NCBI RefSeq assembly: GCF_006438825.1
Contig: NZ_RCZP01000039.1
Coordinates: forward strand, 211-50,586
DNA: 50,376 bases
Direction: 5' to 3'
Source: Muricoccus nepalensis
GTDB taxonomy: Bacteria > Pseudomonadota > Alphaproteobacteria > Acetobacterales > Acetobacteraceae
The notes below the pieces were generated by a model. The model was not told the DNA's origin. It saw nothing but the letters and a program-made list of their open reading frames with translations, and searched no databases. Shown piece by piece: positions 1-50,376 of this stretch; within the stretch, counting starts at the first letter, position 1, and every line of letters starts with the position of its first letter. Position numbers and translations under genes: made by a program.

Positions 1-539
1 GTGCTCTCGCAGTCCTGCATGCGGCTGGCGAGGCTGTCGGGGGAGAAGCCGCCGAAGATGATGGAGTGCACGGCGCCCAGGCGCGCGCAGGCGAGCATGG
101 CCACCGCCGCCTCGACGATCATGGGCAGGTAGATGGACACCCGGTCGCCGCGCCGGACGCCGAGCGCCTTCATGGCGTTGGCCAGCCGGCAGACGCGGGC
201 GAGCAGGTCGCGGTAGGTGACGCGCGCGTCCGCGTTCGGGTCGTCGCCCTCCCAGAGGATCGCCACCTGGTCGCCGCGCCCGCCCTCCACGTGCCGGTCG
301 AGGCAGCTCTCGCTGATGTTGAGCACGCCGTCCTCGAACCAGCGGATCGAGACGTCGCCCTCGAAGCTCGTGTTCTTGATGCGACGAGGCGCCCGCATCC
401 AGGCGATCCGCCCCATCTCGCGACGCCAGAACCCCTCCGGGTCCCGACCCGCCTCCTCCACCATCGCACGACGCCGCGCCTCGTCCACCCGCGAACCAGC
501 GGCGATCTCAGGCTTCACGTCGAAAATTTGTACTGGCAT
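1..539 (-). CDS. acs: Acetyl-CoA synthetase, N-terminal part (cut by window edge)
   Basis: This would make acetyl-CoA from acetate, ATP and CoA. Only the first about 179 codons are present; the gene runs off the left edge. The start is the ATG at 539 (MPVQIFDVKPEI). The visible part has the ACAS N-terminal region (FWRREMGRIAWM, then SFEGDVSIRWFEDGVLN), the segment LDRHVEGGRGDQVAILWEGD and the beginning of the AMP-binding domain (RGDRVSIYLPM, then SIIFGGFSPDSLASR). These match the standard Acs layout, where GGFSP lies in the first third of the enzyme. The AMP-binding signature and the acetylated lysine lie outside the window. Upstream is a gene-poor stretch leading into IS debris, so its native promoter context may be altered. 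The acs call is confident; an acyl-CoA synthetase of close kin is the only alternative. Confidence 0.92.
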   Translation of the reverse strand, partial: MPVQIFDVKPEIAAGSRVDEARRRAMVEEAGRDPEGFWRREMGRIAWMRAPRRIKNTSFEGDVSIRWFEDGVLNISESCLDRHVEGGRGDQVAILWEGDDPNADARVTYRDLLARVCRLANAMKALGVRRGDRVSIYLPMIVEAAVAMLACARLGAVHSIIFGGFSPDSLASRMQDCES

Positions 540-924
540 TTCGATCCTTCCCGCGCACTCAAGCCGCTCTGATACCGGCGCGCCTATGTCCTGACACATC
601 GTCAGCTGGTCCCTGCCTTGCAGACACGGCTTCAGTCCTTCGCCTGTGGCGGGTCTGGACGGATCGGAACATCTGCTCGGCAGTATGAGACGGCGCAAGG
701 CAGCGATGCTTGACGCACTCGCTGCTCACCCCGTTTCAACGGAGGCGGGAGGTTCAGCATCGCGGCTGATGCAACAGCCGAAGCATCTATGCTGTGGCTT
801 TGTTCGCGCCAACTCGCCTGATATTTGGGTATCACACCGTTGCTCGTCCCTGGACATGCAAAGGCGCATAGCCAATGACCGAAGTAGCGCTGCGCCTGCA
901 GCGAAATAAGTGATTGCGCATGTT
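540..924. other. Gene-free region upstream of acs
   Basis: I see no convincing coding sequence here. Open frames on both strands lack recognisable protein features. The stretch should contain the acs promoter, since the gene starts at 539 and reads leftwards, but I could not assign -35/-10 boxes. At its right end it runs into an IS5 transposase relic, so part of it may be old IS flank. Confidence 0.4.
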
Positions 925-996
925 GCGTGCCCTGCTCCCGTGCTTCTCAACGAGCCAATCGCCCGCTCCACTCAGCTTCAACCCCGTACTGTCCAC
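925..996 (-). pseudogene. IS5-family transposase relic (about 24 codons)
   Basis: Reading the minus strand from 996 gives VDSTGLKLSGAGDWLVEKHG and then SRA. This closely matches the segment around the first catalytic Asp in the two intact IS5-type transposases of this window (VDSTGLQLCGPGEWLVEKHR at about 1512-1571 and VDSTGLRLCGPGEWLTEKHG at about 16738-16797). Similarity stops abruptly on both sides. It is therefore a leftover of a third, inverted copy of the same IS group, lying about 130 bp upstream of an intact copy. It has no function of its own. Confidence 0.75.
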
Positions 997-1123
997 CCGC
1001 CGGTGGTTGGGGCGGGTGCTCGACAGGGACTGTGGCAGGGTGTGTTGCACCGGTCGGCTTGGCGATGCGCCCGAGGTAGGATGGTAGGGAACGATGCCCT
1101 GCCATCCTCGAAGGGACCTGAGC

Positions 1124-2089
1124 TTGCCTTTCAAGGCGAATGCCGACGGCCGCCATCGCATTCCTAAGCAGCGGTTCCGGGCGACGAACTGGAGCGGGTA
1201 CGACGCTGCTCTGCGCGGGCGCGGTAGTTTGACGATCTGGTTCACGGAAGCGGCGATCTCAGCTTGGAAGGCAGAACCTCGGACCACGAGGGGCGGGCAG
1301 CCGCGATACTCCTTCCTGGCGATCACCACGGCCCTGACCTTGCGCACGGTGTTCCGCTTGGCTCTCTGCCAGACCGAGGGCCTGATTGGCTCCATCCTCG
1401 CCCTGCTCGGTCTCGATCTGGCCGTACCGGACCACTCCACGCTCAGTCGCCGGGCCGAGACACTCGAGATGCCGCGGCCTTACCCCGGCAGCTGCCCTGT
1501 GCACCTACTGGTGGATAGCACGGGGCTGCAGCTGTGCGGGCCTGGGGAGTGGCTGGTCGAGAAGCACAGGAGCAGGACGCGCCGGTCGTGGCGCAAGCTG
1601 CACGTCGGCGTGGACGCCGACACCGGGCGGATCGTCGCGTCTACCCTGACGGCAAGCGACGTTGTTGACGCCTCGCAGGTTGGGCCTTTGCTCGACCAGG
1701 TTGTGGACCCAATCGCTTCGATCGCCGCCGATGGGGCTTACGACCAGGACGCCGTCTACTGTGAGGTGGTGGCGCGGCATCCCGCAGCTACCGTGATCGT
1801 TCCGCCCCGCTCCAGTGCGGTGCCGAGCGCCACGGCCGAGACGGCGCCAACCCAGCGGGACCAACATCTTCAGGCCATCGCGAAACATGGGCGCATGGGC
1901 TGGCAGAAGGCCTCGGGCTATAACTGGCGTGCTCTGGTCGAGGCAGACATCAGCAGGTTCAAGCGGGTCATCGGTAGCGCGCTGCGTTCGCGCACCGACG
2001 ACCGCCGTGCGACCGAGATGGCCGTCGCTGTGGGTGTGCTGAACCGCATGCTTGAGCTTGGACGTCCGGAGTATGTCCGCATCACGTGA
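1124..2089 (+). CDS. IS5-family transposase (intact, copy 1)
   Basis: This is a DDE transposase of 321 residues. I chose the TTG at 1124 as start because the second intact copy in this window (16351) also begins with TTG in the same context (LPFKxNxDxRHRIPxQR) and gives exactly the same length. An upstream ATG at 1094 would add ten residues without matching sequence. Catalytic candidates are the Asp of VDSTG, the Asp in AADGAYD and the Glu in LVEADISRFKR, with a C-terminal YNWRALVEA segment typical of the IS5/IS903-type DDE fold. No frameshift or internal stop is visible, so it may be active. I could not define terminal inverted repeats. It stands next to an inverted relic of the same IS group at 925-996. 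Confidence 0.88.
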   Translation: MPFKANADGRHRIPKQRFRATNWSGYDAALRGRGSLTIWFTEAAISAWKAEPRTTRGGQPRYSFLAITTALTLRTVFRLALCQTEGLIGSILALLGLDLAVPDHSTLSRRAETLEMPRPYPGSCPVHLLVDSTGLQLCGPGEWLVEKHRSRTRRSWRKLHVGVDADTGRIVASTLTASDVVDASQVGPLLDQVVDPIASIAADGAYDQDAVYCEVVARHPAATVIVPPRSSAVPSATAETAPTQRDQHLQAIAKHGRMGWQKASGYNWRALVEADISRFKRVIGSALRSRTDDRRATEMAVAVGVLNRMLELGRPEYVRIT

Positions 2090-2245
2090 CCGAAATGCTC
2101 CTGGGGCTCACTGCGCTTGCAAGCCGATCCTTACAACGCAGTCCCTCCAAGCCCTCGATTCGTGCAACAGGGTCGCTACTCGAACTATGACCTGGAGTTG
2201 CGTTCCGCTTGGTTGGAACGCTTCGACACTGAACCCAACCTTCTT

Positions 2246-2287
2246 CGTCCACGTCCACGTCCACGTCCACGTCCACGTCCACGTCCA
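2246..2287. repeat. Hexanucleotide tandem repeat (CGTCCA)x7
   Basis: There are seven perfect head-to-tail copies of CGTCCA (42 bp), in a region with no convincing gene. Because the unit is six bases long, copy-number change would keep any reading frame. The frames crossing it read as dipeptide runs such as Asp-Val or Trp-Thr, which look like translation artefacts. Confidence 0.95.
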
Positions 2288-2315
2288 ACTGACGGCCGTG
2301 CCCTTGTTGCAGCGG

Positions 2316-2480
2316 CTACTCAGCCAGATCGCGCCGGATTCGGCGTAGCTGCTCCATTGCCGCATGAAGATCGCGCTGAGCCACCTGCACGTCGCCGCGG
2401 GCAAGAGCCCTGGCGCAATCGTCCAGGGTGCTTCCAAGCAGATCTCGAATGGCATTGGCAGCTTGTTCGATGGAGTTCAT
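2316..2480 (-). CDS. Small hypothetical helical protein (54 aa)
   Basis: This encodes a 54-residue protein starting at the ATG at 2480 (MNSIEQAANAIRDLLGSTLD) and ending RRIRRDLAE. A GTG six codons further upstream (2498) is possible but adds only MVLACT. The composition (many Ala, Leu, Arg, Asp with i/i+3/i+4 hydrophobic spacing) predicts one or two amphipathic helices and no membrane segment. I recognise no family. It lies in IS-flanked territory with no obvious partner. The regular, low-bias amino-acid make-up supports a real gene, but the call is uncertain. Confidence 0.45.
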   Translation of the reverse strand: MNSIEQAANAIRDLLGSTLDDCARALARGDVQVAQRDLHAAMEQLRRIRRDLAE

Positions 2481-2581
2481 TGTACACGCTAGTACCACAT
2501 TGTCTTGCGTGCGTCAGGCCTCCGCTTAGCTCCTGATCCCGCTTCCTCGGCCTAATCAGGATTGCGGCTTGATCCCCGCGC

Positions 2582-2773
2582 TCACTTGCCTTGCGAACCC
2601 GTGGCGAGGGCGGAGACGCTGAGGCCGTTCTCGGCGTTGGACACGTCCCAGATGAAGCTGAAGTTGGTCCGCCGCTTGACCTCCGTGATCAGGGTCACCA
2701 CGCCGTAGGAGTTGATTCTGCCCAGGTCCACAAGGTCCTGCTCCTCGAGCGCTGCATCTCGAGATGCCGGCAT
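2582..2773 (-). CDS. Possible hypothetical protein or gene remnant (63 aa)
   Basis: An ORF of 63 residues starting MPASRDAALEEQDLVDLG and ending ALATGSQGK. The second half (INSYGVVTLITEVKRR, then NFSFIWDVSNAENGLSV) has alternating hydrophobic residues like beta strands, unlike the surrounding shadow frames. This suggests a real protein or the C-terminal remnant of one. I recognise no family. There is no clear ribosome binding site. It is isolated among IS debris, so a decayed fragment is as likely as an intact small gene. Confidence 0.3.
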   Translation of the reverse strand: MPASRDAALEEQDLVDLGRINSYGVVTLITEVKRRTNFSFIWDVSNAENGLSVSALATGSQGK

Positions 2774-3216
2774 GCTTCACCAATACAAGGTTTACAAATG
2801 CGCTCACCCCTGAGTTCGTCCGTCTCAATCCTAAGCGTTCCCGTACCCTGCCCGATCAGAGCAACACCAAATAAAGTCAGTGAGGATCGTTCTTGACAGC
2901 AGCTTTGCTGAACCGGAAGCTCCGATTGCTGAAGCGAGCCACGCATGAATTGGTGAGGAAGGTCGCCGAGGCGGTGGCCTGAGGGGGCCTGCCGACGGGA
3001 TGGGAGCAGCGGGCGGAATGCATGCGCGTCACCCGGGCCGTCCGGTTCGTGAGATCCGCATGCGAAGGATTATGACGAACCCAGAGACCGCTTCTTGCGG
3101 AGGTTACCGGGCGGTGTGCTCTAGTAAGGTTCTGTAATTAGCTACCTCCAGCCGTGACTTGGCGTCCGTGTCCTGTCGACCTCGTTTGGGAAGCAAAGCC
3201 AGAAAGGGCTGAAGAC
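2774..3216. other. Gene-poor spacer before the AppA-like gene
   Basis: I see no convincing gene in this 443-bp stretch. A very short plus-strand frame near 2893-2982 reads LLNRKLRLLKRATHELVRKV and stops soon after. It could be the tail of a lost gene. The promoter of the downstream sensor gene should lie in the last 150 bp. I looked for a PpsR-type TGT-N12-ACA palindrome there and found none. Confidence 0.35.
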
Positions 3217-4545
3217 ATGGCGTTTGCGTCGAGTTCCGTGGCCGAGCGCCCGTTCGCACCTGCAACAACGGCCGGAGACGTATCGACCATCGTGTACCGC
3301 AGCCGCGCCGTAGCGCCCCTTTCCGATCAAGATCTACAGCGTCTCATGCGAACGGCACAGGCGCGCAACGGACGCGAAGGCATCACCGGCGTGGTCCTCT
3401 ACGATGAACGCCAGTTCTTCCAGTGGCTCGAAGGGCCGGAAGAGGGCGTCAAGCGAGTGATGGGATCGATCCAGAACGACCGCCGGCACACCGATCTCGA
3501 GGTGCTCACCCACTACGCATCGCCGACGCGCCGTTTCAGCGGTTGGGACATGAAGCTTGCTGCGCGAGGGGCCAATCCTGCCCTCTGGCAGAGCGACGTC
3601 CTTGAACCGCCGCGCGCGATCATCGACGACCTGCGCCGCCGGCCCGCTTCCGCTCCAAGTCTTCTGGCAAAGCTGATGCCGCTGCCGGTCGCCGCAGGCG
3701 ACAGCCCACTCGCCACGTCACTGGCGGGTAAGCCGCTCGGCAACACCACCGTGTCAATTCTGAAGGACGTGCTGCTGAAGACGGTTATTCCGTTGCTGCA
3801 TCACCACGAACCGGCTGCGGCAGATGCCGAGGACGTGCCGGTGAACCCTCGTGCGGCCGAACTCGCAGAACTCCTGGTGGCGTCGGATCAGGCAGCGTCG
3901 CTGAGCCTGATAAGAGAGCTGCGCGGCAAGGACGTTGAAGGCCGGCACCTCTTCGCGCCCCTGTTCGAGCCCGCGGCTCGGGCGCTGGGTGACCTATGGG
4001 GTGATGATTTCTGCAGCGAGGTCGAGGTGACGCTTGGCCTCTGCCGCATACAGACCGCAGTCCGGCTGCTCGGTGCCGATACCCGCCGGTCGGTGGTGAG
4101 TAGTGTACAACCGAAGGTCCTTATTGTGCCTGCGCCGGGCGAGCTGCATCAGCTCGTGGCGGTGCTCGACTCTGAGTGGCTGTGGAGCGAGGGGTGGTCG
4201 CCGCAGTCTGAGTTCCCTGCCACCGATCGGGCTCTGGGAGATCTCCTGTCAGCAAGCTGGATCGACGTTCTCGACCTGTCGTTGAGCGCAGCGTTCCGGC
4301 GCAAGGATAGCTTGGTGCGTCTGACCGAGACCATCAAACAGGCACGCCGAGCCTCGCTCAATCCAGCGCTTCTGGTGCTCGTCGGTGGCCGGACTTTTGT
4401 CGAGGTGGAAGGTGTCGGCACGGCGGTCGGCGCAGATATTGTCAGCCGCACGTCGCTGAACGTTGACCGTTACATGGTGCAGGGCATGAAGACAGTCGGC
4501 GAGGGACTTCATTGCACGGAACAGTGTGAAGACGCAGTCGGCTAG
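3217..4545 (+). CDS. AppA-like BLUF-SCHIC blue-light/redox sensor
   Basis: This encodes a 442-residue soluble sensor with an N-terminal BLUF domain (about residues 22-120, FAD-binding blue-light switch). Its C-terminal half (about 210-425) resembles a cobalamin-binding domain in which the B12 DxHxxG motif is absent. The layout is that of Rhodobacter AppA (450 aa), which relieves PpsR repression of photosynthesis genes. The BLUF residues match AppA with a constant +6 offset: Tyr27, Asn51, Gln69 (FFQWLEG), Trp110 and Met112 (GWDM). The SCHIC-like part keeps PAPGELHQL (308-313) with a His at 311, and WGDDFCSEVEVTL. The C-terminus carries only two Cys (HCTEQC), fewer than I would expect for a Cys-rich AppA tail. 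The start at 3217 is preceded by AAAGGG; an earlier GTG-type start (3154) is less likely. No PpsR or pigment gene is in the window, so the partner is unknown. Confidence 0.88.
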   Translation: MAFASSSVAERPFAPATTAGDVSTIVYRSRAVAPLSDQDLQRLMRTAQARNGREGITGVVLYDERQFFQWLEGPEEGVKRVMGSIQNDRRHTDLEVLTHYASPTRRFSGWDMKLAARGANPALWQSDVLEPPRAIIDDLRRRPASAPSLLAKLMPLPVAAGDSPLATSLAGKPLGNTTVSILKDVLLKTVIPLLHHHEPAAADAEDVPVNPRAAELAELLVASDQAASLSLIRELRGKDVEGRHLFAPLFEPAARALGDLWGDDFCSEVEVTLGLCRIQTAVRLLGADTRRSVVSSVQPKVLIVPAPGELHQLVAVLDSEWLWSEGWSPQSEFPATDRALGDLLSASWIDVLDLSLSAAFRRKDSLVRLTETIKQARRASLNPALLVLVGGRTFVEVEGVGTAVGADIVSRTSLNVDRYMVQGMKTVGEGLHCTEQCEDAVG

Positions 4546-4911
4546 CGGCAGTTCTATGGTCACGCGACCCGAAGCTCGATCGTCGCCCAGAGATCATCCG
4601 GAACCAGGGATTCGCCATGCACCTCAGAACGCTCAGGAACCCGTTTTGTTAGGTGTTTGGTCTGTTGAAATGCTTATACCGCTTCGGCGAGGAGCATGAG
4701 GTTGTGTGTGAAGACGCGGAGGGCGAGTTCGCGGGCTTGGGACGCATCACCCCGCGCGGTCAGGGATGAACCGCGGTGAGCTTCGGCCAGGCGCGTTGCC
4801 GGTGGCCCTCGCCTCCGCGCCGCAGCCCGAAGCTGGCTCTCTCTGGCGCCCGCACTGTTCACTCCAGACAGCTCCAGCGAGCTCCTGGCTGCTATGGGAG
4901 CTTCAACGCCC
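4546..4911. other. Spacer between the two convergent BLUF genes
   Basis: There is no convincing gene. A minus-strand frame ending at 4674 reads RELALRVFTHNLMLLAEAV just before its stop. This is reminiscent of the C-terminal tails of some DDE transposases and may be a short IS relic, but the match is too weak to annotate. I saw no strong terminator hairpin. Confidence 0.3.
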
Positions 4912-5655
4912 CTACCGAGGCCCCAGCTTAGAGTTGTCCGTGTCTCTCCACTTCGTGGCAGAAGGATGAAGGGTATTCAGTGGCCCCGAATCGAGATGCT
5001 CGAGGATACGCTTTAGTGCCGCGATGTTGTTTTCGTCTTCGGCGCTCTCGAGCGCCTCCTGCAACACCGCGCGGATGTCGTCGGCTCCGACCCGCTCCAT
5101 CTCCCAGTTCGGGTACAGGCGCTCGCGCTTCTCCACACCCCGGTTCAGTGTGACGATGTCGTAATGGCGCGGGTCGCCATGAAGGCTCGCGATCAGGTTC
5201 TCCACCTGGGCAGGCGGCCCCTCGATCCACTGGAAGAAGACGCCGCTGCCAAAAACCATCACCCCGGTGATGTCGCGGTCGACATTGCGGCGCTGAGACC
5301 GCTCAATGATGCGGTCGACCTCGATATCGTCCACGCCTTCGGCGGCCCGACTGCAGTATACGAAAGTGTCTAGAGTGGGCGCAGTGTGGTCGAATTCTGC
5401 GTCGCCTGGAAAGCCGGGTTCGTCGAACATAGGTCGGTTCGCCTTGTCTATGCCGGGCAGGCTGTGCCATCCGGTGGGCCAACGTACGGTTAGCGCATCC
5501 TTGTCATTCGTGTAAGGACGCACTGGAGTTCCATTCTGGTCCTGGCTTCGTGCGAGCGGCCGCTTCGGCGCAAGTGTCGGATGGGGCTGAAAGGCATGGA
5601 ATGGGGCACAGAGTGGATCGGCATTAGGCATTCTGATGATAACCGGGATCCGCAA
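4912..5655 (-). CDS. Short BLUF-domain photoreceptor
   Basis: This is a BLUF flavoprotein of 247 residues if started at 5655. The BLUF domain spans about residues 95-190, with Tyr100 (FVYCS), Asn124, Gln142 (FFQWIEG), Trp184 and Met186 (NWEMER). All are spaced as in AppA, so it should bind FAD and respond to blue light. There is no output domain beyond a helical C-terminal tail (about 190-247), as in PixD/BlsA-type short BLUF proteins that act by protein-protein contact. The N-terminal about 75 residues are low-complexity and unusual. The internal ATG at 5430 (MFDEPGFPG), preceded by AAGG, would give a compact 172-residue protein and is a serious alternative start. It converges on the AppA-like gene, so the two photoreceptors are physically linked. 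Confidence 0.85.
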   Translation of the reverse strand: MRIPVIIRMPNADPLCAPFHAFQPHPTLAPKRPLARSQDQNGTPVRPYTNDKDALTVRWPTGWHSLPGIDKANRPMFDEPGFPGDAEFDHTAPTLDTFVYCSRAAEGVDDIEVDRIIERSQRRNVDRDITGVMVFGSGVFFQWIEGPPAQVENLIASLHGDPRHYDIVTLNRGVEKRERLYPNWEMERVGADDIRAVLQEALESAEDENNIAALKRILEHLDSGPLNTLHPSATKWRDTDNSKLGPR

Positions 5656-5813
5656 CGTCTGCTCCGATCGCCGGCGCCGTCAACGCTCGACCATGGCCCT
5701 GATCTCCACCCACATCCCCACTCTGCCCGACACTCAGAGGAGCGCACGCACGAACACAGGACGGCTTCAGCCGCGCCGCAGCGTGCGGTCCTCGCCAGGC
5801 GCGTACGATGAAG

Positions 5814-6182
5814 TCACAGCAGGAAAGCTTCGGTCTCCCACATTCCACGGCTGAAATACGACACCTCTGGGGGCTTGTCGTCCGCCCATAGAACGCGCAG
5901 CACCATTGTCCGCGCATGCCAGACGTCGAGCCCGTAGAGCAGATCCGAAGTTGTGTGCTGCCGCTCGAGGGCGTGGCGATAGCCGGGCGATGAACCCTCG
6001 CCCGAGTTCAATTCGTTGAACGGCGTCCAATGTTCAATAGCCCAAACACCGGTTCGCAGTACCACCAACCGGACGGTGTCTCTCTGTAGCTCAAGTGCAC
6101 CGCGCTCGCGCACAAGCGGCAGCAAATGGTCACGGATCGCCAGCGCCGCTCCGTCACCCGATGAAACGAGCATCAAGGCCAT
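5814..6182 (-). CDS. Hypothetical protein (122 aa)
   Basis: This is a soluble protein of 122 residues starting MALMLVSSGDGAALAIRDHL and ending GMWETEAFLL. There is no signal peptide or membrane segment, and I do not recognise the family. The start at 6182 is favoured because an eight-G tract lies six bases upstream and would act as the Shine-Dalgarno; longer frames extend through the groES control region and are implausible. It is divergent from groESL (200 bp to groES, with the CIRCE element between) and about 160 bp upstream of the short BLUF gene on the same strand, so the two may be co-transcribed. Confidence 0.6.
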   Translation of the reverse strand: MALMLVSSGDGAALAIRDHLLPLVRERGALELQRDTVRLVVLRTGVWAIEHWTPFNELNSGEGSSPGYRHALERQHTTSDLLYGLDVWHARTMVLRVLWADDKPPEVSYFSRGMWETEAFLL

Positions 6183-6282
6183 CTTTGTCCCCCCCCACGG
6201 TGAGAACGGTTGCCGGGATGAGGAAGACCTACCTCTCCCGCTTGCTTTCTCCTTGTAAAAATAGGGAGAGGCTCCTAGGGTG

Positions 6283-6309
6283 TTGGCACTCCCCGGGGTA
6301 GAGTGCCAA
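6283..6309. promoter_or_regulatory. CIRCE element (HrcA operator) upstream of groES
   Basis: A perfect inverted repeat, TTGGCACTC-N9-GAGTGCCAA, lies 72 bp before the groES start. It matches the CIRCE consensus (TTAGCACTC-N9-GAGTGCTAA) with one compensated change in each arm. HrcA repressor binding there, relieved by heat when GroEL is titrated, is established for such operons. It also lies near the divergent gene at 6182 and might affect it. No hrcA is present in the window. Confidence 0.93.
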
Positions 6310-6381
6310 GCTGTTGACCGGCTTGCGACACGAGATCGGGCAAGCAGACCAGTCACGGCTGGTTCGAGAAAGACCTTTCTT

Positions 6382-6699
6382 ATGCACTTCCGCCCATTGC
6401 ACGACCGTGTCGTCGTTCGCCGCATCGAGGCCGAGGCAATATCCTCGGGCGGGATCATCATCCCTGACACGGTTCAGGACAAGCCGCAGCAGGGGGAAGT
6501 CGTCGCCGCTGGCCCTGGCCTCGCAGACGAGAAGGGCGTGCTCCGAGCGTTGGATGTAAAGCCCGGCGATCGCGTGCTCTTCGGTAAGTGGTCTGGCACG
6601 GAGGTCAAGGTCGAGGGCGAGGACCTTCTGATCATGAAGGAGTCCGATCTGCTGGGCGTGCTTGATGGCGCCCCTGCCGTGCTCCGCAAGGCCGCTTGA
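6382..6699 (+). CDS. groES: Co-chaperonin GroES
   Basis: This 105-residue protein forms the heptameric lid of the GroEL folding chamber in the cytoplasm. The start is the ATG at 6382 ([15 protein letters not shown]). Recognisable elements are the N-terminal LHDRVVVRR strand, the mobile-loop region [17 protein letters not shown] with its hydrophobic GIII tripeptide, then [28 protein letters not shown] and the [14 protein letters not shown] end. It is about ten residues longer than typical GroES through a C-terminal tail, [12 protein letters not shown]. It is 50 bp upstream of groEL and behind a CIRCE operator, so it is expected to be a heat-inducible operon. The sequence divergence suggests a secondary copy. 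Confidence 0.96.
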
Positions 6700-6734
6700 A
6701 ACCCACCTTCGCAATACCGATCCGATCAGTTTAG

Positions 6735-8375
<1,641 letters not shown>

Positions 8376-8382
8376 ACGCCTA

Positions 8383-8420
8383 GCCGACCTTGTCACGCGG
8401 CAAGGTCGGCACTCCCTTTT
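8383..8420 (+). terminator. Rho-independent terminator of groESL
   Basis: A 10-bp perfect stem (GCCGACCTTG / CAAGGTCGGC) with an 8-base loop starts 8 bp after the groEL stop and is followed by ACTCCCTTTT. It should end the groESL transcript and may also stop the convergent gene that ends at 8492. Confidence 0.85.
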
Positions 8421-8491
8421 GCAAGGCTTGTCTATTGGCGTGCCTACTGGCTCTTGCGAGCTAGTGTGCGCCATGTTTTGCCTCGCCGACA

Positions 8492-8785
8492 TCAGTGAGA
8501 GCGTAGTTCTCCCCATGTTGCGTTCCATACGCCGTAGGGATCCACGATAACGAGCGGTGCCTGGAGTTGCTGGGACTTCCTGATGCCATCGTTGATCGCT
8601 GCTTCGGCTGGGCGGCACACAAGCCCCGGACCTGTTGGAAGATCGCCGGGCGGCGGAGCTTCTCGTTTCAAATCGGGTGCCACCACGACACCGATCAATG
8701 CTCCTCCGTCGGCCTCTGACAGGTAAACAGCTACCTCTGTAGGCAATGCTTGATCGCGGCCCCCAAAAATTCCCTGTCCCAACAC
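8492..8785 (-). CDS. Hypothetical protein (97 aa), GTG start
   Basis: A protein of 97 residues beginning at the GTG at 8785 (VLGQGIFGGRDQALPTEVAV). An AGGAGA sequence seven bases upstream decides this start over longer frames. It reads as a compact alpha/beta protein (EVAVYLSEADGGALIGVVVA, then QLQAPLVIVDPYGVWNATWG) with no signal peptide. I do not recognise a family. It converges on groEL, and downstream of both lies the groEL terminator. Confidence 0.6.
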   Translation of the reverse strand: MLGQGIFGGRDQALPTEVAVYLSEADGGALIGVVVAPDLKREAPPPGDLPTGPGLVCRPAEAAINDGIRKSQQLQAPLVIVDPYGVWNATWGELRSH

Positions 8786-9076
8786 GGCACTTCTCCTTGC
8801 CGGCAAATGCCAGCAGAGCAGCCTATCAACCTGACAGGACAAAGCGTCTCAACTCCGAGTGTTTCGCCCACAGGCAGGGGCAGCGCCTTGGGTGACGCCC
8901 GCAGAGCGGAGGACGCGAAGACCTACACAGGGCGCTCAGATCAGCGGAGTGTGCTTTTCAGGGCCTCCGTAGAAGCAGTAACTGCAGACCTCCTTCCGAT
9001 GCTGCGCGAGTGACATGCCCCCGTAGAAGCGGTCCGCAGGTTATCTGGTCCGGTCGTTGTTTTGAGAAGGCTGAGT

Positions 9077-9175
9077 ATGGGCCCGAGGAGGACGCATAAG
9101 CCCGAGGAGACGGTGGCCAATCTCCGGCATGTCGAGGTGCTGACAGCGCAGGGCAAGCCGGCGGCGGAGGCGGTG
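9077..9175 (+). pseudogene. IS3-family orfA 5' fragment
   Basis: The 33 codons starting at the ATG at 9077 read [20 protein letters not shown] followed by [13 protein letters not shown]. This is the N-terminal helix-turn-helix start of an IS3-family OrfA. Similarity stops at 9175, where the sequence joins the 3'-truncated end of an IS256 transposase on the opposite strand. The element behind this fragment differs from the complete IS3 element at 14997-16197, whose orfA starts MKQKRYTDEQ. Confidence 0.7.
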
Positions 9176-9995
9176 CCGATCCAGGCGGGGACGATGCGGC
9201 GCTGGGTCTTGCCCGCGTGGGCGGCCGCATTGCGGCCAAAATGCACGCGACACCGCTGCCATGTGGCCCTGAGCACCCTGGCGACGGTGGCTTTAAGGCC
9301 CTCGTGAGCGTCGGAGATGACGAGCTTGACGCCGCGCAGCCCTCGACGGGCTATGCCGCGGAGGAACTCCGTCCGGAAGGTCTCCGCCTCGGAGGCGCCC
9401 ACCGCCATGCCGAGCACCTCGCGTCTGCCGTCGCTGTTCACGCCCACCGCAATGGTGACCGCCACCGAGACGATCCGGCCCGCCTCCCTGACCTTCACGT
9501 AGGTCGCATCGAGCCAGAGATACGGCCAGTCGCCCTCGATTGGCCTGCTCAGGAAGTCCTGCACCCGCCCGTCGATCTCGCCGCAAAGGCGGCTCACCTG
9601 GCTCTTGCTGATCCCCTCCATCCCCATGGCGCGGACCAGGTCGTCCACCGAGCGGGTGGAGATGCCTTGGACGTAGGCCTCTTGGATCACCACCGTGAGC
9701 GCCTTCTCCGCCAGCCGCCGGGGCTCCAGGAAAGCCGGGGAGTAGGAGCCGCGCCGAAGCTTCGGGATACTGAGCTCCACCGTTCCGGCCCGGCCCGGGT
9801 CTGCCAGTCCCGCTCCCGATAGCCGTTCCGCTGGTTCACCCGCTCAGGGCTGCACTCGCCATGGCCAGCACCGCAAGCCCCTTCCGCATCCAGCTCCATC
9901 AGCCGATGAGCGGCAGAGCCGATCATCTCATGCAGAAACGTCGCGTCGGAGCCCTTCTCCAAAAGCTCGCGAGGGGCAATCCTCTCGTCGGTCAT
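9176..9995 (-). pseudogene. IS256-family transposase, 5' part, frameshifted and truncated
   Basis: The minus strand from the ATG at 9995 reads MTDERIAPRELLEKGSD..., then [21 protein letters not shown]. Near 9785 the frame shifts, and it continues with [50 protein letters not shown] and [18 protein letters not shown] up to about 9176. These are the conserved mutator/IS256 blocks, including the first catalytic Asp (WLDATY) and second Asp (ISDAHEG). The last third, with the catalytic Glu, is missing, replaced at 9175/9176 by an inverted IS3 orfA fragment. It is inactive. Confidence 0.88.
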
Positions 9996-10107
9996 CGTGG
10001 CCTCCAAGGTTCAGGTCAGGTCTCGACAACCCAACCCTACCGAGGGTCACCACGATGGCCGCCCTAACCCGGGCGGCGCCTCCTACACCACCAACGGCGA
10101 CACGACC

Positions 10108-10191
10108 CAGCGCTCGCGCTATATGACGCTGGAGACCATCGGCGCCGTGAGCGACACTGCCTTCGTCAGCCTACCCGCCGCGGCAGCCTGA
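10108..10191 (+). pseudogene. IS256-family transposase, C-terminal fragment
   Basis: The plus strand reads QRSRYMTLETIGAVSDTAF and VSLPAAAA before a stop at 10189-10191. This is the typical C-terminus of IS256-family transposases (RYMTLE...VSLPA). It lies on the opposite strand to the N-terminal IS256 part at 9176-9995 and faces away from it. The pair therefore derives from rearranged copies rather than one interrupted gene. It is a relic without function. Confidence 0.7.
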
Positions 10192-10665
10192 CACGGCGGC
10201 TCAGCCCGCCGAGGAGCACCGCTCCTACACCACGCCGCGTGGCACGATCGCCGCGCTTCGCCACAGCTGCTGCACGATCCTCACCGATGCTGTATCGCGT
10301 GCTGAAACTGGCGGAGTTTTCCGCGCGATCAGGAACAACTTTGGTCGGATTGTTGCGCCAGAGATCGCCGGGGGAGGCGCACAGCGCGACGTGTGCGGAG
10401 CATCAGCGGATCGGGTGGAGTGCCACTGCACCAGCGGAGAACCCTGACGGTAGGGAGCTTTATCTGTTCCTTCGGCACGAACCGGAACCGTGACGTTCAG
10501 ATGGCTCCTGCAAGATGCCCACAGAGCTGTCCCCGGGGAATGTGGATAACTCGTCCTTGTCTCCAGGATGGTGGATGCCACCTTGGGGCATTGGCAAGTG
10601 CGAAGCTCCACCTGGAGCAGATCTGGCCGGTTTGCTTCCCCCGTTTTCAAGATCGAGCTCAAGAG
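10192..10665. other. Region upstream of the dual cold-shock gene
   Basis: I see no convincing gene in these 474 bp. The first about 60 bp are probably IS256 end sequence. The remainder may hold the promoter and a long 5' leader for the cold-shock protein gene, which is common for csp genes, but I could not define boxes or a thermosensor fold by eye. Confidence 0.35.
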
Positions 10666-11286
10666 ATGTCTGACTGGCGACGTGACCGTAAATCCCGCAA
10701 GCGCGGATCCGATGATGACATGTCCTCGGACGCCGGCTGGGCGGCGCCTAGCTATGCACCACCTGAACGCCAGGCTTATTCACGGCAGCCCTCCACCTCG
10801 TCAGATCCGGAGTTTGGCGCGGTGGTGAAGAGGTTCGATGCCGAGCGAGGCTTTGGCTTCGTCTCACTGGACGGCAGCTCCGGTGACGCCTTCCTGCATA
10901 TCAGGATCCTCCAGCAGGCTGGCGCCGATGCGGTGACCCCGGGCACTCGGCTCAGGGTGAGGGTGGGTGGAGGTGAGCGGGGGCCGCAGGTTACCGAAGT
11001 GCTTGAGGTTGGAAGTATAGAGGCGGCGAGGTCTCGCGAGCCTCGGGCCGCACTGGGCTCCCCGACGCAGCAGATTGGCCAAGGTGAGGAAGTCCGCGGC
11101 ACGGTGAAGTGGTACAATGCCGAGAAGGGCTTCGGCTTCATCACACGAGACGACGGGGAAAAGGACGTGTTCGTGCACGCCACAGCTCTGGAACGGAGCG
11201 GCTTAGGACCACTCACAGAAGGTCAGGTGGTGACCATGCAGGTGGTGCAAGGAAAGCGGGGCCTGGAGGCAAGCACCGTCAAGTAG
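10666..11286 (+). CDS. Dual cold-shock-domain protein
   Basis: This is a 206-residue nucleic-acid-binding protein with two cold-shock domains. The first (about 48-118) has VVKRFDAERGFGFVSLDG and DAFLHI; the second (about 138-204) has TVKWYNAEKGFGFITRDDG and DVFVHATAL. These are the RNP1 and RNP2 motifs that bind single-stranded RNA or DNA. The N-terminus (MSDWRRDRKSRKRGSDDD) is basic and disordered. Two-domain CSPs of this kind are common in alphaproteobacteria and act as RNA chaperones in cold or stationary phase. The start at 10666 is favoured over frames beginning further upstream because those extensions look non-coding. The first domain is more divergent than the second. Confidence 0.92.
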   Translation: MSDWRRDRKSRKRGSDDDMSSDAGWAAPSYAPPERQAYSRQPSTSSDPEFGAVVKRFDAERGFGFVSLDGSSGDAFLHIRILQQAGADAVTPGTRLRVRVGGGERGPQVTEVLEVGSIEAARSREPRAALGSPTQQIGQGEEVRGTVKWYNAEKGFGFITRDDGEKDVFVHATALERSGLGPLTEGQVVTMQVVQGKRGLEASTVK

Positions 11287-11393
11287 TCACACTCATCCCC
11301 TTGTTCCAGTTAGGGGTGCTGTCAGAAATCTCGTGTGTGTTTGGGCATTGTGGGGCGATGTGTTTCCCCATGCCTCGATGCAAAGAGCCTCGG

Positions 11394-12162
11394 ATGCCGG
11401 ATGCTGTTCTGGACCAGTTGCTGGCAGCTCGGATGCCCGAACGGCTTTCGACCAGGGCGGCCTGCTGGATGAGCTCAAGAGGGCCTTCGCCGAGCGGGTG
11501 CCGAACGCGGAGATGGACCACCACCTGGCTGGCGAGGCTGGGGAGGGCAACCGCCGGAACAGGCACGGTCGCAAGTCGGTGGTGACCGACACCGGGTGGA
11601 TCGCGCGAGGTGCCCCGGGGCCGGCCGGCGAGCTTCGATCCGCAGCTCATCGCCAAGTAGCAACGCCGCTTCCCCGGCTTTGATGAACAGCGGTCTCGAT
11701 GTACGCGCCCGGCATGAGCTCCCGCGAGAACACGGGGCACCTGCGCGACCCGTATGGCATCGAGGTCTCGCCGGACCTGATCAGCGCAGTGACGGACGCG
11801 GTGCTGGAGGACGTCACCGTCTGGCAGGCCCGGCCGCTGGAACCGGCTCGGGGCACTGCCCCAAGCCGCTGGTGTGCGTCGATGCGCTTAGGGTCAAGAT
11901 CAAGGACGAAGGGTTGGTCCGCAACAAGGCCGTGCACATCGCCCTCAGCGTACGGGCCGACAGGGGCAAGAAGACCCTCGGCCTCTGGCTCGAGCAGAAC
12001 GAGGGCGCCAAGTTCTGGCTCCAGGTGATGAACGAGCTCAAGAACCGTGGTGTCGCGGTTTGTGGCAGTGCCCCCAAACCCTGCTGGCCGTCGTCGATGG
12101 GCTGAATGGCTTTCCTGATGCCATCCTGGCTGTGTTCCCGGAGGCGAGCGTGCAGACCTGTG
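11394..12162 (+). pseudogene. IS256-family transposase pseudogene (multiple frameshifts)
   Basis: The remnant starts at the ATG at 11394 (MPDAVLDQLLA). A one-base loss near 11430 moves it to the frame reading DARTAFDQGGLLDELKRAFA and NAEMDHHLAGE. It shifts again near 11610 to SFDPQLIAK, hits a TAG where Tyr is usual, continues QRRFPGFDE, then shifts to GHLRDPYGIEVSPDLISAV and VDALRVKIKDEGLVRNKAVH, and near 12055 to LAVVDGLNGFPDAILAVFPE. It ends at about 12162 after VQTC, losing the C-terminal third. At least four lesions make it clearly dead. Its sequence subgroup differs from the IS256 pieces at 9176-10191. Confidence 0.9.
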
Positions 12163-12265
12163 CCCGAAGAAGCTGCAGACGCGGTCGAACAGCTTCGACA
12201 GCTTGCGCATGTGGCCGACGACGGAGTGTCACCCCCTCTCGCCGGCGCTGACCGTCGAAGCAGTG

Positions 12266-13117
12266 TCACTCGACGCCCATCACCAAGCCTTCGATGTCGT
12301 GCTTCTGAGTGACGGGTACGAGCTCGTCGACGATCCGGCAGACAAGGTGGTCGCGCACGGATCCCGGCAGGGTATCGTGGTAGTCCTGCGTGACCATCAG
12401 GTCATGCAGGGCAGCGTGGCCGGCACCGGGGGCGTCCACGCCGAGCACCAGAACCGGGCGCGAGATCGGCGAGAGGTGCGTGGTGCCACGGTGCATCGTC
12501 ACCGCCGAGCGGCAGGAGATGTCGCCCATCTGGGGGTATTTGCGCACGGCCCTTTCGGCGAACTGCGGCCAGACTTCCTGAGGCGGGAACATCTCGTGCT
12601 TCCATTCGCGCCCGTCTAACCATTGCGTGCCGGGCGCGACCTCGAATGGGCCCATGTCCGAAGTCACATCGACGCCCGTAAGGTTGAAGGCTAGCGAGGT
12701 GATCCGGCGCTGCCCGTAGGTCTCGGGAGGGGAGGGGAAGTCCCGGTGCCAGGGCTGGTTCTTGGCGCCCTGGAAGGGGGTGTCGAAGCCGATCTCGACA
12801 ATCTCGTATCGCGGACCGAGAACCGCCTCGCATAAGCCCGTAACCCATGGGTGCGTCACGAGGTCTACGAAGCCACTGAAGTCCTGCGGGTGGATCTCGA
12901 CGTACCAGCGCCGGGGACCTCGGCCGACCGCGCCGCCCGGGCGCTGAATTGCCGCCCAGAAAGCGGTCATCATGTCCTCACGCATCCGCTCGGCCCACTC
13001 GCGGGAGAAAGCGCCTTTCAGGCCGGTGATGCCATCCTGGTAGAGGGTGTCTACATGGCCGACGGTGTCCTGGCTTTGGAGGAACTCGTTGGAGGTCATT
13101 CGCGACTGGCTCGTCAC
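12266..13117 (-). CDS. Phytanoyl-CoA dioxygenase (PhyH) family oxygenase
   Basis: This is a 283-residue Fe(II)/2-oxoglutarate-dependent oxygenase. The iron-binding HxD is His124-Arg-Asp126 (PWHRDFPSP). The distal His is probably His209 (TMHRGTTH), and the 2-oxoglutarate-binding Arg is Arg220 (SPISRPVLVLGVD). The substrate is unknown; the family hydroxylates lipids, amino-acid derivatives and small secondary metabolites. The GTG at 13117 is preferred because AGGAG lies six bases upstream, whereas the internal ATG at 13099 has no ribosome binding site. There is no signal peptide. It stands alone between an IS256 pseudogene and a broken ppa gene, so no pathway can be read from the context. Confidence 0.85.
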   Translation of the reverse strand: MTSQSRMTSNEFLQSQDTVGHVDTLYQDGITGLKGAFSREWAERMREDMMTAFWAAIQRPGGAVGRGPRRWYVEIHPQDFSGFVDLVTHPWVTGLCEAVLGPRYEIVEIGFDTPFQGAKNQPWHRDFPSPPETYGQRRITSLAFNLTGVDVTSDMGPFEVAPGTQWLDGREWKHEMFPPQEVWPQFAERAVRKYPQMGDISCRSAVTMHRGTTHLSPISRPVLVLGVDAPGAGHAALHDLMVTQDYHDTLPGSVRDHLVCRIVDELVPVTQKHDIEGLVMGVE

Positions 13118-13313
13118 GGCGGGCTCCTACGGCGGAACCATCATGGGTCCGCACCATACTGCTCCTACAGCGTACACGCTTTTGGCTGTACCTTCACTAC
13201 AAGTGGGTAGTGTCTCTGTTTAGAAATACGTCCAGCGGAATCGAAGCCACGCGATGTCGGACTGTGGAGAGCCCATCCAGTGCCAACGTCTCTAGCGGCC
13301 CCGTCCTGCCCCA

Positions 13314-13893
13314 TCATCTCTCACGGGGGGGTAAGTTGGCCTTGCTGCGGAACGCCTCCATGTCGCGCTCCAACACAATTCGTGCCCGTTCCGGGCGACC
13401 TTGTCTCAGGGGTTCGAACTGCTTGCCCCGAAGCTGGTTGTACTGCGCGAAGAAACCTTCGATCTTGCGCAGGAGATAGCCAGGGAGATCCTCGACCGTT
13501 TTGATGTGTTCGTGGGTGTGTGCATGGGTCGCTGCCGCAATCAGCCGGTCGTTGCGAATGCGCTCCATCCCGCTCTTGCTGCTCAGCTTCGATCACGCCA
13601 AGAAGCCTCACAGTTAACAAGCATCCAACCACCACTGGGACATCCAGTAGGATCAGCACGTCAACGGGGTCGCCATCCTCACCCAGGGTGGAGGGGATGA
13701 AGCCAAAGCTGTAGGGGAACGACATACCCTCGGAGAGCACGCCACCCAGCCGGAAAGCGCCCCACCGGTCGTCGTAATTGTACTTGTTTCGACTTCCCTT
13801 CGGGGTTTCCACGACGGCCATGATCTCCCCCGTTTCCGGGTCAAAGGTCGGAAGCTGGAACAAGTTGTTGATGGTCTTCGTTTGGTCCGACAT
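13314..13893 (-). pseudogene. ppa: Family I inorganic pyrophosphatase, frameshifted
   Basis: Starting at the ATG at 13893 (MSDQTKTINNLFQLPTFD), the frame carries EIMAVVETPKGSRNKYNYD, the substrate-site FPYSFGFIPSTLGEDGDPVD and VLILLDVPVVVGC, and VRLLGVIEAEQQERDG. Near 13570 the frame is lost. The second half, in another frame, reads RNDRLIAAATHAHTHEHIK, DLPGYLLRKIEGFFAQYNQL and GRPERARIVLERDMEAF. The metal-binding DGDPVDVL signature is intact. A one-base indel explains everything, so either the gene is a recent pseudogene or there is a sequencing error. The metal-dependent cytosolic enzyme is normally essential, so a second functional ppa elsewhere is expected. Confidence 0.88.
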
Positions 13894-14089
13894 GGGCCGC
13901 GTTCCTGACCCGGAAGAATGCAACACATCGAGTGGGAGTAGCGCTAGTTTCCTGCCTCGCACATGACCGGACATCCTGGCGTGGGGCGCTGGTGGCGTCG
14001 GGATGGACCGGACCCTCGCTCCCAGCATCGGCGGCGCTAGTTCTCGTGTGGACTTGAAGGAGACCGAAAGAGCCGCCGTGAGGGCGTCA

Positions 14090-14232
14090 GTCCACCGCCG
14101 CTTTGGCCTGCACCTTATCGAAGAGGTGTTGGTGCAAAAACTGCGAGGCAGGCGCGATTGCCTTTTGACGTAACGGAGTTGCACTGCCTCATCGGAGCTC
14201 CGCTGGCCAGCGTTGCGGAGCGGCGCCTCTGA
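14090..14232 (+). pseudogene. Relic of an HWE-type histidine kinase C-terminus
   Basis: The plus strand reads VHRRFGLHLIEEVLVQKLRG. After a frame change near 14150 it reads RLPFDVTELHCLIGAPLASV followed by AERRL and a stop at 14230-14232. The order fits the last ATP-binding block of HWE-family sensor kinases (GFG..LIE..L...L.G...L.F...GL.C.I..PL). Everything upstream is unreadable, so only the tail remains. This is a pattern-based call without database support. HWE kinases are frequent in alphaproteobacterial light and stress signalling. Confidence 0.5.
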
Positions 14233-14323
14233 ACGCCGGTCCCTTCGACCACTTGCCCGTTTGGTGCGTTGCACCCTTACCAAAAGAACAGCACTAGGTT
14301 CCGTGTGAGAAGGAAAGACGACC

Positions 14324-14905
14324 ATGGCCGAGAAGACCCTTGCTGATGCCTTTCACGAGACCCTCAAGGACGTTTACTACGCCGAGAAGCAGTCGGTACG
14401 GGGACTGAAGAAGTCCGCCAAGGCCGCGCGCTCTCCCGAGTTGAAGGACGCTTTTACAAAGCATGCCGAGGAGAGTGCCGTTCAGGTCGAGCGCTTGGTC
14501 CGCGTGTTCGAGATCATCGGCAAGCCGCCTCGCGCAAAGACCTGCGAGGCAATGCAGGGCCTGATTGCAGAGATGGAGAAGGACCTGGAGGATTTCGGTG
14601 GCACTGAGGCGGCGGACGACGTGCTGATCGGCTGTGCGCAGGCCATTGAGCACTACGAGATCGCCCGCTACGGCCTGCTCAAGACCTGGGCGCGCAAGCT
14701 TGGCCATGAGGATGCAGAGGAGCTTCTGGAGGAGACCCTGGACGAGGAGAAGCGCACGGACGCCCTGCTCAGCGAGATAGCCGAGGGCCTCGATGCACCT
14801 GACGAGGGTAGCGAGGGTGAAGAGGTGGAGGAGGTGCAGAAGGCGCCCCGGCGCGCTGCCGCCAAGCCGCCAGCATCCAAGTCGCGGGCAACGGCGAGGG
14901 CCTGA
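14324..14905 (+). CDS. DUF892/YciF-like ferritin-fold stress protein
   Basis: This 193-residue cytoplasmic protein has a four-helix ferritin-like core (about 1-155). It starts MAEKTLADAFHETLKDVYYA and carries the family hallmark DVYYAEKQSVRGLKK. Carboxylates and a His lie along the helices (KHAEESAVQVERLVRVFE and AIEHYEIARYGLLKTWA). The C-terminal about 40 residues are an acidic stretch, then an Ala/Lys/Pro-rich basic tail. YciF-type proteins are induced by general, osmotic or oxidative stress in many bacteria, and a di-iron role has been proposed. The ATG at 14324 has AGGAAAG upstream. The gene ends 92 bp before an IS3 element. Confidence 0.88.
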   Translation: MAEKTLADAFHETLKDVYYAEKQSVRGLKKSAKAARSPELKDAFTKHAEESAVQVERLVRVFEIIGKPPRAKTCEAMQGLIAEMEKDLEDFGGTEAADDVLIGCAQAIEHYEIARYGLLKTWARKLGHEDAEELLEETLDEEKRTDALLSEIAEGLDAPDEGSEGEEVEEVQKAPRRAAAKPPASKSRATARA

Positions 14906-15070
14906 GGTCCCGCCTGCCATAAGGATCTCGTACCTTGCTCGGTGACAGGCACCTCTTCGACGGGTCGAAGGGGTTCCCGGCCGGTTCTCGTGGTCCTGAC
15001 CCCTGAAACTGGTCCGGCGGGAGCGCAAGTTTTTCGGGCACTGTAAGCCCCCGAGGAGGGGGGCGGTGCC

Positions 15071-15337
15071 ATGAAGCAGAAACGGTACACGGACGAACAG
15101 ATCGCCTTTGCCCTGAGGCAGGCGGAGAGCGGCACGGCAGTAGCCGAGATCTGCCGCAAGCTCGGGATCTCGGAGCCGACGTTCTACCGGTGGAAGAAGC
15201 AGTTCGCCGGGATGGGCACGGTGGAGATCCGGCGGCTGAAGCAGCTTGAGGAGGAGAACGCCAAGCTCAAGCGACTGGTCGCCGACCTTAGCCTCGACAA
15301 GACGATGCTGCAGGAGGTGCTGCGAAAAAAATGGTGA
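15071..15337 (+). CDS. IS3-family transposase OrfA
   Basis: This 88-residue protein is the DNA-binding half of an IS3 transposase. It starts MKQKRYTDEQIAFALRQAES. The helix-turn-helix is at about 20-45 (AVAEICRKLGISEPTFYRWK), followed by a leucine-zipper-like segment (IRRLKQLEEENAKLKRLVAD) and the conserved DKTMLQEVLRKK end. It runs into the A7 slippery run at 15325-15331, where ribosomes can shift to the orfB frame to make the fusion transposase. It looks intact. Confidence 0.92.
   Translation: MKQKRYTDEQIAFALRQAESGTAVAEICRKLGISEPTFYRWKKQFAGMGTVEIRRLKQLEEENAKLKRLVADLSLDKTMLQEVLRKKW
15325..15331 (+). promoter_or_regulatory. A7 slippery site for -1 frameshifting (orfA to orfB)
   Basis: Seven A residues sit at the end of orfA in the phase A-AAA-AAA relative to the orfA codons, followed by TGG TGA. 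A -1 slip there joins orfA directly to the orfB frame (AAA AAA ATG GTG). This is the classical position and heptamer for programmed frameshifting in IS3 elements. Confidence 0.8.
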
Positions 15338-16173
15338 GGCCCGCGCTGCGCCGCGAGGTGGTGGCTGTGCTGCTTGGCAGCTACCGGATCAGCGAGCGTC
15401 GGGCCTGCTCGGCGACGGGGTTCCATCGATCTGCGCAGCGCTACCGGTCCCGGCGTGACCCGCAGGTCGAACTGCGCATGCGTCTGCGCGATCTGGCTGC
15501 CGTGAGGGTCCGGTACGGCTACCGTCGCCTGCATGTGCTGCTGCGGCGCGAGGGGTAGCCGGTGAACCATAAGCGCGTCCACCGGCTCTACGCCGAGGAA
15601 GGGCTGTCGATCCGCACCACGCTGCCCCGCCGCAAGCGGGCCTGGCGCTACCGGCAAGGGCGGCCGGGCGCGACGGTGCCGAACGAGATCTGGGCGATGG
15701 ACTTCATGTCGGACCAGCTGTTCGACGGGCGCCCGATCCGGATCCTGACGGTGGTGGACATCCATACGCGAGAGGGGCTCTCAGCGCATCCGAGAGCCAA
15801 CTTCAGGGCAGCGCAGGTGGTCGAGGTTCTGGATCAGCTCGTGCGGCTCCGGGGCAAGCCGAAGAGCCTGAGGGTTGATAATGGGCCGGAGTTCGCCGGT
15901 CGCCTGCTCGACCACTGGGCCTACCTGAACGGGGTCGAGATCGACTTCTCGCGCCCCGGTAAACCCACAGACAACGCGTTTATCGAGGCGTTCAACGCCC
16001 GCCTCCGGGCCGAGTGCCTGAACGCCTCGTGGTTCCTGTCCCTGGCCGATGCCCGGGCCCGCATCGAGGAATGGAGGTGCCACTATAACCAGGAGAGACC
16101 CCACTCGGCGCTCGGGAACTTGACCCCGAACGCCTTCGCTAACCAAGCTCAACCAGCCCGAGAACTTGCATAG
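15331..16173 (+). pseudogene. IS3-family transposase OrfB with in-frame amber stop
   Basis: The orfB frame begins MVRPALRREVVAVLLGSYRI and contains the helical VRYGYRRLHVLLRREG. It then meets TAG at 15556-15558 and continues in the same frame with PVNHKRVHRLYAEEGLSIR. In relatives this spot is G-W-P-V-N, so a single TGG to TAG change explains the stop. The downstream integrase core is intact, with the DDE triad in WAMDFMSDQ, RVDNGPEF and NAFIEAFNARLR. The 612-bp part from 15562 is long and clean, so the lesion is recent. Confidence 0.9.
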
Positions 16174-16350
16174 AGCCCGGACCAGAGTTGGGGCGCAGAC
16201 CAAGGCCATGCTCCACTAAAAATCGGCCTGGGCCACCTCGTGGGGGCTGGTCACTGACGCCAACCGACCTTGGTGCATGGATCAGATCTGAGTCCAAAGT
16301 AGGGTAGGATAGGGCCAGAGCGCCCCACTGATCGATAGGGGACACCGCCC

Positions 16351-17316
16351 TTGCCCTTCAAGGTGAACAAGGACCGGCGCCACCGGATCCCGCGGCAGCG
16401 GCATCGGGTCACGAACTGGCCCGCGTATGAGGCGGGCCTTCGTGCTCGTGGCAGCCTGACGGTGTGGTTTACTGAGGAGGCCATGGAGGGGTGGCGGGCG
16501 GCGCCCCGGACCAACCGCGGCGGGCAGCGGTCCTATTCGGACTTGGCGATCGCCACTGCGCTGACCTTGCGTGCCGTGTTCCATCTAGCGCTGCGCCAGA
16601 CGGCGGGCCTGATCGCTTCGGTCCTGCGGCTGCTTGGCCTGGACCTTCCCGTGCCCGACCACACAACCTTGAGCCGCCGTGCGGAGACGCTCGAGGTGCC
16701 GCGTGCACGTGGCGGGCAAGCGCCCGTGCACCTGCTGGTGGACAGCACGGGATTGAGGCTCTGCGGGCCTGGCGAGTGGCTCACCGAGAAGCACGGGACA
16801 CGACGACGCTGGTCGTGGCGCAAACTGCACTTTGCCACCGACGCCGACACGGGGCGCATCGTCGCCTCGGTACTGACGGGCCACGATGCCGATGATGGCG
16901 GGCAAGTTGGTCTGCTGCTCGAGAGCGTGGAGGGATCCGTCGCGTCCTTCACCGCTGATGGGGCTTACGACCGTGACGACGTCTATGCCGAAGTCACGGC
17001 CTGTCACCCAGAGGCGGAGGTCATCGTGCCACCGCGGTCCAGCGCCGTGCCAAGCGCGTCAGCTGAGACTGATCCAACAGCGCGTGATCAACACCTGCAG
17101 ACCATTGCCGAGCGCGGCCGCATGGGCTGGCAGAGAGCGTCTGGCTACAACTGGCGTGCCCTGGTCGAGGCTGACGTGTCGCGCTGGAAACGCGTCATTG
17201 GGGATGGCCTACGCTCGCAAATGGACGGACGGCAAGCAACCGAGATGGTCCTCGCCGCCGAGGTGCTGAACCGCATGTTGGACCTGGGTCGCCCGGAGTA
17301 CGTGCGCACCACCTGA
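16351..17316 (+). CDS. IS5-family transposase (intact, copy 2)
   Basis: A 321-residue DDE transposase starting with TTG at 16351 (LPFKVNKDRRHRIPRQRHRV). It is clearly related to copy 1 at 1124-2089 but differs at many positions, so the two are separate IS species or old divergent copies rather than a recent duplication. Catalytic candidates are the Asp of LVDSTGLRLCG, the Asp of TADGAYDRD and the Glu of LVEADVSRWKR. There are no internal stops. It stands at the right edge of the IS-rich region, immediately before the GC-rich core genes. Terminal repeats could not be assigned with confidence. Confidence 0.9.
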   Translation: MPFKVNKDRRHRIPRQRHRVTNWPAYEAGLRARGSLTVWFTEEAMEGWRAAPRTNRGGQRSYSDLAIATALTLRAVFHLALRQTAGLIASVLRLLGLDLPVPDHTTLSRRAETLEVPRARGGQAPVHLLVDSTGLRLCGPGEWLTEKHGTRRRWSWRKLHFATDADTGRIVASVLTGHDADDGGQVGLLLESVEGSVASFTADGAYDRDDVYAEVTACHPEAEVIVPPRSSAVPSASAETDPTARDQHLQTIAERGRMGWQRASGYNWRALVEADVSRWKRVIGDGLRSQMDGRQATEMVLAAEVLNRMLDLGRPEYVRTT

Positions 17317-17339
17317 TTGTCAGGGCCATTGGGAGAGAT

Positions 17340-17525
17340 GTGTCCAACGCTCCGATCGATGCAACAAAGCCGCTGCGCGGGCGGGCGCGGGCGCTGGCGG
17401 CGATCCTGGCGCGGGCGGGGGCGCGGCCGCTCGCGCTCAAGGTCACGGCCGACGGGCAGCCCGGCCATCCCCTCTACATCGCCAGCGACACCGAGCCCCG
17501 TCTCTGGGAGCCGCCCTCAGCCTGA
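17340..17525 (+). CDS. Small hypothetical protein (61 aa)
   Basis: A 61-residue frame starting with GTG at 17340 (MSNAPIDATKPLRGRARALA) preceded by GGGAGA, ending TEPRLWEPPSA. The middle (ALAAILARAGARPLALKV) is helical, then VTADGQPGHPLYIASDTEP looks like strand and turn. I recognise no family. It begins only 23 bp after the IS5 transposase stop and its 3' end overlaps the convergent ROK-type gene by 9 bp. IS insertion may have removed its native promoter. Confidence 0.45.
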   Translation: MSNAPIDATKPLRGRARALAAILARAGARPLALKVTADGQPGHPLYIASDTEPRLWEPPSA

Positions 17526-18578
17526 CCTGCGGTTGGTGAAGCGCGCGTTGCCGAGCCCCGTGCCGATCGTCAGCACGCCCCAGCGCTCCACGTCCGTCAT
17601 GTTCGGGATCTCGCTCAGCCCCTGCAGCACGGCGTCGTTGTGCATGATGACGACGGTGGGGTGGCCGCCGATCTCCGGGATGGCCTCGGCGATCGCGCTC
17701 GGCAGGTGGAAGCGGCTGCTCTCCCAGTTGCCCGGAAGGTTCTGGCCGCCGCGGTCGATCGAGCCGTCCTCGCGGATGATGCCGGGGCAGCCGATGCCGA
17801 TGAAGGGCGCGAGGGAGCGGTGCTTGCCCTCGGCGAGGTCGATCATCCCGCGCAGCATGGCGACGATCCGCGCCACCGCCTCCTCGCGGGTCGGTTCGTC
17901 GTCGCGGTGGCGCCACAGTTCCAGTCCCACGACCTTGGCGGCGCCGAGGTCCGGCGCCTTCTTGAGGTTGAGGTCCACGAGCCCCGCGCGGATGTTGGTG
18001 CCGCCGATGTCCACCGCCAGCAGGCTGTCATGGCCGGAGAAGACCCAGCTCGGCGCGAGCTGCGCGGCGCCGATCAGCGCGGCCTCATCGGGCTCGTGGG
18101 TGATCGGCACCAGATCGACGCCGAGGCCCTCGGCCTTCAGCAGCAGCGAGGCGCGGGCGATGGCGAGCTTGCCGATCCGGCTGCCGCTCAGCCCGCCGCC
18201 GACGACGATGCGCTGCGTGTCCTTCCAGCCCTTGTGGCGCAGGAAGCGGCGGGTGACGGTCGCGAATTCCTGGGCGAACTCCTCGAGCACCCCATGGATG
18301 AGCGCCGCCGCCTCCGGCCGCTCGTCGGCCAGCAGCTTCTCGAGGCGCCGGTTGGAGACCTCCTCGGTCTCCGTGTCGCCCAGCGGGTCCTCGTCGCCGA
18401 GCTTGTGCAGCCGCTCCCGCCAGTCGTCGAGAATGGCGCGGAAGGCGCGCTTGCTCGCGCGGTCGCCGACGAAGCCGTCCTTGTCGCGGAGCTCCGCGTT
18501 GTAGGCGTCGAGGATGACGTGGGGCAGTTGAGACGACGCGTGGCCCGTCGTGGGCGGCGCGATGGCCTGGTCGGGCAT
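17517..18578 (-). CDS. ROK-family sugar-kinase-like protein, circularly permuted order
   Basis: This is a 353-residue cytoplasmic protein of the ASKHA/ROK kinase fold. The blocks occur in unusual order. Residues 1-180 hold what is normally the C-terminal half: RIVVGGGLSGSRIG at 123-136 and HEPDEAALIGAAQLAP at 161-176. Residues 185-353 hold what is normally the N-terminal half: SLLAVDIGGTNIRAGLVD (phosphate-1 motif, Asp190), GIGCPGIIREDGSIDRGG, NLPGNWESSRF, HNDAVLQG with candidate catalytic Asp315, and LTIGTGLGNARFTNR (phosphate-2) ending at the stop. The zinc-binding CxCGxxGC motif of many ROK kinases is absent. It probably phosphorylates a sugar or is a derived sensor; the substrate is unknown. 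It is the last gene of a minus-strand run from the enoyl-CoA hydratase. Confidence 0.85.
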   Translation of the reverse strand: MPDQAIAPPTTGHASSQLPHVILDAYNAELRDKDGFVGDRASKRAFRAILDDWRERLHKLGDEDPLGDTETEEVSNRRLEKLLADERPEAAALIHGVLEEFAQEFATVTRRFLRHKGWKDTQRIVVGGGLSGSRIGKLAIARASLLLKAEGLGVDLVPITHEPDEAALIGAAQLAPSWVFSGHDSLLAVDIGGTNIRAGLVDLNLKKAPDLGAAKVVGLELWRHRDDEPTREEAVARIVAMLRGMIDLAEGKHRSLAPFIGIGCPGIIREDGSIDRGGQNLPGNWESSRFHLPSAIAEAIPEIGGHPTVVIMHNDAVLQGLSEIPNMTDVERWGVLTIGTGLGNARFTNRRSG

Positions 18579-18640
18579 GCGGCGGCTCCCCTTCTACGGG
18601 GAAGGAACGCCGGCGCCGCGCGGTGGTTCAGCGCCGCGCC

Positions 18641-19777
18641 TTATCCGCCGCGGCGCCGCACGGCCAGGCTGGCCGCCGCCAGCATCGCCGCCGCGCCGCC
18701 GTAGACGAGCAGCGCCGGCAGCAGGGGGAAGAGGATGCCCGCCAGCAGCGGCCCGGCGCCCGCGCCGATGTCGCGCCAGGTCGCCTGCCGCGCCAGCGCC
18801 GGAACCCGCGCCCCACCCGGGTTCTCGGCCGCGACGATCGGCCCGGCCAGCGGCTGCACGATGGCCCGCAGCAGCACGGTGCCCAGCGCGCCCACCCAGA
18901 GCAGTGCGCCCCCGAGCCCGAGCAGCAGCAGCCCGCCCGCCGAGCCGAGGGAGAGCAGCACGAGCGCCCGCCGGGCCCCCCACTGCCCCGCCAGCCGCCC
19001 GGCCAGCGGGGAAAGGAGGATCTCGGCGGCGTAGCGCAGGGCGAGCGCACCCCCGGCCGCGAGCGTCGCCCCCTGCGGCAGCGCCTCCGCCGCCAGCACC
19101 GCCAGGCCGATGATGAAGATCCCGTCCATCGCCAGGCCGAAGGTGAAGGCCCAGAGGTCGAGCGCGCCCGGCAGGCTGAAGCGCGGCCCCGCGCCCGCCC
19201 GCCCCTCCGGCGCGACCGGCAGGCGGGCGGCGAAGAGGATGGCGGGCAGGGAGACGAGGCCGAGCGCGAGGAAGACCGCCCGCGGCCCCGCCCATTCCGC
19301 GAGCAACGCCCCGCCGGCGAGGCCGATCATCGGCCCTGCCGCGACGATGGAGCGCGACCAGCCGCTGCGCCGCTCGGCCCCCTCCGCCCGGGCGGTCGGC
19401 AGCGCCTGGACCGCGATGTTCATCGCGGCATAGGCCAGGCCCCAGAGCAGCCGCGCCGCGAGCAGCGCCCAGACGCCGGACAGCACGGCGTAGCCCGTGG
19501 TCGCCAGCGCCGCCGCAGCGGCCGCGACGGTGCAGGCGGCGCGCGGCCCCCGCTCGGCGTAGACGCGCGCGATCCAGCCGTAGCCCGCGATCCGCACCAG
19601 CCGGTTGGCCGCCAGCAGCAGCCCCGCCTCAGGCAGGGTGACGCCGAAGACCGCGGCGTGCAGCGGCAGCAGGAGGTAGAGCACCGTGTCGCCCGGCAGG
19701 GTGAGGGCGAGGGTGAGGGCGGAGTTCCGCGTGTCCCGGTCGGCCCGGCCCGGGGAGGGCTCGCCGGCGGGCGTCAC
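18641..19777 (-). CDS. MFS transporter (12-TM type)
   Basis: A 378-residue inner-membrane protein of the major facilitator superfamily. The sequence is a series of hydrophobic segments rich in Ala, Leu and Gly. Charged loops typical of MFS lie between helices (RIAGYGWIARVYAERGPRA in the loop 2-3 region). The central loop holds RLPVAPEGRAGAGPRFSLPG, and the later loop RLAGQWGARRALVL repeats the motif-A pattern. It probably exports or takes up a small molecule; the substrate cannot be read. The GTG at 19777 is the start because it overlaps the TGA of the upstream GNAT gene as GTGA, indicating translational coupling. Longer frames to 20242 are read-through on the GNAT gene. Confidence 0.85.
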   Translation of the reverse strand: MTPAGEPSPGRADRDTRNSALTLALTLPGDTVLYLLLPLHAAVFGVTLPEAGLLLAANRLVRIAGYGWIARVYAERGPRAACTVAAAAAALATTGYAVLSGVWALLAARLLWGLAYAAMNIAVQALPTARAEGAERRSGWSRSIVAAGPMIGLAGGALLAEWAGPRAVFLALGLVSLPAILFAARLPVAPEGRAGAGPRFSLPGALDLWAFTFGLAMDGIFIIGLAVLAAEALPQGATLAAGGALALRYAAEILLSPLAGRLAGQWGARRALVLLSLGSAGGLLLLGLGGALLWVGALGTVLLRAIVQPLAGPIVAAENPGGARVPALARQATWRDIGAGAGPLLAGILFPLLPALLVYGGAAAMLAAASLAVRRRGG

Positions 19778-20310
19778 GGGCGGGTCGGCGGGGTGGTGTC
19801 TCCCGGGCCGAGCGCGCGGGTCATCAGCACGGTGTCGAGCCACATCCCGTGCTTCCAGCCGATGGAGGGGATGACCCCCGCGTGGCGGAAGCCGAGCGCC
19901 TCGTGCAGGCGGATCGAGGGGGCGTTGGCGGAGTCGCCGATCACCGCGACCATCAGCCGGAAGTCCGCCGCCTCGCAGCGTGCGATCAGCGCCGCCAGCA
20001 GCGCGCGGCCCGCCCCGCCGCGGGCGGCGTCCGGCGCGACATAAACCGAGTTCTCCACCGTGTGCCGGTAGGCCGGGCGCGGGCGGTAGGCCGAGGCGTA
20101 GGCGTAGCCGAGCACCGCGCCGGCCCCGTCCACCGCGACGAGGTGGGGGTAGCCGCCTGAGAGGATCGCCTCCCGCCGCCCGGCCATCTCGGCATCGGAG
20201 GGCGGGGAGAGCTCGAAGGAGGCGCGGCCGGTCCTCACCCAATGGGCGTAGATCGCGGCGATGGCGGGGACGTCGCCGGGCTGGCTGTCGCGGATGACGG
20301 GCGCGGTCAT
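19774..20310 (-). CDS. GNAT acetyltransferase, phosphinothricin-acetyltransferase-like
   Basis: A 178-residue acetyl-CoA-dependent N-acetyltransferase starting MTAPVIRDSQPGDVPAIAAI at 20310 with GAGGG upstream. Features of the PAT/YncA-like subgroup are visible: VIRDSQPGDVPAIAAIYAHW, YRHTVENSVYVAPDAARGGA (the acetyl-CoA pyrophosphate loop) and RLMVAVIGDSANAPSIRLHE. Members acetylate phosphinothricin, methionine sulfoximine or related amino acids. A second gene of the same subgroup lies at 42266-42784. It is 40 bp downstream of the acyl-CoA synthetase gene and overlaps the MFS gene, so an acetylation/export pair is plausible. Confidence 0.88.
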   Translation of the reverse strand: MTAPVIRDSQPGDVPAIAAIYAHWVRTGRASFELSPPSDAEMAGRREAILSGGYPHLVAVDGAGAVLGYAYASAYRPRPAYRHTVENSVYVAPDAARGGAGRALLAALIARCEAADFRLMVAVIGDSANAPSIRLHEALGFRHAGVIPSIGWKHGMWLDTVLMTRALGPGDTTPPTRP

Positions 20311-20350
20311 GCGACCCTCATGCAGCGCCGGGCGGCGTGCCGCAAGCCGC

Positions 20351-22012
20351 TCAGCCCGCGGCCGTCCCCTCGCGCACCGCCTTCCGCAACGGCACCTTCT
20401 GGAGCTTGCCGGTGGAGGTCTTGGGCACCTCCTGGAAGACGACCCGCTTGGGCACCTTGAAGCCGGCCAGCAGGCCGCGGGCATGGGCGATCAGCTCCGC
20501 CTCCGTCGCCAGCGCGTCGGGCTTCAGCTCCACGAAGGCCCAGGGCACCTCGCCCCATTTCTCGTCGGGCGCGGCGACCACGGCGGCCACCGCGACGGCC
20601 GGGTGCTTGTAGAGCGCGTCCTCCACCTCGATGGAGGAGATGTTCTCGCCGCCGGAGATGATGATGTCCTTCGCCCGGTCCTTGAGCTGCACGTAGCCGT
20701 CGGTGTGCTTCACGCCGAGGTCGCCGGTGCGGAACCAGCCGCCGGCGAAGGCCTTCCGGGTCGCCGCCTCGTCCTTGAGGTAGCCCTTCATCACGGTGTT
20801 CCCGCGCATGGCCACCTCGCCCATCGTCACGCCGTCGGCAGGGACGGGGTTGTCGTTGGCGTCGAGCACGTCGAAGGCCTCGAGCGTCACGTAGCGCACG
20901 CCCTGGCGCGCCATCAGCGCCGCGCGCTCGGGGGCAGGGAGGGCGTCGTGCTCGGCGTGCCACTCGTTCACCACGGAGGGGCCGTAGCACTCGGTCAGCC
21001 CGTAGATGTGGCGCACGGTGACGCCGGCCTCGTCGGCCGCGGCCAGCACCGCCTCCGGCGGGGAGGCGCCGGCCACGCCGTAGACGAGCCCCGTGCCCGG
21101 CACGCGCGCGGGGTCGTTGACCAGCATCTGGAGGACGATCGGCGCGCCGCACATGTGGGTCACGCCGTGCGCGGTGATCCTCTCCCACATCGCGGGGCCG
21201 CGCACGGCGCGGAGGCAGACATGCGTGCCCGAGACCGCGGCGACCGCCCAGGGGAAGCACCAACCGTTGCAGTGGAACATCGGAAGGGTCCAGAGATAGA
21301 CCGGCGCCGGGCCGATGCCGCAGGCCAGCAGGTCGCCGATCGCGCCGAGATAGGCGCCGCGGTGGTGGTAGACCACGCCCTTCGGCCGTCCCGTGGTGCC
21401 GGAGGTGTAGTTCAGCGCGATGGCGTCCCACTCGTCACCGGGAGGCTCCCAGGCGTAGGCGGCGTCTCCGGAGGCGACGAAGGCGTCGTAGTCCTCGCCG
21501 CCCGCCGTGTGGGGGAAGGGGGCCTCCGGGTCGTCCACCTCGAAGACGAAGGGCTTCACCGTCGCGATCTCCAGCGCGCGGGCGAGGACCGGGGCGAACT
21601 CGCGGTCCACCACCACCGCGCGCGCCTCCCCGTGGTCGAGGATGTAGGCGATGGTGTCGGCGTCGAGGCGGATGTTGATCGTGTTCAGCACGGCGCCCGT
21701 CATCGGCACGCCGTTGTGGCACTCGATCATCGCCGGCGTGTTCGGCAGGATCGCCGCGACGGTGTCGCCGCGCCCGATGCCGCGCGCGGCGAGCGCGGAG
21801 GCGAGGCGCACGCAGCGGTCGCGGTGCTCGCGCCAGGTCATGCGCTGCGCCCCGTGGATGACGGCGACGCGGTCCGGGAAGACCGCCGCCGCGCGCTCGA
21901 CGAAGAGCAGCGGGGTGAGGGCGCGGTGGTTGGCGGGGTCGCGCGGCAGGGCGTCGTAGGCGGCCTTAGCCGAGAGCGGCGCGGGCTCTCCCTCCCGGGG
22001 CAGGGTGTCCAT
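20351..22012 (-). CDS. Acyl-CoA synthetase (AMP-forming, FadD-like)
   Basis: This 553-residue enzyme activates a fatty or other carboxylic acid to its CoA ester through an acyl-AMP. The AMP-binding signature NYTSGTTGRPKGVVYHHRGA lies near residues 195-215. Also visible are HIYGLTECYGPSVV, GWFRTGDLGVKHTDGYVQLK with the adenylate-binding Asp, DRAKDIIISGGENISSIEVE, and the C-terminal PKTSTGKLQKVPLRK with the catalytic Lys. The length is normal. The ATG at 22012 overlaps the TGA of the enoyl-CoA hydratase gene (TGATG), so the two are translationally coupled and probably act in one acyl-CoA pathway. It resembles the medium- and long-chain or dicarboxylate subgroups; the chain length cannot be told. 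Confidence 0.92.
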   Translation of the reverse strand: MDTLPREGEPAPLSAKAAYDALPRDPANHRALTPLLFVERAAAVFPDRVAVIHGAQRMTWREHRDRCVRLASALAARGIGRGDTVAAILPNTPAMIECHNGVPMTGAVLNTINIRLDADTIAYILDHGEARAVVVDREFAPVLARALEIATVKPFVFEVDDPEAPFPHTAGGEDYDAFVASGDAAYAWEPPGDEWDAIALNYTSGTTGRPKGVVYHHRGAYLGAIGDLLACGIGPAPVYLWTLPMFHCNGWCFPWAVAAVSGTHVCLRAVRGPAMWERITAHGVTHMCGAPIVLQMLVNDPARVPGTGLVYGVAGASPPEAVLAAADEAGVTVRHIYGLTECYGPSVVNEWHAEHDALPAPERAALMARQGVRYVTLEAFDVLDANDNPVPADGVTMGEVAMRGNTVMKGYLKDEAATRKAFAGGWFRTGDLGVKHTDGYVQLKDRAKDIIISGGENISSIEVEDALYKHPAVAVAAVVAAPDEKWGEVPWAFVELKPDALATEAELIAHARGLLAGFKVPKRVVFQEVPKTSTGKLQKVPLRKAVREGTAAG

Positions 22013-22827
22013 CAGCGGTGCCTCCATTCGGGCGTGCGGCGCGCGAGGAAGGCGCCGATGCCCTCGGCCGCGTCCTCCGCGAGAAGGTTGTCGACCATGG
22101 CGGCGGCGGCCACCTCGTAGGCCTCGGCCAGCGGCAGCCCCGCCTGCCGGTGGAAGGTCCGCTTGCCGAGCCGGACCGCGAGGGCGGAGCGCGCGGCGAT
22201 GCGGGCGGCGAGCGCCTGCGCCTCCTCCCGCAGGCTCGCCGCCGGCACCACGCGGTTCACGAGGCCGATCCGCCGGGCCTCCTCCGCCCCGATGGGCTCG
22301 GCCGTCAGCAGCATCTCCATCGCCGCCTTGCGCGGCACGGCGCGCGAGAGCGCGACGGCGGGGGTGGAGCAGAAGAGGCCGATGTCCACGCCCGGCGTGC
22401 AGAAGCGCGCGGCGTCGGAGGCCACGACGAGGTCGCAGGCGGCGGCGAGCTGGCACCCGGCGGCGGTGGCAAGGCCCCCCACCGCGGCGACCACGGGCTG
22501 GGGCAGGGCGGGGAGGGAGCCCATGACGGCGGCGCAGCGCGCCATCGCGTCGGCGAAGAAGGCGCGCCCGCCGTCGGCATCCGCGAAGCGCGCGGTGATC
22601 TCCTTCAGGTCGTGCCCCGCGCAGAAGACCGGGCCGGCGGCCGCGATGACGACGCAGCGCACCGCGGCGTCGTCCGCGATGGCGGCGAGCTCCACCGCGA
22701 GGGCGTCGAGCAGCGCGACGGAGAGGCCGTTGCGCGCCGCGGGGCGGTTGAGGACGAGGGTCGCGACCGCGTCGCGGTCCTCGCGGACCAGGATCGGCGC
22801 AACGGTCCCGGCAGTGCCGTCCGGCAT
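22012..22827 (-). CDS. Enoyl-CoA hydratase/isomerase family protein
   Basis: A 271-residue crotonase-fold enzyme. The start is the ATG at 22827 (MPDGTAGTVAPILVRED), preceded by GGGAGGA; longer frames lack a ribosome binding site. Visible blocks are VATLVLNRPAARNGLSVALL, the first oxyanion-hole segment VIAAAGPVFCAGHDLKEIT, the second one VVAAVGGLATAAGCQLAAAC, and GIGAFLARRTPEWRHR at the C-terminus. The Glu/Glu pair of classic hydratases is not obvious (ATAAGCQLAAACD), so it may be a crotonase variant with another reaction. It is the first gene of the run leading to the acyl-CoA synthetase, and a strong bidirectional hairpin lies upstream at 22929-22958. Confidence 0.9.
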   Translation of the reverse strand: MPDGTAGTVAPILVREDRDAVATLVLNRPAARNGLSVALLDALAVELAAIADDAAVRCVVIAAAGPVFCAGHDLKEITARFADADGGRAFFADAMARCAAVMGSLPALPQPVVAAVGGLATAAGCQLAAACDLVVASDAARFCTPGVDIGLFCSTPAVALSRAVPRKAAMEMLLTAEPIGAEEARRIGLVNRVVPAASLREEAQALAARIAARSALAVRLGKRTFHRQAGLPLAEAYEVAAAAMVDNLLAEDAAEGIGAFLARRTPEWRHR

Positions 22828-22928
22828 GGTTCCTCCCCTTCTCCGGCGGGCCGCAGATTGGGATGCGGCGGGCCGCCTGCGCAAGACCCGTCACGGCCGC
22901 GATCCGAGGCGGGGTGCCGCCCATGAGA

Positions 22929-22958
22929 AAGGGCGCCGGGATCCCTCCCGGCGCCCTT
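22929..22958. terminator. Strong hairpin terminator after the MHS transporter gene
   Basis: A perfect 13-bp stem, AAGGGCGCCGGGA / TCCCGGCGCCCTT, with a TCCC loop lies 21 bp past the MHS transporter stop codon (minus strand). With A and T residues at the stem base it can act as a terminator for minus-strand transcription coming from 22980. The enoyl-CoA hydratase gene starts about 100 bp further on and so needs its own promoter. Confidence 0.8.
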
Positions 22959-22979
22959 CCCCGTTCCTGGCGGGCGGTG

Positions 22980-24689
22980 TCAGGCCCGCGCGTTGGTGCC
23001 GGATTCCTCGGCCTCGAAGATGTCGCGGTCCTTCGTCTCCGGGATGAAGAGGGCGCCGATCACGACCGTCACGAGCGCGATCACCACGGGGTACCAGAGC
23101 CCGAAATAGGTGTCGCCGGTCTGCGCCACCATGGCCAGCGAGGTCGCCGGCAGCAGCCCGCCGAACCAGCCGTTGCCGATGTGGTAGGGCAGCGACATGG
23201 AGGTGTAGCGGATGCGCGTCGGGAAGAGCTCCACCAGCGCGGCCGCGATCGGGCCGTAGACCATGGTCACGTAGATCACGAGGATGGTCAGCACCCCGAT
23301 CAGCACCGCCGGCTGCTCGCGGAAGATGTCGAAGGGACCGGACATCTTCACGACCGTCGGGTTGGACGCCGCCGGGTAGCCGGCCGCGGTCAGCGCCGCG
23401 GAGAGCTGCTGCTGGAAGGTCGGGTCGGTCGCGACGATCGGCGCCGCATCCTTGATGCGGACCGCGGTCGCGGCCGCCCCGCCGCTGTTGGGCAGCGCCT
23501 CGACGCTGTACTTCACCGAGGCGCGCGCGAGGGCGGCCTTGGCGATGTCGCAGGGCTGGGTGAAGCGCGCCGTGCCGACCGGGTTGAACTGGAAGGAGCA
23601 GCTCGCGGGGTCGGTCAGCACCGTCACCGGGATGGTCTGCTGCGCCTGGTGCAACGCCGGGTTGGCCTCCGCCGTCAGCAGCTTGAAGAGCGGGAAGTAG
23701 GTCAGCGCGGCCAGCAGGCAGCCGCCGAGGATGATCGGCTTGCGGCCGACCTTGTCCGACAGCCAGCCGAAGAAGACGAAGAAGCCCGAGCCCAGCAGCA
23801 GCGACCAGGCGATGAGCAGGTTCGTCGTCGGGCCATCCACCTTGGCGATCGAGCCGAGGAAGAACAGCGCGTAGAACTGGCCGGTGTACCAGACGACCGC
23901 CTGGCCCATGGTGAGGCCGAGCAGCGCGAGCAGCGCCCACTTGGCGTTCCGCCACTGGCCGAAGGCCTCCGACAGCGGCGCCTTGGAGCCGGTGCCCTCG
24001 GTCTTCATCTTCTGGAAGGCCGGGCTCTCGTGCAGCGTCGAGCGGATCCAGACGGAGATGCCGAGCAGCACGACCGAGAGCAGGAAGGGGATGCGCCAGC
24101 CCCAGGCCGCGAACTCGGCCTCGCCGGTCCAGGTGCGGACGCCCAGGATGACCAGCAGCGAGAGGAAGAGGCCCGCCGTCGCCGTCACCTGGATGAAGGA
24201 GGTGTAGAAGCCGCGGCGGCCGTTGGGCGCGTGCTCGGCCACGTAGGTCGCGGCGCCGCCGTACTCGCCGCCCAGTGCCAGGCCCTGGAGGCAGCGCAGC
24301 ACGATGAGCAGGATCGGCGCGAGGATGCCGATCGTGTCCGACCCGGGCAGCAGACCGACGATGAAGGTCGAGGCGCCCATGATCAGGATGGTCACGAGGA
24401 AGGTGTACTTGCGCCCGACGAGGTCGCCGATGCGGCCGAAGACGAGCGCGCCGAAGGGCCGCACGAGGAAGCCGGCCGCGAAGGTGAGCAGCGCGAAGAT
24501 GTTGCGCGTGCCCTCGGGGTACTGGCTGAAGAAGTGGGTGCCGATCAGGCCGGCGAGGCTGCCGTAGAGATAGAAGTCATACCACTCGAAGACGGTTCCG
24601 AGCGAGGAGCCAAGGATGACCTTGCGCTCCTCCTTGCTCATGGGTCGCTGCTTCTCGGCAGCGGCCGCGGTTGAATAGGCTGTACTCAT
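22980..24689 (-). CDS. MHS-family MFS metabolite/H+ symporter with large periplasmic insert
   Basis: This 569-residue inner-membrane transporter starts MSTAYSTAAAAEKQRPMSKE. It has the metabolite:proton-symporter hallmarks SSLGTVFEWYDFYLYGSLAG (helix 1), RPFGALVFGRIGDLVGRKYT (motif A) and LQGLALGGEYGGAATYVAEH. The second half has GWLSDKVGRKPI. Between helices 8 and 9 there is an insert of about 100 residues (roughly 350-450), with Cys in DPASCSFQFNP and TQPCDIAKAA that may pair. This explains the extra length over the usual about 430. Family members carry shikimate, citrate, proline/betaine, dicarboxylates and alpha-ketoglutarate. It is a single-gene unit with its own downstream hairpin. Confidence 0.92.
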   Translation of the reverse strand: MSTAYSTAAAAEKQRPMSKEERKVILGSSLGTVFEWYDFYLYGSLAGLIGTHFFSQYPEGTRNIFALLTFAAGFLVRPFGALVFGRIGDLVGRKYTFLVTILIMGASTFIVGLLPGSDTIGILAPILLIVLRCLQGLALGGEYGGAATYVAEHAPNGRRGFYTSFIQVTATAGLFLSLLVILGVRTWTGEAEFAAWGWRIPFLLSVVLLGISVWIRSTLHESPAFQKMKTEGTGSKAPLSEAFGQWRNAKWALLALLGLTMGQAVVWYTGQFYALFFLGSIAKVDGPTTNLLIAWSLLLGSGFFVFFGWLSDKVGRKPIILGGCLLAALTYFPLFKLLTAEANPALHQAQQTIPVTVLTDPASCSFQFNPVGTARFTQPCDIAKAALARASVKYSVEALPNSGGAAATAVRIKDAAPIVATDPTFQQQLSAALTAAGYPAASNPTVVKMSGPFDIFREQPAVLIGVLTILVIYVTMVYGPIAAALVELFPTRIRYTSMSLPYHIGNGWFGGLLPATSLAMVAQTGDTYFGLWYPVVIALVTVVIGALFIPETKDRDIFEAEESGTNARA

Positions 24690-24908
24690 GCTTCTCGGAC
24701 CCTGCTTTCCCCCCCGGGGCGCGACGTTCCCCGGACTTCTCGATGAATCCCCCGCGCAGGTCCCGAACCGGGGGCACCGCGCGGCGGGGCCGCCCGTCGC
24801 GGCGGGCAGCCGACAATACGATACCGCGCCGAATCAACGGTCGGCCAGCGTCCAATTAACGACACGGCAATCATCTACAAGACTGTGATGAAAATGATGC
24901 AAGGAACA

Positions 24909-25583
24909 TCAAAGGATTTGCGCGCCGACTCGTCCGAGCGCGCCGAAGCCCGCGCTGATCCGGCCGTCCGCGTCCGGCGCGATCGGTTCCGAAAGTCCGG
25001 CCACCACCAGCAGCGCCCCCGCGGGCAGCCCGCCGAGGCGGCGGGCGGCGGCGGCGGCCGCGAGGAAGGCGCTCGACGCGTCGGTACGTCGCGCGCCGGC
25101 GGCGGTCTCGATCATCACGCCGTCCGCCGGCGGCGGCGCGGCAGGGCCGGCGACGACCATCCCGAGCCCGGCCAGGTCCGCGGCGCGCAGGGCCGCCGCG
25201 GCGGGCGCGGTGGTGAAGCGGCTGCCGGCGACGTCGAGGGCGGGGTGGACGGCCGAGAGGACCGGCGGCGCCGTCTCCCCCTCCTCCAGCGGCTCGGCGA
25301 GCACCGCGACCAGCGCGGCCGTCGCGACGGGGTGGCGCACGCCGAGGACGCTTGCCCCGTCCGGCAGGAGGCGCCCTCCCACCATCGGCCCGGCGAGGCC
25401 GCCGAGCGTGCGCAGGCCGCAGGGGGCGAGGCCCAGTTCGGCGAGCGCGAGCAGCGCGGCCCGCTCCCCCTCGGCGCGGCTCCGAGGCGCGGCGTCCGCC
25501 GAAAGGGGCGCGAGGGGGCTGCCGGTGGCGATGGCCTCGGCGAGCCATCCGGCGGCGCGGTCGGCGCGGGTGCGGCGGGGCAC
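24909..25583 (-). CDS. 2-keto-4-pentenoate hydratase (MhpD)-like protein, divergent
   Basis: A 224-residue protein with the FAH/MhpD fold pattern: GGRLLPDGASVLGVRHPVAT, VLSAVHPALDVAGSRFTTAP, ADLAGLGMVVAG, LPAGALLVVAGLSEPIAPD and GRISAGFGALGRVGAQIL. Active members hydrate 2-hydroxypenta-2,4-dienoates in aromatic degradation using a metal held by an E-x-E motif. At the matching place this protein reads PVATAALVAVLAEPL, without Glu, and the later PAIEV is PALDV, so catalysis is doubtful. The GTG at 25583 overlaps the dctM TAG (TAGTG), with AGGAG just upstream in the dctM 3' end, so it is the last gene of the TRAP operon and probably concerns the same substrate. Confidence 0.72.
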   Translation of the reverse strand: MPRRTRADRAAGWLAEAIATGSPLAPLSADAAPRSRAEGERAALLALAELGLAPCGLRTLGGLAGPMVGGRLLPDGASVLGVRHPVATAALVAVLAEPLEEGETAPPVLSAVHPALDVAGSRFTTAPAAAALRAADLAGLGMVVAGPAAPPPADGVMIETAAGARRTDASSAFLAAAAAARRLGGLPAGALLVVAGLSEPIAPDADGRISAGFGALGRVGAQIL

Positions 25584-26980
25584 TAGCGAAGGGTCTCCTC
25601 CTCGGTGAAGCCGCCGGCGGGCGGCGCCTCCAGCGAGAGGCCGGGCTCGGCCGCGACGGTGCCGCCGTAGAGCTTCTCCGGCAGCCAGGTCACCAGCTCC
25701 GGCACGAAGTACATGACGACCATCGTCGCGACGACGATGTAGATGAAGGGCATGACGCCCGCGAAGATGTCCTCCAGCCGGACGTGCTTCGGCGCGACCC
25801 CCTTGAGGTAGAAGGTGGCCATCGCGACCGGCGGCGAGAGGAAGGAGGTCTGCAGGTTGAGCGCGATCATCACCCCGAAGAAGAGGGGCGAGACGCCGAA
25901 GTCGTCCAGCAGCGGCAGGAAGATCGGCACGAAGATGACGATGATCTCCGTCCACTCCAGCGGCCAGCCGAGCACGAAGATGATCGCCTGGGCGAGGATC
26001 ATGAAGGTGAAGGAGTTCAGCGGCAGCGACTTCACGAACTCCTCGACCACCGACTGGCCGCCCAGATAGCCGAAGACCGAGGAGAAGATGTAGGAGCCGA
26101 CGAAGAGCCAGCAGACCATCGCCGAGGTTCGCGCCGTCAGGAACACGCTCTCCCGCAGCTTGGCCCAGGTGAAGGCGCGGTACACGATCGCGAGGATGAT
26201 GGAGCCGAGGCTGCCCATGGCGGCCGCCTCGCTCGGCGTGGCCAGGCCGAGCAGGATGGCGCCGAGCACCGAGGCGATCAGCAGCGCCAGCGGCACGAAG
26301 GACGAGACGAGCGCCCAGGCGACCTTGGCGAAGGGGATGTTGCGCTGCTCCCGCGGCAGCGGGGGCGCCAGTTGCGGCTTCAGCATCGCCAGGATGATGA
26401 CGTAGAGCATGTAGCAGAGGGCCAGCGTGACGCCCGGGATGAAAGCGGCGGCGTAGAGCTGCACGACCGAGACCCCGGCGGTCGCGCCGTAGAGGATGAG
26501 CATGATCGAGGGCGGGATGAGGATGCCCAGGCAACCGCCGGCGCAGGTGACGCCGGCCGCCAGCCGCACGTCGTAGCCGGCCTTCAGCATGGCGGGGAAG
26601 GCGAGCAGCCCCATCAGCGTCACCACCGCGCCGACGATGCCCGTCGCGGTCGCGAAGAGCGCGCAGGTGGCCAGCGTCGCGATGGCGAGGCTGCCGGGAA
26701 GGCCGCCCGCGGCCATCTGCAACGAGCGGAACAGGCGCTCGAGGATGTTCGCGCGCTCGATCACGTAGCCCATGAACACGAAGAGCGGCACGGAGATGAG
26801 CACGTCGTTCGACATGACCGCGTAGGTGCGCTGCACCAGCAGGTCGAAGATGCGGTCGCCCATGCCGAGGTAGCCGAAGAAGAGGCCCATCGCCATGAGG
26901 GTGAAGGCGATGGGGAAGCCGAGCAGGATGAAGCCCAGGAACAGGGCGAGCATCGTCAGGCCGAGGGCGGGGTCGCTCAT
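25583..26980 (-). CDS. dctM: TRAP transporter large permease (DctM family)
   Basis: This 465-residue inner-membrane protein is the 12-13 helix sodium- or proton-coupled channel of a tripartite ATP-independent transporter. It starts MSDPALGLTMLALFLGFILL. Family features include GFPIAFTLMAMGLFFGYLGM, VPLFVFMGYVIERANILERL, LATCALFATATGIVGAVVTL, GGCLGILIPPSIMLILYGAT (the conserved GxLGxxIPPS) and LGLATPSEAAAMGSLGSI. The C-terminus has a short soluble tail (AAEPGLSLEAPPAGG). It works with the DctP binding protein and DctQ encoded just upstream; the substrate is an organic acid that cannot be identified from sequence. Confidence 0.93.
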   Translation of the reverse strand: MSDPALGLTMLALFLGFILLGFPIAFTLMAMGLFFGYLGMGDRIFDLLVQRTYAVMSNDVLISVPLFVFMGYVIERANILERLFRSLQMAAGGLPGSLAIATLATCALFATATGIVGAVVTLMGLLAFPAMLKAGYDVRLAAGVTCAGGCLGILIPPSIMLILYGATAGVSVVQLYAAAFIPGVTLALCYMLYVIILAMLKPQLAPPLPREQRNIPFAKVAWALVSSFVPLALLIASVLGAILLGLATPSEAAAMGSLGSIILAIVYRAFTWAKLRESVFLTARTSAMVCWLFVGSYIFSSVFGYLGGQSVVEEFVKSLPLNSFTFMILAQAIIFVLGWPLEWTEIIVIFVPIFLPLLDDFGVSPLFFGVMIALNLQTSFLSPPVAMATFYLKGVAPKHVRLEDIFAGVMPFIYIVVATMVVMYFVPELVTWLPEKLYGGTVAAEPGLSLEAPPAGGFTEEETLR

Positions 26981-27026
26981 GGTCGGGCGTCTTCTCGCGC
27001 GGGATCGGGGTTGGGGCAGCGCGGGC

Positions 27027-27695
27027 TCAGCGCCCGTCCTGCTGGTCGCCGGCGCGCTCGCGCCGGGCGGCCTCGGCGGGCGGGGAGAGGCCGGTGCCGC
27101 CGCCGATGGCGGCGGCCAGCGCCTCGGCGCCCATGGTCTCGGCCTGGGCGAGGATGATCTGGTCCAGCTCCTCCACGTCCGACAGCCGCTTCGGCCAGCG
27201 GCCCTCCCGGATGCACTGGACGCAGCGCACCAGTTCCACTAGCCCCTGCAGCAGCAGCAGGACGCCGACCAGCGGGATGAGGAACTTGAAGGGCCAGATC
27301 ACGGGCCCCGACGGCGAGAACATCGAGCGCTCGTTCTGCCGCAGGCTCTCCTCGAAGAAGTGCCAGCCGGAGATCATGAAGGCGAAGATCGCGGGGAAGA
27401 AGAACAGCAGGTAGAGGACGAGGTCGAGCCAGCCCTGGCGCGGCTCCGAGAGTTTCCGGTAGAGGAAATCCCCGCGCACATGCCCGTTGCGCGACAGCGC
27501 GTAGGCGCCGGCCATCATGAACAGCGTGCCGTAGAGCATGTAGGTGACGTCGTAGCCCCAGGTGGTCGGCGCCCGGAACACGTAGCGGGCCACGACCTCG
27601 TAGGTGACGACGCCGGTGAGCCCCACGATGCACCAGGCGAAGGTCTGGCCAACGAGGGTCGAGAGCCGGTCGATGCCCAGCAGGATGCGCTGCAT
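27027..27695 (-). CDS. dctQ: TRAP transporter small permease (DctQ family)
   Basis: A 222-residue four-helix membrane protein starting MQRILLGIDRLSTLVGQTFA. Hydrophobic helices are visible at about 14-35 (FAWCIVGLTGVVTYEVVARY), 48-65, 91-113 (LVLYLLFFFPAIFAFMISGW) and 130-160 (PVIWPFKFLIPLVGVLLLLQ). The VVARYVFRAPTTWGYDVTYM segment is a DctQ signature. It bridges the binding protein and the large permease. The soluble tail (about 45 residues after GRWPKRLSDVEELDQ) is longer than usual. It is 54 bp from dctP and 46 bp from dctM on the same strand. Confidence 0.9.
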   Translation of the reverse strand: MQRILLGIDRLSTLVGQTFAWCIVGLTGVVTYEVVARYVFRAPTTWGYDVTYMLYGTLFMMAGAYALSRNGHVRGDFLYRKLSEPRQGWLDLVLYLLFFFPAIFAFMISGWHFFEESLRQNERSMFSPSGPVIWPFKFLIPLVGVLLLLQGLVELVRCVQCIREGRWPKRLSDVEELDQIILAQAETMGAEALAAAIGGGTGLSPPAEAARRERAGDQQDGR

Positions 27696-27749
27696 GAGGT
27701 CCCCTTGCGCCGCGGCCGGCCGGCGGGGCGCGGGCCCCGCCGGCGCGGA

Positions 27750-28886
27750 TCAGCGGCTGGCGAAGAAGTGGTTGTAGGCGGCGACCTGGCTGGCCTCGTA
27801 GCGAAGGAAGAAGTTGCCCACGCGCCGGCACCACTCGCGCTGGCTGTCGCAGACCTTCTTGAAGAAGGGGCCGTTGGAGGGGCTCGAGTTGTCGCCCTCC
27901 AGCCGCACGATCACGTTGTTCCAGGCGGCGAGCTGCGCGTCGAGGATGGCGCGGGGCAGGGGGCGCGCCTGCACGCCCTGGCGCTGGGTCATCTCCAGCA
28001 GGTCCTTGGAGTAGCGGTCCTGCAGCTTCCACGACATGTCGGCCGAGGCGGCCTCGGCGGAGTGGCGGATGATGGCCTGCAGCTCGGCCGGCAGGCTCTC
28101 GTACTTGCCCTTGTTGAACAGGATCTCGAAGCTCTCCACCCGCTGGTGGTAGCTCTGGAGCATGTAGGTCTTGGCGACGTCGGGGAAGCCGAGGACGCGG
28201 TCGGAGGAGGGGTTGTTGAACTCCGCCCCGTCGATCACGCCGCGCTCGAGGGCCGGCACGATCTCCCCGCCCGGCAGCGAGACCACCGCCGCCCCCATCT
28301 CCGCCATGAGGTCGGCGGCCAGGCCGACGGTGCGGTACTTCAGGCCACGGATCTGGTCGATCCGCTCGATCGGCTGCTTGAACCAGCCGAAGGGCTGGGT
28401 GGGCATGGGGCCGGAGAGGAAGCCGACGACGTTGACCTTCAGGATCTCGCCGAGAAGCTCCTTGTAAAGCGCCTCGCCCCCGCCGTGATAGAACCAGCCG
28501 AGCATCTGGTTGGCGTCGCCGAACCAGGGGGGCGCGGTGCCGAACAGGGAGAAGGCCTTGTTCTTGCCGAACCAGTAGGCGACCACGCCGTGGCCGCCGT
28601 CGAGCGTGCCGGCGTGCACGGCGTCCAGCACCTGGAAGGCGCCGACGACCGACCCGGCGGCCAGCAGCTCGACCCGCAGGCGGCCGCCGGCCATGCGGTT
28701 CACTCGCTCGACGTAGTCCTGGGCGAACTCATGGAAGATGTCGCGCTGGGGCCAGGTGGACTGGAAGCGCAGCGTGGTGGTCTGGGCCCGGCTGACGCCC
28801 GGCGTCGCGAGCACGGCCGTTGCGGTCGCGCCGACGGCCGCCGCGCGCAGCAGGCCACGGCGGCCCGCCTTTTCCTTCTCGGACAT
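27750..28886 (-). CDS. dctP: TRAP transporter substrate-binding protein (DctP family)
   Basis: This 378-residue periplasmic solute-binding protein is the first gene of the TRAP operon. The N-terminus has a twin-arginine signal (GRRGLLRAAAVGATATAVLA) with cleavage expected after SRAQ, near residue 35. The mature protein shows the DctP blocks LRFQSTWPQRDIFHEFAQDY, the LDAVHAGTLDGGHGVVAYWF region, and GLKYRTVGLAADLMAEMGAA containing the conserved Arg that salt-bridges a substrate carboxylate. Then VVSLPGGEIVPALERGVIDG follows, and FNNPSSDRVLGFPDVAKTY. The AGGGAAGG upstream of the ATG at 28886 is a good ribosome binding site. The binding-site context (EFNNPSSD) is like 2-oxoacid or mandelate-type binders, but the ligand is not determinable. 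Confidence 0.92.
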   Translation of the reverse strand: MSEKEKAGRRGLLRAAAVGATATAVLATPGVSRAQTTTLRFQSTWPQRDIFHEFAQDYVERVNRMAGGRLRVELLAAGSVVGAFQVLDAVHAGTLDGGHGVVAYWFGKNKAFSLFGTAPPWFGDANQMLGWFYHGGGEALYKELLGEILKVNVVGFLSGPMPTQPFGWFKQPIERIDQIRGLKYRTVGLAADLMAEMGAAVVSLPGGEIVPALERGVIDGAEFNNPSSDRVLGFPDVAKTYMLQSYHQRVESFEILFNKGKYESLPAELQAIIRHSAEAASADMSWKLQDRYSKDLLEMTQRQGVQARPLPRAILDAQLAAWNNVIVRLEGDNSSPSNGPFFKKVCDSQREWCRRVGNFFLRYEASQVAAYNHFFASR

Positions 28887-28996
28887 GAGAAACCTTCCCT
28901 GCTGGTCGGCCTCTGGCGGGCCGGCTCACCGGGAAGGCTGCGATAATTCTAACGATTCGGCAACCCGTTTCTGCCGGGTAACCTCTTCGGGCGGCG

Positions 28997-29800
28997 CTAC
29001 TTCTCGACGAAGGCCTTCTCGATGACGAAATGGCCGGGCTCGTGCTGGCTGCCCTCCCTCATCCCCATCGCCTCGAGCCGGGCGCGCGCGTCAGCCAGCA
29101 TTTCCGGGGATCCGCAGAGCATCACCCGGTCGTTCTCGGGGGACATCGGGGGCAGGCCGAGGTCGGCGTAGACCTTGCCGCTGTCCATCAGCTCCGTGAT
29201 CCGCCCGCGCGTCGGGAACTCCTCGCGCGTGACGCTCGGGTAATAAACGAGCTTCTCCGCGACCATGTCGCCAAGGAATTCGTTCCTCGGCAGTTCCTTC
29301 GTGATGTAGTCGCGGTAGGCGAGCTCCTCCACCTGCCGCACCGTGTGGGTCACGATGATCCGCTCGAAGCGGTCATAGGCCGCGGGCTCCCGGATCAGCG
29401 CCATGAAGGGCGCGAGGCCCGTGCCGGTCGAGAGGAACCAAAGGTTCCGGCCGGGCAGCAGGTTGTCGAGGAGCAGCGTGCCCACGGGCTTGCGCCCGAT
29501 CAGCACCTCGTCCCCCTTCACGATGTTCTGGAGGCGGGAGGTCAGGGGCCCGTCCTGCACCTTGATGGAGAGGAACTCGAGCGTCTCCTCCCAGGGCGGC
29601 GAGGCCATGGAATAGGCGCGCACGAGCGGCTTGCCGTTCACCATCAGCCCGATCATCGCGAACTGCCCGGCCTCGAAGCGGAAGCCCGGGTCGCGGGTGC
29701 AGCGGAAGGAGAAGAGCCGGTCGGTCCAGTGGCGGACCTCCAGCACCGTCTCGGTCAGGAAGGCGGTCATGGCGGGGCGTGTGGGATCGGCGGTCGGCAT
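28997..29800 (-). CDS. fpr: Ferredoxin/flavodoxin-NADP+ reductase
   Basis: A 267-residue FAD enzyme moving electrons between NADPH and ferredoxin or flavodoxin. The FAD domain has FRFEAGQFAMIGLMVNGKPL and the signature VRAYSMASPPWEETLEFLSI (RAYSMAS binds FAD), then LTSRLQNIVKGDEVLI. The NADP domain has LWFLSTGTGLAPFMALIREP, THTVRQVEELAYRDYI and VMLCGSPEMLADARARLEAM. The C-terminus ends GHFVIEKAFVEK, as in bacterial subclass I FNRs. The ATG at 29800 (MPTADPTRPAM) is used; an in-frame ATG at 29770 is equally possible because neither has a good Shine-Dalgarno. It is divergent from a GNAT gene 91 bp away. Confidence 0.92.
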   Translation of the reverse strand: MPTADPTRPAMTAFLTETVLEVRHWTDRLFSFRCTRDPGFRFEAGQFAMIGLMVNGKPLVRAYSMASPPWEETLEFLSIKVQDGPLTSRLQNIVKGDEVLIGRKPVGTLLLDNLLPGRNLWFLSTGTGLAPFMALIREPAAYDRFERIIVTHTVRQVEELAYRDYITKELPRNEFLGDMVAEKLVYYPSVTREEFPTRGRITELMDSGKVYADLGLPPMSPENDRVMLCGSPEMLADARARLEAMGMREGSQHEPGHFVIEKAFVEK

Positions 29801-29891
29801 GGCGGGACCGTATGGGGTGGAGGCGCGGCTTGTGCAATGCGGTAACCGCCCCTCCTTGAGGCGCGGGCCCGCTCCCGGCAGCATCGCAGCC

Positions 29892-30608
29892 ATGCCCGAC
29901 ACGCCCCCCCTCGGCCCCGAGCTCGATCCCACGCCCCGCCCGCTGCCGCCCCGCGTGCCGCACGAGGGGCGCAGCGTCGTGCTGGAGCCGCTCCACACGG
30001 GCCACGCGCCAGAGCTCTGGTCCGCCGCCCGGTCGCCCGGCGCCGAGGCGGGCTGGGCCTATCTGGGCTACGGGCCCTTCGCCGACGAGGACGCCATGCG
30101 CCGCCACGTCGCCGCCTTCGCCGCCCAGCACGACCCCATGGCCTGGGCCGTCCGACCGCGCCGGAGCGGCACGGCCGACGGCTGGCTGACGCTGATGGAG
30201 ATCGCCCCCGCCGACGCGGCAATCGAGCTCGGCCACATCTGGTTCTCGCCCCGGATGCAGCGCAGCCGCGCGGCGACGGAGGCCATGTTCCTCCTCATGC
30301 GGCACGCCATGGACGATCTCGGCTACCGGCGCCTCGTCTGGAAGTGCCACGCGCTCAACGCCCCCTCCCGTGCCGCGGCCAGCCGGCTGGGCTTCCGCTA
30401 CGAGGGCACGCTGCGCGCCATCAAGGTCATCAAGGGGCGCCTGCGCGACACAGCCCAGTTCTCCCTCCTCGCGGAGGAGTGGCCGGCCCGGCGGGACGCC
30501 ATCGCGGCTTGGCTGGCGGACGCGAACTGGGACGAGGCCGGGCGGCCCCGCGCCTCCCTCGCCCGCGCCGCGCTCCCGCCGCTCCCCTGGATCAACCCGG
30601 CGGGATAG
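29892..30608 (+). CDS. GNAT acetyltransferase (RimJ/RimL-like)
   Basis: A 238-residue acetyltransferase starting MPDTPPLGPELDPTPRPLPP. The RimJ/L-type blocks are VPHEGRSVVLEPLHTGHAPE, the substrate region AWAVRPRRSGTADGWLTLME, IELGHIWFSPRMQRSRAATE (acetyl-CoA loop with QRSRAATEA), and RRLVWKCHALNAPSRAAASR followed by LGFRYEGTLRA. Members acetylate protein N-termini or small amines; the target is unknown. The C-terminus has an extra about 40 residues (DANWDEAGRPRASLARAAL) seen in many proteobacterial homologues. It is convergent with the large glycosyltransferase gene ending at 30645. Confidence 0.88.
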   Translation: MPDTPPLGPELDPTPRPLPPRVPHEGRSVVLEPLHTGHAPELWSAARSPGAEAGWAYLGYGPFADEDAMRRHVAAFAAQHDPMAWAVRPRRSGTADGWLTLMEIAPADAAIELGHIWFSPRMQRSRAATEAMFLLMRHAMDDLGYRRLVWKCHALNAPSRAAASRLGFRYEGTLRAIKVIKGRLRDTAQFSLLAEEWPARRDAIAAWLADANWDEAGRPRASLARAALPPLPWINPAG

Positions 30609-30644
30609 AGGGCCGCCGGCCGGCCCCCCTCCCGCCCAGGGGGA

Positions 30645-33600
30645 TCAGCGGCGCAGCCCCGCGACCCTCGCGACCTTGGCGACCAGCCGCCCGCCCTGCT
30701 GCACGAGGCCGCGCCGCGCCCGGGCCAGCTCGGCCGTGCGGGCCTCGAGCTCGGCGAGCAACCCCTCGGCCACCCGGGTCCGGTCGACCAGCTCCGCCTG
30801 CAGCCGCTCGGCCACCCCGGTCCGCTGCACCAGCTCCGCCTGCAGCCCTTCCGCCATCTCGGTCCGGCGCAGCAGTTCCGCCTGCGCCGCCTCCGCCAGA
30901 CCGGCCTGGCGGAGCATCTCCGCCTGGAGCTGCTCGGCGACCTCAGTCCGGTCGGTCAGCTCCTGCCGGGTCGCCACCAGGTCCTCGGTGCGCGCGGCGA
31001 GCTCCTGCTGGAGCCCCTCCGCGACCTCGGTGCGGGCCACGAGCTCCGCCCGCGTGCGCACCAGCTCCTCCGTGCGGGCGACCAGCTCCGCCCTCGCGCC
31101 GGCCAGCTCCCCGCCCGCCGGCGCGTCGGCTGCGGGCGCCGCCCCCGGCAGGGCGAGCGGCTGCAGCGAGCGGCTGCGGCGAAGCTCGACGTCGTAGTGC
31201 ACGAGGTCCTGGATGAAGCGGACCTGCGAGGCGCGTCGGAAGGCGGGCTCGCCCTTGCCGGGCAGGTGGGCCGCGACCGCGAAGCTGATCCTCTTCGAGA
31301 AGACGATCCGCCGGCGCTCTCGGAACTCCGCCAGCAGCAGGAAGGCGTAGTGCTCGAGCCCGTCCAGGCACTCGTAGAGATGGACGCCGAGATAGTCCTC
31401 GACCTCGCGCCGGAACAGGACCTCGCCGGGGGAGACGCCGGCGCATTCCAGCAGCCCGGCGACCGGCAGCGGGGCGAAGGCGTTCAGCGTGCGGCTGTTG
31501 TTGTACTCCGCGTTCGCCTTGCCGCTGTGCGCCGCCGCCGCCTTCGGATCGTTCTCGAGCGCGCGCTTGAGCGTCGTGACGTGGTCCCTGTACCAGACCT
31601 CGTTCGGGGCGGCGAAGATCAGGTAGCCGTGGTCGATCGCCCGCGTGATCTCGTGGACCATGCGCCCCTCGGGCACGATCCGCGTGCCCTTGCGGGTGAA
31701 CATGGCGTAGGGGAACACCCGCGACGCCACGCCGTCCCCCCGCGCCTCGAGGAAGAGGCGGACCGCGTCGCCGATCTTCGCGTCGCAGGCGACGGCGAGG
31801 GTGATGTTCCGCTCCGCCTGGCGCCGGACGTTCTCGAGGACGTTGTCGAGCGCGGTCTTCTGGGCATGGCCGAAGGCAGGCGCGTCGATCACGTAGATCG
31901 CCAGCACGGCCTCGTCGCCCCGGGCGTAGAGCGCCTCGGCGACGGCCTGGCGGCGCTCCTCGTGGCGGTCGAAGATGCGCTGGAGCTGCGTCTCGAGCGC
32001 GAACTTCTCGCGGAAGACCTCCTGCGCCCGCCGGGCGAGCGCGAGCGCCGCCTCCGGGTTCGCCACGATCCAGTCGTACTTCTCCATGATCTGGCGGAAG
32101 GTGTCGGCCGGGTCGTTCGTGTTGTAGTCGATGAAGAGCGCCGCGTCGCCGAAGTGCTCCTGCACGAAGGGGTTGTCGTCGGCGATGATCACCGCGCCGC
32201 CGGCGCAGGCCTCGTAGAGCCGCGTGGTCGCCATGCCCGAGCGGCGGTGGTCGTCGGAGGAGATGACGAGCACGATGCCGCAGTCGTTGATCTCCTTGAC
32301 GATGGAGAAGCCGTCGAAGGGAATGGGGCCCTGGTAGGCCTCGAAGCCCTCCCAGGCGCGGATGCCGCCCCACTCCGCCACCTTGTCGGGGCCGAAGAAC
32401 TTGATCTTGCCGGTCTTGTCGAGGAGGTGCAGCAGCCCCTCATGCCGGTGCCCGCCCTGGTAGACGACCTTCTCCCAATTCATGCCGCAGTAGAACAGCG
32501 TCGGCTTCGCCAGGTTCGGCGGCATCATCGCGTCGAGCGGGAAGGAGGTGTAGAGCTCCGACATCCCCTCCAGCCGGCGCGGGCTGTTGTCGAGGACCGA
32601 GCGCAGGTGGCTTTCGATGCGGCCCGAGCCGGCGGTCAGGTAGTCGTCGAAGGAGACGTAGTTCTCGGCCGAGCGCGCGTAGGTCGGCACGCCCGTCGGG
32701 ATCTCCGGCGGGTTCCAGAGCGTGAAGTAGTAGAAGGTGTCGAGCAGCTTCGGCAGGTCGTAGTGGATGGAGATGGCGAACTCGAGCGTCCGCGGGTCCA
32801 CCACGTTGCCCGTCTGCTCCTGCATCCGCGTGAGGAGGTAGCCGTTGCGCGAGATCAGCACCGGCTCGGCGCCGATGTTCTCTGCCGCCCGCACCATGCG
32901 CAGGACGAGCTCGAACTCCGCGCACTTGCTGCCGGGCCAGGGGGAGACGATCGCGAAGCGCTTCTTCCCGGCGCCGGGAAGCACCGGCTCGTGCCGCTGC
33001 ACGTTGCCGACGCCCGGCACGTAGCTCAGGCGCGCGAAGCGCTCGTGGTCCGCGGGGCCGATGTTGTGGCAGAAGGCGTCGAGCGGCCCGACCGAGACGG
33101 GGCCGGGCACGGGCAGCGGCAGGTCGGCCGTGACGCCGGCGTATTGCTCGGCGAAGCGGAGCACGCCGCGGCGCAGCTTCTCGAAGACCGCGATCCGCTC
33201 GGCCTCGCTCCCGTCGTCGTCCTGGTGGAGGGCGGAGAAGCCGCCGTCGCGCTCGACGACCTTCAGGACGCTGCCATGGGGCGCCGAGAACATCATCTCG
33301 AGGAGGACGATGGCCAGGTTGCCGTTCAGCACGCTCTCCTCGGGCATTCCCCGGTTGAGGGCGTAGCTGAGGATCTCGACGCCGGTCGCCTCGTGCTTGT
33401 GCGTGCCGAAGTAGAGGCCGAGGGCGTTCAGCTCGGCCCCCGCCAGCTTGCAGACGCGGGCGAGGCTCCGGAGCAGCGTGCCCTTCCAGCCGAGGTCGAC
33501 CACGCCCACCTTGCGCCCGAGCAGGCCCTCGCTCCCGAAGTAGCGGAGGAGGACGTCGCGCTCCTTCGCGCCCTCGACCAGGAGCAGCTTGCGGTGCGCC

Positions 33601-34802
33601 TTGAAGAAGAACCGGATGTCGTCGAGCTGCTCGGCGGTCGTCACCGGCTCGTCCTGGTTCGGGAACTCCGCCGCGAAGGCCTCCTCGAGCGCGGGCGCGT
33701 CGAGGGCGAGCTGCTGGAGGAAGTCCCGGTAGGTCCATGGCGCGTGGTGGCCGGAGATGAAGAGGTCGTTCGCGACGAGGGAGAGGAAGTCCCCGTCCAC
33801 CTCCTTCAGGGCCGCCAGCAGGTAGCAGCGGCGGGACGCGAAGAGGTAGCGGGCCGACATGCCCGGGTACAGGCGCTCGAACACCTCCCGGAACAGGAAG
33901 CCGTCGCGCGCGAGGAAGAAGACCCCCTCGAGGCCCTTCTCGTCGCATCGCTCCTTGATCCAGGCGGCGAAGCCGCAGGCGATGAGGCCGCCATAGGTGA
34001 AGCCGAACCGCTCCCAGTAGTCGGCCCCGGGGTTCGCCATGTTCTCGTGCGCCACCAGCCCCTTCAGCAGGGAGGTGGCCGGCGAGCTCGCGTAGGGCTC
34101 GCGCGCGAGGCGCTCGAAGAGGGGCGCCTCCGCCATGCCCCCGGCGACCTCGAGCGCGGAGACGTAGTGAAAGGCCCGCAGCCCCGCCTTGAGCGGCATG
34201 AGGTAGTCGGAGTGGTGGTTGTCGCCGACATGGAGGATGCGGTCCGACGCCGCGCCGGTGAAGGCAGAGATGTCGGCGAACATCGCGCCCGTCGCCTTCG
34301 GGTTATGCGTGTGCGAGGACAGGAAGAGCTTCTCGTAGCCCTGGTAGCCCGCGTTCCCGACGATCTTCTCGATGACGGCGAGGGGAAGATACATGTCGGA
34401 GGCAAGGACGATCCTCTTTCCGCACTCGAGCGCGTGCTGGTAGAGGCCAAACATGAAGTCGTCGCGGCGGCAGGTGAGAAGCTCCTGCCGGATCTCCACC
34501 TCCTTCAGCCGCTGCATGTCGGCCGGGAGATGCGCGTAGATGTCGTCCAGCGTGACTTCCTGGCGGCCCTGCAGGCGCCCCTCGTCGCGTGCCTTGAACT
34601 CCGCCTGCGAGCGGAGGGCGGCGAAGTTCTTCGCCTTCGCGCCGAGCTCGATATGCTTGAACAGATCGGTCGGCTTCTCGTAAACGCGCCAGATCAGCGT
34701 CTCGAAGATATCGAAGGACACGACGTCGACCTGATCAATGGCCTGCTCGAGTTCTTTCCGAAGCAGAGCAAAGGCGCGCTGAATCATCGAGAGTTTTTCC
34801 AT
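30645..34802 (-). CDS. Giant HAD-like / glycosyltransferase fusion with coiled-coil tail
   Basis: A 1385-residue soluble protein. Residues about 1-590 are a COG5610-type HAD-like region with SFDIFETLIWRVYEKP (motif I, Asp), LASDMYLPLAV, HNPKATGAMF (motif III Lys) and ILHVGDNHHSDYLMP (motif IV). About 610-960 is a GT1/GT4-like glycosyltransferase (RFAIVSPWPGSKCAEFELVL, SGMATTRLYEACAGGAVIIA, DNPFVQEHFGDAALFIDYN). About 975-1225 is another nucleotide-sugar-type domain (LAIYVIDAPAFGHAQKTALD). The end (about 1237-1385) is a coiled coil of nine 14-residue repeats. The ATG at 34802 is chosen; a TTG two codons earlier is possible, and neither has a clear Shine-Dalgarno. It is divergent from the WcbI-FkbM gene and probably builds surface polysaccharide. 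The exact reaction is unknown. Confidence 0.8.
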   Translation of the reverse strand: MEKLSMIQRAFALLRKELEQAIDQVDVVSFDIFETLIWRVYEKPTDLFKHIELGAKAKNFAALRSQAEFKARDEGRLQGRQEVTLDDIYAHLPADMQRLKEVEIRQELLTCRRDDFMFGLYQHALECGKRIVLASDMYLPLAVIEKIVGNAGYQGYEKLFLSSHTHNPKATGAMFADISAFTGAASDRILHVGDNHHSDYLMPLKAGLRAFHYVSALEVAGGMAEAPLFERLAREPYASSPATSLLKGLVAHENMANPGADYWERFGFTYGGLIACGFAAWIKERCDEKGLEGVFFLARDGFLFREVFERLYPGMSARYLFASRRCYLLAALKEVDGDFLSLVANDLFISGHHAPWTYRDFLQQLALDAPALEEAFAAEFPNQDEPVTTAEQLDDIRFFFKAHRKLLLVEGAKERDVLLRYFGSEGLLGRKVGVVDLGWKGTLLRSLARVCKLAGAELNALGLYFGTHKHEATGVEILSYALNRGMPEESVLNGNLAIVLLEMMFSAPHGSVLKVVERDGGFSALHQDDDGSEAERIAVFEKLRRGVLRFAEQYAGVTADLPLPVPGPVSVGPLDAFCHNIGPADHERFARLSYVPGVGNVQRHEPVLPGAGKKRFAIVSPWPGSKCAEFELVLRMVRAAENIGAEPVLISRNGYLLTRMQEQTGNVVDPRTLEFAISIHYDLPKLLDTFYYFTLWNPPEIPTGVPTYARSAENYVSFDDYLTAGSGRIESHLRSVLDNSPRRLEGMSELYTSFPLDAMMPPNLAKPTLFYCGMNWEKVVYQGGHRHEGLLHLLDKTGKIKFFGPDKVAEWGGIRAWEGFEAYQGPIPFDGFSIVKEINDCGIVLVISSDDHRRSGMATTRLYEACAGGAVIIADDNPFVQEHFGDAALFIDYNTNDPADTFRQIMEKYDWIVANPEAALALARRAQEVFREKFALETQLQRIFDRHEERRQAVAEALYARGDEAVLAIYVIDAPAFGHAQKTALDNVLENVRRQAERNITLAVACDAKIGDAVRLFLEARGDGVASRVFPYAMFTRKGTRIVPEGRMVHEITRAIDHGYLIFAAPNEVWYRDHVTTLKRALENDPKAAAAHSGKANAEYNNSRTLNAFAPLPVAGLLECAGVSPGEVLFRREVEDYLGVHLYECLDGLEHYAFLLLAEFRERRRIVFSKRISFAVAAHLPGKGEPAFRRASQVRFIQDLVHYDVELRRSRSLQPLALPGAAPAADAPAGGELAGARAELVARTEELVRTRAELVARTEVAEGLQQELAARTEDLVATRQELTDRTEVAEQLQAEMLRQAGLAEAAQAELLRRTEMAEGLQAELVQRTGVAERLQAELVDRTRVAEGLLAELEARTAELARARRGLVQQGGRLVAKVARVAGLRR
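30711..31088 (-). repeat. Nine 42-bp tandem repeats encoding 14-residue coiled-coil units
   Basis: Nine consecutive units of exactly 14 residues follow the pattern E-L-x-x-R-T-x-x-A-E-x-L-Q-A, for example ELLRRTEMAEGLQA, ELVQRTGVAERLQA and ELVDRTRVAEGLLA. Each is two heptads, giving a predicted straight coiled coil of about 126 residues. The DNA units are related but not identical, so the array has diversified. Unit gain or loss would keep the frame. Confidence 0.92.
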
Positions 34803-35225
34803 AATCAATGCGGAGTGCTTGCGGCCGGCGGCCGCCCGACCTGCCGCGGGCTCTTAGTGCAACTTTCCGTGTCTGGAAACCGCGATCTTGGCCCGGCCCT
34901 GAGCCGGCGACCGGTCACCCTAGGTCGTGGCAAAGGAGGAGGGCCCCGGCACAAGGCCGGCCGCTACGCGGTAGCAGGGATAGCCAGGCCCGGGCGGAAC
35001 GGGCAGGGGGGAGGCGCGGACAGGCCGTGACCGCGGATCGAGGGCGGCGGGACCGCTTGGCCCGCAACGGGCAGCGGGAAAGACGAGGCAGCGTTCGTCC
35101 CGGTTTTTGAACGATGCTTCCAGATTGCCGCAACTTTACGCAAATTTGAGAATGTGTTATATTATATAAATAGATTTCCTTTTTCATCCCTCTCTTACCG
35201 CGACGTGATTGGCGAGGTAACCCGC
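34803..35225. promoter_or_regulatory. Divergent AT-rich control region between glycan genes
   Basis: This 423-bp spacer separates two divergently read surface-glycan genes. Its right 100 bp is strikingly AT-rich for this genome. It includes a palindrome TTATAT-T-ATATAA at 35157-35169, about 57 bp before the start at 35226. Such AT-rich promoters are typical targets of MucR/Ros or other silencing proteins in alphaproteobacteria, but no such binding is shown here. No gene is seen in it. Confidence 0.5.
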
Positions 35226-36800
35226 ATGCTTGCTCAAGTTCTTATCTACGGAGAGAGCCAAGCGAACGCCATTTGCGGTCACCTCGCCGAGGCCCAGCAG
35301 CGTGGCGGGCAGCCCCAGGCGGAATTCCACTTCTGCGACGTCAACGCCCCGGACGGCGAGGAAACCCTGCTTGGGCGGCTCGGCGCTATGGACGGCCTCG
35401 TGCTCCAGGTGGGCCTCGACGGTCCCCTGACCGGACGGGGCGCGATCCGTCTTCTCCGCCAGGTCCGCGCGAAGCGGCTCGTCGTGATCCCCATGGCGGC
35501 CTCGACCCTGCTGTGGCCCCTCGACGCCGCCGACCCCGGGCTGATCCCCGGCCCGTCGCGGCTGCGCGGCGACGCCTTCCTGCGGGACTACCTCCTGGGG
35601 GGCGGCGAGCCCGGCGGGGCAGCCGCGGCCTACCTGGCGGCCGAGGTCCCGGAAATGGTCGACCTCGACGCGCGCCGCGCGGCGGAGGCCGAGGCCTGGC
35701 GGGAGCTCGACCGCCTGACCGACGTGCCCCTGGCCGCGCTCGTCGAGGCCAACCTCTCGTCCCGCCGTCTCTTCCACTCCGTCTACGCGCCGGCGAACCT
35801 TCTTCTCCGGCCGATCGTCGACGCCCTCATCCAGGCCTTCGACCTCGGCGAGGAGACGGCCCACGCCTCCCGGCGGATCTTCGGGGAGGGCGAGGTCATG
35901 GGGCCGGCGCTCCCGGTCCATCCCGCCGTCCTCTCGCACCACGGCATCGCCTGGCCGGAGGCCGAGCCGGCCGGCCAGCGGGCGGTCTTCGAGGCCTGGG
36001 CGGGCCTCTACGCCCGGTCCCATGCCGGCGCCGCGCCGCCCCCGCCCGCGGAGGCCGCCCCGCCGCCCCCGGGAACGGCGGAGGAGGCCGGGCTCCTGCT
36101 GAAGATGGCCGACCTGAAGGTCAACCCGGTGGAGACGCCGTCCCGGGCCTTCCTGAACGCCTGCGCCCGCCACTTCAACGAATCGAAGGCGCAGCTCTTC
36201 CAGGACGTGTTCGTCCTCCAGTCCCTCGGCTGGCGGCGCGACGGCTTCTTCGTCGAGTTCGGGGCGACCGACGGGCTGACCATCAGCAACACCCACATGC
36301 TGGAGAAGGCCTATGGTTGGCGGGGCATCCTCGCCGAGCCCTTCCCCTTCTGGCACGAGGCGCTGGCACGGAACCGGGGCTGCATCATCGAGCACCGCTG
36401 CGTCTGGTCCGCCACGGGCGAGCGCCTGCCCTTCGCCGGTGCCGCGGAGTTCCCGGAATACGCCACCATCGCGGCCTTCAAGGACGCCGACATGCACAAG
36501 GAGATCCGCGAGAGCGCCGGGGCGACCTTCGAGGTGGAGACCGTCTCGCTGAACGATCTCCTGCGGGAGCACGGCGCCCCCCCGGACTTCGACTACCTCT
36601 CCGTGGACACGGAGGGGAGCGAGCTCGAAATCCTGCGCGGCCTGGACTTCGGCGCCTACCGCCCGAAGGTCATCACCGTCGAGCACAACCACAACGAGGG
36701 CCAGCGCGAGGAGCTTCGGCGGCACCTGGCGGCGGCCGGCTACGGCCGGAAGCTGGAGGAGCTCAGCCAGTGGGACGACTGGTACGTCCACGAGGGCTGA
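35226..36800 (+). CDS. WcbI-like domain fused to FkbM-type methyltransferase
   Basis: A 524-residue protein with two domains joined by a Pro-rich linker at about 267-290 (AAPPPPAEAAPPPP). The N-terminal 1-265 resembles WcbI capsule/polysaccharide-biosynthesis proteins (LIYGESQANAICGHL, GLVLQVGLDGPLTGRGAIRL, VVIPMAASTLLWP and SRRLFHSVYAPANLLLRPIV with the conserved His). The C-terminal part is a SAM-dependent FkbM methyltransferase (QDVFVLQSLGWRRDGFFVEF, GATDGLTISNT at about 343, FDYLSVDTEGSELEILRGLD at about 455). It probably modifies a surface glycan by O-methylation and acylation. The ATG at 35226 has GAGG eight bases upstream. It is divergent from the glycosyltransferase fusion. Confidence 0.82.
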   Translation: MLAQVLIYGESQANAICGHLAEAQQRGGQPQAEFHFCDVNAPDGEETLLGRLGAMDGLVLQVGLDGPLTGRGAIRLLRQVRAKRLVVIPMAASTLLWPLDAADPGLIPGPSRLRGDAFLRDYLLGGGEPGGAAAAYLAAEVPEMVDLDARRAAEAEAWRELDRLTDVPLAALVEANLSSRRLFHSVYAPANLLLRPIVDALIQAFDLGEETAHASRRIFGEGEVMGPALPVHPAVLSHHGIAWPEAEPAGQRAVFEAWAGLYARSHAGAAPPPPAEAAPPPPGTAEEAGLLLKMADLKVNPVETPSRAFLNACARHFNESKAQLFQDVFVLQSLGWRRDGFFVEFGATDGLTISNTHMLEKAYGWRGILAEPFPFWHEALARNRGCIIEHRCVWSATGERLPFAGAAEFPEYATIAAFKDADMHKEIRESAGATFEVETVSLNDLLREHGAPPDFDYLSVDTEGSELEILRGLDFGAYRPKVITVEHNHNEGQREELRRHLAAAGYGRKLEELSQWDDWYVHEG

Positions 36801-37208
36801 GGCGCCCCGCCCGCGCCCCCACCGGGGCGCGGAGCGCGGCAAGGCCAGGCAACGGCCCTCCGTGAAGGCCTCCGCCCCAGGCGGTGGCCAGGGCATGCGC
36901 GCGGCCTGGACGCCGGTCCGCCTGGGGCCGCAGCCGCCGTCCCGAGGCTGCCGGGGGGAGCGCCCAAAGGCGGCCAACCCGGCCGCGCGGGCGCCAGCCG
37001 GTCGATTCGAACCCGTGTCAACGGCACTTCGCCGCCAGCAGCCGGGCGGGCGCCACAAGTTCCCGTGAATACTTCGCCGTTTCTTCGTTTTTTCACAGTA
37101 GCTTGAAGGATCCCGCGCCGTTAAGCGCTTCGCAATCGTATCGTATCAGTTGCATAACTGATCCATCCGGTGGGCTGCTCCCGCGCGTCGATCATTAGGG
37201 TTCTGCAA
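36801..37208. other. Spacer upstream of the RTX gene
   Basis: No gene is seen in these 408 bp. The first about 40 bp contain a GC-rich inverted repeat (CGCCCCG ... CGGGGCG, about 36804-36833) that could end the preceding transcript. The right third turns AT-richer, with a T-run near 37090 and an inverted repeat at 37145-37162, and probably contains the RTX promoter. Confidence 0.4.
37145..37162. promoter_or_regulatory. Inverted repeat ATCAGTT-N4-AACTGAT upstream of the RTX gene
   Basis: A perfect 7-4-7 inverted repeat (ATCAGTT GCAT AACTGAT) is centred about 55 bp before the RTX start codon. Its size and position suit a dimeric repressor or activator site, or a small leader hairpin. No regulator gene is adjacent. 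Confidence 0.5.
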
Positions 37209-40200
37209 ATGGCACAGATCGTTGGAACAAGCGCCAACAACGCGTTGACGGGGACGATCGCCGACGACACCTTCCTGGCGTCGAACGGAAGCGACACGAT
37301 CGACGGCGGCGGCGGCTACAACGAGATCAGCTACGCCGGGCAGACCTACGCCATCCAGCTGACCGTCTCCGCCTCGGCCTACAGCGGCACCGTCGTGAAG
37401 GCCGGCATCGGGACCGACACCTACGTCGACATTCAGCGTATCATCGGCGGCTCGGGCAACGACATCCTCACGGGCACCGCCGACACCACCGCCGGTCTGC
37501 CCTATGCCGTCACCCTCATCGGTGGCCCCGGCGACGACCGGATCGACGGCCGGAGCAGCCTCCTGAACCTCGTCTCCTACCGGGATGCCACCGGCGGCGT
37601 CACCATCAACCTCACGGCCGGCACGGCGTCCGGCGGCGGGCGCGGCAACGATACCCTCGTCGGCGTGCGCCGCGTGGCCGGCTCCTCCTTCGATGACCTC
37701 GTCTCTGGCGGCAGCGGGGACGACTTCTTCGACGCCACGACCGGCAACGACATCTACTTCGGCGGCCCCGGCTTCAACACCGTCTCCTACACCACCACCT
37801 CCGCGGGGATCATCGGCTACGTCTCGAGCATCGAGACCGGCCTCTTCGAGCTGCCCGAGCTCATCGTCCTCAAGCCCAACACTACCCAGGACCTCATCTG
37901 GGACGTCAACAGCATCCGCGGGACCGACTTCAACGACGTCCTGATCGGCACGAACGCCGCCTACAGCTGGTACAGCGTCAACCTTCGCGGCGGCGCCGGG
38001 AACGACACGATCAACGGCCAGGGCAGCATCCTCAACCGCGCCGACTACGCGGGCGCCTCCTCCGCCGTCTACGCCGACCTCGCCACGGGCGTCGCCTCGG
38101 ACGGCGACGGCGGGACCGACACGCTGGTGAACGTCCGCAGCCTCGGCGCCTCCGACTTCAACGACACCCTCCTCGGCGGCGCGAGCGGCGACGTCTTCCG
38201 CGTGGGCAGCGCCGGGCAGCACTTCATCGACGGGCGCGGCGGGCTGAACACAGTCGTGTTCAGCGGGACGGAGTCCGTCACCATCGACCTCGGCACCACG
38301 CCGATCGGGCCCGGGCAGGGCTACGGCGGCGGGCTGTTCAAGGCGGCCGGGTCCGACAGCCTCTACAACCTCAACGGCGCCACCGGCGGCGCCGGCAACG
38401 ACACGATCTACGGAACGCCCAGCGACGACCAGCTGAGCGGCGGCCAGGGCAACAACCGGATCGACGGGCGCGACGGGCAGGACACCTACCGCGCCGGCTC
38501 CTACAGCGGGACCGCGCCGACCGCGGGCGCCTTCATCAACCTCGGCAACGGGATCAACGGCGCCGCCACCAACGCCTGGGGCGGGACCGACACCCTCATC
38601 TCGATCGAGCACGCCCGCGGCACCCAGTTCGCGGACACGATCATCGGCGCCGTGAACGGGTCGCTCGTCTCCTACATCGAGGGGGCCGGCGGGACGGACA
38701 CCCTCCGCGCGCCGGTGGCGGGCACGCTGGTCACGGCGGACTACGCGAACAGCCTCTCCGGGGTGGCGGTCCGCCTCAACATCGGCCTCACCAGCGACGA
38801 CGGCTGGTTCGGCGGCATGGACACCCTCGTCAACATCGACCACGTCCGCGGCTCGGCCTTCGCCGACCTGCTGCAGGGCAACGACGGGGCGAACCGCATC
38901 GAGGGCGGGGACGGGGACGACGTGATCTTCTCCCTGGGCGGGGACGACCTCATCCTCGCCGGCGCGGGCAACGACAACGTGCTCGCGGGACTGGGCAACG
39001 ACACGATCGCCGGCGGCGACGGGAACGACCAGATCAACGGCCAGGACGGCAACGACAACATCGGCGGCGGCGCCGGCGACGACGGGATCGACGGCGGCGC
39101 CGGCGACGACACGATCGCGCTTGGCGACGGCGACGACATCGTCGTGGCGGGCTTCGGCAACGATGTCGTCTACGGCGAGGCCGGCCGCGACCTCCTCTTC
39201 GGGCAGGACGGCAACGACACCCTGGCCGGCGGCATCGGCAACGACGTCCTCTTCGGCGAGAACGGCGACGACCTCCTTATCGGTGAGGACGGCGACGACA
39301 ACCTCAACGGCGTGGCCGGGCGGGACTCGATCTTCGGCGGCGCCGGCAACGACTCCATTACCGGCGGCGCGGACGACGACCTCCTCGTCGGCGAGGGCGG
39401 CGACGACCTCATCTACGGGCAGGACGGGATCGACATCCTCTACGGGCGGGAGGGCAACGACACCCTCGCCGGCGGGGCCGGCAACGACATCATCCTGGGT
39501 GAGGACGGCAACGACTACCTCGACGGCGAGGACGGCGCGGACAACCTCAGCGGCGCGGCCGGGAACGACACGCTGCTCGGCGGCGCGGGCAACGACTCCA
39601 TCACGGGCGGCATCGGCGACGACCTCGTGATCGCCGGCTACGACGACGACCTCGTCTTCGGCGAGGAGGGGAACGACGTCGTCTACGCCCAGGACGGCAA
39701 CGACACCCTCGCGGGCGGCACGGGGGGCGACGCTCTCTTTGGCGAGAACGGCGACGACGTCCTCTACGGCGAGGATGGCATCGACCGCCTCACCGGCGGG
39801 GCGGGCCGGGACAGCCTCTACGGCGGCGCCGACAACGACATCCTCTCCGGCGGCACCGAGGACGACTTCCTCAGCGGCGACGACGGCGACGACGATCTCT
39901 CCGGCGACGCCGGCGCCGACAACCTCACCGGCGGCAACGGCAACGACACGCTCTTCGGCGGCAGCGAGGCCGACACGCTGAACGGCGACGCCGGCAACGA
40001 CTCCCTGTCCGGCGGCTCGGGCGACGACATCCTCTTCGGCGGAATCGGCAACGACGCCCTCTTCGGCGACGAGGGCATCGACCGCCTCGTCGGCGGCGCG
40101 GGCAACGACCAGCTCACCGGCGGCGTCGGCAACGACCTGTTCATCTTCGGGACCGGCTTCGGGGCGGACGTGATCACCGACTTCGGCCGCGCGGCGGGCA

Positions 40201-40376
40201 ACCGCGACCAGATCCAGTTTCAGACCGGGACCTTCGCCAACTTGTTGGCCGTCCAGAACGCGAGCCAGGACGTGGGCGGGAACGTCGTGATCACCTTCTC
40301 CGGCACCGACACCCTCACGCTGGTCGGCATCACGAAGGCCTCGCTCTCGAGCGCGGACTTCATCTTCGGGGGCTGA
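37209..40376 (+). CDS. RTX calcium-binding secreted protein
   Basis: A 1055-residue acidic protein without N-terminal signal peptide, expected to be exported by a type I secretion system and to fold outside the cell on calcium. It starts MAQIVGTSANNALTGTIADD at 37209. Residues about 1-560 hold seven degenerate modules of the form xxYxx..VxVxLxTG..GGTDTLVNIxxVRGSxFxDxLxG. Residues about 564-977 are 46 uninterrupted RTX nonapeptides (GGxGxDxLx). The C-terminus (GADVITDFGRAAGNRDQIQF ... SLSSADFIFGG) is the usual type I secretion tail. There is no protease, lipase or peroxidase domain, so a structural or adhesive role on the surface is likely. No ABC exporter or TolC gene is nearby. Confidence 0.92.
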   Translation: MAQIVGTSANNALTGTIADDTFLASNGSDTIDGGGGYNEISYAGQTYAIQLTVSASAYSGTVVKAGIGTDTYVDIQRIIGGSGNDILTGTADTTAGLPYAVTLIGGPGDDRIDGRSSLLNLVSYRDATGGVTINLTAGTASGGGRGNDTLVGVRRVAGSSFDDLVSGGSGDDFFDATTGNDIYFGGPGFNTVSYTTTSAGIIGYVSSIETGLFELPELIVLKPNTTQDLIWDVNSIRGTDFNDVLIGTNAAYSWYSVNLRGGAGNDTINGQGSILNRADYAGASSAVYADLATGVASDGDGGTDTLVNVRSLGASDFNDTLLGGASGDVFRVGSAGQHFIDGRGGLNTVVFSGTESVTIDLGTTPIGPGQGYGGGLFKAAGSDSLYNLNGATGGAGNDTIYGTPSDDQLSGGQGNNRIDGRDGQDTYRAGSYSGTAPTAGAFINLGNGINGAATNAWGGTDTLISIEHARGTQFADTIIGAVNGSLVSYIEGAGGTDTLRAPVAGTLVTADYANSLSGVAVRLNIGLTSDDGWFGGMDTLVNIDHVRGSAFADLLQGNDGANRIEGGDGDDVIFSLGGDDLILAGAGNDNVLAGLGNDTIAGGDGNDQINGQDGNDNIGGGAGDDGIDGGAGDDTIALGDGDDIVVAGFGNDVVYGEAGRDLLFGQDGNDTLAGGIGNDVLFGENGDDLLIGEDGDDNLNGVAGRDSIFGGAGNDSITGGADDDLLVGEGGDDLIYGQDGIDILYGREGNDTLAGGAGNDIILGEDGNDYLDGEDGADNLSGAAGNDTLLGGAGNDSITGGIGDDLVIAGYDDDLVFGEEGNDVVYAQDGNDTLAGGTGGDALFGENGDDVLYGEDGIDRLTGGAGRDSLYGGADNDILSGGTEDDFLSGDDGDDDLSGDAGADNLTGGNGNDTLFGGSEADTLNGDAGNDSLSGGSGDDILFGGIGNDALFGDEGIDRLVGGAGNDQLTGGVGNDLFIFGTGFGADVITDFGRAAGNRDQIQFQTGTFANLLAVQNASQDVGGNVVITFSGTDTLTLVGITKASLSSADFIFGG
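38898..40139 (+). repeat. 46 in-register RTX nonapeptide repeats with 243-bp super-repeat
   Basis: From 38898 every 27 bp encodes one nonapeptide, 46 times without a single insertion or skipped unit. Repeats 10-18, 19-27, 28-36 and less clearly 37-45 form a higher-order 81-residue period. Units ending GNDT followed by LAGG recur at positions 12/13, 21/22 and 30/31; GGAGNDS followed by ITGG recurs at 17/18 and 26/27, with a variant at 35/36. The super-repeats begin at about 39141, 39384, 39627 and 39870. Confidence 0.9.
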
Positions 40377-40382
40377 ACGGGG

Positions 40383-40412
40383 CGTCGCCCGGCGGGGTTC
40401 CGCCGGGCGGCG
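40383..40412 (+). terminator. Hairpin after the RTX gene
   Basis: A 13-bp stem (CGTCGCCCGGCGG / CCGCCGGGCGGCG, one G-T pair) with a GGTT loop starts seven bases after the RTX stop. It lacks a T-run, so it may work as a transcript-end stabiliser or a weak terminator. Confidence 0.6.
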
Positions 40413-40484
40413 TGATGGAGGGTCGGGGCCGCGTCCCGGGCGGCGCGGCCTTGCCCCTCGGCCACCGCGCACGATCTGCCCGCC

Positions 40485-40937
40485 ATGCCCGACACGCCGA
40501 ACCTTCCCCTGCCCAGCCCGGCCCGGATCCTCGGCCCGGCCGGGCTCATCCCCTTCGCCGGCCTGGCCCTGCTCGCCGCCCTCTCGCCGTCATGGCGGCC
40601 GCTGCTGCTTGTGGCGCTGCTCGCCTACGGCGCCACCATCGCGGCCTTCCTGGGCGCGGTGCACTGGGGCTTGGCCCTGCGCCCCGCGCCCGGCGAGGAG
40701 GGGGCGGCCTGGGGGCGGATCGGGCTCGGGGTGGTGCCCTCCCTCCTCGCCTGGGTCGCGCTGCTGGTTCCGCTGCGGTCGGGGCTGGTCTCGCTGGCCG
40801 CGATCCTCGTGGCGACGGCCGCGGTCGAGACCCTGGCCACCCGGCGCGGCCTGCTTCCCGCCGCCTATCTCCGCCTGCGCTGGGTCCTCAGCCTCGGCGC
40901 CGGCGCCTGCCTGCTGGTCGGCGCCGCGCTGGCCTGA
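40485..40937 (+). CDS. DUF3429 membrane protein
   Basis: A 150-residue membrane protein with four to five predicted helices: PAGLIPFAGLALLAALSP, WRPLLLVALLAYGATIAAFL, GRIGLGVVPSLLAWVALLVP, SGLVSLAAILVATAAVETLA and LGAGACLLVGAALA. The ATIAAFLGAVHWGLAL segment with its conserved H-W-G is the DUF3429 hallmark. The function of the family is unknown; the protein lies in the inner membrane. The start MPDTPNLPLPSPARIL is at 40485. It is 68 bp before the amidase gene on the same strand and may share its transcript. Confidence 0.85.
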   Translation: MPDTPNLPLPSPARILGPAGLIPFAGLALLAALSPSWRPLLLVALLAYGATIAAFLGAVHWGLALRPAPGEEGAAWGRIGLGVVPSLLAWVALLVPLRSGLVSLAAILVATAAVETLATRRGLLPAAYLRLRWVLSLGAGACLLVGAALA

Positions 40938-41004
40938 CCGCCCCCGGTTGGACAGGACGCCGCCGCTGCCGCAGCATCCGCCCGCGCAGCAAGGGGGAGT
41001 CCGC

Positions 41005-42207
41005 ATGGCGGCCGAGGGTTTGACGGAGGCGGAGCGCCTCAGCGGCTTCATGCCCGGCCCCCGCGCCGCGCTCGCCTCCGGCACGGGGCCGCTGGACGGC
41101 CTCACCTTCGCCGCCAAGGACCTCTACGACGTCGCCGGCGCGCCCACCACCTACGGCAACCCCGACTGGGCCCGCACCCACCCCGTGCCGGCCGCGACCG
41201 CGACCGCCGTGCTCGCCCTCGCCGAGGCCGGGGCGCGCTTCGTCGGCAAGACGAAGACCGTGGAGCTCGCCTTCGGCATGGCCGGCGAGAACATCTGGTA
41301 CGGCACGCCCCTTAACCCCCGCGCGCCCGGCCGCTTTCCCGGCGGCTCCTCCTGCGGCAGCGCCTCGGCGGTGGCCTTGGGCGAGGCTGACATCGCGCTC
41401 GGCTCCGACACGGGCGGCTCGGTCCGCATCCCCGCCTCCTACTGCGGCATCTTCGGCATCCGGCCCACCTGGGGCGCGGTGTCGCTCGTCGGCGCGCGGG
41501 CGCTCGCGCCCTCCTACGACACGGCCGGCTGGTTCGCCGCCCGCGCCTCCGTCCTCCGGCGCGCGGGCGAGGCGCTGCTGCCCGAGGGCGGGGAGGGGCC
41601 CCTCGGCCCCCTCCTCCTGGTCGGCGAGGCCTGGGACAACGCCGACCCCGCCGTGGCCGCGGCGCTCCGCCCGGCGGCCGGCGCGCTGGAATCGCTGCTC
41701 GGCCCCGCCCTGTCCGTCTCCCTCGTGCCGGAGGGGCTGCCGGCCCTCTACGAGGCCTATCGCCGCGCCCAGGCGGAGGAGGCCTGGGCCACGCTCGGCG
41801 ACTGGATCACCGCGACCTCCCCCGCCTTCGGCCCGGGCGTCGGCGAGCGATTCGCGATGTCGCGCGACCTGCCGCCCGGCCTCGGCGCCGCCGGCCGCGC
41901 CTTCCGCCAGGGCTTCCGCCGCCGCCTCCTGGGACTGCTCGGGGGAGGCGCCGTCCTCGCCTACCCGACCTCGCCCCTCATCTCCCCGCCGCTCGAGGCC
42001 AGCCAGGCCGAGCAGCTTCGCGTGCGCGAGCGGACGATCGGCGTCACCGCCATCTCCGGCCTCGCGGGGCTGCCCGAGGTCTCCATCCCCGCGGCGCAGG
42101 CGGAGGGCGCCCCGGTCGGACTCTCGATCCTCGCGGCACCGGGACGGGACCGGGCGCTGCTGGCCCTGGCCGAGCGGCTTGCCGCGGCCCTCGAACTTTC
42201 CACGTAG
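41005..42207 (+). CDS. Amidase signature family hydrolase
   Basis: A 400-residue amidase with the Ser-cisSer-Lys triad: Lys in LTFAAKDLYDVAG (about 36), the cis-Ser in PGGSSCGSASAVALG (about 115) and the nucleophile Ser in GSDTGGSVRIPASYCGIFGI (about 139). It starts MAAEGLTEAERLSGFMPGPR at 41005 with AAGGGGGAG upstream. It is shorter than GatA (about 480), lacks the neighbouring gatB/gatC, and resembles stand-alone amidases acting on small amides or auxin-like indoleacetamide. The substrate is unknown; it is cytoplasmic. Confidence 0.9.
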   Translation: MAAEGLTEAERLSGFMPGPRAALASGTGPLDGLTFAAKDLYDVAGAPTTYGNPDWARTHPVPAATATAVLALAEAGARFVGKTKTVELAFGMAGENIWYGTPLNPRAPGRFPGGSSCGSASAVALGEADIALGSDTGGSVRIPASYCGIFGIRPTWGAVSLVGARALAPSYDTAGWFAARASVLRRAGEALLPEGGEGPLGPLLLVGEAWDNADPAVAAALRPAAGALESLLGPALSVSLVPEGLPALYEAYRRAQAEEAWATLGDWITATSPAFGPGVGERFAMSRDLPPGLGAAGRAFRQGFRRRLLGLLGGGAVLAYPTSPLISPPLEASQAEQLRVRERTIGVTAISGLAGLPEVSIPAAQAEGAPVGLSILAAPGRDRALLALAERLAAALELST

Positions 42208-42265
42208 GCAACATTTTTCCGGCGGGGTGTTCCCTTCCTCGCCCGATCTGCTCTAGGCACGACGC

Positions 42266-42784
42266 ATGCCCATCCGCGACGCCACGCCCGACGACGCCCC
42301 CGCCATCGCCGCGATCTACGCCCACCACGTGCTGCACGGCACCGGCACCTTCGAGGAGGCCCCGCCCGCCCCGGAGGAGGTTGCGGCCCGCCTCGCCCGC
42401 ATCCAGGCCGCCGGCCACGCCTGGCTGGTCGTCGAGGAGGGCGGGACGGTCCTCGGCTATGGGTACTACGCCAATTTCCATCCCCGCTCCGCCTACCGGC
42501 ACACGGTCGAGAACTCGATCTACGTGCGCGACGACGTGCGCGGGCAGGGCGTGGGCAAGGCGCTGGTGGCGGAGCTGCTCACGCGCGCGGAGGCCGCAGG
42601 CTTCCGCCAGATGGTGGCGGTGATCGGCGATTCGGAGAATGTCGGCTCGATCGGCCTGCACCTCTCGCTCGGCTTCAAGCAGACCGGCCTGCTGCGCGCC
42701 GTCGGGCTGAAGTTCGGCCGCTGGGTGGACGTGGTCTACATGCAGAAGGCCCTCGGCGAGGGCGAGCGCACCCTGCCGGCCTAG
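42266..42784 (+). CDS. GNAT acetyltransferase, phosphinothricin-acetyltransferase-like (paralogue)
   Basis: A 172-residue acetyltransferase starting MPIRDATPDDAPAIAAIYAH. It shares the subgroup signatures with the gene at 19774-20310: YRHTVENSIYVRDDVRGQGV, then RQMVAVIGDSENVGSIGLHL and LKFGRWVDVVYMQKAL. Compared with that paralogue, the acetyl-CoA loop is the canonical RGQGVGKAL. PAT-type enzymes detoxify phosphinothricin or methionine sulfoximine/sulfone, or acetylate other small amines. It follows the amidase by 58 bp on the same strand and is convergent with the glycosyltransferase-like gene. Confidence 0.9.
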   Translation: MPIRDATPDDAPAIAAIYAHHVLHGTGTFEEAPPAPEEVAARLARIQAAGHAWLVVEEGGTVLGYGYYANFHPRSAYRHTVENSIYVRDDVRGQGVGKALVAELLTRAEAAGFRQMVAVIGDSENVGSIGLHLSLGFKQTGLLRAVGLKFGRWVDVVYMQKALGEGERTLPA

Positions 42785-42808
42785 CGGCGGGGCGGGCCCC
42801 GCCCGCGC

Positions 42809-43966
42809 TCACCCCAGCGCCGCCTGTTCCCGTCCCCAGCGGGCGCGCCGGCGGGCGACGTCCTCGACGGGAACGCTCATCTGGGCGCCGACCTGCTCGT
42901 CCGTCATGCCCGCGCGGAGAAGGCTGCACATGACGTGCTCGCCCAGCACCGAGAGCGGGCCGGTGGGGTTGCGGCCCTCGCGGTAGGCGAGGTGGTCGTC
43001 CGTCTCCTCCATGAACTCGAGGTAGTAGGGGTTGAGGCTCTCCGGCAGGGCCTTGTAGGCCACGACGTCGCCGTACCGCCACCGGGTGAGGGCGCTGCGC
43101 ATGGCCCAGTAGCTCTCCTTCAGGCTGTCCTTGAAGGTCTTCACGGGGTGCCAGAGGTAGTTCCGCTTGAGCCGGAACACGGGCCACTTCAGGGGGCGGT
43201 AGACGAAGCTGCCGGGGTAGTAGGAGGGCTCGAGAAGGGTGTTGCTGTAGAAGTGGGTCCGCCGGTAGCGCGGCGTGAAGGCGCCGGCGCCGCCGATGTC
43301 CTCCAGGAGGAGGCCGGCATTGTGCAGGATCGTCGGCCAGGTCACCTCCAGGTGCCCGGACCACCCCTCGCGATAGGCCGCGTCCATGGTCTCCATCGCC
43401 CGCCGGCTCGCGCGGAAGACCGGCATGAAGGCGCCCATGCGCTGCTCCCAGCGGAATCCCGGCACCACCGCGCTCGGGCCCTCGGGGGTGCCGAACTTGA
43501 ACCAGATCCACCAGTCCGGATCGGCCGCCGCGCTGCGGATCGTGGTCGTGAGAAGGTCGGCCTTGCTGTTCTCGAAGGCCGCGAAGAAGGTTTCCCAGCG
43601 GCCGCTGAAGCGCACGTCGTACTCGATGTACCAGTAGCGCTCGTAGTTCGGGTGCTGCCGGTAGAAATGCAGCACCGGGAGGTCGGTATGGCCCCCCGAG
43701 TGGAAGATCCACTCCGGTCCGCCCGCCGACTTCGCGGGGTATTCGGGCGTGCGGATCTCCGTCGTGGTCACGAAGTGCAGGGGGGTGTTGCGCAGGAACC
43801 GGGGCCGCTTCGCCCCCGGGGGCGCGTGCATGAGCCAGACGGCCGTGATGTGCGGCGGGCAGGCACGGCGAAGGGCCTGGAACTGCCGGACGATGCCGGG
43901 GGTGACGAGATGGGACGTGAACAGGACGACCGTGGGAACGGTCTCAGGAGCCGCGGATTCGAGCAT
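42809..43966 (-). CDS. Glycosyltransferase-like protein (DUF3405-like)
   Basis: A 385-residue soluble protein starting MLESAAPETVPTVVLFTSHL. The core YWYIEYDVRFSGRWETFFAA contains a D-x-R variant of the DxD metal/nucleotide-sugar motif of GT-A enzymes. The segment DPDWWIWFKFGTPEGPSAVV and the Trp/Tyr-rich middle (HFYSNTLLEPSYYPGSFVYR) recall DUF3405-type transferases. The C-terminal about 45 residues (SLLRAGMTDEQVGAQMSVPV) look like a small helical add-on. The acceptor is unknown; the position near other glycan genes suggests exopolysaccharide or glycoprotein work. The family assignment is from memory of motifs. Confidence 0.6.
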   Translation of the reverse strand: MLESAAPETVPTVVLFTSHLVTPGIVRQFQALRRACPPHITAVWLMHAPPGAKRPRFLRNTPLHFVTTTEIRTPEYPAKSAGGPEWIFHSGGHTDLPVLHFYRQHPNYERYWYIEYDVRFSGRWETFFAAFENSKADLLTTTIRSAAADPDWWIWFKFGTPEGPSAVVPGFRWEQRMGAFMPVFRASRRAMETMDAAYREGWSGHLEVTWPTILHNAGLLLEDIGGAGAFTPRYRRTHFYSNTLLEPSYYPGSFVYRPLKWPVFRLKRNYLWHPVKTFKDSLKESYWAMRSALTRWRYGDVVAYKALPESLNPYYLEFMEETDDHLAYREGRNPTGPLSVLGEHVMCSLLRAGMTDEQVGAQMSVPVEDVARRRARWGREQAALG

Positions 43967-44050
43967 GAAACCATCTCTTTCCGCATCAAACAGGCATGAA
44001 AGCGGAGATTCAATACAGTATCAGATTTTGCGCGGCGCGAAATCGGGATT

Positions 44051-44452
44051 CTAGCACACGCTCCCGGGCCGCCCGCCCGGGGCCTCCGGGCGGTAGCGGC
44101 TGGAGGCCATGGGGTCCTCCTTGAGCGTCCGGGCCAGGGCCGCGCGGGCGTCCTCGCCGGGAACCAGGGCCACCACACGGTCGAACCAGGGCGCCTGGCC
44201 CTTCACCCGCGCCAGGAACAGCCGGTCGAGCGCCGCGGCCAGCGGCGGGCGCCCGCCGCAGCAGGTGCAGGCCTGGGGATGAGAGGAAAGGTAGAGGTCA
44301 AAGCTCGCCACCGCGACTGCGCCCGCCGGCATCTCCGGCGGCGGCGCCTCCGCCAGCACCGCGGCGCCGGGGCGCGCGGCCAGGGCAGCGCGCATCGCCG
44401 CCTCGTCGGCCACCGGCAGGACGGGAATGCGGCCATCGGCGAAGACAGGCAT
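44051..44452 (-). CDS. CobW/COG0523-like fragment protein without P-loop
   Basis: A 133-residue protein starting MPVFADGRIPVLPVADEAAM at 44452. AAGGAG nine bases upstream fixes this start over an ATG at 44479. Its centre, ACTCCGGRPPLAAALDRLFL, then WFDRVVALVPGEDARAAL and ARTLKEDPMASSRYRPEA, follows the order seen in CobW/ZNG-type metal-chaperone GTPases: the metal-binding CxCC, DL..AL..L, FDRVVIET.G, L..DP....YR. The Walker A GxxxxGK and the GTPase switch are absent. It could be a metal-binding adaptor or a decayed paralogue. Divergent from the ArsR-methyltransferase/metH genes across a 44-bp operator region, it is probably under the same control. Confidence 0.6.
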   Translation of the reverse strand: MPVFADGRIPVLPVADEAAMRAALAARPGAAVLAEAPPPEMPAGAVAVASFDLYLSSHPQACTCCGGRPPLAAALDRLFLARVKGQAPWFDRVVALVPGEDARAALARTLKEDPMASSRYRPEAPGGRPGSVC

Positions 44453-44474
44453 GGCGGGTTGCTCCTTCAAGATA

Positions 44475-44496
44475 GACATAAAGATATCGTTATGTC
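44475..44496. promoter_or_regulatory. Palindromic operator between the CobW-like and ArsR-metH genes
   Basis: A 22-bp near-perfect palindrome, GACATAA-N8-TTATGTC with an internal GATATC (20 of 22 bases symmetric), occupies half of the 44-bp divergent gap and abuts the ATG at 44497. Its form fits ArsR-family operators. It is the likely site for autoregulation by the adjacent ArsR-methyltransferase protein and for control of metH and the divergent gene. Confidence 0.75.
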
Positions 44497-45441
44497 ATGA
44501 TCAAGGCTATGGACGACATCCTGGCCCAGCTCCGCGCCGCCGCCGAGCCCACGCGCCTCCGCCTCCTCGCCCTCTGCGCGCGGGGGGCGCTCTGCGTGAC
44601 CGACCTCTGCGCGGCCCTCGGCCAGTCCCAGCCCCGGCTGTCCCGCCATCTCAAGCTGCTGGTGGAGGCGGGGTTGCTGGACCGCATGCCGGAGGGGCCG
44701 AACGTCTACTTCTCCCTCTCGCCCCGCGGCGGCCTGGCCCACGCCATCCTCGCCCGCCTGCCCGAGGACGACCCCCTGCTGGCCGCCGACCGCCGCCTCG
44801 CCGCGCGCCTCGGCGCCGAGCGCGCGCGCGCGGCGTCGGAAGCCTTCCAGAACGCCGGCGCCGACTGGGACGAGATGCGCGCCCTCGGCCTGCCCGCCCC
44901 CGCCGTCGAGGCGGCGCTCCGCGACGCCCTGCCGCCCCGCATCGCCCGCCTGCTCGACATCGGCGCCGGCACCGGGCAGCTCCTCGAGCTCGTGGCGGAC
45001 CGCTGCGACAACGCGCTCGGCGTCGATGCCAGCCGCGACATGCTGGCGCTGGCCCGCGGCCGCCTGGCCGAGCGCGGCCTCGCGTCCCGCTGCGCCGTCC
45101 GCCAGGCCGACATGTACCGGCTCCCCTTCGCCGACGCCTCCTTCGACGCCGTGACGCTCCAGATGGTGCTCCACTACGCCGAGGACCCCGCCGCCGCCCT
45201 CGCCGAGGCCGCCCGCGTCCTCTCGCCCGAGGGCGCGCTGCTGGTCGTGGACCTCGCCCCCCACGCCAGGGCCGACCTCATGGAGCGCCACGCCCACCGC
45301 TGGCCCGGCTTCGACGACGCCCAGCTCGCGGGCTGGCTCGGCGCCGCCGGCTGCTCCCTCTCGCCTCCCGTTGACGTGCCCGGCCCCCTGAACGTCCGCC
45401 TCTGGTCCGCGCATCGCGCGACCGCGGCCCAGCCCGCCTGA
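44497..45441 (+). CDS. ArsR-family regulator fused to SAM-dependent methyltransferase
   Basis: A 314-residue protein. Residues about 5-90 are an ArsR winged helix (AAEPTRLRLLALCARGALCV, then DLCAALGQSQPRLSRHLKLL, wing GPNVYFSLSPRGG). Residues about 140-300 are a class I methyltransferase with RLLDIGAGTGQLLELVADRC (SAM motif I), GVDASRDMLALARGRLAERG and LPFADASFDAVTLQMVLHYA. No Cys-based metal site is obvious (ALCARGALC is in the helix). The SAM-binding half suggests a regulator of methionine/SAM metabolism, as in SahR-like ArsR proteins; the ligand SAM or SAH is inference. It sits 11 bp before metH and probably in one operon. An ATG at 44509 is an alternative start that clears the operator. 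Confidence 0.9.
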   Translation: MIKAMDDILAQLRAAAEPTRLRLLALCARGALCVTDLCAALGQSQPRLSRHLKLLVEAGLLDRMPEGPNVYFSLSPRGGLAHAILARLPEDDPLLAADRRLAARLGAERARAASEAFQNAGADWDEMRALGLPAPAVEAALRDALPPRIARLLDIGAGTGQLLELVADRCDNALGVDASRDMLALARGRLAERGLASRCAVRQADMYRLPFADASFDAVTLQMVLHYAEDPAAALAEAARVLSPEGALLVVDLAPHARADLMERHAHRWPGFDDAQLAGWLGAAGCSLSPPVDVPGPLNVRLWSAHRATAAQPA

Positions 45442-45452
45442 GAGAACGCCCC

Positions 45453-48400
45453 ATGCCCCGACCGCACCTCCTCGACGCGCTGCGCGACCGTGTCCTCCTC
45501 TGCGACGGCGCGATGGGCAGCCGCGTCCAGGCGCTCACCCTCGATATCGAGAAGGACTACTGGGGGCAGGAGAACTGCACCGAGATCCTCAACCTGTCCC
45601 GCCCCGACATGGTGCGCGACATCCACCGCGGCTACTTCGAGGCCGGCGCCGACATGGTGCTGACGAACACCTTCGGCGGCAGCCCCGTCACGCTCGGCGA
45701 GTTCGACCTGACGGCGCGCACGCACGAGATCAACAAGCGCGCGGTGGAGCTCGCGCGCGAGGCCGCCGAGGGCTTCTCGGACGGGCGCCCGCGCTGGGTG
45801 ATCGGCGACATCGGCCCGGGCACGCGCCTGCCGAGCCTCGGCCACATCGCCTACGACACGCTGGAGGCCGCGCTGTTCGGGCAGTGCCAGGGGCTGATCG
45901 CGGGCGGCTGCGACGCCATCCTGACCGAGACGAACCAGGACACGCTCTTCATCAAGGCCGCGGTCAACGCCGCCAAGCGCGCGATCGCCGAGGCCGGCGC
46001 CGACATCCCCATCTTCGTGCAGGTGACGGTGGAGACGACCGGCACGCTGCTCGTCGGCCCCGACATCGCGGCGGCGGCCACGGTGGTGGACGCGCTCGAC
46101 GTGCCGCTGATCGGCCTCAACTGCGCGACGGGGCCGCAGGAGATGGCCGAGCACGTCCGCTGGCTCTCGCAGAACTGGCGCGGCCTTCTTTCGGTCCAGC
46201 CCAACGCCGGCCTGCCGGAACTGGTGGACGGCCACACCCACTACCCGCTCGGCGCCGCCGAGATGGCGAGCTGGATGGAGCGCTTCGTCACCGAGGACGG
46301 GCTGAACCTCATCGGCGGGTGCTGCGGCACCTCCATCCCGCACATCCAGGCGCTGGACGCGATGCTGCGGCGCCTCGGCGGCGCGAAGGCCCGCCCGGCG
46401 CCGGTCGCGCGCAAGCCCGTCTGGGTGCCCTCCGTCGCCAGCCTCTACGGCGCGACGGCGCTCCGCCAGGAGAACGCCTACTTCTCCATCGGCGAGCGCT
46501 GCAACGCCAACGGGTCGAAGGTGTGGCGGCAGCGTCAGGAGGCGCATGACTGGGACGGCTGCGTGGCCATCGGGCGCGAGCAGGTCTCGGAAGGCTCCAA
46601 CTCGCTCGACATCTGCACCGCCTTCGTCGGGCGCGACGAGGTGGCGGAGATGAACGAGGTCGTCACGCGCTTCACGAGCAGCGTGAACGCCCCCCTCGTC
46701 ATCGATTCCACCGAGACGCCGGTGATCGAGGCGGCGCTGAAGCTGCACGGCGGCAAGCCCATCATCAACTCGATCAACTTCGAGGACGGGGAGGGCCACG
46801 CGCGGGACCGCCTGGTGCTGGCGAAGAAGTTCGGCGCGGCCGTCATCGCGCTGACCATCGACGAGGTCGGCATGGCCAAGACCGCGGAGGACAAGCTCCG
46901 CATCGCCGAGCGCCTGGTGAGCTTCGCCTGCGACAAGCACGGCCTGCCGCAGTCCGACCTCATGATCGACCCGCTGACCTTCACCATCGCGACCGGCAAC
47001 GAGGACGACCGCAAGCTCGGCCTCTGGACGCTGGAGGGCATCCGGATGATCCGGGAGCGCTTCCCGGACATCCAGATCATCCTCGGCCTGTCCAACATCT
47101 CCTTCGGCCTCAACCCCGCCGCGCGGCACGTCCTGAACAGCGTCTTCCTCGACCACGCGGTCCGCGCGGGCATGACGGGGGCGATCGTCCACGTCTCCAA
47201 GATCAAGCCGCTTCACCTCATCCCCGAGGAGGAGGTGCGCGTCGCCGAGGACCTCATCTTCGACCGCCGCGCGGAGGGCTACGACCCCCTCCAGAAGCTG
47301 CTCGAGATCTTCTCCGGCCGGAAGGCCGCCGACACCGCCAAGCGCGCCAAGGCCGAGACGGTGGAGGGGCGCCTCAAGGACCGCATCGTGGACGGCGACC
47401 GCAAGGGGCTGGACGACGAGCTAGCGGACGCGCTGGCGCGGGGGATCGAGCCCTTAACCATCATCAACGACATCCTGCTCGACGGCATGAAGGTCGTGGG
47501 CGAGCTCTTCGGCGCCGGCAAGATGCAGCTTCCCTTCGTGCTGCAGTCCGCCGAGACGATGAAGGCGGCCGTCGCCTATCTCGAGCCGCACATGGTCAAG
47601 GTGGAGGGCCAGGAGAAGGGCACGATCGTGCTCGGCACGGTCAAGGGCGACGTGCATGACATCGGCAAGAACCTCGTCGACATCATCCTGACGAACAACG
47701 GCTACAAGGTCGTCAACCTCGGCATCAAGGTGCCGCTGGCCGACATCGTCACCGCCGCCCGCGAGCACAAGGCGCACGCCATCGGCATGTCCGGCCTGCT
47801 GGTGAAGTCCACGGTGGTGATGCGCGAGAACCTGGAGGAGATGTCGCGCCAGGGCGTCGACATCCCCGTCATGCTCGGCGGCGCGGCGCTGACGCGGAAC
47901 TACGTCGAGGACGACTGCGTGAAGGCCTATGCCTGCGGGCGCGTGGCCTACGCGCGGGACGCCTTCGACGGGCTGCACCTGATGGACCGCGTCATGGGCA
48001 ACGGCTTCGACGACTACCTGGCCGCCCTCCAGGCCAAGCGCTCCGGCAAGGGCCGCAGCGAGCGCCGCACGCTCGGCGTGGCCGACGCCCGCGGCTTCGC
48101 CCCCGTCGAGATCGGCTACGCGCAGACCCGCCGCCGGCGCGAGACCGCCAGCGAGCCCGTCCCCGTGCCGCCCTTCTGGGGCGCCAAGGTGATCGAGGCC
48201 CCGCCCAAGGCCATCGTTCCCTTCATCAACGAGCGCAGCCTCTACCAATTCCAGTGGGGCTTCCGGAAGCAGGGGCGGAGCCTCGAGGACTTCATCGGCT
48301 GGGCGAAGCAGGAGCTGCGTCCCGTGCTGCGGCGGATGCTGGCGATCGCGGAGGAGGGCGAGATCCTCCGGCCCCAGGCCATCTACGGCTACTGGAAATG

Positions 48401-48953
48401 CGCGGGGCAGGGAAACGACCTCGTGCTCTTCGAGGAGGACGGCGCGACCGAGGCCGCCCGCTTCACCCTGCCGCGCCAGCCCAAGGCCGATGGCGATTGC
48501 ATCGCCGATTTCGTGCGTGACATCGACGACGGGCCGGCGGCACGAGACGTCATCGGCCTGCAGGTCGTCACCGTCGGCCAGAAGGCGAGCGACATGGCGC
48601 GCGAGTGGTTCGAGGATAACCGCTACCAGGACTACCTCTACCTCCACGGCCTCTCGGTGGAGATGGCCGAGGGCATGGCGGAGTACGTCCACAAGCGGAT
48701 TCGTGCCGAATGGGGCTTCGCCGGCGAGGACGCCCGGGACATGGAGAAGATGCTCTCCCAGGGCTACCGCGGCGGCCGGTATTCGTTCGGTTACCCGGCC
48801 TGCCCGAAGCTGGAGGACCAGGAGCCGCTGCTCCGCCTGTTGAAGGCGGAACGGGTGGGAGTCACGATCTCCGACGAATGGCAACTCCACCCGGAGCAAT
48901 CCACCTCCGCGATCGTGCTGCACCACCCGCGGGCGAAGTACTTCTCGGTCTAG
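45453..48953 (+). CDS. metH: Cobalamin-dependent methionine synthase
   Basis: This 1166-residue multi-domain enzyme transfers the methyl of methyltetrahydrofolate to homocysteine via B12. The homocysteine domain (about 1-325) has the zinc cysteines in LIGLNCATGPQEMAEHVRWL and NLIGGCCGTSIP. The pterin domain (about 350-610) has FSIGERCNANGSKVWRQ and PLVIDSTETPVIEAALKLHG. The cap and B12 domain (about 650-890) has the ligand His735 in KGDVHDIGKNLVD plus GMSGLLVKSTVVM. The SAM-binding activation domain fills about 920-1166 and ends PEQSTSAIVLHHPRAKYFSV. All parts are complete in one polypeptide, unlike the split metH of some relatives. The ATG at 45453 follows GAGAGAACGCCCC. It is regulated presumably by the ArsR-type operator upstream. 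Confidence 0.97.
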   Translation: MPRPHLLDALRDRVLLCDGAMGSRVQALTLDIEKDYWGQENCTEILNLSRPDMVRDIHRGYFEAGADMVLTNTFGGSPVTLGEFDLTARTHEINKRAVELAREAAEGFSDGRPRWVIGDIGPGTRLPSLGHIAYDTLEAALFGQCQGLIAGGCDAILTETNQDTLFIKAAVNAAKRAIAEAGADIPIFVQVTVETTGTLLVGPDIAAAATVVDALDVPLIGLNCATGPQEMAEHVRWLSQNWRGLLSVQPNAGLPELVDGHTHYPLGAAEMASWMERFVTEDGLNLIGGCCGTSIPHIQALDAMLRRLGGAKARPAPVARKPVWVPSVASLYGATALRQENAYFSIGERCNANGSKVWRQRQEAHDWDGCVAIGREQVSEGSNSLDICTAFVGRDEVAEMNEVVTRFTSSVNAPLVIDSTETPVIEAALKLHGGKPIINSINFEDGEGHARDRLVLAKKFGAAVIALTIDEVGMAKTAEDKLRIAERLVSFACDKHGLPQSDLMIDPLTFTIATGNEDDRKLGLWTLEGIRMIRERFPDIQIILGLSNISFGLNPAARHVLNSVFLDHAVRAGMTGAIVHVSKIKPLHLIPEEEVRVAEDLIFDRRAEGYDPLQKLLEIFSGRKAADTAKRAKAETVEGRLKDRIVDGDRKGLDDELADALARGIEPLTIINDILLDGMKVVGELFGAGKMQLPFVLQSAETMKAAVAYLEPHMVKVEGQEKGTIVLGTVKGDVHDIGKNLVDIILTNNGYKVVNLGIKVPLADIVTAAREHKAHAIGMSGLLVKSTVVMRENLEEMSRQGVDIPVMLGGAALTRNYVEDDCVKAYACGRVAYARDAFDGLHLMDRVMGNGFDDYLAALQAKRSGKGRSERRTLGVADARGFAPVEIGYAQTRRRRETASEPVPVPPFWGAKVIEAPPKAIVPFINERSLYQFQWGFRKQGRSLEDFIGWAKQELRPVLRRMLAIAEEGEILRPQAIYGYWKCAGQGNDLVLFEEDGATEAARFTLPRQPKADGDCIADFVRDIDDGPAARDVIGLQVVTVGQKASDMAREWFEDNRYQDYLYLHGLSVEMAEGMAEYVHKRIRAEWGFAGEDARDMEKMLSQGYRGGRYSFGYPACPKLEDQEPLLRLLKAERVGVTISDEWQLHPEQSTSAIVLHHPRAKYFSV

Positions 48954-49006
48954 GGGCGGGCGGGCTATGTCGGGGCGGATGAGCCCGCCCCGATGACCCC
49001 CTCCCG

Positions 49007-49894
49007 ATGAAGTCGGCCGAACGCACCGCCTGGACGAGCCTCGGCGTCGGCCTCACCGTGCTCGCCCTCAAGGGCGCGGCCTGGTGGCTGACCGGCAGCA
49101 CGGCGCTCTTCGCGGACATGCTGGAGACGGTGGTGAACGTCGCCGCCGCCACGGCCGCGTTGGCCGCCGTGCGCTACTCCGCCATGCCGGCCGACGACAA
49201 CCACCCCTACGGCCACGCCAAGGTCGAGTACTTCTCGGCGGTGCTGGAGGGGGCGCTGATCCTCGTCGCGGCCTCGATGATCCTGCAGGAGGCCTACCAG
49301 GCTTGGTTCCAGCTGCGCCCGCCCGACCAGCCGGCGCTCGGCCTCGCCCTCTCGGCGGTGGCGACGGCCATCAACGCGAGCTGGGCCACCATCCTCCGCC
49401 GGCGGGGCAAGCGCCTCGGCTCGCCGGCGCTGGTGGCCGATTCCCACTACCTCATGTCGGACGTGGTGACCTCGGCGGGGGTGATCATCGGCGTCGGGCT
49501 GGTCACCGTCACCGGGATCCTCTGGCTCGACCCCCTGCTGGCCGCGGCAACGGCCGTGATGATCCTCTTCTCCGGCGCCCGCCTCTTGCGGGAGAGCGTG
49601 GGCGGGCTGATGGACGAGGCGGTGCAGGCCGACGACCTCACCAACATCCGCGGCCTCGTCTCCACCCAGGCCGAGGGCGCGATCGAGGCCCACGACCTCC
49701 GCACCCGCCGCGCCGGGCGCATCACCTTCGTCGAGTTCCACCTCGTCGTCCCCGGCGCCATGCCGGTGGCCGAGGCGCACGTCATCTGCGACCGGATCGA
49801 GGCGGCGCTGAAGGAGGCGCTCGGCAGCGCCGTCATCACCATCCACGTCGAGCCCGAGGGGAAGGCGAAGCACAGCGGGGTCGTCGTCCTGTGA
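49007..49894 (+). CDS. Cation diffusion facilitator (CDF) metal exporter
   Basis: A 295-residue inner-membrane Zn/Fe/Co/Mn-type exporter with six helices and a cytoplasmic C-terminal domain. It starts MKSAERTAWTSLGVGLTVLA. Helix 2 carries TALFADMLETVVNVAAATAA with the acidic site, followed by the loop signature PADDNHPYGHAKVEYFSAVL. Helix 5 has VADSHYLMSDVVTSAGVIIG with the His/Asp pair. The C-terminal domain has VEFHLVVPGAMPVAEAHVIC and ITIHVEPEGKAKHSG. It belongs to the FieF/YiiP-like branch in which the first site is D-x-x-E. It lies 53 bp after metH on the same strand; a link to metal homeostasis for metH is possible. Confidence 0.92.
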   Translation: MKSAERTAWTSLGVGLTVLALKGAAWWLTGSTALFADMLETVVNVAAATAALAAVRYSAMPADDNHPYGHAKVEYFSAVLEGALILVAASMILQEAYQAWFQLRPPDQPALGLALSAVATAINASWATILRRRGKRLGSPALVADSHYLMSDVVTSAGVIIGVGLVTVTGILWLDPLLAAATAVMILFSGARLLRESVGGLMDEAVQADDLTNIRGLVSTQAEGAIEAHDLRTRRAGRITFVEFHLVVPGAMPVAEAHVICDRIEAALKEALGSAVITIHVEPEGKAKHSGVVVL

Positions 49895-49915
49895 ACCGCC
49901 CCTGAGGCCCCGGCC

Positions 49916-50376
49916 TTGAGCGCCGCCGCCGGGGGCCCGGCCGTGCCCCGCGCCACGCCCGCCTGGCGCCCCCGCCGCCGCCGGCAGCGCGCCCGGACCT
50001 GGCCCTGGTGGCTGGCGGCCGCCCTGCACGGCGCGGCGCTGGCCGCCATCCTCGTGAACCTCTCGCCGCCCCGCCTGCCCGAGCCCCCGGTGGTCGAGGG
50101 AACCCCGCTGGTCTGGGAAGGCCCGGTCGGCGCCGCCGAAGGGGCGCCCGAGCTCGCCGAGCAGGCCGCCCCGGCGACCGAGGCGAGCACCCCCCCGCCC
50201 AGGACCGACGCGCCCCCGGCCGAGGCCCCGCCCGAGCCGCCGCCCGAGGCGCCCGCCGCGGCACCGGCCGATCCCCCCGCCCCGGCGGAGCCGCTGGCCG
50301 CCGCGCCCGCCCCGGCCGAGGCCGCGACGGAGCCCCCCGCCGAGGCACCCCGCCCCGAGCCGCCGCCGGTCCCGCC
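49916..50376 (+). CDS. TonB-like energy transducer, N-terminal part (cut by window edge)
   Basis: The visible about 153 codons start with an Arg-rich cytoplasmic piece (TPAWRPRRRRQRARTWPWW), then one membrane helix (WWLAAALHGAALAAILVNLS), then a long Pro/Ala/Glu-rich periplasmic stretch (PPPRTDAPPAEAPPEPPPEA, and so on). This is the standard TonB layout; the C-terminal TonB domain lies beyond the window, so a TolA-type or other Pro-rich protein remains possible. The start may be TTG at 49916 (GAGG nine bases upstream) or the in-frame GTG at 49943. It begins 21 bp after the CDF gene. Confidence 0.7.
   Translation, partial: MSAAAGGPAVPRATPAWRPRRRRQRARTWPWWLAAALHGAALAAILVNLSPPRLPEPPVVEGTPLVWEGPVGAAEGAPELAEQAAPATEASTPPPRTDAPPAEAPPEPPPEAPAAAPADPPAPAEPLAAAPAPAEAATEPPAEAPRPEPPPVP

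Follow-up and report, generated by a model that had tools for sequence, protein, structure and literature searches.

ROK proteins form a well-known family of kinases and repressors, whose chains ordinarily open with the phosphate motif DIGGT and close with a GAA block. Can the ROK fold also be found in a natural protein in which the two lobes have changed places? The question is raised by an open reading frame (ORF) in a 50,376-nucleotide stretch of the Muricoccus nepalensis genome (contig NZ_RCZP01000039.1), hereafter the window, for which a sequence-only reading had proposed a circularly permuted order of motifs. The ORF at 17517–18578 is genuine; it is encoded on the minus strand, a point that reading had left unstated. 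Its translation gives a 353-residue protein, P0001, while the plus-strand frame over the same interval meets a stop at codon 3. The genome contains one permuted copy and one ordinary ROK gene (PF00480 positions 2–292, E 6.6e-73). Public annotation of the permuted branch reads mostly 'ROK family protein' and in places 'glucokinase' or 'hypothetical protein', so that the swap stays hidden. Sequence comparison and predicted models make P0001 a probable natural and stable permutant of the ROK fold, which would, by inference, serve as a stress-linked sugar kinase. The features of the gene are collected in Table 1.

Table 1. Features of the permuted gene and its upstream region, in window coordinates (residue numbers are those of P0001)
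Feature	Position	Strand	Basis
Circularly permuted ROK-like protein P0001, 353 aa	17517..18578	-	ORF, relatives, Pfam, AF2 model
Residues 1–183, corresponding to the C-terminal lobe of ROK proteins, now first	18030..18578	-	
Residues 184–353, corresponding to the N-terminal lobe of ROK proteins as far as GTGLG, now last	17520..18029	-	
H13, near the new N-terminus, identical in 44/44 members	18540..18542	-	alignment
GGG 127–129	18192..18200	-	sequence, alignment
EAALIGAA 165–172, final block of ordinary ROK	18063..18086	-	sequence
Residues 173–184, short linker from old C-terminus to old N-terminus	18027..18062	-	sequence
VDIGGTN 189–195, phosphate motif opening ordinary ROKs	17994..18014	-	sequence, alignment
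N314-D315-A316 segment	17631..17639	-	sequence, alignment
GTGLGNA 339–345; chain end 8 residues further, the new cut	17544..17564	-	sequence, alignment
EcfG-like promoter candidate GAAC-N16-CGTT	18606..18629	-	relaxed patterns only

All motifs sit at the residues first given for them, including GTGLG at 339–343. GGG is taken here to be the adenosine-side motif of ROK proteins and N314-D315-A316 their catalytic ND segment. A search for homologues with the same order, proposed in the sequence-only reading, returned GGG, DIGG, HND and GTGLGNA in this succession in 101 of 101 relatives examined. A strict regular expression recovered 100 of them, the exception being locus L004 with DIGGTS where DIGG[TS]N was required. 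As these relatives were chosen by a bit score above 200 against the permuted query (43 clusters below 86% identity), the shared order was expected, and the weight of the count is that, as judged from sequence, full-length relatives with the permuted order exist. In the comparison set of 38 ordinary ROK proteins, itself pre-filtered by motif, DIGG is followed by GTGxG and then by the last GG in every case. The linear order DIGGT, ND, GTGxG, GGG, GAA that characterizes ROK proteins is thus broken at all 101 permuted loci.

The motifs had been described as intact and free of decay, and the family bears this out. Among 44 aligned members, G127–129, D190, G192–193, N314-D315 and G339–A345 are identical throughout, and position 194 is occupied by T in 29 members and by S in the other 15. 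Equally invariant are W222, H224, Q279, N280, L281, P282, G283, W285 and H313, P176 in the linker, and, near the new N-terminus, L18, F36, G38 and D39 in addition to H13. The permuted gene is under purifying selection, as estimated from its sequence divergence (dN/dS 0.10–0.21 against four relatives). The CxCGxxGCxE zinc motif is found in many, not all, ROK proteins; its reported absence here also holds, as the sole cysteine of P0001 is C264 and C.CG occurs in none of the 44 members. The same motif was likewise unseen in the polyphosphate-glucokinase-like (PPGK-like) sequences examined. The ExGH sugar/zinc motif is typical of ROK proteins. The pattern E.GH was found anywhere in only two of the 44 members, and among positions 16–20 L18 alone is invariant.

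Profile comparisons indicate that the swap is one of whole lobes. Native P0001 scores 41.2 bits against PF00480 (curated cut-off 22.9) in two stretches, the best aligning residues 187–349 with profile positions 2–141. Exchanging the halves leaves the total score nearly unchanged (42.5 bits) and yields a single match over positions 2–292 of 294. Taken alone, the C-terminal half matches positions 2–141 and the N-terminal half falls on 179–292, below the cut-off at 16.1 bits. Similarly, when the 44 native members were aligned to the 38 ordinary ROKs with hhalign, columns 182–354 fell on 6–155 (score 114) and 76–177 on 206–292 (score 46). After rearrangement, one collinear alignment of 279 columns was obtained with a score of 147. 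In a scan of 37 cut positions the maximum lay at 180–181 (143.1 versus 110.2 for the native order). As a control, 25 ordinary ROKs were artificially permuted after GTGxG and aligned to 13 others; the score of 188 gave way to 135 plus 52, which reproduces the two-hit signature of the native family. The 38 comparison sequences are those left by the motif filter from 31 Pfam-ROK loci (25 kept), seven PPGK-like loci (six) and eight weak matches (seven); L156, a PPGK-like sequence cut by the end of its stretch, was omitted by hand. Against the seven PPGK-like ROKs alone, hhalign recovered the N-lobe only. Home-made HMMs (from 25 zinc-type ROKs and from six PPGK-like sequences) were dropped as a test of permutation. 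The former matched 20 of the 44 native members, and only in a few did rearrangement bring the two halves into one match. Since these narrow models were too weak, the broad Pfam and profile–profile tests were used instead. It should be noted that a half-length PF00480 match is by itself no proof of permutation; the ordinary PPGK-like proteins L153–L159 match positions 2–141 to 2–144 only.

The predicted fold points the same way. The full-length AF2 model of P0001 is confident (pLDDT 90.9, pTM 0.90), and Foldseek and VIA, both sequential, place its second half on the N-terminal lobes of ROK proteins, with VIA aligning residues 184–350 to 3vgk 2–142 and 3r8e 0–145. When the N-terminal half was modelled alone, VIA placed its residues 19–176 on 3vgk 141–312 and 3r8e 144–300 with moderate scores. 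The two halves, as predicted models fitted separately, thereby cover adjacent parts of 3vgk and 3r8e almost wholly, and the alignments put the cut at about ROK residue 141–145, directly after GTGxG. In these models the two-lobe ROK fold is present in the permuted protein. The sequence-only reading had staked itself on the N-terminal 180 residues packing as the ROK C-terminal lobe, and both sequence and fold match them to that lobe. Collectively, sequence comparison and predicted fold support the permuted order, and the family can be regarded as a branch of the ROK fold in which a circular permutation has been conserved.

Could the apparent permutation be illusory, an unrelated N-terminal domain having been attached to an incomplete N-lobe of the ROK type, and could GGG and EAALIGAA be there by chance? 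The sub-threshold Pfam score of the N-terminal half would fit this, as would the lower confidence of its separate model relative to the full one and the lack of any Foldseek match for it at E ≤ 0.001. However, its weak Pfam matches lie at profile positions 179–292 in the correct order, the gain in hhalign score peaks at 180–181, and ROK proteins or sugar kinases of the ROK type fill the eight best VIA rows of the half; the match covers their C-terminal part in all but the poorly fitting 3vov row (rmsd 10.0). This reading is very improbable. More improbable still, at the edge of what merits consideration, is a chimera of two gene pieces, brought together in error or through an insertion sequence. 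Transposase genes do lie directly downstream (15071–17316), and DNA similarity to relatives ends near 17367. However, in relatives L002–L004 the similarity runs unbroken through the whole gene and its upstream region, the low dN/dS argues against an artefact, and 204 plasmid records contain relatives that align over at least 80% of the protein. Full-length homologues are also present in 22 of 398 genomes of the phylum. An assembly join, the doubt attached to the sequence-only reading, is ruled out by the many genomes that share the full-length architecture, and the relatives have already refuted the chimera as such. The downstream genes comprise an HTH_Tnp_1/rve transposase pair (15071–16173), presumably IS3-like, followed by a DDE transposase (16351–17316). 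The end of similarity lies about 150 bp past the stop codon, leaving the permuted gene intact.

A tblastn scan of genomes returned at least 512 relatives, and all 80 of those kept begin at query residues 1–13 and end at 349–353; the closest named genomic relative among the matches listed is Roseomonas aerilata DSM 19363 (93%). Matches were also found in 206 plasmid records, mostly of Rhizobium and Sinorhizobium. Full-length homologues were found in 15 of 60 relatives; of 289 genomes from the class, 12 gave matches at E ≤ 1e-20, as did two of 274 from another class. Beyond the full-length homologues, the phylum search yielded weak matches only (E ≥ 4.6e-6), and the seven of these that were compared (L103–L108, L110) all have the ordinary motif order. 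No fused intermediate came up in these searches. Two genomes of the same genus, G614 (C62) and G623 (C162), carry a second, diverged copy with 57–58% identity to the window protein.

What, then, might the permuted protein do? A first hint comes from the upstream region. The EcfG promoter motif of R. etli is GGAAC-N16-CGTT according to an excerpt of PMC3892343, and GGAAC/CGTT was sought with spacings of 15–18. Within 250 bp upstream, the strict motif was present at six of the 101 loci versus 12 of 7082 control windows. This is the clean test, as upstream sequences had been viewed before the second one, which covered 150 bp at 51 loci (43 cluster representatives, seven plasmid loci and the window). 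There, strict sites were found at 12 loci (six representatives, six plasmid loci, not the window) versus 14 of 6326 controls, with a shuffle mean of 0.11. The relaxed pattern AAC-N15–18-CGTT occurred at 30 of the 51 (23 representatives, six plasmid loci and the window) versus 96 of 6326 controls (1.5%; shuffle mean 1.2), and two further relaxed forms at 21 and 26 of the 51 versus 49 and 111 of 6326; all relaxed patterns are post hoc, written once the upstream regions of the window, of the plasmid loci and of roughly half of the remaining loci had been viewed. By these sequence counts the family is enriched for the EcfG-type motif, and the window's own candidate site, preceded by T and starting 51 bp before the start codon, is one mismatch from GGAAC-N16-CGTT. 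The promoter motif points to a possible EcfG-dependent expression of the permuted gene under stress. The M. nepalensis genome encodes NepR, beside which two ORFs were read by eye as candidate sigma factors. No relaxed EcfG-like site was found at the NepR locus, nor on the gene strand at the otsBA locus. A DUF892 gene, which is assumed to be ferritin-like and stress-linked, lies at window positions 14324–14905, and the 250 bp upstream of it are free of a relaxed site. In the open-access literature nothing was found that ties RpoE2 to the ROK family or to glucokinase, or EcfG to glucokinase; the available part of PMC11387232 mentions only a different ROK gene.

A second hint comes from trehalose metabolism. 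In three of seven annotated plasmid regions (R. etli CFN42, R. leguminosarum OyaliB and Shinella), the permuted gene is flanked by otsB in divergent orientation, and in the CB782 region a 'haloacid dehalogenase' takes its place. The S. meliloti, Bradyrhizobium and Phyllobacterium regions are without otsB beside the permuted gene; an eighth region carried no annotation and is outside the seven counted. On the Rhizobium plasmids p42c (L112, 4071–10793) and p4 (L121, 5047–12033) the permuted gene lies between otsB and repABC. Trehalose-phosphatase and Glyco_transf_20 genes are present in the M. nepalensis genome. According to passages of PMC8092242, trehalose synthesis by otsA/otsB is under EcfG control in B. 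diazoefficiens, and OtsA condenses UDP-glucose with glucose 6-phosphate. The otsB neighbour and this EcfG-controlled use of glucose 6-phosphate are the grounds for the leading guess from sequence, that P0001 may be a stress-induced hexokinase whose product, a hexose 6-phosphate, would feed or salvage trehalose.

A plausible path to such an enzyme would start from an ordinary ROK protein, perhaps near the polyphosphate-glucokinase-like branch. Its old termini would have been joined through a short linker at about residues 173–184, and the chain would have acquired new ends immediately behind GTGxG, where the phosphate-2 strand passes into the ExGH/zinc segment. The familiar two-lobe cleft would still form from this order, and ATP, or possibly polyphosphate, could be held in it between DIGGT, GTGLG and GGG. 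D315 may act as the base on a sugar hydroxyl held in the QNLPGNW loop, while the new N-terminal segment with the invariant H13 and D39 might make up for the missing ExGH/zinc portion of that site. The invariant residues thus suggest a working phosphotransfer site and a rebuilt sugar site. Given the sigma-EcfG-type promoter in a number of alphaproteobacteria, the sugar phosphate would most likely be made in the general stress response. A stronger version, in which a single ancient permutation put the chain ends at the lip of the sugar site, the site was rebuilt on H13 and D39, and the resulting stress-induced kinase took on either a different phosphate donor or a different substrate, namely a sugar or sugar phosphate related to trehalose, is offered tentatively and is rather doubtful as a whole.

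The main rival accepts the permutation but not the kinase activity. P0001 would then be a ROK derivative for ligand binding or sensing, its cleft serving to detect a sugar or its phosphate in stressed cells. The unconserved ExGH and the absent zinc motif count for a sensor, as do the Lys-rich tails of Bradyrhizobium members and the gene neighbourhood; across 38 loci no neighbour is conserved beyond close relatives, none having homologues in more than six other loci versus 37 for the permuted gene. However, the complete identity of D190, G192–193, N314-D315, G339–A345, Q279–G283 and W285 exceeds what a pure sensor would need. Further, at E ≤ 1 Pfam finds no DNA-binding domain in P0001, the only nucleic-acid-related match being a sub-threshold RNA-binding one. 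A sensor is accordingly judged unlikely, and the early guess of a 'domain-swapped or sensory' protein finds no support; conservation in the catalytic segment and the sugar loop speaks for a kinase, though ExGH is not conserved. The tails themselves, which follow TNR in Bradyrhizobium members including L014, L021 and L022, are variable, rich in Lys, Asp, Gly and Asn, and about 20–35 residues long in many.

A conserved natural permutant implies that the ROK cleft tolerates re-opening at the sugar site. The family offers a direct test of enzyme evolution through permutation, and the gene is an uncharacterised candidate of the alphaproteobacterial general stress response. In the open-access literature on permutation in ROK proteins, sugar kinases, glucokinase, actin-like ATPases or ASKHA members, as seen in part, no description of the permuted ROK family was found; PMC2213659 and PMC1079889, in the parts available, deal with other permutations or general classification.

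Among known proteins, the nearest kin of the permuted family may be the PPGK-like ROKs. The best NCBIfam match of P0001 is the polyphosphate glucokinase/glucomannokinase model NF045942, at 24.3 bits far below its cut-off of 250, and 1woq, of the polyphosphate glucokinase branch, is its only PDB match by phmmer at E ≤ 0.1. NF045942 is matched by 39 of the 44 members, with BglK (36) and ROK_glcA_fam (35; lowest E 2.4e-9) nearly as frequent. An unrooted tree of 82 N-lobe sequences gives the permuted clade a support of 0.99 and its grouping with seven PPGK-like ROKs 0.72. NDAxxQG and LTxGTGxGxAxF are common to the permuted protein and to PPGK-like proteins from its own bacterial family, but the latter keep the ordinary motif order. 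PPGK-like ROKs without the zinc motif (L153–L159 and L106) come from this bacterial family and one other. Against a PPGK-like kinship, the PDB matches of the family profile are human ManNAc kinase, S. aureus NanK/glucokinase and a beta-glucoside kinase; the N-acetylmannosamine kinase domain of human GNE (2yhw), unlike the permuted protein, has the ordinary order. With ROK proteins at large (PF00480; for example, the Streptomyces griseus glucokinase 3vgk) the family has in common the two lobes and the DIGGT, ND, GTGxG, GGG and GAA blocks. In contrast to them, it has swapped lobes and a chain that ends just past GTGLG, and it lacks both the zinc motif and a conserved ExGH. The permuted family is thus ROK by descent and, by linear order, stands outside the ordinary members.
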